Shown in pieces: positions 1 to 64,000 of a stretch of 64,000 nucleotides of DNA. Position 1 is the stretch's first letter. Every line of letters starts with the position of its first letter. The translations under genes were made by a program, and so were the position numbers. The stretch is taken from positions 1 to 64,000 of the forward strand of contig SCVN01000007.1 of NCBI GenBank assembly GCA_004296885.1, in the 5' to 3' direction. The DNA comes from Nitrospirota bacterium (GTDB taxonomy: Bacteria > Nitrospirota > Nitrospiria > Nitrospirales > Nitrospiraceae). The notes under the pieces were generated by a model. The model was not told where the DNA came from. It ran no database searches and saw only the letters and a list, made by a program, of their open reading frames with translations.

Positions 1-1047
1 ATCCAGCGAGTTGGCCGTCTGGGGCGAAATGGCCGTGCCGCCGCCGGCCTGCCGGGAATTCGCCTGGAACTGTCCGACCGTCAATCGGAGGGGCACCCTG
101 GCCCAGACGTCGTTGTTGATTGCCTTGAAATAGAACGTCTGTTTGTCGTCGATGCGGAAACGCATGTTGAGGTTGACGGTAGTGGTCCAGTAGTTGCTGT
201 GCTGGATGTATCCGTCCTCGCCGACGTAACTGCCGAAGTAGGCGATGTCCACGTTGCCGGAGTTTTTCCCGTAGGCCAGCGCGTGCTTGTGAAAGCCGTA
301 GGAGCCGCCCGCGTTCAGCATTTCCAGGCCGTCGATGTCGCTGCCGCGACGCGTCTTGAAGTGGACCATGCCGCCGAGACAGTAATTGTCGTACCGTGAA
401 GAGCAGGCGCCGCGCTCCACTTCCACTCCTTCCATGAACCAGGGATCGTGCAGGTCCAGCCGGGACAGGCCGTCGGACTGGGTCTGCGAGATTCCGTCCT
501 CGTACATCTTGAGGTTGCGGATGCCGAATGTTTGCTTCGCCCCCTGGCCGCGGATGTTGATATTGAAATCGCGCGGACCGTTTCCCTGCCGGACCACCAC
601 GCCTGGCAGGGACTCCAAGGATTCCCTGAAATGCCGGGTGGGCTGCTCGGTGGTTTCGCTCCGTTCGGTGGCGGAGATCGTCACGCCCTCCGCCCGCTTC
701 TGCGGCTTCCCGCTGATGATGCTGATGTCCGTCAAATCCAGTTCCGGCGCTACGCCCGGCTCTTCCGGTTCTACCCGGCCTTTGATGATGCTGGTGCCTT
801 CCGGCGTCCGACGATCGCCTTCAGGTGGGACTTGCTGGAGTTGGTCCAGCTCCTCCAAAATCCTTTGCAGCTCTTTTCTCAGATGTTTTTCCCGCTCGGA
901 GGGTTCGGCCGCCGACCCGCTCTGCGCGGTCGGTTCCTGCGCGAGAATCTGCGCCCCTGGGCTCAGGCCCAACAGGAGCAGGGCCAGCGCCAGATTCCGA
1001 ATACGAGCCGATACGCCGCATCTCTGTCGGATACGATTCCACGACAT
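1..1047 (-). CDS. TonB-dependent outer-membrane receptor, N-terminal part (runs off the left edge)
   Basis: The 349 visible residues hold a signal peptide (hydrophobic LALALLLLGLSPGAQ), a charged, probably coiled-coil stretch (about residues 45-65) and then a TonB-receptor plug. The plug shows the usual pattern SLPGVVVRQG, then FNINIRGQG, then GVEVERG, followed by the first barrel strands. Such receptors import metal chelates or cofactors across the outer membrane using TonB energy. The start is the ATG at 1047, seven bases after AAGGAG; a GTG three bases upstream is possible. It is last in a minus-strand cluster that also encodes a TonB protein, which supports the call. The substrate cannot be read from the sequence; the His/Cys-rich neighbours hint at a metal. 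The barrel and the 3' end lie outside the window. Confidence 0.88.
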   Translation of the reverse strand, partial: MSWNRIRQRCGVSARIRNLALALLLLGLSPGAQILAQEPTAQSGSAAEPSEREKHLRKELQRILEELDQLQQVPPEGDRRTPEGTSIIKGRVEPEEPGVAPELDLTDISIISGKPQKRAEGVTISATERSETTEQPTRHFRESLESLPGVVVRQGNGPRDFNINIRGQGAKQTFGIRNLKMYEDGISQTQSDGLSRLDLHDPWFMEGVEVERGACSSRYDNYCLGGMVHFKTRRGSDIDGLEMLNAGGSYGFHKHALAYGKNSGNVDIAYFGSYVGEDGYIQHSNYWTTTVNLNMRFRIDDKQTFYFKAINNDVWARVPLRLTVGQFQANSRQAGGGTAISPQTANSLD

Positions 1048-1178
1048 CACGATACTCCTTCGAAAAGAATAGATGGATGAAACCCATACATGGGCAGGCG
1101 CTCCCGTTCCCCGCCACAAGGCGGCAAACGCGGAACCACGTCATGCGTCAACTAAAACGATTCGATTGTGCGATGAGG

Positions 1179-1514
1179 TCAGCGGGGCGGCGCGCGGGAG
1201 CGGAGGGACGATCCGTAGCGGATCACCGGGAGCGACGAGAGAGCAAACAAAAAGAACGTCGCCACAAGTTGCGGCGTCATCTGGGGCGCGGCGGAAATCA
1301 AGCCTTGCGTGGGATTGACCTGGCAGGCCCAGGCGCACAGGGTGGAATGGGCGGGGCCGCTGCCCTGATGATGCCGATGGTGTTGGTGCTGGCTCGATTG
1401 CGTCGAGGCGGCCGGATCGAAGAGGCAGGTCGAGGCGGCAACTCCTAGGACCAGATAGAGGAGGACCAGCGCGAGCGCCACCGGTCTGGCGCCCTGTTGG
1501 ACCAGACGGATCAC
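1179..1514 (-). CDS. Small His-rich membrane protein with CAWAC motif
   Basis: This 111-residue protein has an N-terminal membrane segment (about 10-30), a His-rich patch (QHQHHRHHQG), a CAWAC motif and a second hydrophobic stretch (about 80-100). It starts with GTG in a GTGA overlap with the stop of the TlpA-like gene before it, so the two are probably translationally coupled. The layout of hydrophobic segment, histidines and C-A-W-x-C matches the two better-conserved paralogues at 5719-6030 and 6784-7098. The His/Cys pattern suggests a transition-metal ligand site facing the periplasm. That is inference; no characterised family was recognised with certainty, and a DUF2946-like protein is the nearest idea. 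Confidence 0.6.
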   Translation of the reverse strand: MIRLVQQGARPVALALVLLYLVLGVAASTCLFDPAASTQSSQHQHHRHHQGSGPAHSTLCAWACQVNPTQGLISAAPQMTPQLVATFFLFALSSLPVIRYGSSLRSRAPPR

Positions 1515-2113
1515 CGGGCGGCCTCCTTGAGACCCTGAAGCAGTGCGACCGCCTCGGGACTATCCCAGGCCCGAGGTCCGACCGCCCGCCCGACCAGCCG
1601 GCCGTCCTTGCCGACCAGGAACGTCGTCGGCAAGCCGCGCACCATGAAGGAACCGGACACCTCCTGATCTTCGTCGAAGAGCACCGGCAAGGCCAACCCC
1701 AGATGTTTCATGAACGCCCGGATGCCCTCGCGTTGGTGATCGGTGGTCACGGACAAGACCACCACGTCGGCGGGATCGAATTGTTTCCGGAGCCACTCCA
1801 GCGAGGGCATTTCGTCCTTGCAGGGCCCACACCAGGTCGCCCAGAAGTTGAGGAGCACGACCTTTCCTTTTAAGTCCACGGAGGCCACCGCACGACCGTC
1901 CAGCGTTTCCAGGCTGAAGGCCGGCATGTCACTGCCGGCACCCAGTCGGCTGATCTTCAGCGCCGCCATGGGGTCGGTCATCGTCTCGCCGGCCGACAGC
2001 CCTGCGGCGCCGAACGCACAGACCAGCAAGCCCGCCACCAGCCCGAGCCAACGAGCCGTGCCGGCGTGGCCGGAGAATCCGATTACGGGCCTCTGGTTGT
2101 TTCGTCTCCGCAT
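1511..2113 (-). CDS. TlpA-type periplasmic thiol-disulfide oxidoreductase
   Basis: A 200-residue thioredoxin-fold protein with an N-terminal membrane anchor or signal (LGLVAGLLVCAFGAAGLSAG). The catalytic site is in WATWCGPCKDEMP, and the cis-proline loop is in VRGLPTTFLV. AhpC/TSA-Redoxin proteins of this type (TlpA/ResA) reduce disulfides in the periplasm, often for cytochrome c or metal-centre maturation. The frame stays open far upstream, but the ATG at 2113 fits best because it lies two bases after the stop of the BNR gene and directly precedes the signal segment. It overlaps the next gene by GTGA. A second TlpA-like protein with a CKPC site lies at 6080-6634. Confidence 0.85.
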   Translation of the reverse strand: MRRRNNQRPVIGFSGHAGTARWLGLVAGLLVCAFGAAGLSAGETMTDPMAALKISRLGAGSDMPAFSLETLDGRAVASVDLKGKVVLLNFWATWCGPCKDEMPSLEWLRKQFDPADVVVLSVTTDHQREGIRAFMKHLGLALPVLFDEDQEVSGSFMVRGLPTTFLVGKDGRLVGRAVGPRAWDSPEAVALLQGLKEAAR

Positions 2114-2115
2114 CG

Positions 2116-3411
2116 TCAGTTCAACAGCTGCTGCGTCACCTGCCCATGCGGCAATTGCAGCGTCTGCAGGATCATCTTGTGACCGGTCATCGCATGTTCC
2201 AACCAGGCGAAGGCCGCCAAGCCCTGTTCGTTCATCGAGACAGTCGGACTTTGCCCCTTCTTGTCGTTCAGTTTTTGAGGACGGCTGAAGGTCCGGCCGC
2301 GATCCAGGGAGTAGCTCATCACCACTTCCCGCCTCACGGGCGACTGCTCCTCCCAGACGGCCACGATGCGGCCCGCTCCATCCACCGCCATCTGAGGGTG
2401 ATCGGGGAAGGTGCCCTTGGACACGTTCAACGCCCGCTTGGGAGCAAAGGTCCGGCCTTGATCGTCCGACATGGCCACATAGACGGCTGGCGTCTCGTCT
2501 TCGCCCTCGGTATACCAAGCGACGTAGAGCCGGCCCTGACGATCCGCTCCGATCGACGCGGGGCGATGCGGACAACCGAGGTAGACCCACCGATCGTTCC
2601 CGACGACGACGGGCGGCGAAAAGGTCTGCCCTCCGTCGGTGGACCGAGCCACGACGGTCTCCCGCACGCCCCCCTCCATGATCTTGCGCCAGGCCACGTA
2701 GAGCGTCCCGTCCGGTCCGGTCGCCATGGAAGTCCGGCAACAGACGCAGGTATTGTCGTCCAGCTTCAGATTCTTCGTAACGGTGTGTCCCTGGTCGGCA
2801 GAGCGGGCGACAAAGGTGCCTGGGTCCTTCTTCCCTTCCCGGCCGTCGATCCAAGCGATGTGCAGCACGCCGTCGTGGCCGAGGTGCAGCGAATCGAAAC
2901 TGTGGGTCATCACCTGGTTGTCGTCATTGACCAACACCGACGGCAAGAAGGACCGGCCTCCGTCGGCGGATCGGCTCAACCGCAACTCGCTGCTGAAGGG
3001 CTTGTCGGGGCTGATTTTCGGATGCGTCAGCGCCCAGGTGATAAAGACTTCATCGCCGTTGACCGCGAGGGCCGGGGCTTCCTGCCGCCCGTACGGCAAT
3101 TCCTCAGGCCGGTTGACGACGACCGCCGTCCCCAGAGGACCGCCGGCCTGACCGCGAGCATACCGCACCGAGCGGACCTCTTTTCCTTCCTGCTTGTCTT
3201 CCTGCATCCAGGCCAGATGGATCGTGCCCCGCGCATCCACCTGCAACGACGGCGCGGTGATGCTTTTGACCTGATGCTCGATCGTCTGTTTGGCTCCCAA
3301 GACGATGCCGGCCGGCGCGGAGCCCGGCTCTTCCGCCACGGACCAGGTTGCGCCCGCAGCCAGCAGAAAGCCCAACCCCGCGAATATGCCCCGCATCATC
3401 GATGTTTTCAT
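2116..3411 (-). CDS. Secreted BNR/sialidase-fold repeat protein with CxCC motif
   Basis: The protein has 431 residues with a signal peptide (GIFAGLGFLLAAGATWSVA). Repeated Asp-box-like motifs (S.DGGRSF, S.DGGQTF, SDDQGRTF, SLDRGRTF) mark a six-bladed BNR/sialidase beta-propeller. A Cys cluster, TCVCCRT, lies near residue 185. True sialidase catalytic residues were not confirmed, so enzyme activity should not be assumed. The start ATG at 3411 is chosen for the signal peptide and an upstream GGGAG. It sits in one run with tonB upstream (28-base gap) and the TlpA-like gene downstream (2-base gap). The context suggests an envelope role together with the TlpA protein, perhaps in metal or cofactor handling. 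Confidence 0.75.
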   Translation of the reverse strand: MKTSMMRGIFAGLGFLLAAGATWSVAEEPGSAPAGIVLGAKQTIEHQVKSITAPSLQVDARGTIHLAWMQEDKQEGKEVRSVRYARGQAGGPLGTAVVVNRPEELPYGRQEAPALAVNGDEVFITWALTHPKISPDKPFSSELRLSRSADGGRSFLPSVLVNDDNQVMTHSFDSLHLGHDGVLHIAWIDGREGKKDPGTFVARSADQGHTVTKNLKLDDNTCVCCRTSMATGPDGTLYVAWRKIMEGGVRETVVARSTDGGQTFSPPVVVGNDRWVYLGCPHRPASIGADRQGRLYVAWYTEGEDETPAVYVAMSDDQGRTFAPKRALNVSKGTFPDHPQMAVDGAGRIVAVWEEQSPVRREVVMSYSLDRGRTFSRPQKLNDKKGQSPTVSMNEQGLAAFAWLEHAMTGHKMILQTLQLPHGQVTQQLLN

Positions 3412-3439
3412 CGCCGGCTCCCGACCATTCCCAGGCTGA

Positions 3440-4429
3440 TTACTGCAGCTTGTAACTGATCGGCACCTGCACGACGACTTCCGGCCGGCCCAGCGGCTGC
3501 CTGAGGTGCAGCGGGCAGGCCCGCTTGATGATCTCGATGGCGTCCAAGTCCAGAATTTCATGGCCGGAGCTTTCCGCCACGTCCACTTTGGCCAGATGGC
3601 CATCTTCCCGGATTACCGCCCGGACCACCACCCGCCCCTCCAGATGTTTGGCGCGGGCCAGATGGGGATAGCGTTTCAGGTTGGCCACTCGGTCCCACAA
3701 GACTTTCCCCAGCCAGCCATAATCGGCTTTCGTCGCACGGCCTGTGCCGGAGGGGGCCGGTGCATGGTGAACGGCAGCCTCTTGAACCGGTGCGGATGAC
3801 GACTCGGCAGGCTGTTCCTTGGCGGACTCCTGGGCCGCTTGATGCGCAGGAGCAGGCGGCGCCGCTTCGACCGGCGCACTGGACGCCACGCTGGCGACCA
3901 TCGGAGCCGACGCAATCATCGTGGCCGGCTCGGAAGACGCATGGGATACGGCCGGCTGCGTGCTGATGTGATGAGTCGGGTGCTGAACCAGAGGCTCCAC
4001 CGGCTTGGCCACCATCGGCATCGGCGAAGGCGCCTCCGGCTTGATCTCGGGCTTGAGTTCCGGTTCCGGCTTTCTTTCGACGACCGGCGGGACCGGTTCC
4101 TGGCGCTGGACCACCGGAGTCGGTGTGGGTTGTGGCGTCGGCACGGCCTGGACGATCGTCGTCTGCCGTTCGACCGGTTTCGGCGCCGGAGCCTGCTTGG
4201 CCGGTTGCGCCGGCTTCGGCTGGGCGTCGGCTGGCTGGGCGACCTGTCGCGGCGGCGGTTCGACCATCGCGACATTCCACTTGAACGGCTCCGGCTTCGG
4301 CGTCAGCGTCAAATCGCCCAACATCAGCACCGTCACGCCCAGCGCCAATCCGTGGATGAGCAGGGACAGGCCCCAGCCCTGGGCATGGTGGAACGAGCCA
4401 GAGGCCCGCTGCGTCAGCGCTTCATGCAT
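3440..4429 (-). CDS. tonB: TonB-family energy transducer
   Basis: This 329-residue protein has one N-terminal membrane helix (about 19-39, SLLIHGLALGVTVLMLG), a long Pro/Ala/Glu-rich periplasmic spacer (about 50-230) and a C-terminal TonB domain (about 250-329) with YPHLARAKHLEG and the VRAVIREDG strand. TonB couples the inner-membrane proton-driven ExbB/ExbD motor to outer-membrane receptors. exbB and exbD are not in this window. The truncated receptor at the left edge of the same cluster is the likely partner. No strong Shine-Dalgarno sequence is seen before the ATG; another ATG-like start was not found between it and the upstream gene. Confidence 0.88.
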   Translation of the reverse strand: MHEALTQRASGSFHHAQGWGLSLLIHGLALGVTVLMLGDLTLTPKPEPFKWNVAMVEPPPRQVAQPADAQPKPAQPAKQAPAPKPVERQTTIVQAVPTPQPTPTPVVQRQEPVPPVVERKPEPELKPEIKPEAPSPMPMVAKPVEPLVQHPTHHISTQPAVSHASSEPATMIASAPMVASVASSAPVEAAPPAPAHQAAQESAKEQPAESSSAPVQEAAVHHAPAPSGTGRATKADYGWLGKVLWDRVANLKRYPHLARAKHLEGRVVVRAVIREDGHLAKVDVAESSGHEILDLDAIEIIKRACPLHLRQPLGRPEVVVQVPISYKLQ

Positions 4430-4484
4430 CGTGTTCGATCTCTGATGTCAGATGGCGTCATGAGCGACTCTCGATCCGAGCCGG

Positions 4485-5591
4485 TCAGCCTTCAGACGGC
4501 TTTTTACCCCAACTATTCGTGTCGAAATACTTGGTGAGTCCAAATGTGTAACTCACGTCCTGGGCCAGGTTGTTGTTGGAGTCACGGGCCACAGGGATCT
4601 GCGCAAAGAAGTAGAACGAGGTCGTGTCGTTCGCGCTGATCTGGAACCCCGGTGTATAGGCCAGATATGTCGAACCGGTGTTCGGCACCCGCCGGTCCCG
4701 GATGAGCGGGTTGATCACCACCGGTTCGCCTGGGTAATCCGGGGCATCGCTGGGAACGGCAGATCGTGACAGGGATGCGCTCATGTTGTCGTGGGTTAGG
4801 TACCGGTAGTTGACCTGCTGGGTCAGCACAAGCCAGGGCACCGTCACGAGATTGAAGCCGGCGTTCAGCGTGTACTCATCCCCGAACTGGTACCCGGCGT
4901 TGTTCCGGAACGTATGCCGATAACTGGCAAAAGAAAACTGGTTCAGCCGGTGGGGAATGATCTCATAGGTCTGATACACGGACCCGATCAGCCCGGCCTG
5001 CCCCCGTCCGAGCTGCGTGGGGGCCTCCATCACACCGCTCGCGGCGTCCCGTGAGTTGTATTTACCGGTGGGCAGTTCCACACCGATTCCCGTCACCACC
5101 ATACTCGTGAGCGTAGGCAACACGTTGTACTTGGCGGTGAGTCGGAGATCCCCGATCCCATTGTCGAAGAAATCTATGTTATTCCCGGATCCCCCGTTGG
5201 CTTCACCGAGCCCGTCGATATGATGATGGGTCCGGCTCAGATAGGGCAAGGTGACCTCGATCCCGAAGCGATCCGTCACCCCGTAGTTCAAGTCCAGTGT
5301 GGCGGTTTGCGTGATCGTGCGCGTCTCTTGGTGATGGTCCAGGATCATCCGGCGCCGGTCCTGGTCAACGGCAGGAATCACACCGGTGGTCCCGCCCGGC
5401 AGGGTCATGGGGGTCAGGGAATAAAACACATTCATCGTCAAGAGGCCCTGCTGCGGAATCTGCTGCTGAGCCCCGATGACGATAAAACAGGTCACGCTTC
5501 CGCAGGCCGCCTCCGCCTGCGGGGCAACCCAGGTATGGAGTCCGACCGCGACCGCGAACGATACAAACGTATGAATGATGCGACGAATCAT
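4485..5591 (-). CDS. Outer-membrane beta-barrel protein (MetA-pathway/transporter-like)
   Basis: The protein has 368 residues with a signal peptide (TFVSFAVAVGLHTW...AEA). Alternating amphipathic strands and paired aromatic residues run through the rest (TATLDLNYGVTDRFGIEVTLPYL, QFSFASYRHTF, LVTVPWLVLTQQVNYRYL) and it closes on a barrel-like strand (VSYTFGLTKYF). This resembles the poorly characterised outer-membrane transporter family annotated as MetA-pathway of phenol degradation; the name does not prove a role in phenol metabolism. The start at 5591 is chosen because the signal peptide begins there. It lies upstream of tonB in the same direction, so it may be an outer-membrane part of the same uptake or efflux system. 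Confidence 0.65.
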   Translation of the reverse strand: MIRRIIHTFVSFAVAVGLHTWVAPQAEAACGSVTCFIVIGAQQQIPQQGLLTMNVFYSLTPMTLPGGTTGVIPAVDQDRRRMILDHHQETRTITQTATLDLNYGVTDRFGIEVTLPYLSRTHHHIDGLGEANGGSGNNIDFFDNGIGDLRLTAKYNVLPTLTSMVVTGIGVELPTGKYNSRDAASGVMEAPTQLGRGQAGLIGSVYQTYEIIPHRLNQFSFASYRHTFRNNAGYQFGDEYTLNAGFNLVTVPWLVLTQQVNYRYLTHDNMSASLSRSAVPSDAPDYPGEPVVINPLIRDRRVPNTGSTYLAYTPGFQISANDTTSFYFFAQIPVARDSNNNLAQDVSYTFGLTKYFDTNSWGKKPSEG

Positions 5592-5718
5592 GATGGTCCG
5601 ATCCCTCTCTGCGTCTAATGAAAGGCATGGCACACACCCATCAGAATCGGCGCCTTCAATCGGCGCTTAGCCTCGAAGGGTAACGGCCGAATGCCGACGA
5701 TTGGCCGGGACAGCTTAG

Positions 5719-6030
5719 TTAGATGGAGAAGGAAGGAGGACCGCGGGCAACTGACGTCAAGCGAACCGCGCTAAGCGGCTTGTGAGCGACCGGCAGGTCA
5801 GCCAGCGCGAGCAGGTCCCGCTCTACCTGGAAATCAAAAGCGACACCTTCAAGACTTTGACCGGCCGCGCACATCCAGGCGCAGATGCCGGTGCCGTGCA
5901 TGCCGGGCGAATGGTGGCCCGCGTGCTGAACCTCGTGGGCGAACGCGCTGCCGGTGGTTGCGCCGAGGAGAAGCAGGAAACCCAGCGCCAGCACGGCGGC
6001 AAAGGCTTTGAATGTATGTCGTGCGCCCAT
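5719..6030 (-). CDS. Small His-rich CAWMC membrane protein, paralogue 2
   Basis: This 103-residue protein has a hydrophobic segment (VLALGFLLLLGATTGSAFA, about 12-30) that may be a signal or anchor, followed by HEVQHAGHHSPGMHGTG and ICAWMCAAG. From the hydrophobic segment to CAWMCAAG it is nearly identical to the 104-residue protein at 6784-7098, whereas the C-terminal third differs. Histidines and the C-x-x-x-C pair suggest metal binding after export. It lies between a TlpA-like gene and the beta-barrel gene. No characterised homologue was recognised. Confidence 0.7.
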   Translation of the reverse strand: MGARHTFKAFAAVLALGFLLLLGATTGSAFAHEVQHAGHHSPGMHGTGICAWMCAAGQSLEGVAFDFQVERDLLALADLPVAHKPLSAVRLTSVARGPPSFSI

Positions 6031-6079
6031 CCCAGTCAGTCAATCCGTAAAAGAATTCGTCAGCGAACCGTGGCGCCGG

Positions 6080-6634
6080 CTAACGGACCGACGCCGTCTT
6101 CATATGAGCGGCCGTCTTTACCCGTTCGACCATCTCCAGAATCTTTGGCTCGGTCAGGAGACCGCCCTTGATGTATTCCTGGACCACGCCCTGCTCGTCG
6201 ATCAGCACGCTCACAGGGAGACCATAGACCCCGTACATGTTGGCCACGCGGTTGTCCTTGTCCATCAGCACCGGGAACGTGTGGCCGTACGCTTTGACAT
6301 GTTCAGCAACCTTCTGGGCGTCTTCCAACTCATTCACGGCCAAAACAACAAAGCCCTTGTCCCGCAATTTGTCATAACAGGCTTGCATGGCCGGCATTTC
6401 GGTTGTGCAGGGTTTACACCACGTCGCCCAGAAGTTGAGCAACACGACTTTGCCCCGATACTGGCCCAGGCTCTGGGGCTTGCCCTGGAGATCCAGCAGC
6501 GTAAAATCCGCCGCCGGCATCCCCGTAACCGGTGGCCGTTCCCCCATACTCCAGGACGGCTCAACGGGGAACACCGCCTGGCCCAGCAGGGCCATCATGA
6601 AGCTTGCAACGAGTATCCGCATATACCGCGCCAT
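6080..6634 (-). CDS. TlpA-type thiol-disulfide oxidoreductase (CKPC)
   Basis: A 184-residue redoxin with an N-terminal hydrophobic export segment (ILVASFMMALLGQAVF). The active site is WATWCKPCTTEMP and the cis-proline region is GVYGLPVSVLI. CKPC differs from the CGPC of the other TlpA-like protein in this cluster, so the two may differ in redox potential or partner. The start ATG at 6634 follows AGAGGA at good spacing and begins the signal segment, although the frame is open further upstream. It is flanked on both sides by the His-rich CAWMC paralogues. That alternation suggests the oxidoreductase may act on the cysteines of these small proteins; this is inference. Confidence 0.85.
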   Translation of the reverse strand: MARYMRILVASFMMALLGQAVFPVEPSWSMGERPPVTGMPAADFTLLDLQGKPQSLGQYRGKVVLLNFWATWCKPCTTEMPAMQACYDKLRDKGFVVLAVNELEDAQKVAEHVKAYGHTFPVLMDKDNRVANMYGVYGLPVSVLIDEQGVVQEYIKGGLLTEPKILEMVERVKTAAHMKTASVR

Positions 6635-6783
6635 GGGATTCCTCTCTCGAACGATTCTCCGTGTCGATTTCGCGCACTGCGCCGCTGTCGGCGCCGTCAG
6701 GTGAGGGCCACCCATCGCAATGCGACCACACAGCCTTCCGGCTTTGTGGCCCGCCCTACCGAAACCTGACCGAGCAGAGTGGA

Positions 6784-7098
6784 CTACTGGAAGAAGAGGG
6801 GAGGAGCGCGGGAGGCGGATGTGTGCTGGATACTCGCTGCGGGAACTGGCGCGGCAGGGATGCCGAGCGTGCCGACGTGGGGGGCCAGGGCCTGCGGGGG
6901 GACATTCACGCCATCCAAGGCGCTGCCGGCGGCGCACATCCAAGCGCAGATGCCCTGGCTGTGCATGCCGGCGTTGTGGTGCCCCGCATGCTGAATCTCG
7001 TGGGCAAAGGCGCTACCGGTGGTGCCGCCGAGCAACAACAGGAAGCCGACGGCCAACGTCCAGGCAAGAATCCTTATGGACCGTCCTCGGTGCTTCAT
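6784..7098 (-). CDS. Small His-rich CAWMC membrane protein, paralogue 3
   Basis: A 104-residue protein with hydrophobic segment (LAVGFLLLLGGTTGSAFA), then HEIQHAGHHNAGMHSQG and ICAWMCAAG. The central 45 residues match the protein at 5719-6030 almost position for position, so a recent tandem duplication around the TlpA-like gene is likely. AAGGG precedes the ATG. Exported His/Cys-rich small proteins of this shape could bind copper or another soft metal. The reading frame is clear; the function is not known. Confidence 0.7.
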   Translation of the reverse strand: MKHRGRSIRILAWTLAVGFLLLLGGTTGSAFAHEIQHAGHHNAGMHSQGICAWMCAAGSALDGVNVPPQALAPHVGTLGIPAAPVPAASIQHTSASRAPPLFFQ

Positions 7099-7203
7099 GG
7101 CAACCCTTCACCCGATACGCCCGCAATCATACTCAAGCCGGGGCCTTACGTCAAATATTTAGCCGTTGGGCGTCCTTGCTTCTTTTCCGACACCCCGGCG
7201 CCG

Positions 7204-8007
7204 TCATTTTCCGCCGCCCTGGTTGCGCCCGCCCTGGCTCCCCCCCAACTGATGGACGATGCGCTCGACCCGCTCGTCGGTGCCGCCCAACTCCAGATAC
7301 CGCCGGTACTGGGCCAGTGCCTTCCCGACATCCTTGCGGTGCAGTTCGAAGAAGATCCCCAGGTTGTAATGGGCCTCGGCCAACGTCGGCTTCAGGGTGA
7401 TGGCGGCCTCGTACTCCTTCTCCGCCTCGTCCAGCTTGCCCTGGGCCGTATAGATCACGCCGAGATTCATGTGCGCTTCGGCATAGTCCGGATTCAGTCG
7501 GAGCACCTCTTTGAATTGCTTGGCCGCCTCTTCCCGCCGCTCCTGGCTCAGGTAGACGAAGCCGAGATTGTAGTGCGCGTCGACCAGGTCCGGCTTGGCC
7601 GCGATCGCCATCCGGTAGCCATCCATGGCGTCTTTCAGCCGGTTCTCCTTTTCCGCGAGACGGCCGAGCAGGTACCAACCATCCGCATGGCCCGGGTCGA
7701 TCTTGGTGAGCCGCTCCAGCAAAGCGCGGGCATCCTTCGCCTTGCCCTGACCGTCGTAAATATGCCCCAGGCTGTACAGCGCGCCGGGATGATTCGGGTT
7801 CAACCGCAGGGCTTTCGTCAAGGTCTCGATGGCCGCCGGGTAATTCCCCTCCCTGTAGAGTTTCACCCCCTGTTCGTAGGCTTGCCTGGCCGGATCGGGT
7901 TTGACGGGCTCCGCAAAAACCGGTGCGGAGAGGACCAGGAGCAGCCCCCCCAGAAACGCCGCCGACGCCAGGCCCCCTTCACGCCTCTGTATGGTTTCTC
8001 GCGTCAT
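7204..8007 (-). CDS. Secreted/periplasmic TPR-repeat protein
   Basis: The 267-residue protein starts with a signal peptide (SAAFLGGLLLVLSAPVFA) and then carries about six tetratricopeptide repeats with the canonical W/LG-Y-A-P pattern, for example AIETLTKALRLNPNHPGALY, DGYRMAIAAKPDLVDAHYNLG and FKEVLRLNPDYAEAHMNLG. TPR arrays are protein-binding scaffolds. The ATG at 8007 is preferred because GGAG lies just upstream and the signal peptide follows. It is the first gene of the minus-strand cluster and diverges from secA, so the 210-base gap between them should hold both promoters. Partners are unknown; assembly of the envelope cluster is possible. Confidence 0.82.
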   Translation of the reverse strand: MTRETIQRREGGLASAAFLGGLLLVLSAPVFAEPVKPDPARQAYEQGVKLYREGNYPAAIETLTKALRLNPNHPGALYSLGHIYDGQGKAKDARALLERLTKIDPGHADGWYLLGRLAEKENRLKDAMDGYRMAIAAKPDLVDAHYNLGFVYLSQERREEAAKQFKEVLRLNPDYAEAHMNLGVIYTAQGKLDEAEKEYEAAITLKPTLAEAHYNLGIFFELHRKDVGKALAQYRRYLELGGTDERVERIVHQLGGSQGGRNQGGGK

Positions 8008-8164
8008 ATCCGCTCCGCCATCCTGTCGCCGTCCACGCCCTGCCCCCACGAACTATAAGCGGAGCCGTCCGTGAAATCAACGCAGCCCGGCGCCCTGACG
8101 CGGACAAGTCGCTGCCAAGGACGAGGCCCTGCGCTTTTGCTGGTGAAACCGGTCACGATTCCTG

Positions 8165-8170
8165 TATACT
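8165..8170 (+). promoter_or_regulatory. Possible -10 box for secA
   Basis: TATACT, five of six bases of the sigma-70 -10 consensus, lies 48 bases before the secA start in the divergent intergenic region. No good -35 hexamer is seen at 16-18 bases upstream, so the call is tentative. Confidence 0.35.
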
Positions 8171-8217
8171 GAACAACGTCATTCGAAAATCGTCTTTAGT
8201 CTGAACGGGTTACATCT

Positions 8218-10941
<2,724 letters not shown>

Positions 10942-10959
10942 CGGACCAGGAGACCCGCC

Positions 10960-11181
10960 ATGTCTAAGAAATTCACGGCGGTGCTCACCAAGGAAGACAC
11001 GTGGCACGTCGCTCATTGCGTCGAACTGGGCGTGGTGAGCCAGGACAACACGGTTGAAGAAGCCCAAAGTAACCTCAAAGAGGCCGTCGAACTCTACCTG
11101 GAGAGCTTTGGGACAGAGGACCTGCCTGAAAGCACGGGTGAAGTGATGTTCTATCCTCTTGAGGTCACGGTCGGTGGCTAA
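10960..11181 (+). CDS. hicB: HicB-family antitoxin
   Basis: The 73-residue protein has the partial RNase H-like HicB fold: FTAVLTKEDTWHVAHCVELGVVSQDNTVEEAQSNL is split here as an opening beta-hairpin followed by the helix with EEAQSNLKEAVELYLES. HicB neutralises the HicA mRNA interferase and often autoregulates the operon. It begins 18 bases after the secA stop with GGAG before the ATG. It overlaps the first codons of the hicA frame by eight bases, the usual type of coupling for this pair. No C-terminal DNA-binding domain is visible, as in short HicBs. Its toxin partner is interrupted, so the protein may now be an orphan antitoxin. Confidence 0.8.
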   Translation: MSKKFTAVLTKEDTWHVAHCVELGVVSQDNTVEEAQSNLKEAVELYLESFGTEDLPESTGEVMFYPLEVTVGG

Positions 11182-11395
11182 ACGGCCGGTCCTCTCCTGA
11201 AAGACACTCATCGCAGCGCTCAAGAAGGACGGCTTCGAGGTCGTGAGGCAGAAGGGACGTCATGTGAGTCTTCGAAAGGGAGCCAAGAGAACGGTGGTCC
11301 CGCTCCACGATGAGTTGGCACAGGGAACCCTGCTCGGCATTCTGAAACAATGCGACCTTTCAAAGGAAGCCCTGTTGAGCCTGATGAGGCAATAG
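11174..11395 (+). pseudogene. hicA: HicA-type mRNA interferase, interrupted by in-frame TGA
   Basis: From the GTG at 11174 the frame reads VAKRPVLS, then TGA at 11198-11200, then KTLIAALKKDGFEVVRQ and on through the HicA hallmark KGRHVSLRKG (with the catalytic-type histidine), VVPLHDELAQGTLLGIL and a stop at 11393. The family normally has a glycine where the TGA lies (LSGKE/LSGKT), so one GGA-to-TGA change explains it. The total of 73 sense-plus-stop positions equals a full-length HicA. Overlap with hicB is typical. No good start codon lies between the TGA and the conserved KKDGF segment, so an active product is unlikely unless the stop is read through or is a sequence error. Confidence 0.8.
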
Positions 11396-13065
11396 GCCCG
11401 TTGTCGCTGCCCCTGCGGCTCCGGCAAGACATACGAGCGGTTCATACTCTCCTCGTATCCGTCCTGGCCGCCCTCCTCCTGAGCGCGCCTGCCGCGCTGG
11501 CGCAGGCGCCAGCCACCGTTCCCCTCTTCAACAACCTCGGCACCCTGCATCATCCGATCACGACCCCGTCCGACCTGGCGCAGCAATACTTCGACCAAGG
11601 GCTCCGGCTGGTGTACGGCTTCAACCACGAAGAGGCGATCAACTCGTTCCAGGAAGCGGCGCGCCAGGACCCTCTCGCAGCCATGCCCTACTGGGGCATC
11701 GCGCTCGCGCTCGGGCCCAACGTCAACGCCGAGATGGACAAGGTGCAGGCGCGCCGGGCGGTGGAGGCGATCCACAAGGCCAAGGCCAGACTGGCCCAGG
11801 CCTCCCCGCAGGAGCGGGCGTACATCGACGCCCTGGCCACACGCTATTCCACGGACAAGAAAACCAAACGGCAGATTCTGGACCAGGCCTATGCCAACGC
11901 CATGCGCCAGGTCTCACGTCGCTTCCCGGACGACACGGATGCCGCCGTACTGTTCGCCGAGGCGCTTATGGACCTGAGCCCCTGGAATTACTGGACGCCG
12001 GACGGCAAGCCGAAGCCGGGGCTGGAGGAAGTCGTCCCGACGCTGGAGCAGGTCATCGCCCGACATCCGGACCATCCGGGCGCCTGCCACTACTACATCC
12101 ATGCGGTCGAGGCCTCCGCGCAGCCGGAGCGCGCGCTTCCCTGCGCGCAGCGGCTGCCGAGCCTGATGCCCGGCGCCGGCCACCTGGTCCACATGCCGGC
12201 CCACATCTATATGCGACTCGGGCAGTACAAGGCGGCGGTCGAGCGCAACGCCGAAGCCGCGGACGTGGACCAGGCCTACCTGGACCGGCGCCGCCTCACG
12301 GGCGACTATCCTCACAGCTACTACTTGCACAACATTCACTTTCTCTGGGCCGCGTTGCTGATGGAAGGCCGGAGCAAGGAGGCCCTGCAAGCGGCCCACC
12401 GGCTCATCTCCACGATGCGAGAAGAAGATCCCGACAAGGTCAGCCATCCGGATTTCTTCGCCTCCGTTCCGCTGTTGACCCTCGCGCGATTCGGCCGCTG
12501 GGACGAGCTGCTGCGCGAGCCGGCCCCCAAGCCGGAGTGGCGGCTCACCGTCGGCCTCTGGCATTACGCCCGCGCCCTGGCGCTGACCGCCACGGAACGG
12601 TTCGGCCAGGCGGAAGCCGAGCAGGCCGAACTCCTCGAGAGCATCAAGCTCCTGTCCAAACAGCGCGGAGCCGAGGCGGAGACGGAGCGGCAGGTGCTCA
12701 AGGTGGCCGAGCGGGTGGCGGCGGGAGAGCTGGCGGCCAAGCGCCGGGACTTCGACGAAGCCATCCGGGCGCTCAAAGAAGCAGTCGCGTTGGAAGACGC
12801 CCTCCGCTACAGCGAGCCTCCCTACTGGCACGCTCCGGCGCGGCAGAACCTGGGCGCCCTGCTGATGGCCGTCGGACATCCGATCGAGGCGGAAACGGTC
12901 TACCGGGAAGATTTGAAACGGAACCCCGAGAACGGCTGGTCGCTCTTCGGTCTGGCCCAAAGCCTGCGCGCGCAAGAGAAGATGGAGGACGCTCGGACGG
13001 TGGAGGATCGCTTCCGGCAAGCCTGGGTCCGCGCCGACGTCAAGCTCGCCGAATCACGGTTTTAA
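11350..13065 (+). CDS. Secreted TPR-repeat protein
   Basis: The frame gives 571 residues. The real protein begins around VHTLLVSVLAALLLSAPAALAQ, a signal peptide near residues 31-52. It continues with TPR-like helical pairs (DQGLRLVYGFNHEEAINSFQEAARQDP and similar), an alpha-solenoid up to the C-terminus, and motifs such as HPGACHYYIHAVEAS and HMPAHIYMRLGQY common in a large bacterial family of secreted TPR proteins of unknown role. The start is uncertain: the ATG at 11350 lies inside the hicA reading frame, and the residues before the signal peptide are encoded partly by the secA-derived repeat at 11407. The original 5' end has probably been replaced; TTG at 11401 or CTG at 11407 are alternatives. 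Confidence 0.8.
   Translation: MRPFKGSPVEPDEAIGPLSLPLRLRQDIRAVHTLLVSVLAALLLSAPAALAQAPATVPLFNNLGTLHHPITTPSDLAQQYFDQGLRLVYGFNHEEAINSFQEAARQDPLAAMPYWGIALALGPNVNAEMDKVQARRAVEAIHKAKARLAQASPQERAYIDALATRYSTDKKTKRQILDQAYANAMRQVSRRFPDDTDAAVLFAEALMDLSPWNYWTPDGKPKPGLEEVVPTLEQVIARHPDHPGACHYYIHAVEASAQPERALPCAQRLPSLMPGAGHLVHMPAHIYMRLGQYKAAVERNAEAADVDQAYLDRRRLTGDYPHSYYLHNIHFLWAALLMEGRSKEALQAAHRLISTMREEDPDKVSHPDFFASVPLLTLARFGRWDELLREPAPKPEWRLTVGLWHYARALALTATERFGQAEAEQAELLESIKLLSKQRGAEAETERQVLKVAERVAAGELAAKRRDFDEAIRALKEAVALEDALRYSEPPYWHAPARQNLGALLMAVGHPIEAETVYREDLKRNPENGWSLFGLAQSLRAQEKMEDARTVEDRFRQAWVRADVKLAESRF
11407..11429 (+). repeat. Direct repeat copy 2 (secA-derived)
   Basis: The 23 bases are identical to 10893-10915. 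Read in the secA frame the copy would give CPCGSGKTYE, so it is a fragment of the SEC-C zinc tail stranded upstream of the TPR gene, where it is read in another frame. Confidence 0.85.
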
Positions 13066-13124
13066 TCCTGAAGCTCGGCTCGACCGACGAACGGTGCGCG
13101 CGCATCGGTGGCCGGTCCGATGCG
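13031..13124 (+). repeat. Diverged direct repeat, copy 1 (3' end of TPR gene)
   Basis: Holds the last codons of the TPR gene (ADVKLAESRF, stop) and about 60 bases of downstream DNA. A diverged copy is at 16782-16863. The first 35 bases differ at only a few positions, and both copies share a later 13-base block (GACGAACGGTGCG). Confidence 0.75.
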
Positions 13125-13485
13125 TAACCATCGGCCTGCCGATGCAAGCCATCCCGCCGGCCCGGCGACACCCGTTTACGGTTCCATCATGGATTCGAAT
13201 CCTTCTCGCCTCCCGACCAATGAGCCCCGTTCCAAATGCGTATGGGGGAGCGCCCGTTCGGATGCGCACCGGCATCCTGTCGTATTTCATTGATTAATAG
13301 AGGCGGCGCTCCTAAGCTCTTGTTCGCAAGGCCCTCTTGCTGCGCCGGTCGCGTCTGCTTGTGGCCTTTCTTATCTCCCGATGCCGGTACCCGTCCGATT
13401 CTTCCTGTTTGCCGTTTGGTCTCGAGGGCGTTAGAATCTTACCGGTCGTCTTTGTTGTCCCGATGAGGATGCAGGAGGTGGCGCG
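13066..13485 (+). other. 420-base gap without a convincing gene
   Basis: Apart from the tail of the direct repeat, this region shows no coding potential I can support. The palindrome GGATTCGAATCC at about 13193 resembles a tRNA T-arm only superficially. The last 30 bases carry GGAGGT, the ribosome-binding site of the FIST gene. Confidence 0.5.
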
Positions 13486-14625
13486 ATGCATATCGAGCAG
13501 ACCCGCTGGACGGAGGCCACTGGCTGGGACCCTGAACCGCCGGGCAGGCTCGACACGGCCGCCAACCTCGTATTGCTTTTCGGGAGTCCCGCGCGACTCA
13601 AAGAACGGCCCCTCCTCGACACCGTCAAGAAAGCCTATCCCCATGCCCATCTGATGGGGTGTTCCACCTCGGGCGAAATTTGCGGAACCCGGGTGCTGGA
13701 TGACTCGTTGGTCGTGACGGCGGTGCAGTTTGAACATACCAAGATCGCGGGAACCCGCATCGTCATCGGCGACAACGGGGATAGCGTGCACGTGGGTGAG
13801 CGCTTGGCGAAATCCCTCGATCCCACCGAACTGACACATGTGCTCGTGCTCTCCGACGGCTTGAACGTCAACGGCAGCGATCTCGTCCGCGGGCTGACCA
13901 CACATCTGCCCAGGGGCGTGACCATTACCGGCGGCCTGGCCGGCGACGGAGCGCGGTTCGCCGAGACGCTGACGTTGTTCGACAGCCCGCCGGAGCGGAA
14001 CGTGGTGAGCGTGCTCGGCCTGTACGGAGCCCGTCTCAAAGTCGGCTACGGCTCGCTGGGCGGCTGGGACCCCTTCGGTCCCGAGCGTCTCATCACGAAA
14101 TCGGTGGGCAACGTGCTGTACGAGCTCGACGGAAAATCCGCCCTGGAACTCTATAAACAATACTTGGGCGAGCATGCCAACGGGCTCCCGGCCACCGGAC
14201 TACTGTTCCCGTTGAGCCTCCGGACCAAGGAAGGCGAGGCCGGGGTGGTGCGCACGATTCTCTCGATCAACGAAGTCGAGCAGAGCATGACCTTCGCGGG
14301 CGACATGCCCGTCGGCACCTATGCCCGGCTGATGAAGGCGAACTTCGATCGACTGATCGACGGCGCCGTGGGCGCCGCACAGACCAGTTTCGAGGCGATC
14401 GGCTCCTCGTCGCCGGACTTGGCCATCTTGATCAGTTGCGTCGGCCGAAAACTCGTGCTGAAGCAACGCATCGAGGAGGAAGTGGAGGGCGTGCGCGACA
14501 TCCTCGGCGAACGGGCGGTCTTCGCCGGCTTCTATTCCTACGGGGAAATTTCTCCGTTTGCCCCGCGCGAGAAATGCACCCTGCATAACCAGACCATGAC
14601 CATCACCACATTGACCGAGCCATAG
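13486..14625 (+). CDS. FIST-domain sensory protein
   Basis: The 379-residue protein shows FIST_N (about 25-230: ANLVLLFGSP, YPHAHLMGCSTSGEI, GLAGDGARF) followed by FIST_C (about 235-360: GLLFPLSLRTKEGEAGVVRTIL, LISCVGRKLVLKQRIEEEV, GFYSYGEISPF). FIST is a sensory domain thought to bind small ligands such as amino acids and feed signals to kinases or cyclic-nucleotide enzymes. GGAGGT lies nine bases before the ATG. The next gene, a PAS hybrid kinase, starts two bases after the stop, so the two are surely co-transcribed and likely form a receptor-kinase pair. Confidence 0.9.
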   Translation: MHIEQTRWTEATGWDPEPPGRLDTAANLVLLFGSPARLKERPLLDTVKKAYPHAHLMGCSTSGEICGTRVLDDSLVVTAVQFEHTKIAGTRIVIGDNGDSVHVGERLAKSLDPTELTHVLVLSDGLNVNGSDLVRGLTTHLPRGVTITGGLAGDGARFAETLTLFDSPPERNVVSVLGLYGARLKVGYGSLGGWDPFGPERLITKSVGNVLYELDGKSALELYKQYLGEHANGLPATGLLFPLSLRTKEGEAGVVRTILSINEVEQSMTFAGDMPVGTYARLMKANFDRLIDGAVGAAQTSFEAIGSSSPDLAILISCVGRKLVLKQRIEEEVEGVRDILGERAVFAGFYSYGEISPFAPREKCTLHNQTMTITTLTEP

Positions 14626-14627
14626 GC

Positions 14628-16754
14628 ATGGCCCAGCACAGCTTACTCAAACGTCAGCTCAAGCGGCTCCTCGGCGATGCGGAGCCCATCCCGAAGCACT
14701 GGCAAGCTTTCATTGACGCCGTGGATCAAGCCTATCTCGCCGCCGACGCGGACAGAAAAGTGCTGGAGCGCTCCCTTGACCTGAGTTCCCATGAACTGCT
14801 CCAGGCGAATTCGGAGATGCGGGCCGTGGTGCAGGCCTTCCCGGACATTTTCTTCCTGCTGGATACACAAGGCACGATCTTGAGCTACAAGGGCGGCACG
14901 AGCACCGACTTCTACCTCTCGCCGGAACAGTTGCTGGGCAAACGCCTGCAGGACGTGCCGTTGGCCAATGCCGGCACCCAATTCGAACACGCGATCCGGG
15001 AAGTGCAGGTACGCAACGCCATCGTCAGCGTGGAATATGCCCTGACGGCGCGGAATCGAACGGACTATTACGAGGCCCGCTTGGCCCCCCTGCCGAACCA
15101 GCAGATCCTGATGATCGTGAGAAATATCAGCGAACGCAAACAGGCCGAGATCGCGCTGCGCAACGCGCACGGCGAGTTGGAATACCGGGTCGCGGACCGC
15201 ACCACGGACCTTTTGAGAGCCAACGAAGCGTTGCGGGATCAAATCACCCAACGCAAGCGGGCGGAAGCGGAGCGCGACCGCTTTTTCGCCGTCTCGGTCG
15301 ACTTGCTTTGCGTCGCAGGGTTTGACGGCTCCTGGAAGCACCTGAACCCCGCGTGGGAGAAGACGCTCGGCTGGACTATTGCGGAACTGCGCGCACGGCC
15401 CTATCACGAATTTATCCACCCGGACGATCAGGCCGCGACGATCGCCGCGATGCGGAAGCTCGCGGAAGGCAGCCCGACCATTTCCTTTGAGAACCGCTAC
15501 CAATGCAAGGACGGCTCGTACCGGTGGTTCCAATGGAACGCGGCTCCGTTTCCGGAACAACGCCTGATCTACGCCACGGCGCGCGACGTCACGGAACACC
15601 GGCAACTGGAGGAACAACTGCGCCAAGCGCAGAAGATGGAAGCGATCGGGAAGCTCGCCGGCGGGATCGCCCACGACTTCAACAACATCTTGACGGTCAT
15701 CACAGGCCACAGCCAGATGCTCCTGGAGACCCTGGACCGCAGCGATCCCCAGCGCGAGCATGTGCAGGAGATTCAGGAGGCAGGAGACCGGGCCACCGCG
15801 CTGACCAACCAACTGCTCACGTTCAGCCGTCGACAGGTGGTGCAGCCCAAAGTGCTGGACCTCAATGCGATCGTGGGCCACATCGAAGGCATGCTGCGGC
15901 GCCTCATCGGGGAAGACATCCATCTGGCGACGAAACTGATCCAGGAGCCGGCGTTCGTCAAAGTCGATCCCGGACAGATCGAACAAGTCATCGTCAACCT
16001 GGCGGTCAATGCGCGCGACGCGATGCCGCAGGGCGGCCGATTGGCCATCGAGACGTCCACGGTCGAACTGGATCAGCCCCCGATCCATGCGCACGGCGTC
16101 GCCCAAGCCGGGCCCTACGTGATGCTGACCATCAGCGACACCGGCCAGGGGATGGACGCCACGACCCAAGCGCGGATCTTCGAGCCCTTCTTCACCACCA
16201 AAGAGCAAGGCAAAGGCACCGGGCTGGGATTGTCCACCGTGTACGGGATCGTCAGCCAAAGCAGCGGATCCATCGTCGTCCACAGTGAGCCGGGACGCGG
16301 CACGACCTTCAAGATCTACCTGCCGCGGATCAGGCAGGAGACCCTGGACATCGCCCCGACGTCGGTCGTGACGCAGCCCCCGCATGGCTCGGAATCCATC
16401 CTGCTCGTTGAAGATGAAGAGAAGGTCCGGATGCTGGTGGCGGCGGTACTCCGCAGAAAAGGCTTCACCGTGCAGACGGCACGGGATGGGGCGGAGGCCT
16501 TAAAGACCCTTGAAGCCCACACAGGACCGCTGCATCTGCTGCTCACAGATATGGTGATGCCGGGCATGAATGGGCGGGAGTTGGCCGAACAAGTCACCCG
16601 TCGGCATCCGACGATCAAAGTCTTGTACATGTCGGGCTACACGGATGACGCGACCGTCCGCCATGGCGCGCTGGACGCCAGCACACCGTTCCTGCAAAAG
16701 CCCTTCCCCCCCGACGTGCTCGTGCGCAAGCTGCGCGAGCTGCTGGACGCGTAA
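14628..16754 (+). CDS. PAS-domain hybrid histidine kinase/response regulator
   Basis: A soluble 708-residue kinase with no membrane segments. In order: PAS 1 (about 60-180), a coiled coil (185-220), PAS 2 (about 225-325), HisKA with the H-box in GKLAGGIAHDFNNIL (about 342-356), HATPase_c with the N-box NLAVNARDAM, G-box DTGQGM and GKGTGLGLSTVYGIV, and a C-terminal receiver (about 590-705) with acidic pocket VEDEE, phosphoacceptor Asp in LLLTDMVMPGMNG and the conserved Lys in LQKPF. Signal input probably comes from the FIST protein encoded just upstream. The output partner is not obvious, because the receiver carries no effector domain. Confidence 0.95.
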   Translation: MAQHSLLKRQLKRLLGDAEPIPKHWQAFIDAVDQAYLAADADRKVLERSLDLSSHELLQANSEMRAVVQAFPDIFFLLDTQGTILSYKGGTSTDFYLSPEQLLGKRLQDVPLANAGTQFEHAIREVQVRNAIVSVEYALTARNRTDYYEARLAPLPNQQILMIVRNISERKQAEIALRNAHGELEYRVADRTTDLLRANEALRDQITQRKRAEAERDRFFAVSVDLLCVAGFDGSWKHLNPAWEKTLGWTIAELRARPYHEFIHPDDQAATIAAMRKLAEGSPTISFENRYQCKDGSYRWFQWNAAPFPEQRLIYATARDVTEHRQLEEQLRQAQKMEAIGKLAGGIAHDFNNILTVITGHSQMLLETLDRSDPQREHVQEIQEAGDRATALTNQLLTFSRRQVVQPKVLDLNAIVGHIEGMLRRLIGEDIHLATKLIQEPAFVKVDPGQIEQVIVNLAVNARDAMPQGGRLAIETSTVELDQPPIHAHGVAQAGPYVMLTISDTGQGMDATTQARIFEPFFTTKEQGKGTGLGLSTVYGIVSQSSGSIVVHSEPGRGTTFKIYLPRIRQETLDIAPTSVVTQPPHGSESILLVEDEEKVRMLVAAVLRRKGFTVQTARDGAEALKTLEAHTGPLHLLLTDMVMPGMNGRELAEQVTRRHPTIKVLYMSGYTDDATVRHGALDASTPFLQKPFPPDVLVRKLRELLDA

Positions 16755-17083
16755 GAGAAGGGTGTACCGCGTGGCGCCGTTGCGCCGACGTCAAGCTCAC
16801 CGAGTCACGGGTTTAGTGAGCGCGGCTGACGAACGGTGCGGGCCTCGTCGGCGGCATGATGCGTTGGAGCCAGACTCCTACTGATACCTTCCTGTTGGCC
16901 GAACGCCTTGCCGGATAAACTGAACGGCGTCCGGTACCCGCGCCGCTATCAAACAGGCAATGTTCGCCACGCCTTCTCCTCGACCTGCACCCATTCCAGC
17001 CGAGAGGAACACGGTTGACACTCATTTGTTAAAAAAGTAGCTTATCCTCATTCCATCCCAACGCTAACCGAAAGAGGCCCTCC
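16755..17083 (+). other. Gap holding a TPR-gene remnant and a possible promoter
   Basis: The first part carries the second copy of the TPR-gene tail. The later part becomes AT-rich. TTGACA at 17015-17020 could be the -35 box for the GrlR-like/DUF3800 pair, but no good -10 is seen 16-18 bases on. AAAGAGG precedes the ATG at 17084. No gene is supported here. Confidence 0.45.
16782..16863 (+). pseudogene. Remnant of the TPR gene 3' end (direct repeat copy 2)
   Basis: Reads ADVKLTESRV then TAG, against ADVKLAESRF and stop at the end of the TPR gene (13031-13065). It is followed by a partly conserved 3' flank with the shared block GACGAACGGTGCG. It lies 28 bases after the hybrid kinase stop and has no upstream coding partner, so it is a stranded fragment. 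Together with copy 1 it brackets the FIST-kinase pair. Confidence 0.7.
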
Positions 17084-17419
17084 ATGCTTCCAGGACTTTA
17101 TTCCGTCGTGTTTTCAGCGCCAAGCGGAAATGCCGGCATCGGGTTAGTAGTGGCAGACCGTGGGAAGCTTCATGGAGGCGATCTCAGTTACTTATATCGT
17201 GGCACTTATGAAACGGAAGGGTCTTCAGTAAAGGCAAGAATTTATGTTTCACACTATCGAGGACAGCCCAATTCGATTCTGGGCCCACTTGGCAGCTTCA
17301 CCTTAATACTTTCAGGAAATTCGAGCGATACTGGTTTTGTGCTGTCCGGACATGTCGAAGATCGTCCACAACTTATGATCTCGATTACCGCAGAGAGACG
17401 AGCACCTCTTATCGAATAA
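17084..17419 (+). CDS. GrlR-like small regulatory protein
   Basis: This 111-residue protein resembles the GrlR fold family: GLYSVVFSAPSGNAGIGLVV is followed by a spacer, then GGDLSYLYRGTYE, a stretch of alternating strands and SGHVEDRP. The pattern of a gain-of-expression strand, G-G-D and a Y-x-G-x-Y strand is typical of that small beta-barrel, named for a negative regulator of type III secretion in E. coli. No secretion genes are nearby, so only the fold should be inferred. Codon usage is AT-richer than in the flanks. It ends one base before the DUF3800 start, so the two form one cassette. Its role with DUF3800 is unknown. Confidence 0.55.
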   Translation: MLPGLYSVVFSAPSGNAGIGLVVADRGKLHGGDLSYLYRGTYETEGSSVKARIYVSHYRGQPNSILGPLGSFTLILSGNSSDTGFVLSGHVEDRPQLMISITAERRAPLIE

Positions 17420-17420
17420 C

Positions 17421-18251
17421 ATGGACTTCTTTTTTGCGGATGACTCACGTCAGGCCACACCATCGAGAGCCAGGATGGGTCCTCTTGTTGGCATAGGTGG
17501 CATACGCGTTCCTGACGAACAAGTTCCAGTTCTGGAGAAGGCCCTTAACGATATCTGCAAAGACTTTGGCTTCCCTGGGCGAGAGAGTTTCAAATGGTCC
17601 CCGGGACGTGAACTATGGATGCGAGACAACCTCAGACACCCTCGAAGAGAAGAATTTTTCTTGACCATACTGGAGCTTGCCAAAACTAGCGGAGTCAAAG
17701 CGTTAGTAATAGCTGAAGATACGGGACACCGCCGAGCCACAGCTGGCGCGCCAAATCCCGAAGCCGATGTGACTCGCTTATTTTTAGAACGAGTACATAA
17801 CGAACTGGTGCGAAGTGATAAGTATGGTGTGGTCGTAGTTGCAAGACCGACAGGAGATCGCTCTGATGAAGACCGTTTCCTCGCAGATTGCCTTGAAACG
17901 ATTGCTTCCGGAACAGCCTATGTCAAGCCTGACCATATCGCTCTGAATGTACTTTCAGCACATGCGAGAGTCGTACGACTTCTTCAGCTTGCAGACGTGG
18001 TTGCTTCTTGTTCTATAGCAGCCCTTGCTGGCGAGAAAAAATATGCCCCGCCTGTATTTGAGGCAATCAAGCTGATACTCGTAAGAGATTCAGAGAGGAT
18101 TGGCGGCATCGGCTTCAAAGTTCACCCCGACTACATTTACGCCAATATCTACCATTGGCTCCTCGGAGATTCTCATTTTTGGAAGCGCGCATGTGGAATA
18201 CCAATGCCAATGAAGACTAGGCCTTACGGCACAGACCCGCTTAAGTACTAG
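17421..18251 (+). CDS. DUF3800-domain protein
   Basis: The 276 residues start with FFFADDSRQ, which matches the acidic opening strand (usually DESG) of DUF3800. Later come FKWSPGRE, a VIAEDTG strand, a further acidic run DRSDEDRF and the C-terminal LQLADVVASCSIAAL helix with its LADxVA pattern. DUF3800 proteins have an RNase-H-like arrangement of acidic residues and are common on mobile and defence-rich islands; no catalytic activity is proven here. Like the GrlR-like gene one base upstream it is AT-richer, with many codons rare in this genome, pointing to recent transfer. A defence or toxin role is only a possibility. Confidence 0.7.
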   Translation: MDFFFADDSRQATPSRARMGPLVGIGGIRVPDEQVPVLEKALNDICKDFGFPGRESFKWSPGRELWMRDNLRHPRREEFFLTILELAKTSGVKALVIAEDTGHRRATAGAPNPEADVTRLFLERVHNELVRSDKYGVVVVARPTGDRSDEDRFLADCLETIASGTAYVKPDHIALNVLSAHARVVRLLQLADVVASCSIAALAGEKKYAPPVFEAIKLILVRDSERIGGIGFKVHPDYIYANIYHWLLGDSHFWKRACGIPMPMKTRPYGTDPLKY

Positions 18252-18343
18252 AACAAACGGGCTTAGGCTATAGACAAAATCCTCGGCGGAAGTATGGCAT
18301 ACTCGCGTAGCCTTGAGAGACTGTCAGCGAAGGAGGACCGGGC

Positions 18344-18970
18344 ATGAGGCGATCGCTCTACCGCCTGCTTATCATCAGTTCGGTTCCGATTCTTCTACTT
18401 TCGGCGGTGAGCTGCAGCGGCACTCATGGGAGGACGGCCACGGCAGACACCAACGACCTCGGATCGGTGTTCGACGCCCATGTGAAGCATGAGTTCGTGG
18501 AGCATGACGTGGAGGCGACGATGCGGACGATGGCTCCGCAGCCGGACTTGCTGCACCTCCCCACCCTGGCCGGGGGCAGAGGCGTCGATCAGGTGCGAAG
18601 CTTCTACGGAACCTACTTCGTCGGAAAGTGGCCGGCCGACACGAAGGTGGAGCAGGTGTCGCGGACGGTGGGCCGAGAGCAAGTGGTGGACGAACTGCTC
18701 GTGAGCTTCACCCACGATATCCGGCTCGATTTCATGCTGCCCGGCATCCCGCCGACCGGCAAACGTGTGGAGATGCCCGTCGTGGTGGTCATGAAATTCG
18801 CCGACGGCAAGATCGCCTACGAACACATCTACTGGGACCAGGCTTCGCTGCTCGTACAGGTCGGGCTGTTGGATCCCAAGCTCCTGCCGGCCATCGGCGT
18901 GGAACAGGCCAAGGCGCTTCGCGATCCCTCCTTTCCGTTGAACCCGTTCCTGAAGCTGCCCACGCCTTAA
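18344..18970 (+). CDS. SnoaL/NTF2-like lipoprotein
   Basis: The 208-residue protein begins with a lipoprotein signal (LLIISSVPILLLSAVSC; lipobox LSAVSC, acylated Cys at residue 24). The mature part matches the SnoaL-like/NTF2 cone fold: VFDAHVKHEFVEHDVEATMRTM, then the VRSFYGTYF helix and FADGKIAYEHIYWDQASLL. Family members bind small hydrophobic ligands; some are ester cyclases. GGAGG precedes the ATG. It stands alone between the AT-rich cassette and a convergent minus-strand set, so its pathway cannot be assigned. Confidence 0.75.
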   Translation: MRRSLYRLLIISSVPILLLSAVSCSGTHGRTATADTNDLGSVFDAHVKHEFVEHDVEATMRTMAPQPDLLHLPTLAGGRGVDQVRSFYGTYFVGKWPADTKVEQVSRTVGREQVVDELLVSFTHDIRLDFMLPGIPPTGKRVEMPVVVVMKFADGKIAYEHIYWDQASLLVQVGLLDPKLLPAIGVEQAKALRDPSFPLNPFLKLPTP

Positions 18971-18994
18971 AGACTGTGGGCGGAGAGGCGGCAA

Positions 18995-19195
18995 TCACAG
19001 ATCATCCGGAAACGGAATCGGCCCCGCCCACTGTCCCTTCGCCAGCTTCACTTCCTGAAACCCTCCGTCCGGCCATTGAAAGCAGCCGGACGAATCCACT
19101 TCGACGATGAAGGGTTCCATATCGCCCGCTCCGCCTCGGTACCAGTACCAGCCGGCCCCGGTTGGTTTCTCGTCGGTCCATCGCAATCCGGCCAT
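18995..19195 (-). CDS. Hypothetical 66-residue protein
   Basis: A short protein rich in Trp and Gly: LRWTDEKPTGAGWYWYRG, then acidic residues and KGQWAGPIPFPDDL at the end. The P-x-x-x-G-x-Y-W-Y-R pattern recalls small phage-type proteins of unknown function. The start at 19195 follows GAAGGAA and the frame is also open upstream, so a longer form cannot be excluded. It follows the SRPBCC gene in the other direction of transcription order (same strand, 26 bases after that gene ends). No function can be assigned. Confidence 0.55.
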   Translation of the reverse strand: MAGLRWTDEKPTGAGWYWYRGGAGDMEPFIVEVDSSGCFQWPDGGFQEVKLAKGQWAGPIPFPDDL

Positions 19196-19221
19196 CCTCA
19201 ATTCCTTCCTTGCTCTCGTTG

Positions 19222-19695
19222 TCACACCTGACGATCCGGAGCGCCCCCCTCTTCGACCAATTCCTTGAACGTCGCCAGGAAGGTCTTCCCGGTGGGTTTT
19301 CCGAAGCGTTGAATGAACCACATCAGCGCCCGGAATACCAGAGGGATGCCGGAGCGGCCCAGCTCGATGGTCTGCACCAGCCTGGTACCGCCGGGGATCG
19401 GCGTCAGGTCGTAGACTTCCCGCGCGAAGGCCCCCTTGGGCATCTTGCCGCCCGAGACGCGAACGGCCAGCCTGACCGGCGGCTGGTACTCGTCGATCTC
19501 CGCGTCCATTTCATTCGCGTTCCCCCGGAGGACATAGGTGGCGCGATACCGGAAGCCCTTGGCCGGCGCTCCCCAGGTGATGGGCCCCACCCGCTGTACG
19601 TTCGGATTCCAGGCCGGCAGATTGTTGGGATCTTCGAGAAACCGCCACACAACTTCCGGCGACCGGCCGACGTCCACTTGATCCCGCAGATTCAT
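19222..19695 (-). CDS. SRPBCC (START/polyketide cyclase-like) ligand-binding protein
   Basis: A 157-residue helix-grip fold protein. It opens with VDVGRSPEVVWRFLEDPNNLPAWNP split over the first strand and helices, continues with FRYRATYVLRGNANEMDAEI and ends with the long C-terminal helix FLATFKELVEE. The hydrophobic cavity of such proteins binds lipids or aromatic compounds. The ATG at 19695 is preferred for its position at the first strand. It begins 28 bases after the phosphoesterase gene on the same strand, so they may share a transcript. Confidence 0.8.
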   Translation of the reverse strand: MNLRDQVDVGRSPEVVWRFLEDPNNLPAWNPNVQRVGPITWGAPAKGFRYRATYVLRGNANEMDAEIDEYQPPVRLAVRVSGGKMPKGAFAREVYDLTPIPGGTRLVQTIELGRSGIPLVFRALMWFIQRFGKPTGKTFLATFKELVEEGGAPDRQV

Positions 19696-19723
19696 CGCCT
19701 CAGCCTCTTCAGGCTCCACCCGG

Positions 19724-20521
19724 CTAAAGAATGTCGAGCAGACACTGCACCTCCGGCGCCCCATATTCGGCCCGGCCGGTCAAGACTTCCAGGTTCGGGA
19801 GCAGCCGCGCGCGGCCGGCCCCATGCGCATGGCCGCAGAGAACGGTGAGCTGCCGGTCAGGCCGCTTGGTCATGGCCTCCAACAGAACATCTCCGACCGC
19901 CCGGCAGGTGAAGAACGGCGCCCAGTTATCGTCGGCGGTCTTGCCTTCGTGCCAACAGGCCTCGACGAACGGCGGCACATGAGTGAGGAGAATCACCCGC
20001 TCATAGGCATCCAGCACCGGGGGCAGCACGGCCCTCAGATGATCCGCCGCTTCATCTCCGAGTCGCTTCAGGCGCGCGAGCAACTCGCTCCGATCCAGGC
20101 CGCTCAGCTCGCGGATCAACCGATGGTCGTTGAGCCGGACCGTCGAGTTGGCATAGTCGCCCAGCCGCCCGTCGCCCCAGCCGTCATGGCCGACCAAGCC
20201 GGTGGTGTCGGTCAGCTTCACGCAGCCAACGTGCGAGAGATAGGTCAACCGGCTTTCGGCGCGGCAGAGCCCGTCCATGCTCTTGCGGACGGTCGGGATG
20301 GACCCCTGGTAGAAATCATGGTTGCCAAGCACGAAGTAGATGGGCCGCTGAATGTCCGCCGCCATGGTCTTGAGGTACCACTCGACCGTATCCGCCTCGG
20401 CGATGTCGCCGCCGACCAGGACAATGTCCGGGTTCTCGGCGCGAAGGGCCGCGCAAAAGGCCTGCACCTGCTCGGCGCTCAGAAAGTTCAAGTGTATGTC
20501 CGTGACCCAGGCTGCCCGCAT
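19724..20521 (-). CDS. Calcineurin-like metallophosphoesterase
   Basis: The 265-residue enzyme carries the dinuclear-metal signature in order: DIHL (residues 7-10), GGDIAEADT, GNHDFY (about 76), a later His in LLTHVPP and GHAHG near the C-terminus. Such enzymes hydrolyse phosphomonoesters, phosphodiesters or nucleotides; the substrate is not evident. The start at 20521 puts the DIHL strand at the N-terminus, as is normal for the family. No signal peptide is visible, so it is cytoplasmic. Confidence 0.85.
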   Translation of the reverse strand: MRAAWVTDIHLNFLSAEQVQAFCAALRAENPDIVLVGGDIAEADTVEWYLKTMAADIQRPIYFVLGNHDFYQGSIPTVRKSMDGLCRAESRLTYLSHVGCVKLTDTTGLVGHDGWGDGRLGDYANSTVRLNDHRLIRELSGLDRSELLARLKRLGDEAADHLRAVLPPVLDAYERVILLTHVPPFVEACWHEGKTADDNWAPFFTCRAVGDVLLEAMTKRPDRQLTVLCGHAHGAGRARLLPNLEVLTGRAEYGAPEVQCLLDIL

Positions 20522-20715
20522 CGTCCTGATCTTACTCCTGTCATGATGCCGCAATATGATTTCTGACTACCTTATGATGAACAGGCTCGGCCGTTCGGTC
20601 AACCGCGACGAATTTCCGCCCTCTCCCCGATATAGGTCTTTCGGCCTATTTTGACCATGGGCATCTCCGTACTCAAAACTCCTACAAACCACTGGCGTTT
20701 CAAGGTCTTTCCCCC

Positions 20716-20745
20716 TTGACTTGCTCTTGGCCCACCGGCTAATGT
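20716..20745 (+). promoter_or_regulatory. Candidate sigma-70 promoter for the methyltransferase-nuo operon
   Basis: TTGACT (20716-20721) and TAATGT (20740-20745) are separated by 18 bases. Transcription would start near 20752, upstream of the GGGGGAG ribosome-binding site and the TTG start at 20781. It is the only good promoter match before the operon. Confidence 0.5.
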
Positions 20746-20780
20746 AGCACTCCCTTTGGACCTATACGGGGGAGTTTGTC

Positions 20781-22073
20781 TTGACGCAGCCTGCTGCCAT
20801 CGGACATCCCGGCCTCGTCGCCGCCATTGCGGAGGATATCCACGCCTCCGGTCCGATCACGTTTGCCCGCTTCATAGAACTGGCCCTCTACCATCCGCAA
20901 TTCGGCTACTACACCCGTACAACCGACAGGAACAGCGACGAACGGATCGACTCTGATCAAAGCTCCGAAAATCGCGCCGGCCTGGGGCGAACCCGCGAAG
21001 ACCGCATCGGCCCAGGTCGAGCCTGCGAAGACCGTATCGGATGGAACGGCGACTTCTACACCAGTAGCGACGTTCATCCGGTCATGGCCCAGGCCCTGGC
21101 CCGCCAAGTCCAGCAAGTGGACGAGGCGCTCGGCCGGCCCGATCCGGTGACCGTCCTCGAGATGGGCGCAGGCAAGGGCCTGCTGGCCCGCGACTTCCTG
21201 ACGGCCTGTGAGCGCACGCCCGGCGATTTCTTCCGCCGCCTCCGCTACGTGATCATTGAGCGGAGCCCCGCCATGCGGGCCTCGCAACGGCAGCAATTAA
21301 CCCGCTGGCTCAACGCCCCCGCAACCGTGTCCTGGCTCGATGACCTGGCCCAACTGGAAACAGGCAGTCTGGTCGGCATCGTGCTCTCCAACGAACTGGT
21401 GGATGCCTTTCCCGTGCACCGGATCACGGTCGAACAGGGCCGGCCGAAGGAACTCTTCGTCGGATGGGAGCAGGGCCGGTTTGTCGAGCAGGCACAGCCT
21501 CTGGCCAACCAGGACCTGCAACGGTATCTACAGCGTCTCTCGTCCATCGACATCACGCTGGCCGAGGGCTACCGCACGGAAGTCAATCTTGCCGCCGTGG
21601 CCTGGATGAAGGACGTGGCGCGGGTGCTGGGACGCGGCCTGGTCCTGACGATCGACTACGGACACACGGCCCAGGACCTCTACGGACCGGACCGGCGCAA
21701 GGGCACGCTGCTCTGTTACTACCATCAAATGGCCTCGGACGATCCCTATACGCGCGTCGGCCTGCAGGACATGACGGCCCACGTGGATTTCACGAGCCTG
21801 GCCACCGCCGGGGAAGAAGCAGGGCTCGCCACCACCGGCTTCACGAACCAGATGAGCTTTCTGATGGGCCTGGGCGTGGAGCAGATATTGGACGGACTGG
21901 AGCCGGGATCGCGGGATTTTCAGGCGATCGTGCATCTGCTCCGCCCGGAGGGGATGGGGCGGACGTTCAAGATTCTGGCGCAGCACAAGGGCGTGGCGCT
22001 CCCCGAGCTGGACGGCTTGCGGTTCAAGCCCTTTTTCGGCTCGGCGTTGCGCATGCCCGCGTACGCCAAGTAA
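20781..22073 (+). CDS. MidA/NDUFAF7-family SAM-dependent methyltransferase
   Basis: The 430-residue protein belongs to the class of Methyltransf_28 (PF02636). It shows the opening FARFIELALYHPQFGYYTR, WNGDFYTSSDVHPVMAQALARQ, the SAM loop EMGAGKGLLARD (about 128-139), the family hallmark LSNELVDAFPVHR, and LTIDYGHTAQDLY. Human NDUFAF7 of this family methylates an arginine of the NDUFS2 (NuoD) subunit during complex I assembly. Its place 26 bases before nuoA strongly suggests the same role here, on the NuoD part of NuoCD. The start is TTG, with GGGGGAG six bases upstream. A linker of about 35 residues encoded by 30-base tandem repeats interrupts the N-terminal motif. Confidence 0.88.
   Translation: MTQPAAIGHPGLVAAIAEDIHASGPITFARFIELALYHPQFGYYTRTTDRNSDERIDSDQSSENRAGLGRTREDRIGPGRACEDRIGWNGDFYTSSDVHPVMAQALARQVQQVDEALGRPDPVTVLEMGAGKGLLARDFLTACERTPGDFFRRLRYVIIERSPAMRASQRQQLTRWLNAPATVSWLDDLAQLETGSLVGIVLSNELVDAFPVHRITVEQGRPKELFVGWEQGRFVEQAQPLANQDLQRYLQRLSSIDITLAEGYRTEVNLAAVAWMKDVARVLGRGLVLTIDYGHTAQDLYGPDRRKGTLLCYYHQMASDDPYTRVGLQDMTAHVDFTSLATAGEEAGLATTGFTNQMSFLMGLGVEQILDGLEPGSRDFQAIVHLLRPEGMGRTFKILAQHKGVALPELDGLRFKPFFGSALRMPAYAK
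20951..21040 (+). repeat. Three 30-base tandem repeats inside the methyltransferase gene
   Basis: Units 20951-20980, 20981-21010 and 21011-21040; the second and third are most alike and share GCGAAGACCG. They encode 10-residue units ending in ENRAG, EDRIG and EDRIG. The unit length is a multiple of three, so copy-number change keeps the frame. Confidence 0.8.
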
Positions 22074-22099
22074 GGTTTAACGAACGACTGGAGCACCTG

Positions 22100-22471
22100 A
22101 TGGGGGGCGATCTCGTTCCGCTCAATTATCTGCCGATCCTGATCTTCATCGGGGTCGCCCTGGCCTTCGGAGTCGTGTCGCTCCTGGCCGGCTGGGTCGT
22201 GCGCCCCAGCAAGCCCTACCGGGCCAAGCTCTCCCCCTACGAGAGCGGCAGCCCTCTGTTCCAAGACGCGCGGGTCCCGTTCCCGATGCGATACTACGTG
22301 ATCGCGATGCTGTTCGTGATCTTCGACATCGAGATCGTGTTCCTGTTCCCCTGGGCCGTGTCGTTCCGCAAACTGGGGCTGGTAGGGTTGATGGAGATGG
22401 TCCTGTTCATCGCCATCCTGGTCGTTGGATTCTGGTACGCCTGGAAGAAGGGGGCGCTGGAGTGGGATTGA
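22100..22471 (+). CDS. nuoA: NADH-quinone oxidoreductase subunit A
   Basis: The 123-residue membrane subunit of complex I has three helices (about 10-33, 63-85, 92-115) and the conserved loop KLSPYESGSPLF followed by DARVPFPMRYYVIAMLFVIFD, cut here around the typical FDIE motif. NuoA sits next to NuoH near the quinone channel, and its loop takes part in coupling. It begins 26 bases after the methyltransferase, with GGAG before the ATG. Confidence 0.95.
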   Translation: MGGDLVPLNYLPILIFIGVALAFGVVSLLAGWVVRPSKPYRAKLSPYESGSPLFQDARVPFPMRYYVIAMLFVIFDIEIVFLFPWAVSFRKLGLVGLMEMVLFIAILVVGFWYAWKKGALEWD

Positions 22472-22483
22472 GCTGTGAGTCTA

Positions 22484-22555
22484 GAAGTCGATAAAGTCTG
22501 AAAGTTGTAAAGTCCTAGGGCTTCGAGACTTTACGACCTGACAACTTTCCAACTT
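22484..22555. repeat. Word-palindrome, AAGTC family (nuoA-nuoB)
   Basis: The left arm repeats AAGTC/AAAGT words (GAAGTC, AAAGTC, GAAAGTTG, AAAGTCC); the right arm repeats their complements (GACTTTACGACC, CAACTTTCC, CAACTT). The arms pair imperfectly around CTAGGGCTTC. It fills most of the 98-base spacer. Confidence 0.85.
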
Positions 22556-22569
22556 GAAGGACGAAGAAT

Positions 22570-23049
22570 ATGGGCATGTTCGATAGACAGTTGGAAGCGA
22601 ACGTCATCACCACCAACCTGGATGCCGTCGTGAGCTGGGCGCGCAAGTCGGCGCTCTGGCCCATGACGTTCGGGCTGGCTTGCTGCGCGATCGAGATGAT
22701 CGCCTCCGTGTCCTCGCGCTACGACCTGGACCGGTTCGGCGCCGGCGTGTTCCGGGCCTCGCCCCGCCAGGCCGACCTCATGATCGTGGCCGGGACGGTG
22801 ACCCGCAAGATGGCCGAAGTGATCCGGCGCATCTACGACCAGATGCCGGAGCCCCGCTACGTCATCTCGATGGGGTCCTGTGCCACGTCGGGCAACCATT
22901 ACAACAGCTACAGCGTCGTGCAGGGGGTGGATCAGATCGTCCCCGTGGACGTCTACATTCCCGGCTGCCCGCCGAGGCCCGAGGCGCTGCTGGATGGGTT
23001 GCTCAAGCTGCAGGAAAAAATTCAACGGGAAAAGGTCTTTGTGAAGTAA
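22570..23049 (+). CDS. nuoB: NADH-quinone oxidoreductase subunit B
   Basis: The 159-residue subunit carries the N2 [4Fe-4S] cluster, the last electron carrier before quinone. Its ligands are the tandem cysteines in [10 protein letters not shown] (about 36-37), the cysteine in [15 protein letters not shown] and that in [12 protein letters not shown]. Length and motifs are normal. AAGGA lies upstream of the ATG, just after the word-palindrome. Confidence 0.97.
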
Positions 23050-23051
23050 CG

Positions 23052-23114
23052 GTCGTAAAGTCCGAAAGTCTTTCAAGTCCCTTAACTTGATGACTTTATA
23101 GACTTGATGACTTT
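23052..23114. repeat. Word-palindrome, AAGTC family (nuoB-nuoCD)
   Basis: Left arm GTAAAGTCCGAAAGTC then TTTCAAGTCCC; right arm AACTTGATGACTTTATAGAC then TTGATGACTTT. It fills the whole 65-base spacer, and the right arm runs directly into the nuoCD ATG, so a hairpin would hold the start codon at its base. No separate Shine-Dalgarno sequence is visible. Confidence 0.85.
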
Positions 23115-24881
23115 ATGACGAATGGCACCATGCATCCACTGCTCGACACGATAAAGAGCCGGTTCCCCGAGGCGGTCCTGGCCGTCCAGGAGGACAAGCA
23201 GCGGGGGGACCTCTCCGTCCGCGTGGCCGCCCCGCGCCTGCTGGAGGTCGCCCGGTTTCTGCACGACGACCCGGTCGCGGCCTTCGACCACATTACCGAC
23301 ATCTGCTCGGCCGACTATCCGGACGATCCGGAGCGGTTCGAGGTCATCTACCATTTTCTGTCGCTGCCGCACGGGATCCGGATTCGCGTCAAGACCCGCG
23401 TGACCGAAGAGCATCCGGTCGTCCCGTCGGTCACGAGCGTCTGGAAGGGCGCCGACTTCATGGAGCGGGAGGTCTACGACCTCATGGGCATCACGTTCAG
23501 CGGCCATCCGGACTTGCGCCGCATCCTGATGCCGGAGGACTACGACGAAGGGCATCCGCTGCGGAAGGACTTCCCCGCCGAGGGCCGGGGTTGGCGCAGC
23601 CGGTTCGACTTCCTGCCCCGTCTCGACGAAGCGCCGGTGGCGGAAACCGGGGGAGACATCCCTGAAGCGGAGAAGCGTGCCTTCCGGACCGAGCCGGGCC
23701 ACTCGTCGGCCCGTCGGACCGAAGAACTCCTCCTGAACATGGGACCGCAGCACCCGGCGACCCACGGCGTGCTGCGGGTCGTGCTGGAACTGGACGGGGA
23801 GCGCATCACCAAGGCGACGGCCGACCTGGGCTACCTGCACCGCGGCGTGGAGAAGCTGGCCGAGGGGCTGGCCTATATGCAGATCATCCCCCACACGGAC
23901 CGGCTGGACTACGTCTGCTCGATGACCAACAACTACGCCTACGTACGGACCGTGGAAAAGCTGCTGGGGCTCAAGATTCCCGAGCGCGCCGAGTACATCC
24001 GGACCATCGTGGCCGAAATGCAGCGGATCATCGGGCACCTCTTCTGGCTCGGCACCCAGGCCCTGGACATCGGGGCGATGACGGTGTTCTTCTGGACCTT
24101 CCGCGAGCGGGAAGTGCTGTTGGACATGTTCGAAAAGCTCTGCGGCGCCAGGCTGACGCTGAACTATTTCCGCATCGGCGGGGTGGACAGCGACTTTACG
24201 CCGGACCTCGTGGAACGGCTGCGCGCCTTCCTGAAGGATTTCCCCGCGCACATCGCGGAGTACGAGACCCTGCTCCAGACGAACCGGATTTGGGTGGGCC
24301 GCACGAAGGACGTGGCGGTCATTTCCGCCGAAGACGCGATCAACTTCGGGCTCACCGGCCCGGTGCTCCGCGCGTCGGGCGTGGCCTACGACGTGCGGAA
24401 GCTGGAGCCTTACGGAGCCTACGACAAGGTCGAGTGGGAAGTGCCGATCGGCAAAAACGGCGACACCTACGACCGGTACTGGGTGCGGATGGAAGAGCTG
24501 CGCCAGAGCTCCCGCATCATCGCCCAATGTCTGGATCTGCTGCCGGAGGGGCCGATCGTGGCCGACGCGCCCAAGATCATCCCCCCGCCCAAGGCCCACG
24601 TGATGCGGGACATGGAAAGTTTGATCCACCATTTCATCATCTTCACCCAGGGCTTCAAGCCGCCCAAGGGGGAAACCTATTGCGCGACCGAGGCGCCGAA
24701 GGGCGAGTTGGGCTTCTTCATCATCAGCGACGGAAGCCCGAGGCCCTACCGGATGAAAATCCGCGCCCCCTCCTTCGTGCACATGGGCGCCTTCGACCAT
24801 ATGGCGCGAGGCTATTTGATCTCGGACATCATCACGATCTTCGGGACGTACGACATCGTCATGGGGGAGTGCGATCGATAA
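23115..24881 (+). CDS. nuoC: Fused NADH-quinone oxidoreductase subunits C and D
   Basis: A 588-residue fusion. NuoC (about 1-185) shows HITDICSADYPDDPERFEV and the end MEREVYDLMGITFSGHPDLRRILMPEDYDEGHPLRKDFP region; NuoD begins near residue 200 with LLNMGPQHPATHGVLR. NuoD continues with DRLDYVCSM and ends with the quinone-site tail FGTYDIVMGECDR. NuoD houses the quinone-binding pocket with NuoB. The fusion is common in Nitrospira and gammaproteobacteria. The arginine methylated by NDUFAF7 in mitochondria lies in the N-terminal part of NuoD, and a member of that enzyme family is encoded at the head of this operon. Confidence 0.96.
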   Translation: MTNGTMHPLLDTIKSRFPEAVLAVQEDKQRGDLSVRVAAPRLLEVARFLHDDPVAAFDHITDICSADYPDDPERFEVIYHFLSLPHGIRIRVKTRVTEEHPVVPSVTSVWKGADFMEREVYDLMGITFSGHPDLRRILMPEDYDEGHPLRKDFPAEGRGWRSRFDFLPRLDEAPVAETGGDIPEAEKRAFRTEPGHSSARRTEELLLNMGPQHPATHGVLRVVLELDGERITKATADLGYLHRGVEKLAEGLAYMQIIPHTDRLDYVCSMTNNYAYVRTVEKLLGLKIPERAEYIRTIVAEMQRIIGHLFWLGTQALDIGAMTVFFWTFREREVLLDMFEKLCGARLTLNYFRIGGVDSDFTPDLVERLRAFLKDFPAHIAEYETLLQTNRIWVGRTKDVAVISAEDAINFGLTGPVLRASGVAYDVRKLEPYGAYDKVEWEVPIGKNGDTYDRYWVRMEELRQSSRIIAQCLDLLPEGPIVADAPKIIPPPKAHVMRDMESLIHHFIIFTQGFKPPKGETYCATEAPKGELGFFIISDGSPRPYRMKIRAPSFVHMGAFDHMARGYLISDIITIFGTYDIVMGECDR

Positions 24882-24962
24882 CGATGAAGTATGAATGATG
24901 AACGATGAATGGCCGAACAGACCGCTTCCCATTCATCATTCAGCATTCATCATTTATCGTTC
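24882..24962. repeat. Word-palindrome, GATGAA family (nuoCD-nuoE)
   Basis: Left arm GATGAAGTATGAATGATG then AACGATGAATGG; right arm CCATTCATCATTCAGC then ATTCATCATTTATCGTTC. Pairing is almost complete over about 28 bases. The left arm is rich in overlapping ATG and TGA triplets in all three frames. Confidence 0.9.
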
Positions 24963-24982
24963 AGACACGTAGGTGAGTTGCA

Positions 24983-25513
24983 ATGCTGAGAGAAAAGTAT
25001 AAGACCGAGATCGAGGAAATTCTGTCCCGCTACCCCGTGAAGCGCTCGGCCTTGCTGCCCCTGCTCTACCTGGCGCAGCGCGAGGCCGGCTACATCAGCG
25101 AAGAGGCGATGCAGGAGATTGCCGGACTCCTGCGGCTCACGCCGCCTCAGGTCTATGAGACGGCGACCTTTTATACGATGCTGAACCTGAAGCCGGTCGG
25201 GAAGTTTCACCTCCAGGTCTGCAAGTCGCTCATGTGCGCTTTGGTGGGCTCCGACACCTTGATCGGCTGGCTGGAAAAGAAATTGGGCATCAAGTCCGGC
25301 GAAACGAGCAAGGACGGTCTCTTCACGCTGAGCAAGGTGGAATGTCTGGGGGCCTGCGGGACCGGACCGATGATGCAGATCAACGACGACTATTACGAGC
25401 GGTTGACCGAAGAAAAGGTGGACCGGATCCTGGCCGACCTGAAGCGGGACGGCACCAGCGCCTTGAAGACCGGTCCCTTCATGTGGCCCGAGCCCAACGG
25501 AGCAAAGCCATAG
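24983..25513 (+). CDS. nuoE: NADH-quinone oxidoreductase subunit E
   Basis: The 176-residue thioredoxin-like subunit binds the N1a [2Fe-2S] cluster through CKSLMC (C-x4-C) and VECLGACGTGP (C-x3-C), with all four ligands present. It is part of the NADH-oxidising tip with NuoF and NuoG. AGGTGAG lies upstream of the ATG. The stop overlaps the start of the next word-palindrome. Confidence 0.96.
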   Translation: MLREKYKTEIEEILSRYPVKRSALLPLLYLAQREAGYISEEAMQEIAGLLRLTPPQVYETATFYTMLNLKPVGKFHLQVCKSLMCALVGSDTLIGWLEKKLGIKSGETSKDGLFTLSKVECLGACGTGPMMQINDDYYERLTEEKVDRILADLKRDGTSALKTGPFMWPEPNGAKP

Positions 25514-25580
25514 GCGCATATGGCCTATGGCTCGGACAGACAGAACTTTCTTGCCATAAGCTATAGGCCATAAGCTCTTA
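25508..25580. repeat. Word-palindrome, TATGGC family (nuoE-nuoF)
   Basis: Left arm CATAGGCGCATATGGC then CTATGGCTC; right arm TTGCCATAAGCTATAGGCC then ATAAGCTC. It overlaps the nuoE stop codon. The same word family forms the element at 51804-51893. Confidence 0.85.
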
Positions 25581-25589
25581 GTACAAACC

Positions 25590-26897
25590 ATGCCGAAACA
25601 CGAACCAGTCCTACTCAAGAACATGCTGCAGCCTGGCTACACCGGTTCGCTCGCGGAGTACGAGCGGGCGGGCGGGTACCAGGCCTTGAAAAAAGTCGTC
25701 GGCAAGGTCGCGCCTGCGGATGTGACCGCCATGGTCATCAAATCCGGCCTCCGCGGCCGTGGCGGGGCCGGGTTCCCCACCGGCGTCAAGTGGGGATTCC
25801 TGCCGAAGGATTACCAGGGCCCCAAGTACCTCTGCTGCAACGCCGACGAGAGCGAACCGGGCACGTTCAAGGACCGGCAGTTGATGGAGCGCGATCCGCA
25901 CCAGGTCCTGGAAGGGATCGCCCTCGCCTGTTATGCGATCGGATCGGAAACCGCCTACATCTACATCCGCGGCGAGTTCGTCCTGGGCTCCAGAATTCTG
26001 GACAAGGCCGTCGCGGAAGCGCGCGCGGCCGGCTACCTGGGCAGGAACATTCTCGGCAGGGGAATCAACCTGGACATCTGGGTCCACCGCGGCGCCGGCG
26101 CCTACATCTGCGGCGAGGAAACGGCCCTGCTGGAATCGCTGGAGGGCAAGCGCGGGCTGCCCCGCGTGAAGCCGCCCTTTCCGGCTACGAGCGGCCTCTA
26201 CGGCAAGCCGACCGTGATCAACAACGTGGAGACACTGGCAAACCTCCCGCATATCGTCAACCGGGGGCCCGAATGGTTCGCCTCGATCGGCTCCCCGCCC
26301 AAGAGCGCGGGCACCCGCATCTTCTGCGTCAGTGGACACGTGAAGCGGCCCGGCAACTATGAAGTCCCGATGGGCGTCACGTGCCGGGAGCTGATCTTCG
26401 AGCACGCCGGCGGCATGAGGGGAGACAAGCCGCTGAAGGCCTTTATTCCCGGCGGCGCCTCGGCCCCCTTTCTCACACCGGACCATCTGGACGTGAAGCT
26501 GGACTTCGAATCCGTGGCCCAAGCCGGTTCGATGCTGGGCTCCGGCGGGGTCACGGTGATGGAAGAGGGCACGGATATGGTTTGGGCCGCGCTGCGACTG
26601 ATGGAGTTTTTTCACCACGAGTCCTGCGGCAAGTGCAGCCCCTGTCGGGAAGGCAGCTCCTGGCTGGTGCAAACCCTGCGCCGCATTCTGGCCAAGCGGG
26701 GCCGGATGGAAGACCTTGAAACCCTCGTGCAGTTGTGCAACAACATCGCAGGCCGCACGGTCTGCGCCTTCGGAGACGCGGAGGTGGCCCCGATCCTGAG
26801 CACTTTGAAGTACTGGCGGCCCGAATACGAGGCCTTGATCCGAGAGGCCGAGGCCCAGCGCGCACACGAGCTTCCGATGGCGGCGGCGCGGCATTGA
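25590..26897 (+). CDS. nuoF: NADH-quinone oxidoreductase subunit F
   Basis: The 435-residue subunit binds NADH, FMN and the N3 [4Fe-4S] cluster. Visible are GLRGRGGAGFPTGVKW (about 50-66), NADESEPGTFKDR, the ICGEETALLESLEGKRG segment and the cluster ligands SCGKCSPCREG plus the distant cysteine in QLCNNIAGRTVCAFGD. Electrons enter complex I here. Length and motifs are typical. Confidence 0.97.
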   Translation: MPKHEPVLLKNMLQPGYTGSLAEYERAGGYQALKKVVGKVAPADVTAMVIKSGLRGRGGAGFPTGVKWGFLPKDYQGPKYLCCNADESEPGTFKDRQLMERDPHQVLEGIALACYAIGSETAYIYIRGEFVLGSRILDKAVAEARAAGYLGRNILGRGINLDIWVHRGAGAYICGEETALLESLEGKRGLPRVKPPFPATSGLYGKPTVINNVETLANLPHIVNRGPEWFASIGSPPKSAGTRIFCVSGHVKRPGNYEVPMGVTCRELIFEHAGGMRGDKPLKAFIPGGASAPFLTPDHLDVKLDFESVAQAGSMLGSGGVTVMEEGTDMVWAALRLMEFFHHESCGKCSPCREGSSWLVQTLRRILAKRGRMEDLETLVQLCNNIAGRTVCAFGDAEVAPILSTLKYWRPEYEALIREAEAQRAHELPMAAARH

Positions 26898-26899
26898 CG

Positions 26900-26997
26900 A
26901 GTCTTGAAAGTCCGAAAGTCGTAAAGTCTCATGACCAGCGACTTTCGAATTTCAGACTTTAAGACTTGACGGACTTTTAGACTTTATCGACTGACTT
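26900..26997. repeat. Word-palindrome, AAGTC family (nuoF-nuoG)
   Basis: The left arm repeats GAAAGTCC, GAAAGTCG, TAAAGTC; the right arm repeats GACTTTCG, AGACTTTAAGACTTG, GGACTTTTAGACTTTATCG. The right arm abuts the nuoG ATG at 26998. Confidence 0.87.
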
Positions 26998-29661
26998 ATG
27001 GCCACGACAGCAGCAGAAACAGTCAAACTGACGATCGACGGGCAGAGCCTCACCGTGCCGAAGGGGACGCTCGTCATCGAGGCGGCACGCCAGGTCGGCG
27101 TGATGGTGCCGCACTTCTGCTACCATCCGAAACTCAAGCCGGACGCCAACTGCCGCATGTGCCTGGTGGAGATCGAGAAGATCCCCAAGTTGCAGACCGC
27201 CTGCAGCACGCCGGTGGCCGATGGGATGGTCGTCCGCACCGCCACCACCGTCGTCAACGATGCCCACAAGTCGGTCCTCGAGTTCATTCTGGCCAACCAC
27301 CCGCTGGACTGCCCGGTCTGCGACCAGGGCGGCCGTTGCGACTTGCAGGACTTCTCCCACGAATACACGCCCACGACCAGCCGCTTCATCGAGGTCAAGC
27401 GGGTCTTCGACAAGGAATACTTCAGCCCGCTGATCGAAAAACAGATGAACCGCTGCGTCCAGTGCCTGCGCTGCGTGCGCTACTGCGACGAGGTCATGGA
27501 CGTGAAGGCCCTGGCGCCGGTGAACCGCGGCACGATGACCGAGATCAAGCACTTCGGCGCCCATGAGTTGGACTGCGAGTTTTGCGGCGGCTGCATCCAG
27601 ATTTGCCCGGTGGGCGCCATCACCAGCCGTCTCTCGATGTACGAGTTTCGCCCCTGGATGCTGAAGCGCGCGGATACGGTCTGCACCTACTGCGGGGACG
27701 GCTGCCAGATCACGATCCAGGCCAAAGACAACCAGCTCATCGAGGTCAACTCCTCGCTCGGGGCCGGGCGCAACAACGGCGATCTCTGCGCCAAGGGCTA
27801 TTTTGGCTACCACGCCACCACCAACCCGGAGCGGCTGACTACTCCCCTCATCCGACGCGACGGCCGGCTGGTACCGGCCACCTGGGACGAGGCGCTGGAA
27901 TATGTGGCCGAAACCTTCGTCCGGCTCAAGCTCAAGCACGGGGCCCAGGCCTTTGCCGGCCTGATCACCGCCCGCTGCACGAACGAAGACCTCTATCTGT
28001 TCCAGAAGTTCATGCGGCTGGCCCTCGGCACGAACAAGCTCGACAGCAGCGCCCGCTACGGGCAGGTCAACGCCGTGCGCGCCCTGTGTCGCGTCCAGGG
28101 CACCCACCGCTGGCCCGTCACGTTCGAAGACATTGCCGCCGCCGAGGCCTTGCTCCTGGTCGGCACCAACATCACCGAGGCCAACCCGATCACGGGCCTC
28201 CGGGTCAAGGAGGCGGTAAAAAAACGAGGCGCCGTCCTGCTGACGGTCGAGTCGCTGGAACCGACGGTGGGCGCCATCAGCAACATCGCCAACCTGGCCG
28301 CCCACCATTTTACGGCGCACCCGGATCAGTACAAACCGGTGGTGCTCGGATTGATCAAGGCGGTGATCGACGAGGGCCTGGCGGACCGGACCCTGTCGCA
28401 GAAGGCTCCCGCCTACTTCCAGGCGATCAGCGGGGCGGTGCAGAAACTGTCCTGGCCCGCGATCGAGCAAGCCACCGGCAGCAGCGCCACGGCGTTCAAA
28501 GAAGCGGCGCGGGCGTTTGCACAGACCGCGCGCGCCGTGATCATCGTCGGCGCCGGCGTGCTGCGGGAGCCTGGCGGAAGCGGTCTTGCCGCCACCTTAC
28601 AGGATCTCCTGTTGCTCACCGGCCACCACGGCCGTCCCGGCTGCGGCCTGGCGCCCCTGGCCGAGCAGAACAACGACCAGGGCGCGGTGGAAATGGGGAC
28701 CGTGGCGGAGTGTCTGCCCGGCCCTTGCGACCTCGGCGACCAGGAAGCCCGCGCACGGGTCTCGGCGCTCTGGCGGGAGGAGCTGCCCCAAGGGCCGGGC
28801 CGGACGATCCCGGAAATCCTGGAGGAAGCGCGCAGCAAGACCATCAAGGCCCTGTACCTCGTCGGCGAAGATCCGGCCGGCTCCCTGCCGGATTCGGCCC
28901 GCGCCAAGGAGGCGCTCGAAGGCCTGGAGTTCCTGGTCTGCCAGGAGCTGTTCCTGACCGACACGGCGCGGCTGGCCCACGTGGTGCTGCCCGCCTGCTC
29001 CTACGCCGAAAAGGACGGGACTTTCACGAACACCGAGGGCCATGTCCAGCAAGTCCGGCACGCCATCGAGCCGGTCGGCGAGAGCCGCCCCGATTGGGAA
29101 ATCTTCTCGGCCCTGTCGGGGCTGATGAGCTATCCGCTGGAATACGGCGACGCCAAGGAAATCCTGAAGGAGATCCGGGCCCTGATTCCCGGCTACGGCC
29201 TGCCGGGACCGGCGCCCAAACCGTCCCGTCCGGACGACGAGGCGGTCGCCCGCTACTTGAAACAGGGCTATGCGGAGGATCTGGTGGAGCGATACGGCTA
29301 CGCCCCTCCGGTGAAGGCCGCAGGCCGGTTGACCCTGCTGGTGGATCAGTCCTTGTTCCATTCAGGCAAGTTCTCCACCAGGGCGAAGGGATTGTTGCAC
29401 CTGCAAGCGGGCGGCGCGCTGAGCCTCAACCCGGCCGACGCGGCCCGGCTCGGGATCGCCGAGGGGGACCGGGTCCTGATCTCGAACGAACTGGGACAAT
29501 GCCGCACGACGGCCAAGTTGTGGGACCGGGTGCCGGCCGGTCTGTGCCGCTTCCCGGAACATTTCGACCAGGAAGCGCGCCGGCTCCTGTCGATCTCGAT
29601 TGACGTCGTGACCGGCGTGCCGTATTACAGAACGGCGCAGGTGAAGATCGAGCGTCTGTAG
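26998..29661 (+). CDS. nuoG: NADH-quinone oxidoreductase subunit G
   Basis: The 887-residue subunit begins with a plant-type [2Fe-2S] ferredoxin domain (HFCYHPKLKPDANCRMCLVE and a later Cys), then the His/Cys cluster site HPLDCPVCDQGGRCDLQD, a 2x[4Fe-4S] region (RCVQCLRCVRYC, FCGGCIQICPVGA), and a further CTYCGDGC motif that introduces the molybdopterin-oxidoreductase-like domain (about 215-880). The latter is structural in complex I. The extra CxxC-x-x-x-C motif corresponds to the N7-type cluster site. It is longer than the mitochondrial homologue but normal for bacterial NuoG. Confidence 0.96.
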   Translation: MATTAAETVKLTIDGQSLTVPKGTLVIEAARQVGVMVPHFCYHPKLKPDANCRMCLVEIEKIPKLQTACSTPVADGMVVRTATTVVNDAHKSVLEFILANHPLDCPVCDQGGRCDLQDFSHEYTPTTSRFIEVKRVFDKEYFSPLIEKQMNRCVQCLRCVRYCDEVMDVKALAPVNRGTMTEIKHFGAHELDCEFCGGCIQICPVGAITSRLSMYEFRPWMLKRADTVCTYCGDGCQITIQAKDNQLIEVNSSLGAGRNNGDLCAKGYFGYHATTNPERLTTPLIRRDGRLVPATWDEALEYVAETFVRLKLKHGAQAFAGLITARCTNEDLYLFQKFMRLALGTNKLDSSARYGQVNAVRALCRVQGTHRWPVTFEDIAAAEALLLVGTNITEANPITGLRVKEAVKKRGAVLLTVESLEPTVGAISNIANLAAHHFTAHPDQYKPVVLGLIKAVIDEGLADRTLSQKAPAYFQAISGAVQKLSWPAIEQATGSSATAFKEAARAFAQTARAVIIVGAGVLREPGGSGLAATLQDLLLLTGHHGRPGCGLAPLAEQNNDQGAVEMGTVAECLPGPCDLGDQEARARVSALWREELPQGPGRTIPEILEEARSKTIKALYLVGEDPAGSLPDSARAKEALEGLEFLVCQELFLTDTARLAHVVLPACSYAEKDGTFTNTEGHVQQVRHAIEPVGESRPDWEIFSALSGLMSYPLEYGDAKEILKEIRALIPGYGLPGPAPKPSRPDDEAVARYLKQGYAEDLVERYGYAPPVKAAGRLTLLVDQSLFHSGKFSTRAKGLLHLQAGGALSLNPADAARLGIAEGDRVLISNELGQCRTTAKLWDRVPAGLCRFPEHFDQEARRLLSISIDVVTGVPYYRTAQVKIERL

Positions 29662-29663
29662 CG

Positions 29664-29736
29664 TCGGAAAGTCTATCAAGTCCGAAAGTAGCCAAGTCGG
29701 CGTCGGACTTTTTGACGTGATGACTTTTTAACTTGA
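29664..29736. repeat. Word-palindrome, AAGTC family (nuoG-nuoH)
   Basis: Left arm GGAAAGTCTATCAAGTCC then GAAAGTAGCCAAGTC; right arm GGACTTTTTGACG then TGATGACTTTTTAACTTG. It ends just before the GAGGGA ribosome-binding site of nuoH. Confidence 0.85.
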
Positions 29737-29747
29737 GGGACTCAGTC

Positions 29748-30806
29748 ATGACCGAAGTCGGAATCAAACTTGCGTTTTCACTGGCTCAGATCGCCGTCGT
29801 CCTGGGCATCGTACTGCTCACGGTCATGATCCTGACCCTGGCGGAACGCAAGGTGCTCGGCTGGATGCAGGACCGGATGGGCCCGATGGAAGTCGGACCC
29901 TACGGCGTGCTGCAGCCCATCGCGGACGGCTTGAAGCTCTTTTTCAAGGAGGACATCGTCCCGGCCGGGGCCAACAAGTTCCTGTTTTCCCTCGCGCCCA
30001 TCCTGGCACTGGTGCCCGCGCTGATCGGCTTCGCGGTGATCCCGTTCGGCCCCAACAAGACCATCGAGCTGTTCGGCTACCAGTTCCAGCCTTTCGTGAT
30101 CAGCGACATCAACATCGGCATTCTGTACATCCTGGCCTTCACCTCGATCGGCGCCTACGGGATCATCCTGGGCGGCTGGGCCTCGAACAGCAAATATTCC
30201 CTGCTGGGGGGCCTGCGGTCGGCCGCGCAGGTCATCAGCTACGAATTGAACGTGGGGCTGGCGATCGTGGGCGTCCTGCTCCTGGCCGGCTCGCTGAGCC
30301 TGGTCAAGATCACCGAGGCCCAGGCCGGCGGCTTCTGGCACTGGTACGTGTTCGCCTTTCCGTTCCCGCAAATCTTCGCGTTCGTCGTCTACGTGATCTC
30401 CTCCGTGGCGGAAACCAACCGGCTGCCGTTCGACCTGCCGGAAGCGGAGAGCGAGCTGGTTGCGGGCTTCTTCACCGAGTACAGCGGCATGCGGTTCGCC
30501 TTCTTCTTCCTGGCCGAATACGCGAACATGATCCTGGTCTCCTGCATCGCCGCCGCCCTGTTCCTGGGCGGCTGGAATGCCCCCTACCCCGGCACCCTCC
30601 TGCCGGAAACGCTGGCCTGGGTGGAAGGGGTCATGTGGTTCACGGTCAAGGTGTACTTCTTCCTGTTCCTGTTCTTCTGGTTGCGGGCGACGCTGCCGCG
30701 CCTGCGGTACGACCAGCTCATGCGGTTCGGCTGGAAGGTGATGCTGCCGATCGCCCTGGGCAATATTCTCGTGACGGCCATCGCGGCGTATCTCTTCCCA
30801 AGGTGA
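29748..30806 (+). CDS. nuoH: NADH-quinone oxidoreductase subunit H
   Basis: A 352-residue membrane subunit with eight predicted helices. It shows [26 protein letters not shown] and the acidic quinone-channel loop [19 protein letters not shown], all family hallmarks. NuoH forms the quinone entry tunnel and links the redox arm to the proton pumps. The start is the ATG at 29748, seven bases after GAGGGA; a TTG 15 bases upstream also keeps the frame open. Confidence 0.96.
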
Positions 30807-30814
30807 CGCGAAGA

Positions 30815-30881
30815 AGTTGACAGTTATCAGTTCACCGTTCCGGAAAAACTGATTACTGAAAACTGACCACTGAGAACTCAG
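30815..30881. repeat. Word-palindrome, CAGTTATCAGTT family (nuoH-nuoI)
   Basis: Left arm GACAGTTATCAGTTCACC; right arm AAACTGATTACTGAAAACTG then ACCACTGAGAACTCAG, complementary through repeated CAGTT/AACTG words. It runs up to the nuoI ATG with no clear separate Shine-Dalgarno sequence. Confidence 0.82.
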
Positions 30882-31424
30882 ATGACGAAATTCACAGCTT
30901 GGATCAAGACCATCATCTTCTACGAGATCCTCGTGGGCATGAAGGCCACGCTCTCGCACTTGCTGCGCTACAAGCCGATCACGCTCCAGTATCCGCACGA
31001 GAAGCGGACCCTGCCGGACAGTTACCGGGGGATGCTGGCGCTGCTCCGCTACGACGACGGCACGGAGAAGTGCGTGGGCTGCGACCTCTGCGAAGCGGCC
31101 TGTCCCTCGCGGGTCATCAAGGTCTTCAGCGCCGAAGTGCCCGGCGAACCGACCAAGCGGTTTGCCAAGGAATATTACATGGACATGACCCGCTGCCTCT
31201 TCTGCGGGCTCTGCGTGGACGCCTGCCCGGTGGACGCGCTGGGCATGACCCGCGAGTTCGAATGGGCGGTGTACGACAAGCGGCAGTTGCGGTTGAACAA
31301 GGAACAGCTCCTGGCGATCGGAGACCGGTCGTACCCGGTCCGCGAGAAGCGGCTGGAGTTCCAACATCCGAACGTCGCGTTCTTCAACGTGGCGTTCAAG
31401 AACTTGCCCGAAAAGGAAGCGTAG
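30882..31424 (+). CDS. nuoI: NADH-quinone oxidoreductase subunit I
   Basis: The 180-residue peripheral subunit carries two [4Fe-4S] clusters (N6a/N6b) in CVGCDLCEAACPSRVI and CLFCGLCVDACPVDAL, with all eight cysteines present. An N-terminal amphipathic helix docks it to the membrane arm. It passes electrons from NuoG to NuoB. Confidence 0.97.
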   Translation: MTKFTAWIKTIIFYEILVGMKATLSHLLRYKPITLQYPHEKRTLPDSYRGMLALLRYDDGTEKCVGCDLCEAACPSRVIKVFSAEVPGEPTKRFAKEYYMDMTRCLFCGLCVDACPVDALGMTREFEWAVYDKRQLRLNKEQLLAIGDRSYPVREKRLEFQHPNVAFFNVAFKNLPEKEA

Positions 31425-31431
31425 CGCGATT

Positions 31432-31494
31432 GTTCTCGCCCTCTGGCCGGGCGAACACGAGTCACGTGGGCTGACGCGCGTAGCAGGCGAGAGG
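31432..31494. repeat. Weaker quasi-palindrome (nuoI-nuoJ)
   Basis: TTCTCGCC near the left end pairs with GGCGAGAG near the right end, with a small inner hairpin CGCCC...GGGCG. It is less word-repetitive than the other spacers, so membership in the same class is tentative. Confidence 0.5.
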
Positions 31495-31504
31495 GTTTGC
31501 CATA

Positions 31505-32011
31505 GTGAGCTATCTGTTCTTCCTGTACTTTGCCGGTGTGATCGTCGTCACCTCCATCCTGGTGGTGGCGTTGCGCAACCCCGTCTACAGCGCCCTGTCC
31601 CTGCTGATCATGTTCTTCCACGTAGCGGGCCTCTACGTCACGCTGCACGCGGAGTTTCTGGCCGCCGTCCAGATCATCGTCTATGCGGGCGCGATCCTGG
31701 TGCTGTATCTCTTCGTCGTCATGCTGTTGAACGTGAAACGCGACGAACGGTACCACGTCCAGGCGCCGGCCGCCGCCTTCCTGGGGCTCGTCCTTCTGAC
31801 GGAGGTCGTGCTGCTGGTCAGCCAACGGACCTACCAGGTCGCGCCGGCCGGCCCTCCCGCCGCCGACCAGGCAGGGAATACGGAGACGATCGGCGAAGTC
31901 CTCTACTCCGCGTACCTGTTCCCGTTCGAGGTCGCGTCGCTGATCCTGCTGGTCGCCATGATCGGCGCGATCATCCTGGCGAAAAAAGACCTTGGGATGC
32001 GTGAGGAGTAA
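31505..32011 (+). CDS. nuoJ: NADH-quinone oxidoreductase subunit J
   Basis: The 168-residue membrane subunit has five predicted helices and the conserved third helix with its pi-bulge region [20 protein letters not shown]. The start is GTG; GAGAGGG lies upstream, spaced a little wide. The stop codon lies within the left arm of the next word-palindrome. Confidence 0.95.
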
Positions 32012-32079
32012 GGGGTGAGGCGCAAGGAGAGCCGGCGGCGGCGTGCCGTTTCACGCTTCACGCGTCGCATTTCACGAGG
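32000..32079. repeat. Word-palindrome, GTGAGG family (nuoJ-nuoK)
   Basis: Left arm CGTGAGGAGTAAGG then GGTGAGGCG, containing the nuoJ stop; right arm TTTCACGCTTCACGCG then CATTTCACGAGG. It shares CGTGAGGAGT-x-AGG with the element inside the HerA-like gene at 49168-49259. Confidence 0.78.
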
Positions 32080-32085
32080 AAGCTT

Positions 32086-32388
32086 ATGATTCCCGTTTCC
32101 TATTACCTGATTCTGAGCATGATCGTGTTCGTCACCGGACTCGTGGGAGTACTGGTGCGGCGCAACATCATCATCATTTTGCTCTCGGTCGAGCTGATGT
32201 TGAACGCCACGAACATCAACTTCGTGGCGTTTTCCCACTATTTTCACAACGTGGCCGGCCAAGTCTTCGTCTTCTTTGCCTTGACCGTGGCGGCGGCGGA
32301 AGTGGCGGTGGGCCTCGCCATCATCATCGCCTTGCACCGGAGCAAGTCCAGCATCAACGTGGACGAGTTCCAGCTTCTTAAATGGTAA
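32086..32388 (+). CDS. nuoK: NADH-quinone oxidoreductase subunit K
   Basis: A 100-residue subunit of three helices, homologous to MrpC. It keeps the conserved acidic residue in [14 protein letters not shown] and a second glutamate in [15 protein letters not shown], both needed for the proton path. Length and motifs are typical. Confidence 0.96.
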
Positions 32389-32392
32389 ACGC

Positions 32393-32475
32393 GAAATGAT
32401 GAACGATGAACGAAGGAAAGCCCTGCAGGACCGTATCGCCGCCGGTCATCACTCATCATTCATCATTCATCGTTG
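32393..32475. repeat. Word-palindrome, GATGAA family (nuoK-nuoL)
   Basis: Left arm GAAATGATGAACGATG then AACGA; right arm TCATCACTCATCATTC then ATCATTCATCGTTGATTT. Same words as the nuoCD-nuoE spacer, but with a different loop. Confidence 0.87.
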
Positions 32476-32479
32476 ATTT

Positions 32480-34384
32480 ATGGAATACGCGCTCATCCCA
32501 TTGCTGCCCTTTGCCGCGTTTCTGATCCTCGGCCTCTTCGGTCACTGGATCAAGGACCGGGCGCATTTCATCGCGGTTCCGGCGGTCGTGGTATCGTTCC
32601 TCCTGTCCGTCCTGGCGTTTCTGGACGTGGCGGGTGGACGGCAGACCACGATGCCGCTCTATACCTGGCTGCAGTCCGGCGACGTCACCATCGCCCTCGG
32701 CCTGTCCATCGACCGGCTTACCGCCGTCATGCTGCTGCTCGTGACCACCGTGAGCTCGCTGGTGCACGTCTACACCATCGGCTATATGCACGGGGAAAAG
32801 GGCTACGCCCGGTTCTTCGCCTACATCGCGCTCTTCACCTTTTCCATGCTGATGTTGGTGATGGCGGATAATTTCCTGCAGCTGTTCGTCTTCTGGGAAG
32901 CGGTCGGCCTCTGCTCCTACCTCCTGATCGGCCACTGGTACGAACGACCTTCGGCCTGTAACGCGGCCACCAAGGCCTTCGTCGTCAACCGCGTGGGGGA
33001 CTTCGGCTTCCTCCTGGGCCTCCTGCTGGTGCTGGCGAGCTTCGGCACGTTGGATTATCACCAGGTGTTCGCCCAAGCCGCCGCCTACACGACCGATACG
33101 GTCAACCTGCTCCGGCCTTTCGGCGGCGAATGGCGCGTCTCGACGCTCACCCTGATCTGCCTGCTGCTCTTCGTCGGCGCGATCGGCAAATCGGCCCAGG
33201 TGCCGCTGCACGTCTGGCTGCCGGACGCGATGGAAGGCCCGACGCCCATTTCGGCCCTGATCCATGCGGCCACGATGGTCACGGCGGGGGTCTTCATGGT
33301 CGCGCGGCTCTCCCCCCTCTACAACCTGTCGCCGGCCGCGATGAACGTGGTGGCGGTCGTGGGCGGGCTGACGATGGTGCTCGGGGCCACGATCGCGCTC
33401 ACCCAGTACGACATCAAGCGGGTCGTCGCCTACTCGACCGTGAGTCAGCTCGGCTACATGGTCATGGCCTGCGGCTTCGGCGCCTATACGGCCGGCATGT
33501 ACCACCTGCTGACCCATGGGGCCTTCAAGGCCTTGCTGTTCCTGGGCTGCGGGTCGGTCATTATCGCCTTGCACCATGAGCAGGACATGCGCCGGATGGG
33601 CGGCCTGAAGGACAAGCTCCCCGTCACCTACTGGACTTTCGTGATCGGCTCGCTGGCCCTGGCCGGCTTTCCCCTGACCTCCGGCTTCTTCAGCAAGGAC
33701 GAGATCCTCGTGAGCGCCTGGTCCGCCGGCGCCCTGGGCAAGACGCTGGCGGTGGCGGGCCTCCTGACCGCGGGCCTCACCGCGTTCTACAGCTTCCGCC
33801 TCGTGTTCGTGACCTTCTGGGGCCCCTCCCATGTGGACCCGCATCATGCGGGGCACGTGCACGAACCTTCCAAGACCATGACGGTCCCGCTGGTGATATT
33901 GGCAGTTCTGGCCCTGCTGGCCGGTTATGTGGGGATTCCGCAGTTCTTGGAGCCGGCCTTGCCAGGTCCGGAGGGGACGGGAGGCCACCACGAAGGGAGC
34001 GCCGCCGCCGGGATCATGATCGTGGCGACCCTGCTGGGCCTGAGCGGCATCGCCGCCGCCTACTTGATGTACGTCAAGCTGCCCGGCCTCGCCGAGAGTC
34101 TGGCCAATCAATGGCAAGGGGCCTATCGGCTGTCCTTCAACAAATGGTATGTGGACGAGCTCTACGACCGGACCTTCGTGAAGCCGACGTTCCAGCTCGC
34201 GGACCGGCTCTGGCAGAGAGTGGACGTGGGCATCATCGACGCGGCGGTGAACGGGCTCGCCCGCGGCGTGGCTTGGTTCGGCTGGATCCTGCGGCTGATC
34301 CAAAGCGGCCAGACCCAACATTATGCGCTGGGCATGACCTTGGGGGCCGTGCTGATTCTGACCGTGTATTTGCTCTCTTGGTGA
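32480..34384 (+). CDS. nuoL: NADH-quinone oxidoreductase subunit L
   Basis: The 634-residue antiporter-like pump has about 16 helices. Visible are FWEAVGLCSYLLIGHWY (key Glu), GAIGKSAQVPLHVWLPDAMEGPTPISALIHAATM (shown as the family core around KSAQ and PTPVSALIHAATM-like residues), THGAFKALLFLGCG and the C-terminal lateral helix region ending in the last membrane segment. It is the distal proton pump of complex I. The stop is followed within four bases by nuoM. Confidence 0.96.
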   Translation: MEYALIPLLPFAAFLILGLFGHWIKDRAHFIAVPAVVVSFLLSVLAFLDVAGGRQTTMPLYTWLQSGDVTIALGLSIDRLTAVMLLLVTTVSSLVHVYTIGYMHGEKGYARFFAYIALFTFSMLMLVMADNFLQLFVFWEAVGLCSYLLIGHWYERPSACNAATKAFVVNRVGDFGFLLGLLLVLASFGTLDYHQVFAQAAAYTTDTVNLLRPFGGEWRVSTLTLICLLLFVGAIGKSAQVPLHVWLPDAMEGPTPISALIHAATMVTAGVFMVARLSPLYNLSPAAMNVVAVVGGLTMVLGATIALTQYDIKRVVAYSTVSQLGYMVMACGFGAYTAGMYHLLTHGAFKALLFLGCGSVIIALHHEQDMRRMGGLKDKLPVTYWTFVIGSLALAGFPLTSGFFSKDEILVSAWSAGALGKTLAVAGLLTAGLTAFYSFRLVFVTFWGPSHVDPHHAGHVHEPSKTMTVPLVILAVLALLAGYVGIPQFLEPALPGPEGTGGHHEGSAAAGIMIVATLLGLSGIAAAYLMYVKLPGLAESLANQWQGAYRLSFNKWYVDELYDRTFVKPTFQLADRLWQRVDVGIIDAAVNGLARGVAWFGWILRLIQSGQTQHYALGMTLGAVLILTVYLLSW

Positions 34385-34388
34385 TGTG

Positions 34389-35978
34389 ATGAGCCACTTT
34401 CCCTGGCTGACCGCGATCATCTTCCTCCCGCTCGCCGGGGCAGCGGCGCTGTTCTTCGTCAAGGCGCAGCAGGCCCGCTGGCTTGCGCTGGGCGTGACGC
34501 TGGCGGACTTTGCCCTGTCGCTGCCCCTCTGGTTCGGTTTCGACGCCACGACGTCCCAGATGCAGTTCACCGAGCGGGCGTCGTGGATCACGTCGCCCGC
34601 CATCAACTATGCACTCGGATTGGACGGCATCAGCCTGCCGATGATCCTCCTGACCACGTTCCTGACTCCCTTCTGCGTGGGGATTTCCTGGCGCGCGATC
34701 GAAAGCCGGGTCCAGCTCTTCATGGCCAGCCTCCTGGTCATGGAAACCGCCATGCTGGGGGTCTTCGCCGCATTGGACTTCGTGCTGTTTTACGTATTCT
34801 GGGAGGCGATGTTGATCCCCATGTACCTGCTCATCGGGGTCTGGGGCGGCCCCAACCGGGTCTACGCGGCGGTGAAGTTTTTCCTGTACACCCTGGTGGG
34901 AAGCGTCCTGCTCCTGGTCGCCATCATCGTGTTGTTTTTCAAGGGCGGCCACACGTTCGACATCCTCCAGCTCAGCAAAGGCGATTACGCCCCGGTGCTC
35001 CAGAGCTGGATCTTCTGGGCCTTCTTCGCCGCATTCGCCGTCAAGGTGCCGATGTTCCCCTTCCACACCTGGCTCCCGGATGCGCACGTGGAAGCGCCCA
35101 CGGCGGGCAGCGTGATCCTGGCCAGCGTGCTGTTGAAGATGGGCGCCTACGGATTCCTCCGGTTCACGCTCCCCATGCTTCCGGATGCGACGATCGCGTA
35201 TACCCCGATCATCATCGCTCTCTCGGTGATCGCGATCCTCTACGGGGCCTACATGGCCCTGGCCCAGGCCGACCTGAAAAAATTGATCGCCTATTCCAGC
35301 GTCAGCCACATGGGATTCGTGACCCTCGGCATTTTTGCGCTGAACACCCAGGGGATCGAAGGCGCGATCCTCCAGATGGTCAATCACGGCATCACGACCG
35401 GCGCCCTGTTCCTCTGCGTCGGCATCATTTACGAACGGACCCACAGCCGGTTGATCAGCGACAACACCGGCCTGACCGGGCCCATGCCGCGCTATGCCAC
35501 GTTCCTGGTCATCTTTTCCCTCTCGTCCCTGGGTCTGCCCGGCACGAACAGCTTCGTGGGCGAGTTTCTCGTGCTGGCCGGCACCTTCTTCCGGAGCAAA
35601 CCGGTGGCGGCGCTGGCCTCGCTCGGCATCATTTTGGCCGCCGCCTACATGCTCTGGATGGTGCAGCGCGTGGCGTTCGGCACGCGCTCCGAACAATCCG
35701 CACACCGGCCCGTCCATTTGTCCGATCTGAACCTGCGCGAAATGGCGCTGCTGGCCCCACTGCTTGTGCTCGTCTTCTGGATCGGGTTGGTCCCAAACCA
35801 GGTCCTGACCCCCATGCATGCCAGCGTCGCGAACCTGCTGGATCAAATGGACCAGGAAGAAACGGCGCTGGCGCAAATTATAGGCACGGGGCAAGCGGCA
35901 AGGGGCGATAGGCAAGAACCGCTCCCCGCTCCCTTGCCCCTTGCCGCTCGCCACAGGCCGGACAAGAGTATTCCATGA
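34389..35978 (+). CDS. nuoM: NADH-quinone oxidoreductase subunit M, with an element-derived tail
   Basis: The 529-residue antiporter-like pump has 14 predicted helices with FWEAMLIPMYLLIGVWG (key Glu), KVPMFPFHTWLPDAHVEAPT and SSVSHMGFV. The ATG at 34389 (GTG at 34386 also possible) follows the nuoL stop by four bases. Family sequences normally end soon after the last helix and VANLLDQM. Here about 33 more residues follow (from about 497), encoded by a word-palindrome, before the stop overlaps nuoN by ATGA. The tail is Pro/Ala/Arg-rich and probably disordered. Confidence 0.95.
   Translation: MSHFPWLTAIIFLPLAGAAALFFVKAQQARWLALGVTLADFALSLPLWFGFDATTSQMQFTERASWITSPAINYALGLDGISLPMILLTTFLTPFCVGISWRAIESRVQLFMASLLVMETAMLGVFAALDFVLFYVFWEAMLIPMYLLIGVWGGPNRVYAAVKFFLYTLVGSVLLLVAIIVLFFKGGHTFDILQLSKGDYAPVLQSWIFWAFFAAFAVKVPMFPFHTWLPDAHVEAPTAGSVILASVLLKMGAYGFLRFTLPMLPDATIAYTPIIIALSVIAILYGAYMALAQADLKKLIAYSSVSHMGFVTLGIFALNTQGIEGAILQMVNHGITTGALFLCVGIIYERTHSRLISDNTGLTGPMPRYATFLVIFSLSSLGLPGTNSFVGEFLVLAGTFFRSKPVAALASLGIILAAAYMLWMVQRVAFGTRSEQSAHRPVHLSDLNLREMALLAPLLVLVFWIGLVPNQVLTPMHASVANLLDQMDQEETALAQIIGTGQAARGDRQEPLPAPLPLAARHRPDKSIP
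35885..35952. repeat. Word-palindrome, GGCAAG family, inside the nuoM 3' end
   Basis: Left arm GGGGCAAGCGGCAAGGGGC then GATAGGCAAG; right arm CTTGCCCCTTGCCGCTCGCC. It lies in frame inside nuoM and encodes most of its extra C-terminal tail. Confidence 0.85.
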
Positions 35979-37456
35979 CGCTTCCCCTGGCCGACATCCT
36001 CGCGATCCTGCCCGAGCTCATCGTGACGGGCGCGGCCTGCCTCATCCTGGCGCTGGACCCGATCACGCCCGCGTCACGCAAGGAGTGGCTGGCCTGGATC
36101 GGCCTGGGCGCGCTGGCCGCCTGCATCGGTGTCACGGCCTCGCAGATGGGCGTCAAGGTCATGGCCTTCAGCGACCTGGTGATCATCGACCCCTACGCCA
36201 GCTTCTGGAAGCTCCTGCTCTACCTGGTCAGCGGGCTCACGATCCTGCTTTCGCTCGCCTACCTGAAGGAAGAAGCCATGCATCTGGCCGAGTATTACGG
36301 CTTCCTCCTGCTCTCGCTGGTCGGCATGATGGTGATGGTCTCGGCCGCCGACCTGCTGACCATCTATCTGGGCACGGAGCTCATGTCCTTGTCGCTGTAC
36401 GTCCTGGCCGGCATCAAGCGGACCTCGGGGCGCTCGCTGGAAGCCTCGGCCAAGTACTTCGTGCTGGGCGCCTTTTCGTCCGGCATCCTGCTCTACGGCA
36501 TTTCTCTCCTGTTCGGAATCACCGGCAGCACCAAACTGCCGGCGATCGCCGCGGCCATCCACGGTCGCAGTCTGGATGATCCGACGCTGCTGTTGGCCAT
36601 GATCCTGCTGGTCGTCGGCTTCGGCTTCAAGATTGCCGCCGTGCCTTTTCACATGTGGACGCCGGACGTCTATGAAGGCGCGCCCACGTCCGTCACCGCC
36701 TTCATGGCCGTGGCCTCCAAAGCCGCCAGCTTCGGCGCCTTTCTGCGGGTCTTCCTCGAAGGGTTGGGCGGGCTCAAGACCAACTGGTACGGGCTCTTCC
36801 TGATCGTCTGCGTCGCAACGCTCATCCTGGGCAACGTGGTGGCCATCGTGCAGACCAACATCAAGCGCATGCTGGCCTATTCGAGCATCGCCCACGCCGG
36901 CTACGCGCTGATCGGCGTGGTTGTGGCCGGGCACGCGACGGCGTCCAGCGAGGTCCGAGGCCTGGGGCTCGCCAGCGTGATGCTGTACTTGGCGATCTAC
37001 GCCTTCATGACGATGGGCGCCTTCGCGGTCGTGGCCCTGCTGCGCAAGGGAGGACTGGAAGGGGAAGAGATCGAGGACTACACGGGACTGGCCAAGCGGC
37101 AACCCGTGGCGGCCTTCCTCATGCTGGTATTCATGGTGTCGCTGGCCGGCATCCCGCCCACCGCCGGATTCATCGGCAAGTTTTACCTGTTCATGGGCGC
37201 CGTGCGCGCGGGCCTGACCTGGCTCGCCGTGGTAGCGCTGCTCTTCGCCGCGGTCTCGGCCTACTACTATCTGCGCGTGGTGATGGTCATGTATATGCGG
37301 GAGCCGGAGGCCTCGGTCACGGTCCTCCCGCGCCTGGCCGCCTCGCCGGCGTTGACCATCGTGCTGGCCTGCGCGCTGGCCGGCGTCGTCTTCTTCGGTC
37401 TGTATCCAGACCCCCTCGTCGCGTTGACCCAACACGCGATCCTCGCGCTGAAGTAA
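35975..37456 (+). CDS. nuoN: NADH-quinone oxidoreductase subunit N
   Basis: The 493-residue antiporter-like pump has about 14 helices with the key Glu in YLGTELMSLSLYVLAG and the lysine helix in FGFKIAAVPFHMWTPDVYEGAPT. AYSSIAHAGYALIG marks the family. It overlaps nuoM by ATGA and ends the operon, since the next gene has its own leader. The operon therefore has one copy of each pump (L, M, N). Confidence 0.96.
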   Translation: MTLPLADILAILPELIVTGAACLILALDPITPASRKEWLAWIGLGALAACIGVTASQMGVKVMAFSDLVIIDPYASFWKLLLYLVSGLTILLSLAYLKEEAMHLAEYYGFLLLSLVGMMVMVSAADLLTIYLGTELMSLSLYVLAGIKRTSGRSLEASAKYFVLGAFSSGILLYGISLLFGITGSTKLPAIAAAIHGRSLDDPTLLLAMILLVVGFGFKIAAVPFHMWTPDVYEGAPTSVTAFMAVASKAASFGAFLRVFLEGLGGLKTNWYGLFLIVCVATLILGNVVAIVQTNIKRMLAYSSIAHAGYALIGVVVAGHATASSEVRGLGLASVMLYLAIYAFMTMGAFAVVALLRKGGLEGEEIEDYTGLAKRQPVAAFLMLVFMVSLAGIPPTAGFIGKFYLFMGAVRAGLTWLAVVALLFAAVSAYYYLRVVMVMYMREPEASVTVLPRLAASPALTIVLACALAGVVFFGLYPDPLVALTQHAILALK

Positions 37457-37522
37457 GCGCGGGACTTGGACCCTTCACGGGAAGGAGGCTCGTCGACGTT
37501 CACCGCAACGCAGGTTCCTTCG

Positions 37523-38344
37523 ATGGCGTTCCTCCGACTGCTGCGTGGCGCGGCGTCCGACTTCCGTCGGCACGGCTGTACGAGCCTGGCCGCGTCGCTG
37601 GCCTTCTTCACCCTCCTGTCCTTCTTTCCGATGATCTACCTGCTGCTGTACCTCGTCAGTTTCTTCGTGAGCCACGAACGGATCGGACAGGAATTCCTGC
37701 TGAACTTCCTGCACGGATTTCTGCCCATGTTGGGCGCCGACCTGGCCGAGGAAGTCAAACGGGTGGCCGGCGAACAGATCGTGCGCTGGGTCGTCTTCCT
37801 GGCGTTCGTCTGGTTCGGAATGCTGGTCTTTTACGAGATGAACTATACGGTGAACGTCGTCTTCGGGACGCCACGGAAGCGCGGCGCGCTGCTGTCCTCA
37901 CTGGCCTCGTTCGCATTGCTGGGGATGGTGGAGGTCCTCTTGGTCCTGTCGTATCTGGTCACCCAGACCCTGGGGCGTCTGGTGTCCTACGCGCCACGGA
38001 TCGGGGGCATCGATCTGGTCGCCGTCGCCGCCCACAAGCTGCTGCTCGCCTACGTCCTGCCCTTCGCGCTGGTCCTGGCCGCCGTCACCTGCCTCTACCG
38101 CTACCTGCCGGCGGAACGTCCCGCGTGGCGCGATGCGGCCGTCGGGGGCCTGGTGCTGGCGCTCCTCTGGGAAGTCGCCAAGCATCTGTTCGGCACCTAT
38201 GTGCAGCATCTCTCGGTCTATAGCCGGATGTATGGATCGCTGTTGGTCACGGTGCTGTTCCTGCTGTGGGTCTATTATTCGGCGGCGCTGCTGCTGTTCG
38301 GGGCCGCCATCGTGCGCCGGCTGGACGAAACAAGGCGGGAGTGA
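37523..38344 (+). CDS. YihY/BrkB-family inner-membrane protein
   Basis: A 273-residue protein with about six helices. It opens with HGCTSLAASLAFFTLLSFFPMIY, the family hallmark, and ends with VYSRMYGSLLVTVLFLLWVYYSAALLLFGAAI-like helices. The family was once annotated as ribonuclease BN by mistake; its function is unknown, with transport suggested. The ATG at 37523 gives the best family N-terminus; an in-frame TTG at 37466 would add 19 residues. It follows nuoN on the same strand, but a functional link is not evident. Confidence 0.85.
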   Translation: MAFLRLLRGAASDFRRHGCTSLAASLAFFTLLSFFPMIYLLLYLVSFFVSHERIGQEFLLNFLHGFLPMLGADLAEEVKRVAGEQIVRWVVFLAFVWFGMLVFYEMNYTVNVVFGTPRKRGALLSSLASFALLGMVEVLLVLSYLVTQTLGRLVSYAPRIGGIDLVAVAAHKLLLAYVLPFALVLAAVTCLYRYLPAERPAWRDAAVGGLVLALLWEVAKHLFGTYVQHLSVYSRMYGSLLVTVLFLLWVYYSAALLLFGAAIVRRLDETRRE

Positions 38345-38416
38345 CCCGTACCGAGGCAACCGTGGCGGGTCAGACCTTGCCTCGTTGCCCGTGGATTTAT
38401 TCGTGGAATGCGGTCG

Positions 38417-39556
38417 CTATCCGCGCAGCCCACGGAGTTGCAGAAAGCGGGCGATCCCGCCCCTCGTCACCAGCCCCGCAAGCTGTCCATGCTCCATCAC
38501 GGCAAGCCGGTCCTGGTCTTCCCGCTGCATCTGTTCGAACGCGGCCAAGGCCGACATGTCGCGCCCCGTTTCCATCGCCGGCGACCAGGGCTGCATGATG
38601 TCCCGCACGCTTCGCCAGGGCCAGAGCGACTGGGGCAAGGCCTGCACGTCCTGCACCGCCACCATGCCGATCGGCCGGCCCTCTTCCACCACCGGGAAAC
38701 CGCTGTGGCCCAGGGGCAGAAAATGCTGCGCGACCGCGTCCGCCACCGTGAGATCCGCGGGCAGGGTCGCCACGTCGCGCACCATCAGGTCTCCGACCGA
38801 GACCTGCTCCAGCGACGCCCTGAGGTTGGCCTGCCGGCGGCTGCCCCTGGCCGAGCTGAAGAGAAACAGCCCGATCAGGGCCACCCAACTCCCGTTGGCC
38901 GCCAGCGGGCCGGGAATCAGGCCGGCGGACGCGCCCAGCACTAGCGCCAATCCGAGCAAGCCGAGGACCAGCCCGAACCCCTGGCCGACCAGCGAGGCTT
39001 GCTGCGTGGCCCGGTGATAATTGCCGGACCAAGCCCACAGACCGGCCCGCAGCACCCGCCCACCGTCCAGGGGAAAGCCAGGAATCAGATTGAACAGCCC
39101 GAGTTGCAGATTCACGGAACCGAGGAGCAGCCCCAAGGCAATCAAGCCCTGGCCCGTATTAACGGTCCCGGCCAACCCCAGAAGCATCCCGCCCAGCGCG
39201 AAGCTCACGAGAGGGCCGGCGATCGCAATCAGGAACTCGGCCTTCGGCCCCGGCGCTTCCCGTCGCATCTGGGCGACGCCGCCGAAGATGAAGAGGGTGA
39301 TTTGCTGGATGGGAATCTGGTACCGCAGCGCCACGTAGGAATGACCCAGCTCATGCAGCAACACGGACCCGAACAACAGGAGGGCCGCCGTGCCGCCCAT
39401 GCCCCAATAGCGCTGGGGCGAGAGGCCCGGCAGCATATCCGGCAGATAGCCGGTCGCCAGGCTCCAGGTCACAAACCCGAAGACCAGAAACCAGGACATG
39501 TGGACTTTGATCGGGATGCCGAAAATACGTCCGATTTCCCAGTCGGTGCCCAGCAT
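38417..39556 (-). CDS. Site-2-protease-family (M50) metalloprotease with CBS pair
   Basis: The 379-residue protein has six or so membrane helices. Its zinc motif HELGH lies in VLLHELGHSYVALRY (about 60), the third ligand is probably the Asp in NLIPGFPLDGGRVLRA, and a C-terminal CBS pair spans about 240-375 (DLMVRDVATLPADLTVADAV; VRDIMQPWSPAMETGRDMSAL). CBS domains usually bind adenosyl nucleotides, so proteolysis within the membrane may be energy-sensing. GGAGG lies four bases before the ATG at 39556; the adjacent ATG at 39559 is too close to it. The gene diverges from the cupredoxin-like lipoprotein. Confidence 0.9.
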   Translation of the reverse strand: MLGTDWEIGRIFGIPIKVHMSWFLVFGFVTWSLATGYLPDMLPGLSPQRYWGMGGTAALLLFGSVLLHELGHSYVALRYQIPIQQITLFIFGGVAQMRREAPGPKAEFLIAIAGPLVSFALGGMLLGLAGTVNTGQGLIALGLLLGSVNLQLGLFNLIPGFPLDGGRVLRAGLWAWSGNYHRATQQASLVGQGFGLVLGLLGLALVLGASAGLIPGPLAANGSWVALIGLFLFSSARGSRRQANLRASLEQVSVGDLMVRDVATLPADLTVADAVAQHFLPLGHSGFPVVEEGRPIGMVAVQDVQALPQSLWPWRSVRDIMQPWSPAMETGRDMSALAAFEQMQREDQDRLAVMEHGQLAGLVTRGGIARFLQLRGLRG

Positions 39557-39636
39557 CATGCCTCCAGGCTGGTATCCATAGCAGTCGGACCGAAGAGGCG
39601 TCAATATCCATCCCGTTTCCGGTATAATCAACCTCG

Positions 39637-40116
39637 ATGCACACTCCACGTCGGACAATTTTCGGCCGCGCGTTCCTGCTGCCCGCCGTCTGCTGGTTCG
39701 CCACCGCCTGCGCCAGCCTTCCCACCACCAGCCTGAGCGGCGAGGTCCACGACATTCTGATCACAGAAGACCGGGTCTCTCCCCAAGACCTGATCGTGCA
39801 CATCGGCGACGAGGTCCGCTGGGTAAACCACCGGCTGAGTCCGATCTGGGTGTATTTTTTCAGGGACTCCCTCGACGAGGTGTCCTGCGCGCGCGGCTTT
39901 TCCCTCTTCTGGGCCAACGAGGAAGAAGCCGTGATCGAGCCGGGGCAATCGGTCAGTGTCTGTTTCTCGAAGGAAGACGCGATCAGTTATACGGTCCAGA
40001 GCGAGCGGACCGTGATACGCGGCTCCACCGCCGGGGAAGGCGGTTCATTCAAGGTTCCCCAGGGCCTGCATGCAGCAGTCATTGTCGAAGTGCCGCCGGC
40101 ACGCACACCCCGATAG
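39637..40116 (+). CDS. Cupredoxin-like lipoprotein
   Basis: A 159-residue protein with a lipoprotein-type signal (FLLPAVCWFATACAS). The mature part has a plastocyanin-like beta-sandwich pattern: ITEDRVSPQDLIVHIGDEVRW, WVNHRLSPIWVYFF, VIEPGQSVSVCFSKEDAISYTV. A His (VNHR) and Cys residues are present, but the usual C-x-x-x-x-H-x-x-M copper loop is not, so copper binding is doubtful. It is followed after 22 bases by the deacetylase gene. Confidence 0.65.
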   Translation: MHTPRRTIFGRAFLLPAVCWFATACASLPTTSLSGEVHDILITEDRVSPQDLIVHIGDEVRWVNHRLSPIWVYFFRDSLDEVSCARGFSLFWANEEEAVIEPGQSVSVCFSKEDAISYTVQSERTVIRGSTAGEGGSFKVPQGLHAAVIVEVPPARTPR

Positions 40117-40138
40117 CGACGCCCCGGCTGGAGACGGC

Positions 40139-40858
40139 ATGGAACGCATGATCCGGCGTTTCCCTTTCCTTATCCTGGCCCTGCTGTTCTGCCTGGACAC
40201 CCCCGGCGCAGAGGCGCAGGTCGTCCGCTCCGGCCCTTCGGCCTGCAAGGCCATCGCCTTGACCTTCGACCTCTGTCCGGTGCGCAACGGGCGTGGCTAT
40301 GACGAGCCCCTGATCAAGACGTTGATCGAGCATCGGATCCCGGCGACTTTTTTCATGTCCGGACGCTGGATCGACCGCCACGAGGCCGAGGTTCGGGAGT
40401 TACAGGCGGTTCCCTTCTTCGAGATCGGTACGCATGGACAGGTCCACGCACACCTGCCCATGCTGGATACAACGGAGCAGCGCGCGGAGATCACCGATAC
40501 GGTGCATCTGCTGAAGACCAAGTATGGGATCGAGGCGTCGCTCTTCCGCCCCCCCTACGGCGAGTTCAACGACGTGACCGTGGAGGTGGTGCGGGCGCTG
40601 GGGCTCCGCTTCATCCTGTGGGATCGTATCTCCGGCGACCCGGACCCGAAGCTGAGTCGGGAACAGATCACCGGGCGGCTGACCGCCCAGGCCAGGAACG
40701 GTAACATTATCGTCCTGCATGCCAACGGGAAAGGCGCACACACGAAAGATGTGGTGGAAGATCTGTACCGGGAGGTGATCGTCGCCAGAGGATTTCGTCC
40801 CGTCACCGTCACCCAGCTGCTGGGCCAATGCCAGGGAGAGCCGCCCCATGCCCGGTGA
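40139..40858 (+). CDS. Polysaccharide deacetylase (carbohydrate esterase 4)
   Basis: The 239-residue enzyme has a signal peptide (RFPFLILALLFCLDTPGAEA) and a NodB-type domain: ALTFDLCP (catalytic Asp region), ATFFMSGRW, EIGTHGQVHAHL (metal His pair), FRPPYGEFN and ILWDRISGDPDPK. Such enzymes remove acetyl groups from chitin-like polymers or peptidoglycan in the envelope. TFDLCP in place of the usual TFDDGP lacks the second aspartate, which normally binds the metal, so activity may be altered. GGAG lies six bases before the ATG. It overlaps the GNAT gene by 11 bases. Confidence 0.87.
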   Translation: MERMIRRFPFLILALLFCLDTPGAEAQVVRSGPSACKAIALTFDLCPVRNGRGYDEPLIKTLIEHRIPATFFMSGRWIDRHEAEVRELQAVPFFEIGTHGQVHAHLPMLDTTEQRAEITDTVHLLKTKYGIEASLFRPPYGEFNDVTVEVVRALGLRFILWDRISGDPDPKLSREQITGRLTAQARNGNIIVLHANGKGAHTKDVVEDLYREVIVARGFRPVTVTQLLGQCQGEPPHAR

Positions 40859-41333
40859 CCGCCCGATAATGAGAGCCTACAGACCGGAGGATCGCGAGCC
40901 GGTGGTCCGGTTGCTCGCCGGATCCGATCCCTGGCGGAAGCTCGGGTACGGGGACGAGGACTGGTCCCGCTTGTTCCGGACCGATGGAATCGTCGAGGGC
41001 CGCGAGGGCTACGTGTTGGAAGCCGACGGGGCCGTGGCCGGCGTGGCGCTGCTTCGGCCCAAGTTCCTGATGGGGGACTATCTGGAGTTGCTGGCCATCG
41101 CCCCGGCGACACGCAACAAGGGATACGGCGCCCTGCTGCTCGCGCAGATCGAGGCCATCACTTTCGCACGGGCCAAGAACCTCTTCGCCTGCGTGTCCGA
41201 CTTCAACGACGGCGCCAGGCGGTTCTATGTCAGGCAGGGGTACCGTGAGATCGGACCGATGCCCAACCTGTTGATCCCAGGCAACGCAGAGTTGTTGTTA
41301 CGGAAAACGATGGGGCCGGCGAGAACAAGGTAG
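40848..41333 (+). CDS. GNAT-family N-acetyltransferase
   Basis: A 161-residue protein with the GNAT core: MRAYRPEDREPVVRLL at the start, YLELLAIAPATRNKGYGALLL with the acetyl-CoA-binding R/Q-x-x-G-x-G/A-like loop RNKGYG, and FYVRQGYREIG near the end. It transfers an acyl group to an unknown amine. It overlaps the deacetylase by 11 bases, so the two are probably coupled; an alternative start is the ATG at 40869. A word-palindrome follows directly after the stop. Confidence 0.88.
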   Translation: MPGDRPIMRAYRPEDREPVVRLLAGSDPWRKLGYGDEDWSRLFRTDGIVEGREGYVLEADGAVAGVALLRPKFLMGDYLELLAIAPATRNKGYGALLLAQIEAITFARAKNLFACVSDFNDGARRFYVRQGYREIGPMPNLLIPGNAELLLRKTMGPARTR

Positions 41334-41390
41334 CTATCAGCACTCAGCCATCAGCGGTCCGTATTGCTGAGAGCTGACGGCTGTATGCTC
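41332..41390. repeat. Word-palindrome, CAGC/TCAG family (GNAT-glyoxalase spacer)
   Basis: Left arm AGCTATCAGCACTCAGCC then ATCAGCGG; right arm TTGCTGAGAGCTGACGGC then TGTATGCTCATGG. It fills the spacer and ends just before the GGAG of the next gene. Confidence 0.82.
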
Positions 41391-41402
41391 ATGGAGTCAT
41401 CG

Positions 41403-41801
41403 ATGCGCGTCAAGAAGCTCCTCCACACCCGCATGCGGGTAAGCGACATGGACCAGACCATCGCATTCTACCGCAATGTGCTGGGGCTCGAAGTCCTGGA
41501 GCGTCATACCTCCCCGCGCGGCTCGCACCTGGCGTTTCTGGCCGTGCCCAACAGCGAGGAATTGATCGAGCTGTGCAGCTTTCCGCCCAGCGGCCCGGTG
41601 AAGGTGCAAGAGGACCTCGTCCACCTGGCCTTCGAGGTCGAGAACCTGGACGACACGGTCGCGCAGCTCACCGCCAACGGCGTGAAGATCACGGACGGTC
41701 CGACGCGCAGCTCGTCCGGCAGCCGCTTTCTCTTCATCGACGCGCCGGACGGCTACGAGATCGAGCTGATCGAACGCCCGCCCGGGACGGCGCCGGCCTA
41801 A
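41403..41801 (+). CDS. Glyoxalase/VOC-family protein (lactoylglutathione lyase-like)
   Basis: The 132-residue protein has two beta-alpha-beta-beta-beta modules: LLHTRMRVSDMDQTIAFYRNVLGLEVLER and LVHLAFEVENLDDTVAQL, ending with FIDAPDGYEIELIER. Metal ligands fit the glyoxalase I pattern (His in LLHTRM, Glu in ELIEL, His in LVHLAF, Glu in EIELIE). It could detoxify methylglyoxal, but other VOC activities are possible. The start at 41403 is seven bases after GGAG and begins at the first strand. Confidence 0.85.
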   Translation: MRVKKLLHTRMRVSDMDQTIAFYRNVLGLEVLERHTSPRGSHLAFLAVPNSEELIELCSFPPSGPVKVQEDLVHLAFEVENLDDTVAQLTANGVKITDGPTRSSSGSRFLFIDAPDGYEIELIERPPGTAPA

Positions 41802-41871
41802 CCGACTCGCGCGAACAGCCGGGCGGACCGTCGCGCTTGCTCGGCACACCGCTAGGTCGTACAATTCCTTC

Positions 41872-43692
41872 ATGGCCGGCAGCTTCACGATCTCCCCCAT
41901 GCTCCAGTCCAAGCTCGACCACCTGCCCGCGCAGCCCGGCTGCTATCTGATGAAGAACGGGCGGGGCGAGATTCTCTACATCGGGAAGGCATTGGTGCTG
42001 GCCGACCGGGTCCGGTCGTACTTTGCCAAGGCCGGCGACCAGACGCCCAAGACGTCGGTCCTCGTCAGCCAGGTGACGGACCTCGAAACGATCGTCACCC
42101 GCTCCGAGCTGGAAGCGCTGATCCTGGAAAGCAACCTGGTCAAGCGGCACAAGCCCCGCTTCAACGTCGTCCTGCGCGACGACAAGCAGTACCCCTACCT
42201 GCGCCTGCCGATCAAAGAGGCGTTCCCGCGCCTGTCCATCGTGCGGCGGGTGCAGAAGGACGGGGCCCTCTACTACGGCCCCTACGTGCCGACCAATGCC
42301 CTGCGCGAAACCTTGAAAGTGATCCGCAAGGTCTTTCCCCTCGCCACCTGCGAGATCGAGATCGACGGGACCGCCGAGCGGGCCTGCATCGAATTCGAAA
42401 TCAAGCGCTGCATGGCGCCCTGCACCGGCAACCAGAGCCGTGAGGACTACCATCGGATCGTCAAGCAGGTGCGGCAGTTTCTGGAGGGCCGCGACACCGA
42501 GCTGCTGAACGGCCTGCGCGCCGACATGCAGCAGGCCGCGGACCGGGAACAGTTCGAGGAAGCGGCCCGCTTGCGCGACCGGATCGTCAAGATCGAGCGG
42601 ACTCTGGAAAAACAGCGCGTGACCCAGACTGCTTCGACGGACCAGGACGTGATCGGGCTGGCCAGGCAGGGCGCGGCGGTGGATCTTCAGATGCTGTTCG
42701 TGCGCGGCGGGCTGCTCATCGGACGGAAGGACTTCTTTTGGCCGGCGGTCGCGGAGGCGTCGGACGAAGAACTGGTCCGCGCCGCGATCGAACAGTTCTA
42801 CAACAAGGACGGATTGCCGCCCAAGGAACTGCTGGTCCCGACGGCACTCGGCGAAACCGCTTTGCTCGAAGCCTGGCTGTCCGAGAAAAAAGGCGAGTCG
42901 GTGCGCATCCTCGCCCCCGAGCGGGGGGGCAAGCACCAGCTCCTGCTGCTCGCGGAGGAAAACGCGGCGGCGGCGGTAGCCGATCACTTGCGCGACGAGG
43001 AGATCGATCGTCTGGCGGCCGCAGAACTCAAGCGACTGTTCAGGCTCGAGAAGGCGCCCCGGCGGATCGAGGGGTTCGACATTTCCAATACCATGGGCGA
43101 CCAGTCGGTGGCTTCGCTGGTCGTCTGGGAGGACGGGCAGGCGAAGAAGGCGGACTACCGCAAGTTTCGGATTCAGACCGTGCAGGGAGCCAACGACTTC
43201 GCCAGCATGCAGGAGGCCGTCGTCCGGCGATACGGGGAGACGGAAGCCCTTCCCCTGCCGGATCTCATTCTGATCGACGGAGGGCTCGGACAACTCGTCG
43301 CCGCCGTCGAGGGGCTCCGGCAAGTCGGTCGCACCGGGATTCCCATCATCGGACTGGCCAAAGCCCGGGGTGAAAAACAGGAGCGCGTGTTCCTCCCGGG
43401 GCGCAAGAACCCGATCGTCCTGCAGGCCTCTTCTCCGGCCACCCACCTGTTGCAGCGGATCAGGGACGAGGCCCACCGGTTCGCCATCACCTACCATCGC
43501 AAGCTCCGCGGCAAGGCCCTCCTCGCCTCACGCCTGGATCAGATTTCCGGCGTCGGTGAAACCCGACGCAGCCGCCTTCTGCGAACGTTCGGCAGCCTGG
43601 AGCAGATCGCCCGGGCGAGCGACGAAGCGTTGCGGGATGCAGCCGGCGTCGATGCGAAGACGGCTGCGGCAATCCGCAAGGCCCTGGCATAG
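41872..43692 (+). CDS. uvrC: Excinuclease ABC subunit C
   Basis: UvrC makes both incisions in nucleotide excision repair. The 606 residues contain the GIY-YIG domain (about 18-95: PGCYLMKNGRGEILYIGKA), a Cys-rich stretch (CEIEIDGTAERACIEFEIKRCMAPC) that may hold an iron-sulfur or zinc site, the UVR motif (about 212-247), the RNase-H-like domain (GFDISNTMGDQSVASLVVWED; LILIDGGLGQL) and a C-terminal double helix-hairpin-helix (ISGVGETRRSRLLRTFGS). uvrA is in this window too, 9 kb away on the opposite strand. Confidence 0.97.
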   Translation: MAGSFTISPMLQSKLDHLPAQPGCYLMKNGRGEILYIGKALVLADRVRSYFAKAGDQTPKTSVLVSQVTDLETIVTRSELEALILESNLVKRHKPRFNVVLRDDKQYPYLRLPIKEAFPRLSIVRRVQKDGALYYGPYVPTNALRETLKVIRKVFPLATCEIEIDGTAERACIEFEIKRCMAPCTGNQSREDYHRIVKQVRQFLEGRDTELLNGLRADMQQAADREQFEEAARLRDRIVKIERTLEKQRVTQTASTDQDVIGLARQGAAVDLQMLFVRGGLLIGRKDFFWPAVAEASDEELVRAAIEQFYNKDGLPPKELLVPTALGETALLEAWLSEKKGESVRILAPERGGKHQLLLLAEENAAAAVADHLRDEEIDRLAAAELKRLFRLEKAPRRIEGFDISNTMGDQSVASLVVWEDGQAKKADYRKFRIQTVQGANDFASMQEAVVRRYGETEALPLPDLILIDGGLGQLVAAVEGLRQVGRTGIPIIGLAKARGEKQERVFLPGRKNPIVLQASSPATHLLQRIRDEAHRFAITYHRKLRGKALLASRLDQISGVGETRRSRLLRTFGSLEQIARASDEALRDAAGVDAKTAAAIRKALA

Positions 43693-44189
43693 ACCTCGCA
43701 GCCTTCCCTTCCTCTCAGCCCTCGATCTCTTCGCCGCCTCAAGTTTTGTGTCACATCTGGCGATCTCAGTTTTTGACAGCTCTTTACCATTTGGGGACGC
43801 CGTCCGTGCTCCATTGATCCGGCAGGTGTCCGGCAAGACTTCCGCTATATCTTCCTCTCCTCTCGCACAATGCAGATCCTTACGTTTTCTCTCTTTCGCA
43901 CACGACCAGCCCATACCCTCTGCCTTTGTGCCGTTGGCCTAGCACTCTTTACAGAAAAAACAAAGTTCAAAGATCATCAATATGGCTGATTGACCATGGC
44001 GACCATGGCAAGGCGATGGGTACTATTCCAAATTTCTTCAATATTCTTCATTAAGACATTGCGACTACAAATAAAGTATTACAATAAATTCATTAACTTA
44101 TAAATATAACCATGCCGGAGAGTACTTTGCTCATCGAGGCATGATCCATGCTCATTCATTGCTTTGCCAGAAAACCACTAGCCATCGAG

Positions 44190-44199
44190 TAGACGTCTA
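44190..44199. promoter_or_regulatory. Candidate operator palindrome TAGACGTCTA
   Basis: A perfect 10-base inverted repeat lies 58 bases before the LuxR-type start, in AT-rich DNA. LuxR/NarL-type dimers bind such sites; autoregulation is a guess. Confidence 0.3.
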
Positions 44200-44218
44200 G
44201 AAATCAAAACCGGCGAAT

Positions 44219-44242
44219 GACAAAACTTAAGACAAAACTTAA
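44219..44242 (+). repeat. Two tandem 12-base repeats in the regulator leader
   Basis: GACAAAACTTAA occurs twice head to tail, immediately before the AAAGG ribosome-binding site of the LuxR-type gene. It may be an expression-tuning repeat or a binding site. Confidence 0.7.
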
Positions 44243-44257
44243 GAAAGGGACCGGCAG

Positions 44258-45145
44258 ATGCTAAATGCAATCCCGACGAACCTGAGCCTGCCTGCCATGC
44301 ACCGTAATGAACAACGTGCCCACTATCCAAACCAGGAACCAGACAGTCCATCCATGCCGCCGCAACGAGCCCTACTCCAAGCCGTCATCGTCACCCTCGG
44401 CAGCACCATCGGATCACTCCTCATGCCCTCAATGATGCCGCACCTGCTTCGCGGGATCGGCCGTGAATTGGGAACCAGCTTTTACAAGCCCGACGGACCG
44501 GTGAAAGAGGTTGGACAAGAACCCGAGCACGAGGCTGCAATGGGCTCCCTGCACGAACAGCTCCTGGACTGCCTTCAGTTGCTCAAGGCGCAATGGGGGT
44601 GCCGCTATCAGATCGTGGGGAGAAGCCTGGACCGTCTCGATCTGGCCATCCTCGATTGCCCTCTCGAACCACGAGGTGATGCCCCCCTGCACCTGTGCTG
44701 GCTCTATGCCGGCATGCTCGGCGAGGTGGCCGGAAACCGGCTTGGATATGCCAAGACCTCGCTCGGGCCCTGCGCCGGATCACCGGCGCTCTGCGGCACC
44801 TCAGAAGCCGCCGCAGAGGGGGCCTGCAACATCACGCTCTATCTGCAGAAAACGGCTGAAAGCGTCGCGGCAGAAGGCACCTCCTATCCCCAGGCCCAGC
44901 AGACTCCCGATCATCTCCCGTCCAGAGCGCGTACCGGCCTGCCTTTGGATCGGCTCTCGGACAGGGAATGGCAGGTGCTGCGGCTTATCGGCGAGGGATT
45001 CAGCGACAAGGAAATCGCCGACGCGCTGAAGATGAGCGTCCGCACCGCCGAGAATCACGCTTCCAAAGTCTATACCAAGCTGGGAGTACGCGGGCGTGCG
45101 CGCTTAATCCGCTATGCCTTGCACCACCGCGTGGTGAACATATGA
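44258..45145 (+). CDS. LuxR/NarL-type transcriptional regulator
   Basis: The 295-residue protein ends in a LuxR-type helix-turn-helix (about 228-290): LSDREWQVLRLIGEGFSDKEIADALKMS followed by VRTAENHASKVYTKLGVRGR (motif split here). The N-terminal 220 residues show a hydrophobic patch, then a middle domain with CRYQIVGRSLDRLDLAILDCPL and CWLYAGMLGEVAG that may sense a ligand; this part was not matched to a known domain. A stand-alone receiver gene follows after 46 bases, so they probably act in one signalling circuit. Confidence 0.82.
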   Translation: MLNAIPTNLSLPAMHRNEQRAHYPNQEPDSPSMPPQRALLQAVIVTLGSTIGSLLMPSMMPHLLRGIGRELGTSFYKPDGPVKEVGQEPEHEAAMGSLHEQLLDCLQLLKAQWGCRYQIVGRSLDRLDLAILDCPLEPRGDAPLHLCWLYAGMLGEVAGNRLGYAKTSLGPCAGSPALCGTSEAAAEGACNITLYLQKTAESVAAEGTSYPQAQQTPDHLPSRARTGLPLDRLSDREWQVLRLIGEGFSDKEIADALKMSVRTAENHASKVYTKLGVRGRARLIRYALHHRVVNI

Positions 45146-45191
45146 GCCAATCCGTGTCTCGCACGCAGCCTGCATTGAAAGGATCATTCTC

Positions 45192-45647
45192 ATGACGGAC
45201 CCGGCGCCACCCTACTCCGAAACCATTTTGCTGGTCGACGACGAGCCGGCTGTACGCGAATTAATCCGCGTCGTCCTGAAGATGAACGGCTACCGCGTCT
45301 TTGAGGCAGCCGGCGGAGAAGAGGCGCTTCGACTGCTCGACTCATTCTCCGAGCCTATTCATCTCATATTGACGGATGTGCAGATGCCCGGCATGACGGG
45401 ACGTGAACTCACGGAACGGGCGCAACAACGCGCCCCCAACATCAAGGTCCTGCTGATCTCCGGCTTTATCAATGCGGCCGATTTTCACGAATGGGCCGTC
45501 CCCACGGGAGTCGTCTTCCTACCCAAACCCTTCAACGTGGAAGACCTGGAACGGACGGTCCGTGAAACGTTGAATGGGTACTGCCCCCTGTACAGGCCCT
45601 GCGAGCCCCCGCCTCACGAAGCGGCGCTTTCGTGGACGATTCCGTAA
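45192..45647 (+). CDS. Stand-alone CheY-like receiver protein
   Basis: A 151-residue receiver: ILLVDDEPAVRELIRVVLKMNG with the acidic pair, phosphoacceptor Asp in LILTDVQMPGMTGRE (about residue 65), Ser in LLISGF and Lys in FLPKPFNVEDLE. There is no output domain; the C-terminal 20 residues are a low-complexity tail. AAAGGA precedes the ATG. It resembles the receiver at the end of the hybrid kinase at 14628-16754 and could be a remnant or partner of such a kinase. Confidence 0.9.
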   Translation: MTDPAPPYSETILLVDDEPAVRELIRVVLKMNGYRVFEAAGGEEALRLLDSFSEPIHLILTDVQMPGMTGRELTERAQQRAPNIKVLLISGFINAADFHEWAVPTGVVFLPKPFNVEDLERTVRETLNGYCPLYRPCEPPPHEAALSWTIP

Positions 45648-46088
45648 CGCCAGGCCTTTGCCCACTTTCTCGCCTGCCTTCCGCACCCAGCCTGATGCAC
45701 CGCCCTCGTCATCATCGACCATGCCGGGCCTGTCAGCCCGGCGACGCGCCGACACGGAGCTCTTGCGAATCGGGCCGGGCTTGCCTATTATCCTCCACAC
45801 GGGATTCGACGAGACGATAACGTGCAAGACAGCCATCGCCCTGGAGTACGAGCCTTCCTGATGAAGCCCCACCTCTTGCCACACCTTGCCGACCGGAGCC
45901 GGCGCATGCAGGCTCAACGACGCGGTCGGAAGGGCGAGGTCGGCCACTCCTGAGCGTTTCACAACACGAGTTCTCCCCGCCCTTGAATACCCCACACCGC
46001 ACGACTCCGAATCCAGGGTGTCGTCGCTCGGTCGTCCCTTTCGTCCCGTGAAGCCAGGCACTGCAACCCTTAGCCCATAGGAGGCCCC
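45648..46088 (+). other. 440-base gap holding a decayed receiver domain
   Basis: No intact gene is seen. The stretch 45700-45953 is described separately as a receiver pseudogene. The last 130 bases show nothing beyond AGGAGG (46079-46084), the ribosome-binding site of the YqhA gene. Confidence 0.6.
45700..45953 (+). pseudogene. Decayed receiver domain (hybrid-kinase type), frameshifted
   Basis: One frame from 45721 reads MPGLSARRRADTELLR and then GLPIILHTGFDETIT, the second half of a receiver as found at the end of hybrid kinases. After KTAIAL the frame must shift (between about 45835 and 45845) to give GVRAFLMKP, which is the conserved lysine region, then more residues and a stop at 45951. 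The upstream LVIID sequence, where the phosphoacceptor should lie, is also out of register. The order and spacing of motifs fit a once-intact receiver, so it is dead. Confidence 0.7.
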
Positions 46089-46655
46089 ATGTCGAACGTG
46101 ACCCATCCAGGCTCCACGACAATCGTCCCAACAGGTCCAGGCGGCGTGAGTCGCATCGAACAGGGATTTGAAGTCATGATCTTCGCAAGCCGCTGGATCC
46201 AAGCCCCCCTGTATGTCGGCTTGATCGTGGCAGAGCTGCTCTATGCCTACAAATTCCTGACCGAACTCGGAGAGATGGTCTATCACCTCAGCACCTTGAC
46301 GGAGACCGTGTTCATGCTCGGCATCCTGTCGCTGATCGACATTACGATGGTCGCGAACCTGCTCACGATGGTCGTGATCGGCGGTTACGCGACCTTCGTC
46401 AGCAAGCTGGATCTGGAAGGACATCGAGACCGGCCGGACTGGCTCAGCCACGTGGACCCGGGCACGATCAAGGTCAAGCTCGCAGCCTCCTTGATCGGCA
46501 TATCCAGCATCCATCTGCTCAAGGCCTTCGTCAATGTGAGCAACGTGCCGGTCGAGCATATCAAGTGGCAGATTCTGATCCATATGACCTTCCTGGGTTC
46601 TGCGATCTTGTTGGCCTATACGGACAAACTGATGCAGAGAGACCGCAAGCATTGA
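46089..46655 (+). CDS. YqhA/UPF0114-family membrane protein
   Basis: The 188-residue protein has four predicted helices and the family pattern ASRWIQAPLYVGLIVAELLY, then LTETVFMLGILSLIDITMVANLLTMVVIGGY (split around the Asp in SLIDITMVANL) and SSIHLLKAFV. It belongs to TIGR00645. The function is unknown; a channel or stress role has been proposed for relatives. AGGAGG lies four bases before the ATG. It has no clear operon partner. Confidence 0.88.
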   Translation: MSNVTHPGSTTIVPTGPGGVSRIEQGFEVMIFASRWIQAPLYVGLIVAELLYAYKFLTELGEMVYHLSTLTETVFMLGILSLIDITMVANLLTMVVIGGYATFVSKLDLEGHRDRPDWLSHVDPGTIKVKLAASLIGISSIHLLKAFVNVSNVPVEHIKWQILIHMTFLGSAILLAYTDKLMQRDRKH

Positions 46656-46816
46656 AGGTTGCGGACGGAAGACTCACGGATACAGGCGAACCGTAGGACT
46701 ACGAAGAATCCCGCGTGGGAATACCGCATTGACAGGCAGGTGAACCCGTGGGATATTTACGGCCTTTGTTTACCAGGCCTGACGGCAAGTCTTACGTAAT
46801 CCAAAAAGGGAGGGCG

Positions 46817-48220
46817 ATGCGTCACGGACCGAAGAACGCGATCAGCTGGATTGCACCCCTTCTGCTGTTGATCACGTTCGTGGCAGTCCCTGACGCAGTC
46901 CGCGCCAATGGGTTCCGCATCTTCGACCAAGGCGCCTCCGCCACGGGTCAAGGATCAGCGTTTTCGGCTCAAGCGGACGATGCCTCGGCGGTGTACTACA
47001 ACCCGGCCGGCATGACTCAATTGCGGGGCGTGCAGTTCTCCGGCGGCATGTTGTTCCTCGGGGGAAGCACCAGCTTCAAAGCTCCGAGCGGCGCTAGTGT
47101 CACCGGCGGGTTCGGCGACAGTGTGGCCTACCCTCCGCCGGTCAATCTGTACGTCACCGCCAACCTCAAGGATTTGGGGATTCGAGCCCTCGGCGATACC
47201 ACGCTGGGGCTTGCAGTGATCTCGCCGTTCGGCATCCAGAACGGGTACCCGGCCAACGGCCCATTCGCCACGGCAACGACCTATGTGGCGGTCGAGATAT
47301 TGGACTTCAAGCCGACCGTGGCCTACAAGCTCAACGACCAGCTGTCGTTCGGAGCCGGCCTCGACATCTACACGTTTGTTCCGTTCATCGGCCAGGGGCA
47401 GGCCGAAAACATCTTCAACTCCGCCGGAGGCCCGGGCCAGCCGCCGGCCGGGTCGCGCATCGAAATCAACGGGCGGGACACGGCGGTCGGCTTCAACTTC
47501 AGCACGATGTACACGCCGCTGCGCAACGAGGACGGCAAGCCGTTGCTGAACGTGGGCTTTGTCTATCGCAGCAGCACCGCCCTGAACCTGCAGGGGCAGT
47601 TCCTGTCCAATGGGAAAGCCACCGCGAATGCCTCCACCAATTTCGTCCTGCCGGAGTCCTATACGCTGGGCGTCGCCTACTGGCCTCTGCGAGACAGAGA
47701 CCGCGAGTGGAAACTTGAAATCGACCTGGACTACACGGGCTGGCAGAACTTCCGCAACAACAACGTGACCCTGTCCACCGGCTCCACGATTTCCGCCCCA
47801 CGCCACTGGCAGAACGCGACCACGCTCATGCTCGGCACCGAACACAAGTGGCTCCACGTGGACGAGCTGCCGGACTGGGAAATCGCCGCCCGCGCCGGCT
47901 ATTGGTATGCGGAGACGCCGGTTCCCGACGCGACGTTCAATCCGTCCCTCCCCAACGCGAACAGCAACTCGATGACGCTGGGCTTCGGCTTCATGTGCAA
48001 GGGGCAGGGCCACTTTCTGGGATTCATCGATTGCAGCCCCTCCAGCGAGCAGGGATTCGGGCCGAAGGCAGTCGGCGTGGATCTGGCCTATCGGGCGATT
48101 TTCTATGAAACCCGCACCGTCACGGGTAACCAAGCCCCGCTGGCTCTGCCCGGCGTCGTCAACGGCACGTACAATACGACGCTCCACGTCGGTTCACTCA
48201 ACCTGCGCGTCAATTTCTAA
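46817..48220 (+). CDS. OmpP1/FadL/TodX-family outer-membrane transporter
   Basis: A 467-residue protein with a signal peptide (WIAPLLLLITFVAVPDAVRA) and the FadL N-terminal signature NGFRIFDQGASATGQGSAF followed by ADDASAVYYNPAGMTQLRG. Barrel strands follow to the C-terminal aromatic strand LNLRVNF. FadL-type proteins let hydrophobic compounds such as fatty acids or aromatics cross the outer membrane. The ATG at 46817, just after GGGAGG, is chosen over an in-frame GTG 69 bases upstream. It converges on the HerA-like gene with only five bases between. Confidence 0.92.
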   Translation: MRHGPKNAISWIAPLLLLITFVAVPDAVRANGFRIFDQGASATGQGSAFSAQADDASAVYYNPAGMTQLRGVQFSGGMLFLGGSTSFKAPSGASVTGGFGDSVAYPPPVNLYVTANLKDLGIRALGDTTLGLAVISPFGIQNGYPANGPFATATTYVAVEILDFKPTVAYKLNDQLSFGAGLDIYTFVPFIGQGQAENIFNSAGGPGQPPAGSRIEINGRDTAVGFNFSTMYTPLRNEDGKPLLNVGFVYRSSTALNLQGQFLSNGKATANASTNFVLPESYTLGVAYWPLRDRDREWKLEIDLDYTGWQNFRNNNVTLSTGSTISAPRHWQNATTLMLGTEHKWLHVDELPDWEIAARAGYWYAETPVPDATFNPSLPNANSNSMTLGFGFMCKGQGHFLGFIDCSPSSEQGFGPKAVGVDLAYRAIFYETRTVTGNQAPLALPGVVNGTYNTTLHVGSLNLRVNF

Positions 48221-48225
48221 CCGCG

Positions 48226-50664
48226 TCAGGACGCCGCCGTCAACGAACCCTGCCGGCTTCTCCAGCATGGCATCCAGGCCAGGGCCACCAGCTTGACGGC
48301 AATGTTGCTCTTGGTTGGCTTGAGCGCCAGGGTTTCGAGTGGCTCCGTCTGTCCGTCGAGCGCAACGGCCAGCTTGTCCACTTCCCCTTGAAACTGCGCC
48401 TCGAGTTCCGCGATCTGCTGGTCAAGCGCCGCGACGTTCTCTTTCGCCAGCCCCACATCTTTCGTATCTTTGATCGCCCGCCCGGCCCCCCGGATCGCCG
48501 TGGTCGCCTTCCCGATCGTGGAGGCACTCACCGTCTTTCTCCCCATGAAGGCCTGCAATAACGTCGCCCCGACTGAGATAGCCGCTTGCACCTTGCTCTG
48601 GTTGGCCTGCTCTTCTTCCCGCGCCACCGATTGCTCGGCCCGCCGCTTCCGCTCCTGAAGCGACGCGAACTTCGGCGCATACTTCTGCCGCAACCGCTCG
48701 GTTTCCTGATCCCGCCGTTCATGGGTTGCCTGTTGGAGGCGAATTCGGAAGTCTCGCTCCGTTTCGCCCGGCTTGGATAGGAGCTTGAGCCGGGCGCTCT
48801 TGCACAGGGTCACTGATTGAGTTCGGTAGAGCCAGGCCGCAAATTCCTTTCCCCAGGCATCATAGTTCTTCGCCTTGCCGGCGGAAGCGGGCAAGGCGGC
48901 GAACTGCGCCGCGTTTTGAGGAGCCTGCTCCAAATCCGACACCGCGATCCCAGCCTCGCGGGCTTCGTCCCAGTTGACCGGTACCGGCGCGTCGGTGATG
49001 GCCGACAGAAACGCCACATCTTGCGTGACATCCACGCCGGCTTTGACATCCGCCACGCGCACCTGGGCCGCCCCCAACAACATCGGCTGATAGACCAATG
49101 TGCTCTCCGCCGGCTGGTTGCCCCGCAAAGGAACAAAATATTGCGGAACCTCCGGCGGCAGCAACGGACGTGAGGAGTGAGGTATACGGGGTGAGGGATA
49201 GCTTGCGCTCTCCACCTTTGTTTCTGTCGCCTCACGCCTCACGCCTGACGCTTTACGAGATTCCATGAGTGTCTTGATCTGGTTGCGCGCCAGCGGACCG
49301 CGCAAGTAGGACAAGGTCCAGCGCGACTCGAACACTTCCGGCGCATCCTCATGGACGTTGTTCAACAGAAAGATTCGGCTGCCAAGGCCGGCCAGCAGTT
49401 GTTCCATCTTTGGACGGTCGAATTTCTTGCCGCTCCCGGCGGCGGCTCCTTCCAGACCTTCCAGCACCCGCGCCTTGTCGCGTTCCGTCTGCAGCCGCCC
49501 GATGAACCAGGTGCCGGTATTGGCCAGGCCCTTGTAATCCAGGTCCACCGGATTCTGCGTCGCCAGGACCACCCCCAGCCCGAAGGCCCTGGCCTGTTTG
49601 AGCAAAGTCAGCAAGGGGGCCTTGGACGGAGGGTTGGCCACCGGCGGGAAGTAGCCGAAAATCTCGTCCATGTAAAGCATCGCCCGCAAGCTGGTCGTCC
49701 CCGATTGCGCCCGCATCCACCCCAGAGTCTGGCTCAATAACAGCGTGACAAAGAACATGCGTTCGGCATCGTTGAGATGGGCGATCGAGAAGATGGCGAT
49801 GCGCGGCTTCCCCTCCGGTGTGTGGAGGATCTGATCGATCTCCAGCGGCACCCCCTCCAGCCAGGTCGAAAAACCAGGTGCGGCCAGCAAGTTATTGAGT
49901 TTCATAGCCAGGCCGAACCGATCTTTCGACGGGAAGAACGATTCCACATCGAGGACCCCGACCTTCGCGACCGGCGGCTGTTGGATCTGCTGGATCAGCG
50001 AGGCCAGATCCAGATCGCGCCCCGTCCGCCAGGCGCAATCCAGTATCGTCGAAAGCAGAATATGCTCCCGGCTCTGGATCGGATCTGCCTCGATCCCCAA
50101 CAAGCCCAGCAGGCCGGTGACCGTCGTGCCGATGCGCTCACGCAGAAGCTCCGCATCGTCGAGAATGGTCTGCGCCGGGGCGGCGAAGGACTTAAGGATG
50201 GAGACGGGGATGCCGGCGTTGCTACCCGGCGTGTAGATGGCAACGTCGGCCGCCTCTTTGAGCCGCGCGATGCGGTCCCCGTCCTGCCCCCATTCGGCCA
50301 GGCCCTTCTTCCACAGGTCCGCCTGCTGCCGGGCATAGTCCGCCGGCGTCAGGCCATTTTTGCGGGCATCGTCCTCGTTGATCCAGGGGGCGAAGTCTTC
50401 CCCGCGCAACTGCGGAAAGGTCAGAAGCAGGTTGGCCAGATCGCCCTTGGGATCGATCACGATAGCGGGGATGCCGTCGATCGCCGCCTCTTCGAGCAGG
50501 CCCAGACAGAGGCCGGTCTTGCCGCTGCCCGTCATGCCCACGCAGACTGCGTGGGTCAGCAGGTCTTTGGACTCATACAGCAGCCAGCCCTTCTTGGGCT
50601 TTTTCTTTGCGAGGTCATAGGGTCGTCCGAGGTAGAAGACCCCCAGCTTTTCAAAGTCCTGCAT
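48226..50664 (-). CDS. HerA/VirB4-like P-loop ATPase (DUF87-type) carrying an inserted palindrome
   Basis: The 812-residue ATPase has Walker A GMTGSGKTG (43-51), IPAIVIDPKGDLANLL, the Walker B-like LYMDEIFGYFPP, and the sensor GVVLATQNPVDLDYKGL. Then comes a conserved RWTLSYLRGPL segment. A C-terminal region (about 640-800) has charged coiled coils (EEEQANQSKVQ; AALDQQIAELEAQFQGEVDKL). Relatives are helicase- or secretion-type ATPases of unknown process. AAGGAG lies eight bases before the ATG at 50664. Residues about 466-498, between the two parts, are encoded by a word-palindrome and have no family counterpart that I can see. Confidence 0.82.
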   Translation of the reverse strand: MQDFEKLGVFYLGRPYDLAKKKPKKGWLLYESKDLLTHAVCVGMTGSGKTGLCLGLLEEAAIDGIPAIVIDPKGDLANLLLTFPQLRGEDFAPWINEDDARKNGLTPADYARQQADLWKKGLAEWGQDGDRIARLKEAADVAIYTPGSNAGIPVSILKSFAAPAQTILDDAELLRERIGTTVTGLLGLLGIEADPIQSREHILLSTILDCAWRTGRDLDLASLIQQIQQPPVAKVGVLDVESFFPSKDRFGLAMKLNNLLAAPGFSTWLEGVPLEIDQILHTPEGKPRIAIFSIAHLNDAERMFFVTLLLSQTLGWMRAQSGTTSLRAMLYMDEIFGYFPPVANPPSKAPLLTLLKQARAFGLGVVLATQNPVDLDYKGLANTGTWFIGRLQTERDKARVLEGLEGAAAGSGKKFDRPKMEQLLAGLGSRIFLLNNVHEDAPEVFESRWTLSYLRGPLARNQIKTLMESRKASGVRREATETKVESASYPSPRIPHSSRPLLPPEVPQYFVPLRGNQPAESTLVYQPMLLGAAQVRVADVKAGVDVTQDVAFLSAITDAPVPVNWDEAREAGIAVSDLEQAPQNAAQFAALPASAGKAKNYDAWGKEFAAWLYRTQSVTLCKSARLKLLSKPGETERDFRIRLQQATHERRDQETERLRQKYAPKFASLQERKRRAEQSVAREEEQANQSKVQAAISVGATLLQAFMGRKTVSASTIGKATTAIRGAGRAIKDTKDVGLAKENVAALDQQIAELEAQFQGEVDKLAVALDGQTEPLETLALKPTKSNIAVKLVALAWMPCWRSRQGSLTAAS
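49168..49259. repeat. Word-palindrome, GTGAGG family, inside the HerA-like gene
   Basis: Left arm CGTGAGGAGTGAGGTATAC then GGGGTGAGGG; right arm CGCCTCACGCCTCACGCC then TGACGCTTTACGAG. It is read through in frame on the minus strand. It shares the CGTGAGGAGT-x-AGG core with the nuoJ-nuoK spacer. Confidence 0.87.
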
Positions 50665-50836
50665 GCACCGGCTCCTTTCCCAACTCAGCCGCCCACCATG
50701 TCCCGCGGCCAAGCCATTGTATGGCGCGGCCGTCCCGACCGCAAGAACCGCCTGATGCCGCTTCGGAGCCTGCACTCATTCCGACAAATTCTTGCCAGGC
50801 CCATGCCGTTTCATTATGCTGGTTCTGGAGCTGCCC

Positions 50837-51790
50837 ATGCCGATCAGCCGCATCCTCCTTGTCAGCCTCTGGCTCTCCCTCCTTGCCGCCTCTGCCTGGG
50901 CGGAGACACCGGCCCCCAGCGTCCACTGGGGCGCCATCGCCTACCCCGATCAAGAGCGGACCCTCGCCACAGGCTTGACGCTGAACCGCTTCACTCAATA
51001 CGACGGAGCCGGCAAGCAATACAACGACATCAACCAGACGATGGGATTCAATTTCGCTTCCGTCAGTTGGACGGAACGCTGGCAACAACTGCCCGGATGG
51101 CAGACCAACCTGACCCTCGGCATCGGCCCCACCGACGACGGCCTCACCCGTTTTCTCCAGAACGACGTGATCCACAAGCTCCGCGGCTTCGCCCCGGTCC
51201 CGGTCGGCGCGAAACGCGAAGCCTTGGACTACATGGTCAGCGGCACCCTGACCAAATGGACGCCGGTGTTCGGGCAGCGGGAGGACGGCTTCGCCGGTCT
51301 CGGTGTCGCGATGGGCTCGCTCTATCAAGAGCCTTACGCGCAAGCAGGCCTGCGCCGGGTCGCGCTGTCGGATGTCTTTCACTCGGCAACCGGTGAAACC
51401 TCGTCGGCGCTCCGGACTTTTTCCAACTGGGTGCGGTTTTCAGCGATGGGCCGGTACGGGCGTCTCTACGGCGGCAGCGCCTTCCCAGTCATCGCGCCTC
51501 AGTCGTATCTGGGCCAGTTTTCCATCAGTGCCGGAGACTACCGCGCCAGCCGGAACGAATCGGACACATGGGAACTTGAACTGGCCTTCACCGTGGATTC
51601 AGGACTGTTCGTGGATCGCAAGGGGGATGCGCTGGAGGAACGGTTCGTCTCGATCGCCTTCCGCTACTCGTTCGTGACGTTCGAAACGTGGAACGACCTG
51701 ATCAACCAGAAAGACTATGGGCCCACGTATGGAGGGCGCCTGACGATCGATCTGCTCCGCCTCTATGATAAATGGAAGTGCGACGCCTGA
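50837..51790 (+). CDS. Predicted outer-membrane beta-barrel protein
   Basis: The 317-residue protein has a signal peptide (ILLVSLWLSLLAASAWAE) and alternating amphipathic strands such as TLATGLTLNRFTQYDG, TMGFNFASVSWTERW and TWELELAFTVDSGLF. The family is unclear: LpxR-like lipid A deacylases and uncharacterised porin-like families share this look, but no catalytic motif was confirmed. GGAG lies seven bases before the ATG at 50837. A word-palindrome follows the stop and separates it from the convergent DUF486 gene. Confidence 0.6.
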   Translation: MPISRILLVSLWLSLLAASAWAETPAPSVHWGAIAYPDQERTLATGLTLNRFTQYDGAGKQYNDINQTMGFNFASVSWTERWQQLPGWQTNLTLGIGPTDDGLTRFLQNDVIHKLRGFAPVPVGAKREALDYMVSGTLTKWTPVFGQREDGFAGLGVAMGSLYQEPYAQAGLRRVALSDVFHSATGETSSALRTFSNWVRFSAMGRYGRLYGGSAFPVIAPQSYLGQFSISAGDYRASRNESDTWELELAFTVDSGLFVDRKGDALEERFVSIAFRYSFVTFETWNDLINQKDYGPTYGGRLTIDLLRLYDKWKCDA

Positions 51791-51803
51791 GGCCTTGCCG
51801 GAA

Positions 51804-51893
51804 AAGAGCGTATGGCTGATAGCGAATGGCAAGATGACATCGGAGGCCTCGCCGAGTGATCCTCTTGCCATAAGCCATATGCCATTAGCTCTT
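51804..51893. repeat. Word-palindrome, TATGGC family, between convergent genes
   Basis: Left arm AAGAGCGTATGGCTGATAG then CGAATGGCAAGA; right arm TCTTGCCATAAGCCATATG then CCATTAGCTCTT. About 30 bases pair with few mismatches. In this position it could also act as a two-way terminator. Confidence 0.87.
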
Positions 51894-51901
51894 CGTCCCT
51901 C

Positions 51902-52231
51902 TTACCACTCTTTGAAGATCACGAACACAGCCCCGACCATCAAGGCAAAGCCGGCCAGATAGTTCCACTTCAGCGGCTCCTTCAGATACCAGACGGAAAA
52001 CCCGCAAAACACCACCAGCGTGATCACCTCCTGGATCGTCTTCAACTGCGCCGCCGAAAACTGATAGTGGCCGATCCGATTCGCCGGCACCTGAAAACAA
52101 TATTCCACGAAGGCAATCCCCCAGCTCACGCCAATGGCCATCCACAAGGGCGACTCCTTATACTTCAGATGCCCATACCAGGCCATCGTCATGAAGATGT
52201 TCGAAATCGTCAGCAGCACGATCGTATGCAT
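51902..52231 (-). CDS. DUF486-family (DMT-like) small membrane protein
   Basis: The 109-residue protein has four helices and matches the DUF486 pattern throughout: LLTISNIFMTMAWYGHLKYK, GIAFVEYCFQVPANRIG, QEVITLVVFCGFSVWYLKEPLKW. The family belongs to the drug/metabolite transporter superfamily; substrates are unknown. The ATG at 52231 follows GGGGAG closely and gives the standard N-terminus, though the frame stays open for 63 codons upstream. Confidence 0.9.
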   Translation of the reverse strand: MHTIVLLTISNIFMTMAWYGHLKYKESPLWMAIGVSWGIAFVEYCFQVPANRIGHYQFSAAQLKTIQEVITLVVFCGFSVWYLKEPLKWNYLAGFALMVGAVFVIFKEW

Positions 52232-52577
52232 AATCTCCCCTTCAAAAGGACCTCGCGGCCAGATTTCGCGCAGTATATGGCGGTGGTTTTTTCTGGCAAG
52301 ATAAGGAAAGAAGTCTTCCGATCGGCTGAGGGCCATAAGCGCCATCAGCCGCCACCTCTCTCTCTTTCTAGACCGGGGCTGGAAGGGGTAGTCGGCGAAG
52401 CCACGCGACATGGCGGGCATGGCCTGCTGATGGCTGGAAGACGCCGAGCGCCGTTCTGCTCATCCGATAAGGCGCGAAGCCAACGGGACGACATTGCAAG
52501 CCGATCCCGCATCAACGCATCATGGCGCGGCTGAGACCGACTACCCCTTCGTCAGCCCGCTTCCGACCCACCAGCCG
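52232..52577 (+). other. 346-base gap without a gene
   Basis: Reading frames here do not resemble proteins and no repeat or RNA gene was recognised. It separates the DUF486 gene from the 3' end of uvrA, both on the minus strand. Confidence 0.5.
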
Positions 52578-55106
<2,529 letters not shown>

Positions 55107-55128
55107 GAACATCCTCCCCAGGCGCGGA

Positions 55129-55134
55129 ATTATA
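55129..55134 (-). promoter_or_regulatory. Candidate -10 box of uvrA
   Basis: A perfect TATAAT on the minus strand, 23 bases before the uvrA ATG, in the divergent uvrA/ubiE region. No good -35 hexamer is seen at the usual distance and no SOS box was recognised. A transcript from here would have a leader of about 16 bases. Confidence 0.42.
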
Positions 55135-55204
55135 ACATGGGGCTCGGCCAAGCGGGGCGCGCCTTGCCTTGACAAAGCCGCGGCGCGGGTGCTACCTCCT
55201 TGCG

Positions 55205-55987
55205 ATGCTCGAATTGAAGGAAAAACCGGCGTCGGCCAGGCCTCTTCCGCCTCCGCCGGAGGGGACCGTGCCCGACTGGTCCGGCAAGGGCAAGGAGCAG
55301 GCGGTCCAGCGGATGTTCACCGCCATCGCCCGCTGGTACGACCTGAACAACTCGCTCCTCAGTTTCGGCCTGCACCATCGCTGGAAACGCCGCGCCGCTG
55401 CCTTCGTCCCGACGACTCAGGCCGGCCGCGCCATGGATATCGGCGCCGGCACCGGCGATCTGGCCCTCTTGATCCACCCGCGCATGGGCGAAGGAGGCCG
55501 CGTGGCGGCGGTGGACCTGAACCAGGCCATGCTCCGGGAAGGCGTGCGCAAGATCGCCGGACGAGGACTCGACGGCCATGTCACCTGTCTGCGCGCCAAT
55601 GCCGAACAGTTAGGATTCCGGGACAACAGCTTCGACGCGGTGACGACGGGATTTTGCATCAGGAACGTGAGCGATCTCCTGAGGGCTTGTACGGAAATCT
55701 GCCGGGTCTTGAAGCCCGGCGGCCGGTTCGTCTGTCTGGAGTTTTCCCGCCCGGTCAGCCCTTGGCTGCTGAACCTCTACGACTGGTACTCGTTCAGCCT
55801 CCTGCCCAAGGTCGGCACGCTCGTGGCCCACGATAAGACCGGCGTCTATCGCTACCTGCCCGCCTCCATCCGCGCCTTTCCCGACCAGGAAGGACTCAAA
55901 TCCCTCTTGCTCAAGGCCGGGTTCCGGCAGGTGGACTATCACAATGTGAGCGGCGGGATCGTCGCGATCCATGTGGCAATCAAATAG
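55205..55987 (+). CDS. ubiE: UbiE/MenG-type C-methyltransferase
   Basis: The 260-residue class I methyltransferase shows [20 protein letters not shown] with the FD/YD motif, the SAM loop [13 protein letters not shown] (about 77-89), a second motif [21 protein letters not shown]-type segment with FCIRNV, and [15 protein letters not shown]. It methylates the quinone ring in menaquinone or ubiquinone synthesis; Nitrospirota use menaquinone, so the MenG role is likelier. The ATG at 55205 begins the protein despite a poor ribosome-binding site; a TTG at 55169 would add 12 residues. A word-palindrome joins it to the next gene. Confidence 0.92.
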
Positions 55988-55988
55988 T

Positions 55989-56071
55989 TGACAAGTTTAT
56001 CAAGTCTGAAAGTCATCAAGTCCCAGGATATTCTCGACTTTATAGACTTTGCAACTTTGCGACTTTATAGA
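55989..56071. repeat. Word-palindrome, AAGTC family (ubiE-radical SAM spacer)
   Basis: Left arm GACAAGTTTATCAAGTCTG then AAAGTCATCAAGTCCC; right arm CGACTTTATAGACTTTGC then AACTTTGCGACTTTATAG. Same words as in four nuo spacers. It ends two bases before the next ATG. Confidence 0.87.
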
Positions 56072-56073
56072 CC

Positions 56074-57693
56074 ATGAACTCGATTCTTTACGTCTTCCTG
56101 CCGTGCAAAAAGGTGTACCCGATCGGGATCACTTATTTGGCGGATTTTATCCATCGGCGGCGACCCGATGTCCGGCAACAAATTCTGGACTTGTCGGTCT
56201 ACCCGCAAACGGAGCGGCCGAAAGTCCTGCGGGACGCAGCCATGGCGTTCGCGCCGGACCTGGTCTGTTTCTCCTGGCGGGACATTCAGATTTTCTCTCC
56301 CCACGAAGGGGATGCGTCGCTGGAACATGCGTTCAATTTTTACTTTTCGAGCAACCCGATCAAGAAAATCGCCGCCTCGTTCCAGGGTGTCAAACAGCTC
56401 TATCGGTATTACAACGACATCCGGACCAACCTGTCCTACCCCTGGCTGATCCGGAACGAGTTCCCCCAGACTCAGATCATGATCGGGGGCGGGGCTTTCA
56501 CCGCCTTCGCGGACCAGTTGATCGAGAAACTGCCGGAAGGGACGGTCGGCATCCTCGGCGAAGGCGAGGACGCCATCCTCAAGATGGTGGAAGGCCGCTC
56601 CCTCGCGGAGGAACGGTTTATCGTCAAAGAAGGGGGGAAGGTCTCCAAAGGCGAACAGGGATCGCCTGCCCTGTTGGACGCCCTGACCGTGGATTTGCCT
56701 TACCTCACCGGCATCTTCCCCCAATACCGGGACTATCTCGACGAATCCATCGGCGTCCAAAGCAAGCGCGGCTGTCCTTACGACTGTGCCTTCTGTCTCT
56801 ATCCCTATATCGAGGGCAAACGGGTCCGGTACCGGCCGCCGGAGATGGTCGTCAAGGACATCGCGCAACATTATCACCAATGGGGCGCGCGCAAGTTCTG
56901 GTTCACGGACGCCCAGTTCATCACCGGTAAGGAAGCCTATCCCCAATGTACGGAGATTCTGGAGCGTATCCTCCGCGAGAAGCTGGACATCCAATGGTCC
57001 GGCTACATCCGAACCTCGCTGATCACGGCGGACCTGGCCAAGCTCATGGTCCGCTCGGGAGTCGGAGACCTGGAAGTGGCCATTACCTCCGGTTCGCAGG
57101 AGGTCCTCAACAACCTCCATATGGGGTTCAAGTTGGAGCGGCTCTATGACGGTTGCCGGTACCTGGCCGAAGCCGGCTTTCAAGGCAAGGTCATCCTGAA
57201 CTACTCCCTGAACTCCCCCAAGGAAACCGAGGACACCCTCTTGCAGAGCGTCGAATCGTACAAAACGGTCGCCTCAATCCTGGGCGAGGAACGGGTGTTT
57301 CCCTTGATGTTTTTCCTGGGCATCCAACCGAACACGGACTTGGAACATCGGCTGCTGGAGGAGGGGTACCTCTCGGCCGGCTACAATCCGCTGATGCTCA
57401 CCCCGACCAGCATCAGAAAACTCCTCTATAACCCGGCCCCGTTGAACAAAATCATCGCCAAGGCCTGCCTGACCGCCTGGCATAAGAAACAGGGGAGTCA
57501 GGACCCCCGTCCCTGGTCCGGCTCCCTCTCCGCCAAGCCCCAAGCCTATGCGGACGGCAGCCTTATCCGCGGGGTCGAACACAACAGCGGGCGCCAGGCT
57601 CTGCTGACGCTGGAAGAGATTCTCAGGTCACGAAAAACCGCTGGTTCTTCAGCTGCTTCGCCATCGGGGCCGGCCGTCAGCCGAGCGGGCTAA
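56074..57693 (+). CDS. Cobalamin-type radical SAM enzyme (BchE/Elp3-like layout)
   Basis: A 539-residue enzyme. The N-terminal part (about 1-180) has a Rossmann-like B12-binding layout with IGITYLADFIHRR, FAPDLVCFSWRD and MIGGGAFTAF, without an evident DxHxxG motif. The radical SAM motif CPYDCAFC lies near residue 234 and is followed by FWFTDAQF and YIRTSLI. The C-terminal 60 residues are Ser/Pro-rich and probably disordered. The order resembles the BchE/methylthiotransferase-like superfamily. It is next to a PCP_red cluster, so a substrate such as a porphyrin is possible; this is inference. Another B12-dependent reaction cannot be excluded. Confidence 0.8.
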   Translation: MNSILYVFLPCKKVYPIGITYLADFIHRRRPDVRQQILDLSVYPQTERPKVLRDAAMAFAPDLVCFSWRDIQIFSPHEGDASLEHAFNFYFSSNPIKKIAASFQGVKQLYRYYNDIRTNLSYPWLIRNEFPQTQIMIGGGAFTAFADQLIEKLPEGTVGILGEGEDAILKMVEGRSLAEERFIVKEGGKVSKGEQGSPALLDALTVDLPYLTGIFPQYRDYLDESIGVQSKRGCPYDCAFCLYPYIEGKRVRYRPPEMVVKDIAQHYHQWGARKFWFTDAQFITGKEAYPQCTEILERILREKLDIQWSGYIRTSLITADLAKLMVRSGVGDLEVAITSGSQEVLNNLHMGFKLERLYDGCRYLAEAGFQGKVILNYSLNSPKETEDTLLQSVESYKTVASILGEERVFPLMFFLGIQPNTDLEHRLLEEGYLSAGYNPLMLTPTSIRKLLYNPAPLNKIIAKACLTAWHKKQGSQDPRPWSGSLSAKPQAYADGSLIRGVEHNSGRQALLTLEEILRSRKTAGSSAASPSGPAVSRAG

Positions 57694-57721
57694 CGCCCCT
57701 TTTCATCCCCCCAGATGCTGC

Positions 57722-57751
57722 TTGCATTCTCAACATTTCCGATGCTATCAT
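57722..57751 (+). promoter_or_regulatory. Candidate sigma-70 promoter for the PCP_red operon
   Basis: TTGCAT (57722-57727) and TATCAT (57746-57751) are separated by 18 bases, about 100 bases before the start of the stress/PCP_red gene. It fits an operon of three genes starting at 57852. Confidence 0.45.
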
Positions 57752-57851
57752 GCCTTCTCATTTTAGCCCGGCGATATCTCGGAATCGGTTCAATTTCCTA
57801 ACGATTTTCTCGATCTCGACGTTTGCCAGGGGGCCTGAAGGAGGCGGGTAG

Positions 57852-59975
57852 ATGTACAAGACGATTTATGTCCCGGTGGATAACTCGGACTATTCCAATA
57901 CAGCCGTCGACGTGGGCGTCGACCTGGCCAAAACGTTCGGCGCCAAAATTGTCGGGAGCCATGTCTATGCGGCGAAGATGCATGACAAGCGCTTCAAACA
58001 GATGGAGGCCGGACTGCCGGAGGAGTATCACGACGAAAAAGAACTGGATCGGCAACGCCAGATCCACGACTCGCTGATCACCCGCGGCCTCCAAATCATC
58101 ACCGACTCCTACCTCGACTACGTGGACAAGCGATGCACCGAGGCCAACTTGCCCCTGGAGCGCCGCTCCCTGGAGGGGCGGAACTGGAAGGTACTGGCCG
58201 AAGACATCAATCAGAACGCCTACGACCTCGTGATCATGGGCGCCCTCGGCGTCGGCGCGGTGAAAGACAGCGTGATCGGCAGCAACACCGAGCGCGTCGT
58301 GCGCCGCGTGCGGACCTCCGACATGCTGATCATCAAGAACACGCAGCCGACGACCAGCGGCAAGATCGTCGTCGCGGTGGACGGCAGCGCCTACTCGTTC
58401 GGCGGGCTGATGACCGCCCTGGCCTTGGGGAAGGCCTTGAATCGGCCGGTGGAAGCCATCTCGGCCTTCGACCCCTATTTCCACTATGCGGCGTTCCACA
58501 GCATTTCCGGCGTCCTCAACGAGGAGGCCGGCAAGGTCTTCCGGTTCAAGGAGCAGGAAAAGCTGCACGAAGAAATCATCGACAGCGGCTTGGCCAAGAT
58601 CTACCAGTCGCACCTGGACATTTCCCGCGAGATCGCCCAAGCCGAGAACACGGACATCAAGACCACCCTGCTGGACGGGAAGGCCTTCGAGAAGGTCATC
58701 CAGTACGTCCGCAAGGACGTCCCCTGGCTCCTGATCGTCGGCCGAATCGGCGTGCACAGCGACGAGGACATGGACATCGGCAGCAACACGGAGAACCTTT
58801 TGCGCGCCGCCCCCTGCAACGTGCTGGTCTCCAACCGCAAGTATACCCCGCCCATCGACACCCAGGCCGAGTACACCATCGCCTGGACCGAAGAGGCCCT
58901 GCGACGGATGGAGAGGATTCCGGTGTTTGCGCGCGGCGTGGCCAAGACAGCCATCCACCGGTATGCGATCGAGAAGGGCCACACGATCATCAGCAACACG
59001 GTGGTGGACGCGGCGGTCGGGCACATCCTGCCGAAAGGCGCGATGGACGCCATGCGGGCGCTCGGCGGGAGCCTGGACGCCGCCGGCATCGACCGGGACA
59101 AGATGCAGGCCGATGATTCCGTGGCCAAGGACCTGATGGGCGGCACGCTCAGCGGCATGATGACCGAGATCGTGCAGGAGAAGCCGACGGTGAGCGCCGG
59201 CACCCAAGCTTACTTGGACCGGATGAGCCAGACCTACTTCGTCTGCGACGGCTGCGGCTACATCGGCAAGGGCGACACGCCGGTGAAGTGTCCCGTCTGC
59301 ATGGCGGAGGGCGCGCGTTTCAAGCAGGTGGACAAGAGCATCTTCGAAGCGGCGGCCAAGGCGGAAGGGCAGCTGGAAACGGAACTGGCCTACGACGACG
59401 TGCCAATGCAGTGGACCAAGGACGCCAAGGAAGCCATCCGGAGCGTCCCGGCCGGGTTCCAGCGTCGGCGCGCCAAGGCCAAGATCGAAAAGACGGCCCG
59501 GAAGCTGGGCATGACCACGATTACGCTCGAGTATGCGGCGCCGATAATCAAGGAAGCGGCGACCGAGGACTATACCCCCATCTTTGCGAACAAAGGCACC
59601 GGCACGGCCCCGGAGACGGAGGCCGCGCTCCATGCCGACCAAGGCAACGGCCAAAGTAACGGCCATGGCAACGGGCATGCAACCGGCGGCAACGGAGGTA
59701 GTTCGATGTCTGCTCCCGCCCCTCTCACCTGGACCCCGGACGCGCAGGCGCGCCTCGACCGCGTGCCCCCCGGTTTCATGCGCGACTGTACCAAGGCGCT
59801 GATCCTGAAGCATGCCGAAAAGGTCGGCGCGACCACGATCACCCTCGACGTGGCCAATGCGGGGATCGAACAAGCCAAGGGCACGATGGAAGAAGCAATG
59901 AAGACGGGCAACCTGAAGGATATCCTCGAACGCCTGGGCGTCGGCCCCCAGCCGGGATCCTCCCAGAATGGGTAA
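57852..59975 (+). CDS. Double universal-stress protein with zinc ribbon and three PCP_red domains
   Basis: A 707-residue mosaic. USP domain 1 (about 1-160) and USP domain 2 (about 170-335) carry ATP-binding-type loops such as VIMGALGVGAVKDSVIGSNTE and LIVGRIGVHSDED. PCP_red repeat 1 follows (about 344-390, WTEEALRRMERIPVFARG), then a rubredoxin-like ribbon CDGCGYIG...CPVC (about 463-482), PCP_red 2 (about 520-565, WTKDAKEAIRSVP), an Asn/Gly/His linker, and PCP_red 3 (about 627-675, WTPDAQARLDRVPPGFMR). PCP_red is known from the light-independent protochlorophyllide reductase BchB, where it helps bind the substrate. GGAGG precedes the ATG. An internal ATG at 59706 with its own GGAGG could yield the last domain alone. 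Confidence 0.85.
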   Translation: MYKTIYVPVDNSDYSNTAVDVGVDLAKTFGAKIVGSHVYAAKMHDKRFKQMEAGLPEEYHDEKELDRQRQIHDSLITRGLQIITDSYLDYVDKRCTEANLPLERRSLEGRNWKVLAEDINQNAYDLVIMGALGVGAVKDSVIGSNTERVVRRVRTSDMLIIKNTQPTTSGKIVVAVDGSAYSFGGLMTALALGKALNRPVEAISAFDPYFHYAAFHSISGVLNEEAGKVFRFKEQEKLHEEIIDSGLAKIYQSHLDISREIAQAENTDIKTTLLDGKAFEKVIQYVRKDVPWLLIVGRIGVHSDEDMDIGSNTENLLRAAPCNVLVSNRKYTPPIDTQAEYTIAWTEEALRRMERIPVFARGVAKTAIHRYAIEKGHTIISNTVVDAAVGHILPKGAMDAMRALGGSLDAAGIDRDKMQADDSVAKDLMGGTLSGMMTEIVQEKPTVSAGTQAYLDRMSQTYFVCDGCGYIGKGDTPVKCPVCMAEGARFKQVDKSIFEAAAKAEGQLETELAYDDVPMQWTKDAKEAIRSVPAGFQRRRAKAKIEKTARKLGMTTITLEYAAPIIKEAATEDYTPIFANKGTGTAPETEAALHADQGNGQSNGHGNGHATGGNGGSSMSAPAPLTWTPDAQARLDRVPPGFMRDCTKALILKHAEKVGATTITLDVANAGIEQAKGTMEEAMKTGNLKDILERLGVGPQPGSSQNG
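59706..59975 (+). other. Possible internally started single PCP_red protein
   Basis: In frame with the long protein, ATG at 59706 is preceded by GGAGG at 59694-59698 with seven bases between, an excellent ribosome-binding site inside a gene. It would give an 89-residue protein made only of the last PCP_red domain, beginning MSAPAPLTW. The adjacent linker (Asn/Gly/His repeats) looks like a former gene junction. Confidence 0.4.
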
Positions 59976-61347
59976 GGCCCTTCCGATTTTCAATTTTCCC
60001 GCCCTCGCGGGCAAATTCGACTCGCTCGAACAGCAGATCAAGCAGTTCGTGACGTCGCCCGGCGTGACGCCGGGCGACGGGCGGACGGTGGACGACTTCA
60101 AGCCCTTCCTGATCGCCCTCAACCTCACCAAGCGCTGCAACCTCAAATGCGACCATTGCTACCTGGACGCCACCACCAAGGCCGGCGGAGGATCGGACGA
60201 GCTGACCACGGAGGAATGCGTCCGCCTGATCGACCAGATTGCGGAAGTGAACCGGGGCTGCCTCTTAGTGATCACCGGCGGGGAACCGCTGACCCGTCCG
60301 GATATTCTGGACATCGCACGCCACGCGGTGGGGCTCGGCTTCATGGTCGTGTTCGGCACCAACGGGATGCTGATCAACGACCGCATGGCCAAGGAACTGG
60401 TGGAGATCGGCGTCATGGGCGTGGGCATTAGCATCGACTCGCTGGACGCCAAGAAGCACAACCGTTTCCGCGGACTCGAAGGGGCCTGGGAAGGCGCCGT
60501 GGCCGGCATCGAGGCGTGCAAGCGCAATGGGCTCCAGTTCCAGGTGCATTTCAGCGCCCAGCCGATGAACTATCAAGAGCTGCCGGATGTGGTCGAGTGG
60601 GCCCATACCCTGGGCGCCAAGGTGCTGAACGTCTTCTTCATGGTCTGCACGGGCCGCGGCGAAGAGCTGACCGACATCACCCCGGCCCAGTATGAAGAAG
60701 TCCTGGGCTACCTGGTCGATTGCCAGGACAAGTACAAGGACATGCTGGTCCGCGCCCGCTGCGCACCCCACTTCAAACGCCTGGCCTACGAGAAGGACCC
60801 CAACTCCCCGATCACCAAGGCCCAGGGGTATATGGGTGGGGGCTGCCTGGCCGGCACCAATTACGCCCGGGTGACTCCGAACGGCGAGCTGACCCCCTGT
60901 CCCTACATGCCGCTCTCGGCGGGGAATGTCCGCGAGAAGAGCTTCGTGGATCTCTGGGAACGGTCCGACATCTTCGACTCCTTCCGTTATCCGCATCTCA
61001 AAGGCAAATGCGGAGATTGCGAATACAGCGAAATTTGCGGCGGCTGCCGTGCCAGGCCGTATGTGGATCACGGGGACTGGCTGGACGAGGACCAGTGGTG
61101 CCTCTACACCCCGAAGGGCGGCGCGAAGGTGCAGGTGGCCTTCAACACGCCGGAGGAAAGCACCGCGGTCTGGGAAGAGGCGGCGCAGACCCGGCTCGAC
61201 CGCATCCCCTACTTTCTCCGTGCCATGGTCAGGAAGGGCGTCGAGCGGCACGCGCGCGAGCAAGGCCTGGCCGTCATCACCGTCGAGTTGATGGAAGAGC
61301 TCCGCAAAAAGCGCTTCGGCAACGACGCCCCGGTGTTTAAATTCTAA
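59968..61347 (+). CDS. AhbC/NirJ-like radical SAM-SPASM enzyme with C-terminal PCP_red domain
   Basis: The 459-residue enzyme begins with a 50-residue lead, then the radical SAM motif in NLTKRCNLKCDHCYLDA (CxxxCxxC near 56-63), VITGGEPLTRPDI, and a SPASM-type auxiliary cluster region CGDCEYSEICGGCRARPYVDHGDWL-type (about 345-375) with a further Cys. It closely resembles NirJ/AhbC/AhbD, which modify tetrapyrrole side chains in heme and heme d1 biosynthesis. The last 60 residues form a PCP_red domain (RLDRIPYFLRAMVRKGVERHA). It overlaps the preceding gene by eight bases and the following gene by one, so the three are coupled. The exact tetrapyrrole substrate is unknown. Confidence 0.87.
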   Translation: MGKALPIFNFPALAGKFDSLEQQIKQFVTSPGVTPGDGRTVDDFKPFLIALNLTKRCNLKCDHCYLDATTKAGGGSDELTTEECVRLIDQIAEVNRGCLLVITGGEPLTRPDILDIARHAVGLGFMVVFGTNGMLINDRMAKELVEIGVMGVGISIDSLDAKKHNRFRGLEGAWEGAVAGIEACKRNGLQFQVHFSAQPMNYQELPDVVEWAHTLGAKVLNVFFMVCTGRGEELTDITPAQYEEVLGYLVDCQDKYKDMLVRARCAPHFKRLAYEKDPNSPITKAQGYMGGGCLAGTNYARVTPNGELTPCPYMPLSAGNVREKSFVDLWERSDIFDSFRYPHLKGKCGDCEYSEICGGCRARPYVDHGDWLDEDQWCLYTPKGGAKVQVAFNTPEESTAVWEEAAQTRLDRIPYFLRAMVRKGVERHAREQGLAVITVELMEELRKKRFGNDAPVFKF

Positions 61348-61874
61348 TGGACGCGCTGCAATCACTCCTGACCGATCTCAACCAGTTGATCCCGATCGTC
61401 AACCATTGGCTGCACCTGGTCTCGGCCGTCATCTGGATCGGCGGCCTGGCCTTCCTGGTCATGGCGGTGACGCCAGGCTTGAAGACCGCGGTGCCCAAGG
61501 AATACATCAAGCCCATCGCCGACACGTTTTACCGGCAGTACAAGCGCGTGGTGGGCGTCCTGCTGGTCGTGATTCTCTTCACCGGCGGAATCAATCTCCA
61601 CTATGTGAACCAGCTGCTGGTTTCCCAAACCGGGGCCGGCATTCCCCACCATGCCAAGTACCTGACCGTGTTCTTCATCAAGTTGTTCCTGGTTCTGGGC
61701 ATCCTGACGCTCTTCCTCTACACCATCATCTTCAAGACCGAGCCGACCGGCGAAGAAACGGCCGAGGAGCGGGAGGAGCAGATGGCGGAGCCGGTCCCCT
61801 TCCAGCGCGTGGCTTTATGGCTCGGCCTCCTCATCATCCTCTGCGCCGCCGCCCTGAAACACTTGCACCAGTAG
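61347..61874 (+). CDS. CopD/HemJ-like integral membrane protein
   Basis: A 175-residue protein with four predicted helices. The first carries HWLHLVSAVIWIGGLAFLV, the His and W-x-G-G pattern of the CopD/HemJ superfamily. HemJ oxidises protoporphyrinogen IX and CopD-like proteins bind copper, so both readings are possible. The charged cytoplasmic stretch (about 130-150) is followed by a last helix and a terminal HLHQ. Its start overlaps the stop of the radical SAM gene by one base (TAATG). Coupling to a tetrapyrrole-type enzyme favours the HemJ-like reading. Confidence 0.72.
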   Translation: MDALQSLLTDLNQLIPIVNHWLHLVSAVIWIGGLAFLVMAVTPGLKTAVPKEYIKPIADTFYRQYKRVVGVLLVVILFTGGINLHYVNQLLVSQTGAGIPHHAKYLTVFFIKLFLVLGILTLFLYTIIFKTEPTGEETAEEREEQMAEPVPFQRVALWLGLLIILCAAALKHLHQ

Positions 61875-61962
61875 ACAATCCTCTCCTCCCGGTATCGTCT
61901 TCCCCAAGGCAGCGCCAAGCGGTTTCCGTACTCTCTCCTATTCCATCGAGTGCTTCCCCCGA

Positions 61963-61990
61963 TTGACAAGTTCGCCGATCTCTTTACATT
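61963..61990 (+). promoter_or_regulatory. Candidate sigma-70 promoter of the terminal sensor kinase
   Basis: TTGACA (61963-61968) and TACATT (61985-61990) are 16 bases apart. Transcription would begin around 61997, only a few bases before the ATG at 62000, so the message would be nearly leaderless. Confidence 0.5.
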
Positions 61991-61999
61991 GCGCCCTTT

Positions 62000-64000
62000 A
62001 TGACCCCTTCATCGGCATCCGGCGCACCCCTCGACGAACTGCTCAAGAAGCGTCCGTCGCCGGAGCTACAAATTGCCGGGCCGGCGCAGCAGCCGCTTCC
62101 CAAGACCCATAGCATCCTTGAGAAGGGCATGATGGAGTACCGCCCCTTCGGGGCGGATGCCACGGGCGAGAAGATTCGCGACGTGAGCGGCATGACGATC
62201 CGCGCCAACATCGAGTATCTCGAGGAATCCATCAGCCTGAAAGCGGGGCCGGCTGCAGGCATGCAGGCGGTCGAGAATCTCTGCTCCCTGTTGAACGAAC
62301 GGATTCGGGACCCCGCCTACCACGTCGCTCCGGCCTTGCTCAGGAACATGTGGCACAGCTATTCGTACGAGTTCCGCTGCTTCCTGGGCGAGTTCTGCTG
62401 CATCATCGCCGGCGATCCGCAATTCGCATTCAAGATGGCCCAGGCCAAATTTCTCTCGCCGATCATCCAGACCCTGGGCCGCCCCTTCTCGGTCTCGCAG
62501 ATCTACCGAATGTTTCCGCATTTCGGGGAAAAGTTCGTGAAGGGCTCCATGTACATGGAGGCGGAATCAGTGACCGATCGCCACGCGCTGCTCAGAATGA
62601 AATTCACCGACGCGGTGGACGGCCAGTTCGGACCCTATCGGAAGGCCTGCGCGGCCCTGGTCTGCGCCGCCTCGAAGGGTGCATTGACGGCCATTCCCGA
62701 GCGCATTCATCATGGCCGGCCGGCCGCGATCACAGACCTGTCGTGCATGGCCGAGGGAGATGAGTGGTGTGAGTGGGACATTACCTGGGACCCCGAGCCA
62801 TCCCGGCAACCCCTGTGGGTTGCGGTCGGCTTCCTGGCCAGCATGGCCTGCTGGTTCTTCCTACGCCACCAACATCCGACGCTCACCACCATCCAGGCCT
62901 TGTTGTTGGCGTCCGCGCCCGCCCTCCTATCGGTGCTGATTGTGCGCTGGTGGGCACGCCATACCCGAAGCCAGATGCGGGAGCAGTTGGTGGACGAACA
63001 GCTCCGCTCCGTCGAGGCCCGGCATGAAGAGCTTCGCGAGGCCTATCTGGAGCAGGAACAGACCACGGTCGAATTACGCCGCAAAGTCGGGCAACTGACC
63101 ATTCTCCATCGGGCCGGGCTCCTCTTTAGCTCCACCCTAGACCGGGACCTGCTGTTCGATTCCGTGCTCCGCGCCCTCAATGAGGACTTGCACTACGATC
63201 GGGCCATGATCTCCCTGTACGATCGCGACCGCCGGGTGGCTCATAAAATCAGGATCATGGGAGTCTCCGAGGCTTGCACAGCTTTTGCGGAGAACCTGGC
63301 AATCCCCGTCACAGACCCGCACCTGCTGGAAGGCGCCGTCCTGCTGGAAGGCCGACCGATCCTGGTCCGGAATCTTCAGGAAGTCTGGCACTGCCTGCAT
63401 CCGCTCCATCAGCAGCTGGCGACCATGACGGGAGCAAAGTCCTTTATCTCCGTCCCGTTGAAGGTCAAAAGCCAGGTCATGGGCGCGCTGACGGTGGACC
63501 GAACCGAGGTCAACGGCCTGGGGCAGGCCGACCTTGACCTGATGGTGACGGTTACAAATCAGGTCGCCATCGCGCTCGACAATGCGGACGCCTACGCCCA
63601 AATTGAAGCCTTGAATGTCGGGCTGGAAGCCAAGGTGCGCGAACGTACCCGGGAGTTGGAGCGGCTGAACCAGGACCTGGCTGCCGCGAACCAGAAGCTG
63701 CGCGAATTGGACCATCTCAAGTCGGCATTCGTCTCGATTGTCTCACATGAACTGCGCACCCCCATGACGTCCATCAAAGGCTACGTGGAGAATCTGCTGG
63801 ACGGCATCAGCGGCCCCCTGAACAATCGGCAGGCCCAGTCGCTCGAACGGGTCAAATGCAACGCCGATCGGCTGACGCGCATGACCAACGAGCTCCTGGA
63901 TCTCTCCCGAATCGAAGCCGGGTTGATTGACCTGCGCCTGGCGCCGATCACGATTCCTGAGTTGGTGGCCGACGTCATGGACAGCGCCCAAGCTTTTGCC
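62000..64000 (+). CDS. Sensor histidine kinase with V4R-like N-terminal domain, membrane hairpin and GAF (runs off the right edge)
   Basis: The 667 visible residues hold an N-terminal globular domain (about 1-255) ending in CMAEGDEWCEWDITW, a C-x-x-x-G-D-x-x-C pattern seen in V4R/4-vinyl-reductase-like sensors. Two membrane helices follow (about 275-315, PLWVAVGFLASMACWFFLRH and a second), a coiled coil, a GAF domain (about 365-540), another coiled coil and a HisKA domain with the H-box VSHELRTPMTSIKGY (about 580). The ATP-binding domain lies beyond the window. V4R-like domains bind small hydrocarbons or act in tetrapyrrole-related sensing, which may link it to the PCP_red operon just upstream; this is inference. 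Confidence 0.83.
   Translation, partial: MTPSSASGAPLDELLKKRPSPELQIAGPAQQPLPKTHSILEKGMMEYRPFGADATGEKIRDVSGMTIRANIEYLEESISLKAGPAAGMQAVENLCSLLNERIRDPAYHVAPALLRNMWHSYSYEFRCFLGEFCCIIAGDPQFAFKMAQAKFLSPIIQTLGRPFSVSQIYRMFPHFGEKFVKGSMYMEAESVTDRHALLRMKFTDAVDGQFGPYRKACAALVCAASKGALTAIPERIHHGRPAAITDLSCMAEGDEWCEWDITWDPEPSRQPLWVAVGFLASMACWFFLRHQHPTLTTIQALLLASAPALLSVLIVRWWARHTRSQMREQLVDEQLRSVEARHEELREAYLEQEQTTVELRRKVGQLTILHRAGLLFSSTLDRDLLFDSVLRALNEDLHYDRAMISLYDRDRRVAHKIRIMGVSEACTAFAENLAIPVTDPHLLEGAVLLEGRPILVRNLQEVWHCLHPLHQQLATMTGAKSFISVPLKVKSQVMGALTVDRTEVNGLGQADLDLMVTVTNQVAIALDNADAYAQIEALNVGLEAKVRERTRELERLNQDLAAANQKLRELDHLKSAFVSIVSHELRTPMTSIKGYVENLLDGISGPLNNRQAQSLERVKCNADRLTRMTNELLDLSRIEAGLIDLRLAPITIPELVADVMDSAQAFA

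Follow-up and report, generated by a model that had tools for sequence, protein, structure and literature searches.

In Coxiella burnetii, the intervening sequence (IVS) of the 23S rRNA carries an S23p/IVP gene in the loop of its complementary termini; GACAGAT heptamers precede the gene, and the element has been called selfish (PMC4990558). That the IVS gene serves mobility was suggested by Ralph and McClelland (1993, cited in PMC4990558), and the member of the protein family from Xanthomonas was described as a ring of five four-helix bundles (PMC4990558). In addition, IVP has been placed in rRNA insertions of CPR bacteria (PMC11270868), 18 IVP genes were reported in cas loci (PMC3936711), and the protein is related to Avd of diversity-generating retroelements (PMC10053308). 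Heptamers are also described between genes. The GGGAATC heptamers of Xanthomonas form closely spaced convergent pairs of repeat sites, of which 70 and 75 were counted; the heptamers were read as G-quadruplex repeats generally unassociated with mobile elements, and the term "four helix" is absent from that article (Rehm et al., 2015; PMC4692102). The TAACTGA repeats of Beggiatoaceae and cyanobacteria are heptamers near start codons, with 7-nt indels between strains; they are direct repeats of a single word and were interpreted as binding sites of a translational regulator (MacGregor, 2015; PMC4679880). In our literature search no title or abstract was found that links IVP genes with inverted arrays of heptamers outside rRNA, which is weak evidence of novelty since most subscription journals lay outside its scope. 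The IVP family is abundant in many phyla and its function is unassigned.

In REPIN/RAYT systems and MITEs, short dispersed inverted repeats are moved by a protein encoded elsewhere. In this study we report the inverted word arrays of a 64-kb stretch of DNA (hereafter the window, meaning the whole stretch analysed) and of its genome (G000, 3.26 Mb; G-numbers denote genomes and L-numbers loci). The elements of the window, which are collected in Table 1 and whose arrays have a period of 7-8, are probably gene-less members of mobile hairpin families that have both gene-bearing and gene-less forms. They differ from REPIN/RAYT in that G000 lacks a RAYT-type Y1 transposase and that the word hairpins share words and have no consensus. 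The TAACTGA repeats correspond to the CAGTT word of the window and differ from it as direct repeats of one word.

Table 1. Word hairpins and arrays of the window (positions counted from its first nucleotide).
Feature	Position	Context	Remarks
TATGGC-family hairpin, gene-less	51804-51893	between convergent genes	ends AAGAGC...GCTCTT
TATGGC-family hairpin	25511-25580	nuoE-nuoF spacer	words, arms, fold
AAGTC-family hairpin	22487-22562	nuoA-nuoB spacer	words, arms
AAGTC-family hairpin	23052-23119	nuoB-nuoCD spacer; extends to nuoCD start codon	words, arms, fold
AAGTC-family hairpin	26900-26992	nuoF-nuoG spacer	orthologue in G007 (other genus) with one 8-nt word difference
AAGTC-family array	29662-29740	nuoG-nuoH spacer	fold weak, z = -1.34
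AAGTC-family array	56001-56066	ubiE-radical SAM spacer	fold z = -2.21
GATGAA-family hairpin	24880-24961	nuoCD-nuoE spacer	orthologues in G003 and G002
GATGAA-family hairpin	32388-32474	nuoK-nuoL spacer	words, arms
CAGTT-family hairpin	30815-30878	nuoH-nuoI spacer	words, arms, fold
GGCAAGG-family hairpin	35883-35959	within 3' end of nuoM reading frame	words, arms, fold
TCAGC-family array	41332-41382	between two genes	words; weakest of the set

A preliminary description of the window had claimed that the same word families recur at unrelated loci, and the search of the whole genome bore this out: the TATGGC, AAGTC and GATGAA patterns gave 59, 40 and 52 matches in G000, and none of the three reversed patterns gave any. 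The TATGGC words it had noticed at 51804 and in the nuoE-nuoF spacer were confirmed: six matches fall in the window where 0.28 would be expected, and every one lies inside these two elements. The AAGTC words of the ubiE-radical SAM spacer and four nuo spacers were confirmed by nine matches against 0.20 expected, eight of them within elements. For CAGTT, four matches were found against 1.23 expected. The words at 41332 had been likened to the CAGTT words at 30815. An array is indeed present there, as 4 of the 14 TCAGC matches in the window (8.07 expected; 14 was reached by 5 of 100 shuffles) fall in 41337-41384, but the likeness to CAGTT is loose and the fold of the stretch is ordinary (z = -0.60), and we treat it as a family apart.

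The stretch at 51804-51893 consists of two 34-nt arms (51804-51837 and 51860-51893) with a complementarity of 76% and, folded as single-stranded DNA, it reached z = -5.20, none of 200 shuffles being as good. Of its convergent neighbours, one has no Pfam match and the other is a DUF486/DMT_6 protein. When this locus was compared in six relatives, the downstream gene was adjacent only in G012, with a repeat of another type, and in G015, with no element; in G003 the two genes lie about 1 kb apart, and in the three remaining relatives the neighbour differs. An Rfam scan of the window gave no match, and a CRISPR, a riboswitch or another known RNA was dropped on these grounds; likewise, the tRNA search found none in the window and tRNA-associated sites were discarded. 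The hairpin at 35883-35959 encodes part of the NuoM protein tail. A solitary array, CGCCTCACGCCTCACGCCTGACGC, lies within a reading frame at 49228-49251, without a second arm.

We supposed that genes of the TIGR02436 family sit among such repeats, and this assumption was then put to the test. The model matched in 27 of 41 genomes (G000 and 40 relatives), with three copies in G000, one of them truncated, and gave no match in the 14 control genomes. These TIGR02436/PF05635 genes are flanked 5' by a word array and 3' by its reverse complement. The arms were scored by local alignment of each 5' flank to its own 3' flank, with the 95th percentile of mismatched flanks as cut-off. In the window's family, for which the surroundings of 80 out of about 100 listed TIGR02436 matches were taken, 73 of the 80 exceeded the cut-off. 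The same was true of 60 of the 78 usable loci in a second set of 80 named loci of many phyla, including Xanthomonas, Geobacter, Bacteroidetes, Planctomycetes, Treponema, Gloeocapsopsis and a Methanophagales archaeon. Among the named loci the best match came from a Nitrospirales bacterium (L150), which, together with the nuo operons, suggests that G000 is Nitrospira-like. For the first 40 elements, the arm matching was equalled in none of 2000 permutations, and only 2 of 97 ordinary small genes passed as controls, one being itself an IVP gene and the other nuoB, which lies between two AAGTC elements. Of 139 elements, 106 had a best arm period of 7, 17 a period of 8 and 8 a period of 9; a lag of 7 agrees with the tandem spacer units of about 7 nt in the LSSR/STRR-type intergenic heptamer repeats. 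In 126 of the 139 the 5' arm has more G than C, the G-rich strand running 5' to 3' toward the centre of the element.

All 17 proteins examined matched the PF05635 model and 10 of them the bAvd model, and structures 2GSC and 2RLD have been solved within the family. IVP is like Avd in belonging to a homologous fold family, and differs in that G000 has no reverse transcriptase. The Xanthomonas heptamers likewise share with our elements an intergenic location and convergent pairs, with the difference that here GGGAATC arms enclose an IVP gene (L160, L174). In the Xanthomonadaceae, five loci (L156, L160, L163, L173 and L174) have IVP elements between apparent accB and accC genes, seemingly at one site, and their words are related yet drift in both arms (GGGAATC, GGGATTCG and GTGATTCG). 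No IVP match was found in the phage collection, and in G009 word elements are present without a TIGR02436 match, which counts against the explanation proposed below.

With respect to the 23S rRNA IVS, the likeness is that the same protein family lies between complementary termini, a gene that the relatives have and the window's own elements do not. The stem of the termini is present as well, with folds of z < -3 in 5 of the 12 stretches of the window and not below -3 in the other 7. The IVS, which is cut out of the RNA by RNase III, sits in rRNA helices, whereas these elements occupy operon junctions in many copies, mostly gene-less and with many word families. The location in rRNA was tested and those of the window lie between protein genes; for this reason, we keep them apart from the 23S IVS, as apparently the same kind of element found outside rRNA.

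The two forms use the same words. The end words of 51804-51893 are also those of the gene-bearing elements L053, L082 and L089, and gene-bearing counterparts were found for TATGGC in G000 and many other genomes, for AAGTC in G000 itself and G007, for GATGAA in G003 and G010, for TCAGC in G003, and for GGCAAGG in G001 and others. The window's family yielded no gene-bearing CAGTT element; a Phycisphaerae bacterium has one whose words are CAGTTATCAGTT (L193). At the nuoE-nuoF junction, where the window has a gene-less TATGGC hairpin, G043 has an element with an IVP gene between CGTTAAACG-type arms; the gene is frameshifted and a 93-residue piece of it matches PF05635 (E = 5e-18). Gene-less hairpins with the CGTTAAACG words of this element occupy the nuoA-B, nuoCD-E and nuoF-G junctions of the same operon. 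That the commonest gene-less words of a genome are those of its own gene-bearing elements was rejected: by word frequency in the spacers of G000, the arms of the three gene-bearing elements take only places 19, 22 and 28 among 79.

In the explanation that we propose, a full member comprises a word array (of period 7, less often 8 or 9), a gene for the 23S_rRNA_IVP/TIGR02436 four-helix bundle and the reverse-complement array. Each element would insert whole, in the short gap that separates a stop codon from the start codon after it. The ring of IVP protein might bind the paired arms and direct copying or insertion, with host enzymes supplying the chemistry of cutting and joining. Gene-less members would arise through loss of the gene and may move in trans. 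Afterwards slippage, perhaps with one arm templating the other, would rewrite the words, leaving old copies with words alone in common. The elements hold no DNA cutting or joining enzyme, we know of no catalytic activity in the IVP protein family, and a role of this protein in movement is a guess.

The junctions of the nuo operon are occupied as a rule and their contents change. Among 13 genomes, 108 of 136 spacers were of at least 40 nt, and in 78 of these 108 an inverted repeat exceeded the 95th percentile of shuffles of the same spacer. Within the genus (G000-G003, with nuoI-J and nuoM-N left out), 32 of 34 scored junctions were filled, and in the 38 filled comparisons the element was replaced by an unrelated one in 26 and retained in 12, at a fourfold-site identity near 0.8. 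If our explanation is true, the spacers of core operons can be swapped wholesale between close relatives. Such mixed contents were also seen at the thioesterase junction. Among 30 genomes, elements of gene-bearing size (440-630 nt) have TATGGC words in 11 and TTCACG words in 7; the gene was confirmed by model in the genomes with listed TIGR02436 matches, and the others were classed by size. In 3 genomes the junction has a gene-less element, each of a different further word family, in 7 it is empty or has less than 43 nt, and 2 could not be resolved. A 464-kb sample has 253 spacers of 35-450 nt; in 41 of them an inverted repeat exceeded the 99th percentile of shuffles, compared with none of 253 shuffled spacers. 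About 28 of the 41 were judged by eye to be word arrays, and the others are terminators or different repeats.

That most junctions are exchanged although nearly all stay filled is what would be expected if an RNA hairpin between cistrons were selected, for messenger processing, stability or the decoupling of neighbours, the words that fill it being neutral. The orientation of the spacers with inverted repeats (35 of 197 codirectional, 5 of 24 convergent and 1 of 32 divergent) and the retained elements, which are more conserved than fourfold sites, a fact unexpected for plain parasites, point the same way. Nevertheless, empty junctions also occur, the few divergent cases may only reflect promoters that do not tolerate insertion, and such selection alone leaves the heptamer period, the sharing of words across loci and the nested gene unaccounted for. 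We therefore regard it as an unlikely explanation by itself. It can be true together with the mobile hairpin families proposed here, and the hairpin may serve a purpose in the messenger.

The relationship between words and protein was studied in a tree of 40 of the IVP proteins and in a word-sharing test with 79 elements, whose sites were assigned by similarity of the flanking genes and, for two of them, by hand. At the thioesterase junction, the genes with TATGGC arms and those with TTCACG arms form two distant clades, each supported by 100/100, and at a second junction the GGCAAG-armed genes (100/100) stand apart from the GTGATG-armed ones (99/97). Words were shared by 56% of 50 pairs with similar proteins at different sites, compared with 1% of 2561 pairs with dissimilar proteins and none of 91 pairs with dissimilar proteins at the same site. 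Words follow the protein lineage rather than the site, and therefore gene and arms travel together. In another reading the IVP gene would be cargo or a regulator, and some host or foreign transposase would move the hairpins by their ends. The lack of a catalytic domain in the protein speaks for it, as do the numbers in G000, where gene-less elements far exceed the gene-bearing ones (three IVP genes and scores of word sites). Cargo, however, would have no need of the co-variation of words and protein. Moreover, in searches for two enzyme families, RVT_1 had no match in G000-G003 (present in 11 of 41 genomes) and Y1 transposase none in G000, G001 and G002 (present in 9 of 25), results on which reverse transcription by a resident enzyme was rejected for G000 and a RAYT/Y1 transposase was set aside as the mover. 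We consider this reading of the gene as cargo or regulator unlikely. With regard to MITEs, a parent with an IVP gene was found; it has no recognised transposase within, and G000 has neither RVT_1 nor Y1.

Two clean pairs of filled and empty sites were found, both with gene-bearing elements and each with a 4-bp direct repeat of the target, and in such pairs the empty site could also come from deletion of an insertion between its direct repeats. In conjugative plasmids of Nostocales, a region 98-99% identical occurs with and without an IVP element (flanks 594/600 and 585/596); the empty site is GTAATTAACA and the filled one has TAAT, stop codon included, on both sides. In the window's own family, a 430-nt insertion at the thioesterase junction of G048, absent from G055 and G070, is bordered on either side by CGAC, with flanks 92-93% identical (465/508 and 463/504). 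Four further plasmid junctions have no clean 4-bp repeat, one of them being CTA(G) with a 1-nt difference; another lies within the 3' end of a gene, to which the element supplies a new stop, and in two more filled ones the duplication was unreadable. For gene-less elements no clean pair was found, the mixed junctions being only 76-93% identical in their flanks and the duplication unreadable. The pair formed by the cas6-cas4 regions of Anabaena 90 and Dolichospermum was rejected as a filled and empty site, given that the near-identical plasmid has another inverted repeat there. In plasmid pANA02 of Anabaena sp. 90 (L261, 1126-1901), an IVP gene with long GGTGACAGGGAACAG arrays lies between cas6 and cas4. 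It may be that the IVP genes known from cas loci entered them as insertions and are not Cas components.

The nuoF-G element (26900-26992 of the window, and L103) is nearly identical between genera, with an identity of 0.89 between G000 and G007 and of 0.58 at the flanking fourfold sites, and the nuoE-F element behaves likewise between G002 and G007 (0.87 vs 0.57); either transfer or strong constraint would give these values. The nuoF-G case is also what would result if strains exchanged operon alleles by ordinary homologous recombination, with elements that seldom move by themselves. This reading is improbable: within one operon, adjacent junctions differ in history although the genes around them hold one level of divergence, the element of the Nostocales plasmids is found again alone, without its flanks, on other plasmids (78-83% identity), and the 4-bp duplications do not fit it.

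Slippage, which the preliminary description had proposed together with template switching as the local origin of the elements, does act on the arrays, as deduced from the gain and loss of whole words: the array of nuoF-G differs by 8 nt between G000 and G007, two arrays differ by 7 nt between G000 and G002, and the 5' arrays of two filled Nostocales plasmids differ by exactly 14 nt, that is, two words. These data support slippage as a secondary process. The evidence for template switching is modest. The 5' and 3' arms of one element matched each other slightly better than arms taken from orthologues (better in 45 of 76 pairs, worse in 24 and equal in 7), which fits weakly either template switching or selection for pairing, and concerted evolution of the arms was discarded as the main force, the own 3' arm being the best in 24 of 49 elements. 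Local generation alone, with slippage making tandem words, template switching inverting them and similar seeds giving the shared families, is very improbable and as the sole process already contradicted, as it agrees with the whole-word indels, the slight advantage of own arms and the G000 copies having only words in common but does not account for the protein gene between arms in many phyla, the words that follow protein lineage, the exchange of whole elements within the genus or the 4-bp target duplications.

As the same description had stated, the copies in G000 share words and not end-to-end sequence. Its argument from this against transposition is not supported, since the same words end gene-bearing elements and track protein lineage, whole elements are exchanged and two clean duplications occur. 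In comparison with MITEs, inverted arms are present and the 4-bp duplication is seen at gene-bearing relatives only; end-to-end copies, which were not found among the gene-less elements of G000, exist in part among the gene-bearing plasmid relatives. Beyond the mobile hairpin families of the window, we put forward tentatively the possibility of a new class of transposable element without known transposase. In it, an Avd-like protein would recognise lineage-specific inverted heptamer arrays and carry both its own element and gene-less ones to operon junctions, duplicating 4 bp of the target, and the cyanobacterial and Xanthomonas heptamers, the rRNA IVS and the IVP genes of cas operons would all be members. 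If the explanation by mobile hairpin families is true, spacer heptamer repeats, rRNA intervening sequences and the IVP protein family would have one cause, the old idea of mobility through the IVS gene would become directly testable, and the IVP genes inside cas operons would be explicable as insertions. A different dispersed inverted repeat, some 100-250 nt long and ending in sequences such as GGATGTTGAAAAAGTC...CTTTTTGAACATTC, was observed at L031 (6997-7098), L039 (15114-15197), L033 (17961-18059) and L105 (G012), and its copies seem to align end to end, like an ordinary MITE.

Follow-up and report, generated by a model that had tools for sequence, protein, structure and literature searches.

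What do PCP_red domains (PF08369) do in a bacterium without BchB, the protochlorophyllide reductase subunit of which they form the C-terminal domain elsewhere? The question is raised by a gene cluster of a Nitrospirota bacterium, found in the window analyzed here (positions 1 to 64,000 of contig SCVN01000007.1, assembly GCA_004296885.1). The initial annotation regarded it as a possible undescribed tetrapyrrole system in a non-phototroph. The answer proposed below is that the PCP_red proteins may process and deliver a tetrapyrrole for a bd-like oxidase complex.

The PCP_red cluster and its proteins

The cluster and its upstream neighbors comprise the following genes and domains.

55169..55987, + strand: UbiE/MenG methyltransferase (PF01209, 3.8e-71), neighbor outside the module
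56074..57693, + strand: B12 radical SAM protein, Slr0320-type relative (NF045585, 438 bits), neighbor probably outside the module
57852..59975, + strand: tandem-USP/PCP_red protein, 707 aa (Pfam: two Usp, PCP_red, zinc ribbon, two PCP_red)
57852..58319, + strand: USP domain 1, aa 1-156 (Pfam; G130/G133/G143 invariant)
58365..58835, + strand: USP domain 2, about aa 172-328 (Pfam Usp stretch, boundaries from the model; G297/G300/G310 invariant)
58884..59015, + strand: PCP_red domain 1, aa 345-388 (53.7 bits)
59238..59324, + strand: rubredoxin-like zinc ribbon, aa 463-491 (RUBY_RBDX 24.0 bits; rubredoxin part of nigerythrin 32 bits)
59412..59531, + strand: PCP_red domain 2 of the USP protein (42.6 bits)
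59730..59855, + strand: PCP_red domain 3 of the USP protein (37.8 bits)
59968..61347, + strand: rSAM-PCP enzyme, 459 aa, radical SAM, SPASM and C-terminal PCP_red (Pfam)
61171..61305, + strand: PCP_red domain of the rSAM enzyme, aa 402-446 (63.6 bits; matches the solved 2kru and 2l09; helical in the model)
61347..61874, + strand: CopD-superfamily membrane protein coupled to the rSAM gene (CopD 1e-5, sub-threshold)

As the initial annotation had claimed, four PCP_red domains occur in two coupled proteins, three in the tandem-USP protein and one in the rSAM-PCP enzyme. The Pfam matches exceeded the gathering cut-off of 32.5 (115.4 and 59.1 bits per protein, 37.8-63.6 for single domains). The rSAM gene shares 8 bases with the USP gene before it and 1 base with the CopD-like gene behind it; 158 bases separate the end of the B12 radical SAM gene from the USP gene. 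An Rfam scan of the window gave no matches, and promoter and terminator scans gave no signal above that of shuffled sequences.

The tandem-USP protein matched PCP_red (E value 1.1e-33 for the whole protein) and Usp (6e-32), and its RUBY_RBDX score was slightly under the Pfam cut-off of 26.5. Its tandem-USP fold resembles those of Rv2623, UspE and TTHA0350 (AlphaFold2/Foldseek). The ATP motif G-2x-G-9x-G(S/T) is intact in each USP domain and invariant in 30 homologues, and both domains are predicted from this motif to be of the ATP-binding type. Some homologues of this USP partner have no PCP_red. The membrane protein had been described as CopD/HemJ-like. The coupling and a sub-threshold CopD match (26.3 bits, cut-off 32.1) are confirmed, together with weak matches to DUF4149 and DUF2269, but the HemJ identity was dropped because that Pfam family gave no match at E<1. 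H23, W30, P43, T79, G80, Y105 and K112 are invariant in the CopD-superfamily protein.

The set is larger than originally proposed, since the genome holds 12 PCP_red domains in five proteins, those of the window included. All matches above the cut-off genome-wide fall in these five, none of which is BchB, and the best match to BchL, at 33.8 bits, lies far below its cut-off of 345; judged by BchB and BchL, the absence of other phototrophy genes, previously noted for the window, extends to the whole genome. PCP_red matches the solved 2kru and the C-termini of BchB/ChlB of the dark-operative protochlorophyllide reductase, but this genome lacks the nitrogenase-like BchB body as well as BchL. Asr4154 of Nostoc (solved as 2l09) is likewise a case of PCP_red outside BchB, differing in that it is a small stand-alone protein. 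A literature search on PCP_red, Asr4154 and Nitrospira with protochlorophyllide led nowhere. The PCP_red set is established for Nitrospiria, and fusions and neighborhoods join its members. A protein with four PCP_red domains (4xPCP) is fused to rSAM in loci L083 and L114 (41% over 333 aa with L083) and adjoins it in L201-L205, and in Poribacteria the genes for an Mrp-type ATPase and a zinc-ribbon-PCP protein lie beside those for CopD and rSAM-PCP. In the genome studied here, the gene for a protein with two PCP_red domains (2xPCP) adjoins two bd-like oxidase genes.

Among 299 distinct PCP_red domains, potential axial ligands reached at most 24% (His), 6% (Cys) and 52% (Met, one column) in any column. 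With no conserved His or Cys, the domain is not expected to act as a conventional ligand of heme iron. Binding of a tetrapyrrole without ligation by the protein stays compatible with the PCP_red columns.

Distribution and the link to the bd-like oxidase

The rSAM-PCP protein was present in 38 of 41 relatives, mostly at 80-98% identity, which rules out a chance arrangement. The pair of USP and rSAM-PCP genes is previously undescribed, and its conservation spans Nitrospirota, Proteobacteria and Poribacteria; a CopD-superfamily gene adjoins rSAM in Poribacteria and most Nitrospiria. The pair shares one operon, in many proteobacteria and in distant Nitrospirota, with a bd-like oxidase, two cytochromes c and an alternative NxrC (alt-NxrC), a protein with cytochrome c and heme b. 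The genes run in the same direction in proteobacteria, and partly in distant Nitrospirota, in the order bd-like oxidase, cytochrome c, cytochrome c, alt-NxrC, USP, rSAM-PCP, HemY.

The link of the module to the bd-like oxidase is strong. Of the Nitrospirota genomes outside the class Nitrospiria, 123 carried neither the oxidase nor the enzyme, 19 carried both, 3 the enzyme alone and none the oxidase alone (Fisher p 5.5e-21). The genomes with both span 9 families, and the co-occurrence is not fully independent by descent. The association was predicted for Poribacteria before it was checked, and both of the two chromosomes carry the bd-like oxidase, cytochrome c and alt-NxrC, the oxidase cluster lying about 23 kb from rSAM-PCP in one of them. 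An apparent absence of rSAM-PCP in families f7, f10 and f12 was an artifact of scoring seven candidates per genome: the fetched f7 and f10 regions carry USP-rSAM-PCP-4xPCP-CopD, and a short f12 contig carries USP and the start of rSAM. The enzyme was not found in two f9 genomes (G224 and G254).

Conserved bd-like oxidases, whose role has been termed enigmatic, occur in Nitrospira, Nitrospina and anammox bacteria; those of Nitrospira are strongly expressed, and Nitrospira lacks canonical heme-copper oxidases (PMC3578206, PMC6606698). The bd-like and alt-NxrC cluster described in these studies has the identical gene set that is found elsewhere in operons with USP-rSAM-PCP. A search of the two texts for these terms gave no mention of protochlorophyllide in PMC3578206 and none of a universal stress or radical SAM partner in PMC6606698. 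The bd-like/alt-NxrC complex was not among the proposals of the initial annotation. Since the module accompanies every bd-like oxidase found in Nitrospirota outside Nitrospiria and resembles heme chemistry, it offers a handle on the pigment of this oxidase and on its maker.

The rSAM-PCP enzyme and the possible function of the module

The rSAM-PCP enzyme matched Radical_SAM, SPASM and, at the C-terminus, PCP_red (4.2e-16), and its AlphaFold2 model had a pLDDT of 82.8. Its core is nearest to NirJ2 (TIGR04055, 324.6 bits) and AhbD (TIGR04545, 313 bits), which it matches over the entire radical SAM/SPASM domain, the C-terminal PCP_red being the addition of rSAM-PCP. For both families it misses the equivalog cut-off of 500. 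The AhbD profile gave 290-345 bits with five distant rSAM-PCP homologues and 444-445 bits with the AhbD-like proteins of Nitrospirota, which are likewise below the cut-off. CxxxCxxC (57/61/64) and the SPASM Cys 293/311/348/351/357/360/378 are invariant in 49 rSAM-PCP homologues. The AhbD-like proteins share these radical SAM and auxiliary-cluster cysteines (Cys 57, 61, 64, 265, 293, 311, 348, 351, 357, 360 and 378) but have about 15 positions fixed otherwise. The outgroup of the rSAM tree was too poor to root the split between AhbD and rSAM-PCP.

A HemY-type porphyrinogen oxidase gene lies within two genes downstream of rSAM-PCP in 30 of 85 loci, and 23 of these 30 junctions overlap. The module-linked HemY forms a clade separate from the general HemY of Nitrospirota. 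Across several phyla the module thus travels with the bd-like oxidase and with heme-making genes, and its probable role is the processing of heme or a porphyrin specifically for that oxidase. The coupling to HemY in about 30 loci, the kinship with AhbD/NirJ2 and the linkage to b- and c-type cytochromes favor the tetrapyrrole system first suspected, in which the binding of a tetrapyrrole by PCP_red, a domain without a conserved His or Cys, is presumed.

We hypothesize that the PCP_red system processes a heme or porphyrin precursor and delivers it for the bd-like oxidase/alt-NxrC complex, a reading to which we give about even chances. The HemY-type flavoenzyme would supply oxidized porphyrin, as the operon's own copy in proteobacteria and perhaps as the general HemY in Nitrospira. 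The porphyrin would be held and carried by the PCP_red proteins (tandem-USP, 4xPCP, zinc-ribbon-PCP and 2xPCP), with the ATP-binding USP domains as a switch or scaffold and the Mrp-type ATPase as a helper. The rSAM-PCP enzyme, its own PCP_red docking the substrate, may make a radical change to the porphyrin, most simply at a side chain, and the CopD-superfamily protein may pass the product to the membrane, the site of assembly of the bd-like oxidase and alt-NxrC. If this is true, PCP_red, chiefly known as the tail of a chlorophyll enzyme, has a wider role. A bolder version, which we consider doubtful, is that a previously unseen type of heme is made and inserted into the bd-like oxidase of nitrite oxidizers and their relatives, with PCP_red carriers and USP gatekeepers, by a pathway outside phototrophy.

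SPASM enzymes are mostly peptide maturases, and rSAM-PCP could instead alter a bd-like/alt-NxrC subunit or a cofactor peptide, with PCP_red docking the protein. The nearest solved folds (PqqE, SkfB, SuiB and anSME, with no AhbD or NirJ structure among the matches listed), the lack of a conserved heme ligand in PCP_red and the tie to one membrane complex would all suit such maturation. However, no recurrent short precursor gene lies beside rSAM in 91 loci (ORFs of 70 aa and longer), the Pfam scan revealed no RRE/PqqD domain, the nearest sequences are tetrapyrrole enzymes, and the coupling to HemY is left unexplained. We regard peptide or protein modification as unlikely.

It is also unlikely that rSAM-PCP is an alternative heme b synthase that replaces AhbD and decarboxylates Fe-coproporphyrin III without oxygen, PCP_red carrying coproheme, and that it serves ordinary hemes at low oxygen instead of a single oxidase. 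Besides the kinship with AhbD and the shared cluster cysteines, this proposal draws on the genome itself, which has no second AhbD-like protein (a single match at E<=1e-30) and in which nothing passes the HemN cut-off, and on the HemY linkage elsewhere, which suits a coproporphyrin route. The search for bch and heme genes suggested with the initial annotation found neither BchB nor BchL; it recovered, outside the module, HemH, HemY and two ChdC/Cld-family proteins, which suffice for a coproporphyrin-type route to heme b; the HemY gene adjoins HemH and has no link to the module. The idea of rSAM-PCP as simply the missing heme b synthase was dropped for this reason. In addition, an AhbD-like protein and rSAM-PCP coexist in some Nitrospirota (L224/L225 in G257/G175), and the presence of rSAM-PCP tracks the bd-like oxidase.

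Improbable, finally, is a scaffold free of tetrapyrrole chemistry, in which PCP_red and USP, by binding ATP and partner proteins, chaperone the assembly of cytochrome complexes under redox stress and the rSAM enzyme acts on an unrelated small molecule. Tandem USP domains with intact ATP motifs, the many PCP_red copies, the zinc ribbons and the Mrp ATPase linkage would fit, but an AhbD-like enzyme and the HemY coupling would go unexplained.

The B12 radical SAM neighbor

The cobalamin-type radical SAM gene was correctly noted upstream of the USP gene, but its membership in the system is not borne out. It was found only in Nitrospiria, as a rule adjoining ubiE, and the operons of family f3 keep USP, rSAM-PCP and CopD without it. 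Of the four genes whose co-occurrence was to be checked, three are retained there, and the B12 radical SAM gene probably lies outside the PCP_red module. A single pathway with this enzyme as an anaerobic cyclase-like step, suggested by its adjacency in Nitrospiria and a weak similarity to BchE (43 bits), is highly improbable given these facts and the far closer Slr0320 family, which also led us to drop a BchE-type role. Slr0320 is a B12 radical SAM protein of Synechocystis; its family is the nearest to the neighbor, the score of which falls under the NF045585 cut-off of 775.

The three-gene module and the PCP_red proteins of the genome

Open reading frames and Pfam bore out the anatomy described in the initial annotation. 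The module in the window consists of:

57852-59975, USP protein (two USP domains, three PCP_red domains, one zinc ribbon)
59968-61347, rSAM-PCP (radical SAM/SPASM enzyme with a C-terminal PCP_red domain)
61347-61874, small CopD-superfamily membrane protein

The domain order of the USP protein is USP, USP, PCP_red, rubredoxin-like zinc ribbon, PCP_red, PCP_red. The three genes overlap and are therefore probably translated jointly. Two earlier proposals, that the B12 radical SAM gene upstream (56074-57693) belongs to the set and that the membrane protein compares to HemJ, are to be dropped. A 158-base gap separates the USP gene from the B12 radical SAM gene, which adjoins ubiE in Nitrospiria. 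Its product is kin of Slr0320, for which action on quinone has been suggested (PMC8065906), and may act on quinone as well.

The proteins encoded by the genome are closest to those from Nitrospirota/Nitrospira genomes (96% for rSAM-PCP). The 3.26 Mb genome carries 12 PCP_red copies, 11 of them exceeding the cut-off, in five proteins. Two are the USP protein and rSAM-PCP in the window, and the others are:

334 aa, four copies (4xPCP)
248-aa zinc-ribbon protein, two copies, adjoining an Mrp/ApbC ATPase
163 aa, two copies (2xPCP), near two bd-like oxidase genes

These oxidase genes (9851-11767 and from 15633 of stretch L017) share 46-53% identity with the bd-like cluster. PCP_red was present in all sampled genomes of Nitrospiria (101 of the 246 in the sample), mostly at 11-12 copies each. 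The gene order in two families, f7 and f10, is USP (five PCP_red copies), rSAM-PCP, 4xPCP, CopD. At two loci of more distant Nitrospirota, L083 (41% over 333 aa) and L114, the radical SAM enzyme is fused with the 4xPCP region, and in Poribacteria Mrp, zinc-ribbon-PCP, CopD-like and rSAM-PCP genes are grouped. Since such fusions and operons join their counterparts elsewhere, the PCP_red genes dispersed over this genome were judged to be one system.

Neither BchB nor BchL was found in the genome, and HemN had no match above cut-off. Even with the window genes set aside, the heme b pathway seems complete: HemY and HemH lie side by side on contig 4 and two ChdC/chlorite-dismutase family proteins are present. 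Six Nitrospirales genomes of family f3 (G026, G029, G032, G034, G035, G036) have HemY and a ChdC-family protein and lack the ferrochelatase PF00762; therefore, iron insertion there must use something else.

Association with a bd-like oxidase and HemY

Scanning public genomes yielded 80 loci, spread over Nitrospirota, Nitrospinota, Alpha- and Gammaproteobacteria, Poribacteria and others. For 91 loci, all genes in the neighbourhood were clustered, and the clusters were then named. A recurrent order was bd-like oxidase (Cyt_bd_oxida_I), two cytochromes c, a cytochrome c with a DMSO-reductase-II heme b domain, USP, rSAM-PCP and a HemY-type protoporphyrinogen oxidase. In kind, the first four genes correspond to a cluster known from Nitrospira, Nitrospina and anammox bacteria, which comprises a bd-like oxidase, cytochromes and alternative NxrC and whose function is described as enigmatic (PMC3578206, PMC6606698). 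In two sampled genomes, G175 and G119, the USP/rSAM-PCP pair immediately adjoins the bd-like gene and the run extends as far as genes of NarG/NxrA type. In G175 the alpha and beta genes were identified by profile, with 292 bits (TIGR03479) and 262 bits (TIGR03478), each below cut-off. The HemY of the operon (TIGR00562, 250-291 bits versus a cut-off of 98) forms a clade separate from the general HemY of Nitrospirota. In 30 of 85 loci HemY follows rSAM-PCP at a distance of no more than two genes, and 23 of these 30 junctions overlap.

Among sampled Nitrospirota outside Nitrospiria, 19 genomes have both the oxidase and a full-length rSAM-PCP, three have only rSAM-PCP, none has only the oxidase, and 123 have neither (Fisher p 5.5e-21, a value inflated by related genomes). 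As the 19 genomes belong to nine families, the association probably does not go back to a single inheritance. Other Nitrospirota have shorter matches (~360 aa) of AhbD-like type (444-445 bits for the two tested), whose presence does not track the oxidase. The resulting prediction, that the oxidase would accompany rSAM-PCP in Poribacteria too, was later checked in two chromosomes and proved right for both, where cytochromes c and alternative NxrC are also present. In one, ~23 kb separate the oxidase from rSAM-PCP, and the genes in between look like CtaA, CtaB and cytochrome oxidase subunits, several named from first residues rather than profiles.

A single 36-kb block on a Poribacteria chromosome (L235-L236) combines the PCP_red set with b6f-like, octaheme, bd-like, cytochrome oxidase and apparent heme A synthesis genes, and thus comes close to a complete respiratory chain. 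Distant relatives (L086, L164) carry, near rSAM-PCP, a homologue (52%) of a multicopper oxidase-like gene from the genome's own bd-like cluster (L017, 25-2670). Upstream of the PCP module, some alphaproteobacteria and one Acidiferrobacteraceae genome have dihaem peroxidases and a Tat Rieske-like protein (L127, L139 2371-5040, L140, L176), and at the single locus tested also an AioA-like molybdoenzyme (TIGR02693, 417 bits); these genes resemble iodate reductase idrABP1P2 clusters.

The enzyme, its partners and their proposed role

The top NCBIfam models for rSAM-PCP were NirJ2 (325) and AhbD, heme b synthase (313), both with a cut-off of 500, and five distant homologues scored in the same pattern. 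AhbD-like proteins share with it every radical SAM and auxiliary cysteine but differ consistently at ~15 other positions. The AlphaFold2 model (pLDDT 82.8) has a SPASM-type fold. Among the matches listed, the closest solved structures were PqqE and peptide maturases and none was AhbD or NirJ; the fold therefore does not decide the substrate. PCP_red has solved relatives in 2kru and 2l09. Across 299 distinct copies its dominant residues are W1, A5, R8, P13, F15, R17, E25, A28, G32 and T37, with no conserved His or Cys.

We give about even weight to the reading that the PCP_red/radical SAM system is dedicated to heme or porphyrin processing and delivery for the bd-like/alternative NxrC complex. 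Its firmer half is the linkage to that complex, the recipient suggested by the cytochrome and bd-like oxidase neighbours. We infer the tetrapyrrole chemistry from three further lines, the kin of the enzyme, its HemY partner and the PCP_red domain. The initial annotation had recognized this kind of system and missed the respiratory partner. The model resembles Ahb/Nir-type radical SAM tetrapyrrole enzymes, although rSAM-PCP does not reach their family cut-offs. Every component family is already known; the assembly of PCP_red carriers, tandem USP, AhbD-like enzyme, HemY and bd-like oxidase was not found in papers of the searched literature, a body whose coverage excludes most subscription journals.

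The USP partner has its two USP domains in tandem, and its closest matches are Rv2623 and UspE. It retains both ATP motifs and has long inserts with many invariant His, Glu and Tyr. Conserved insert residues in the two domains (57852-58900) are H44, E52, E57, H72 and D73, and H211, E234, E236, H239, D244 and H254; they may form a site for a metal or cofactor.
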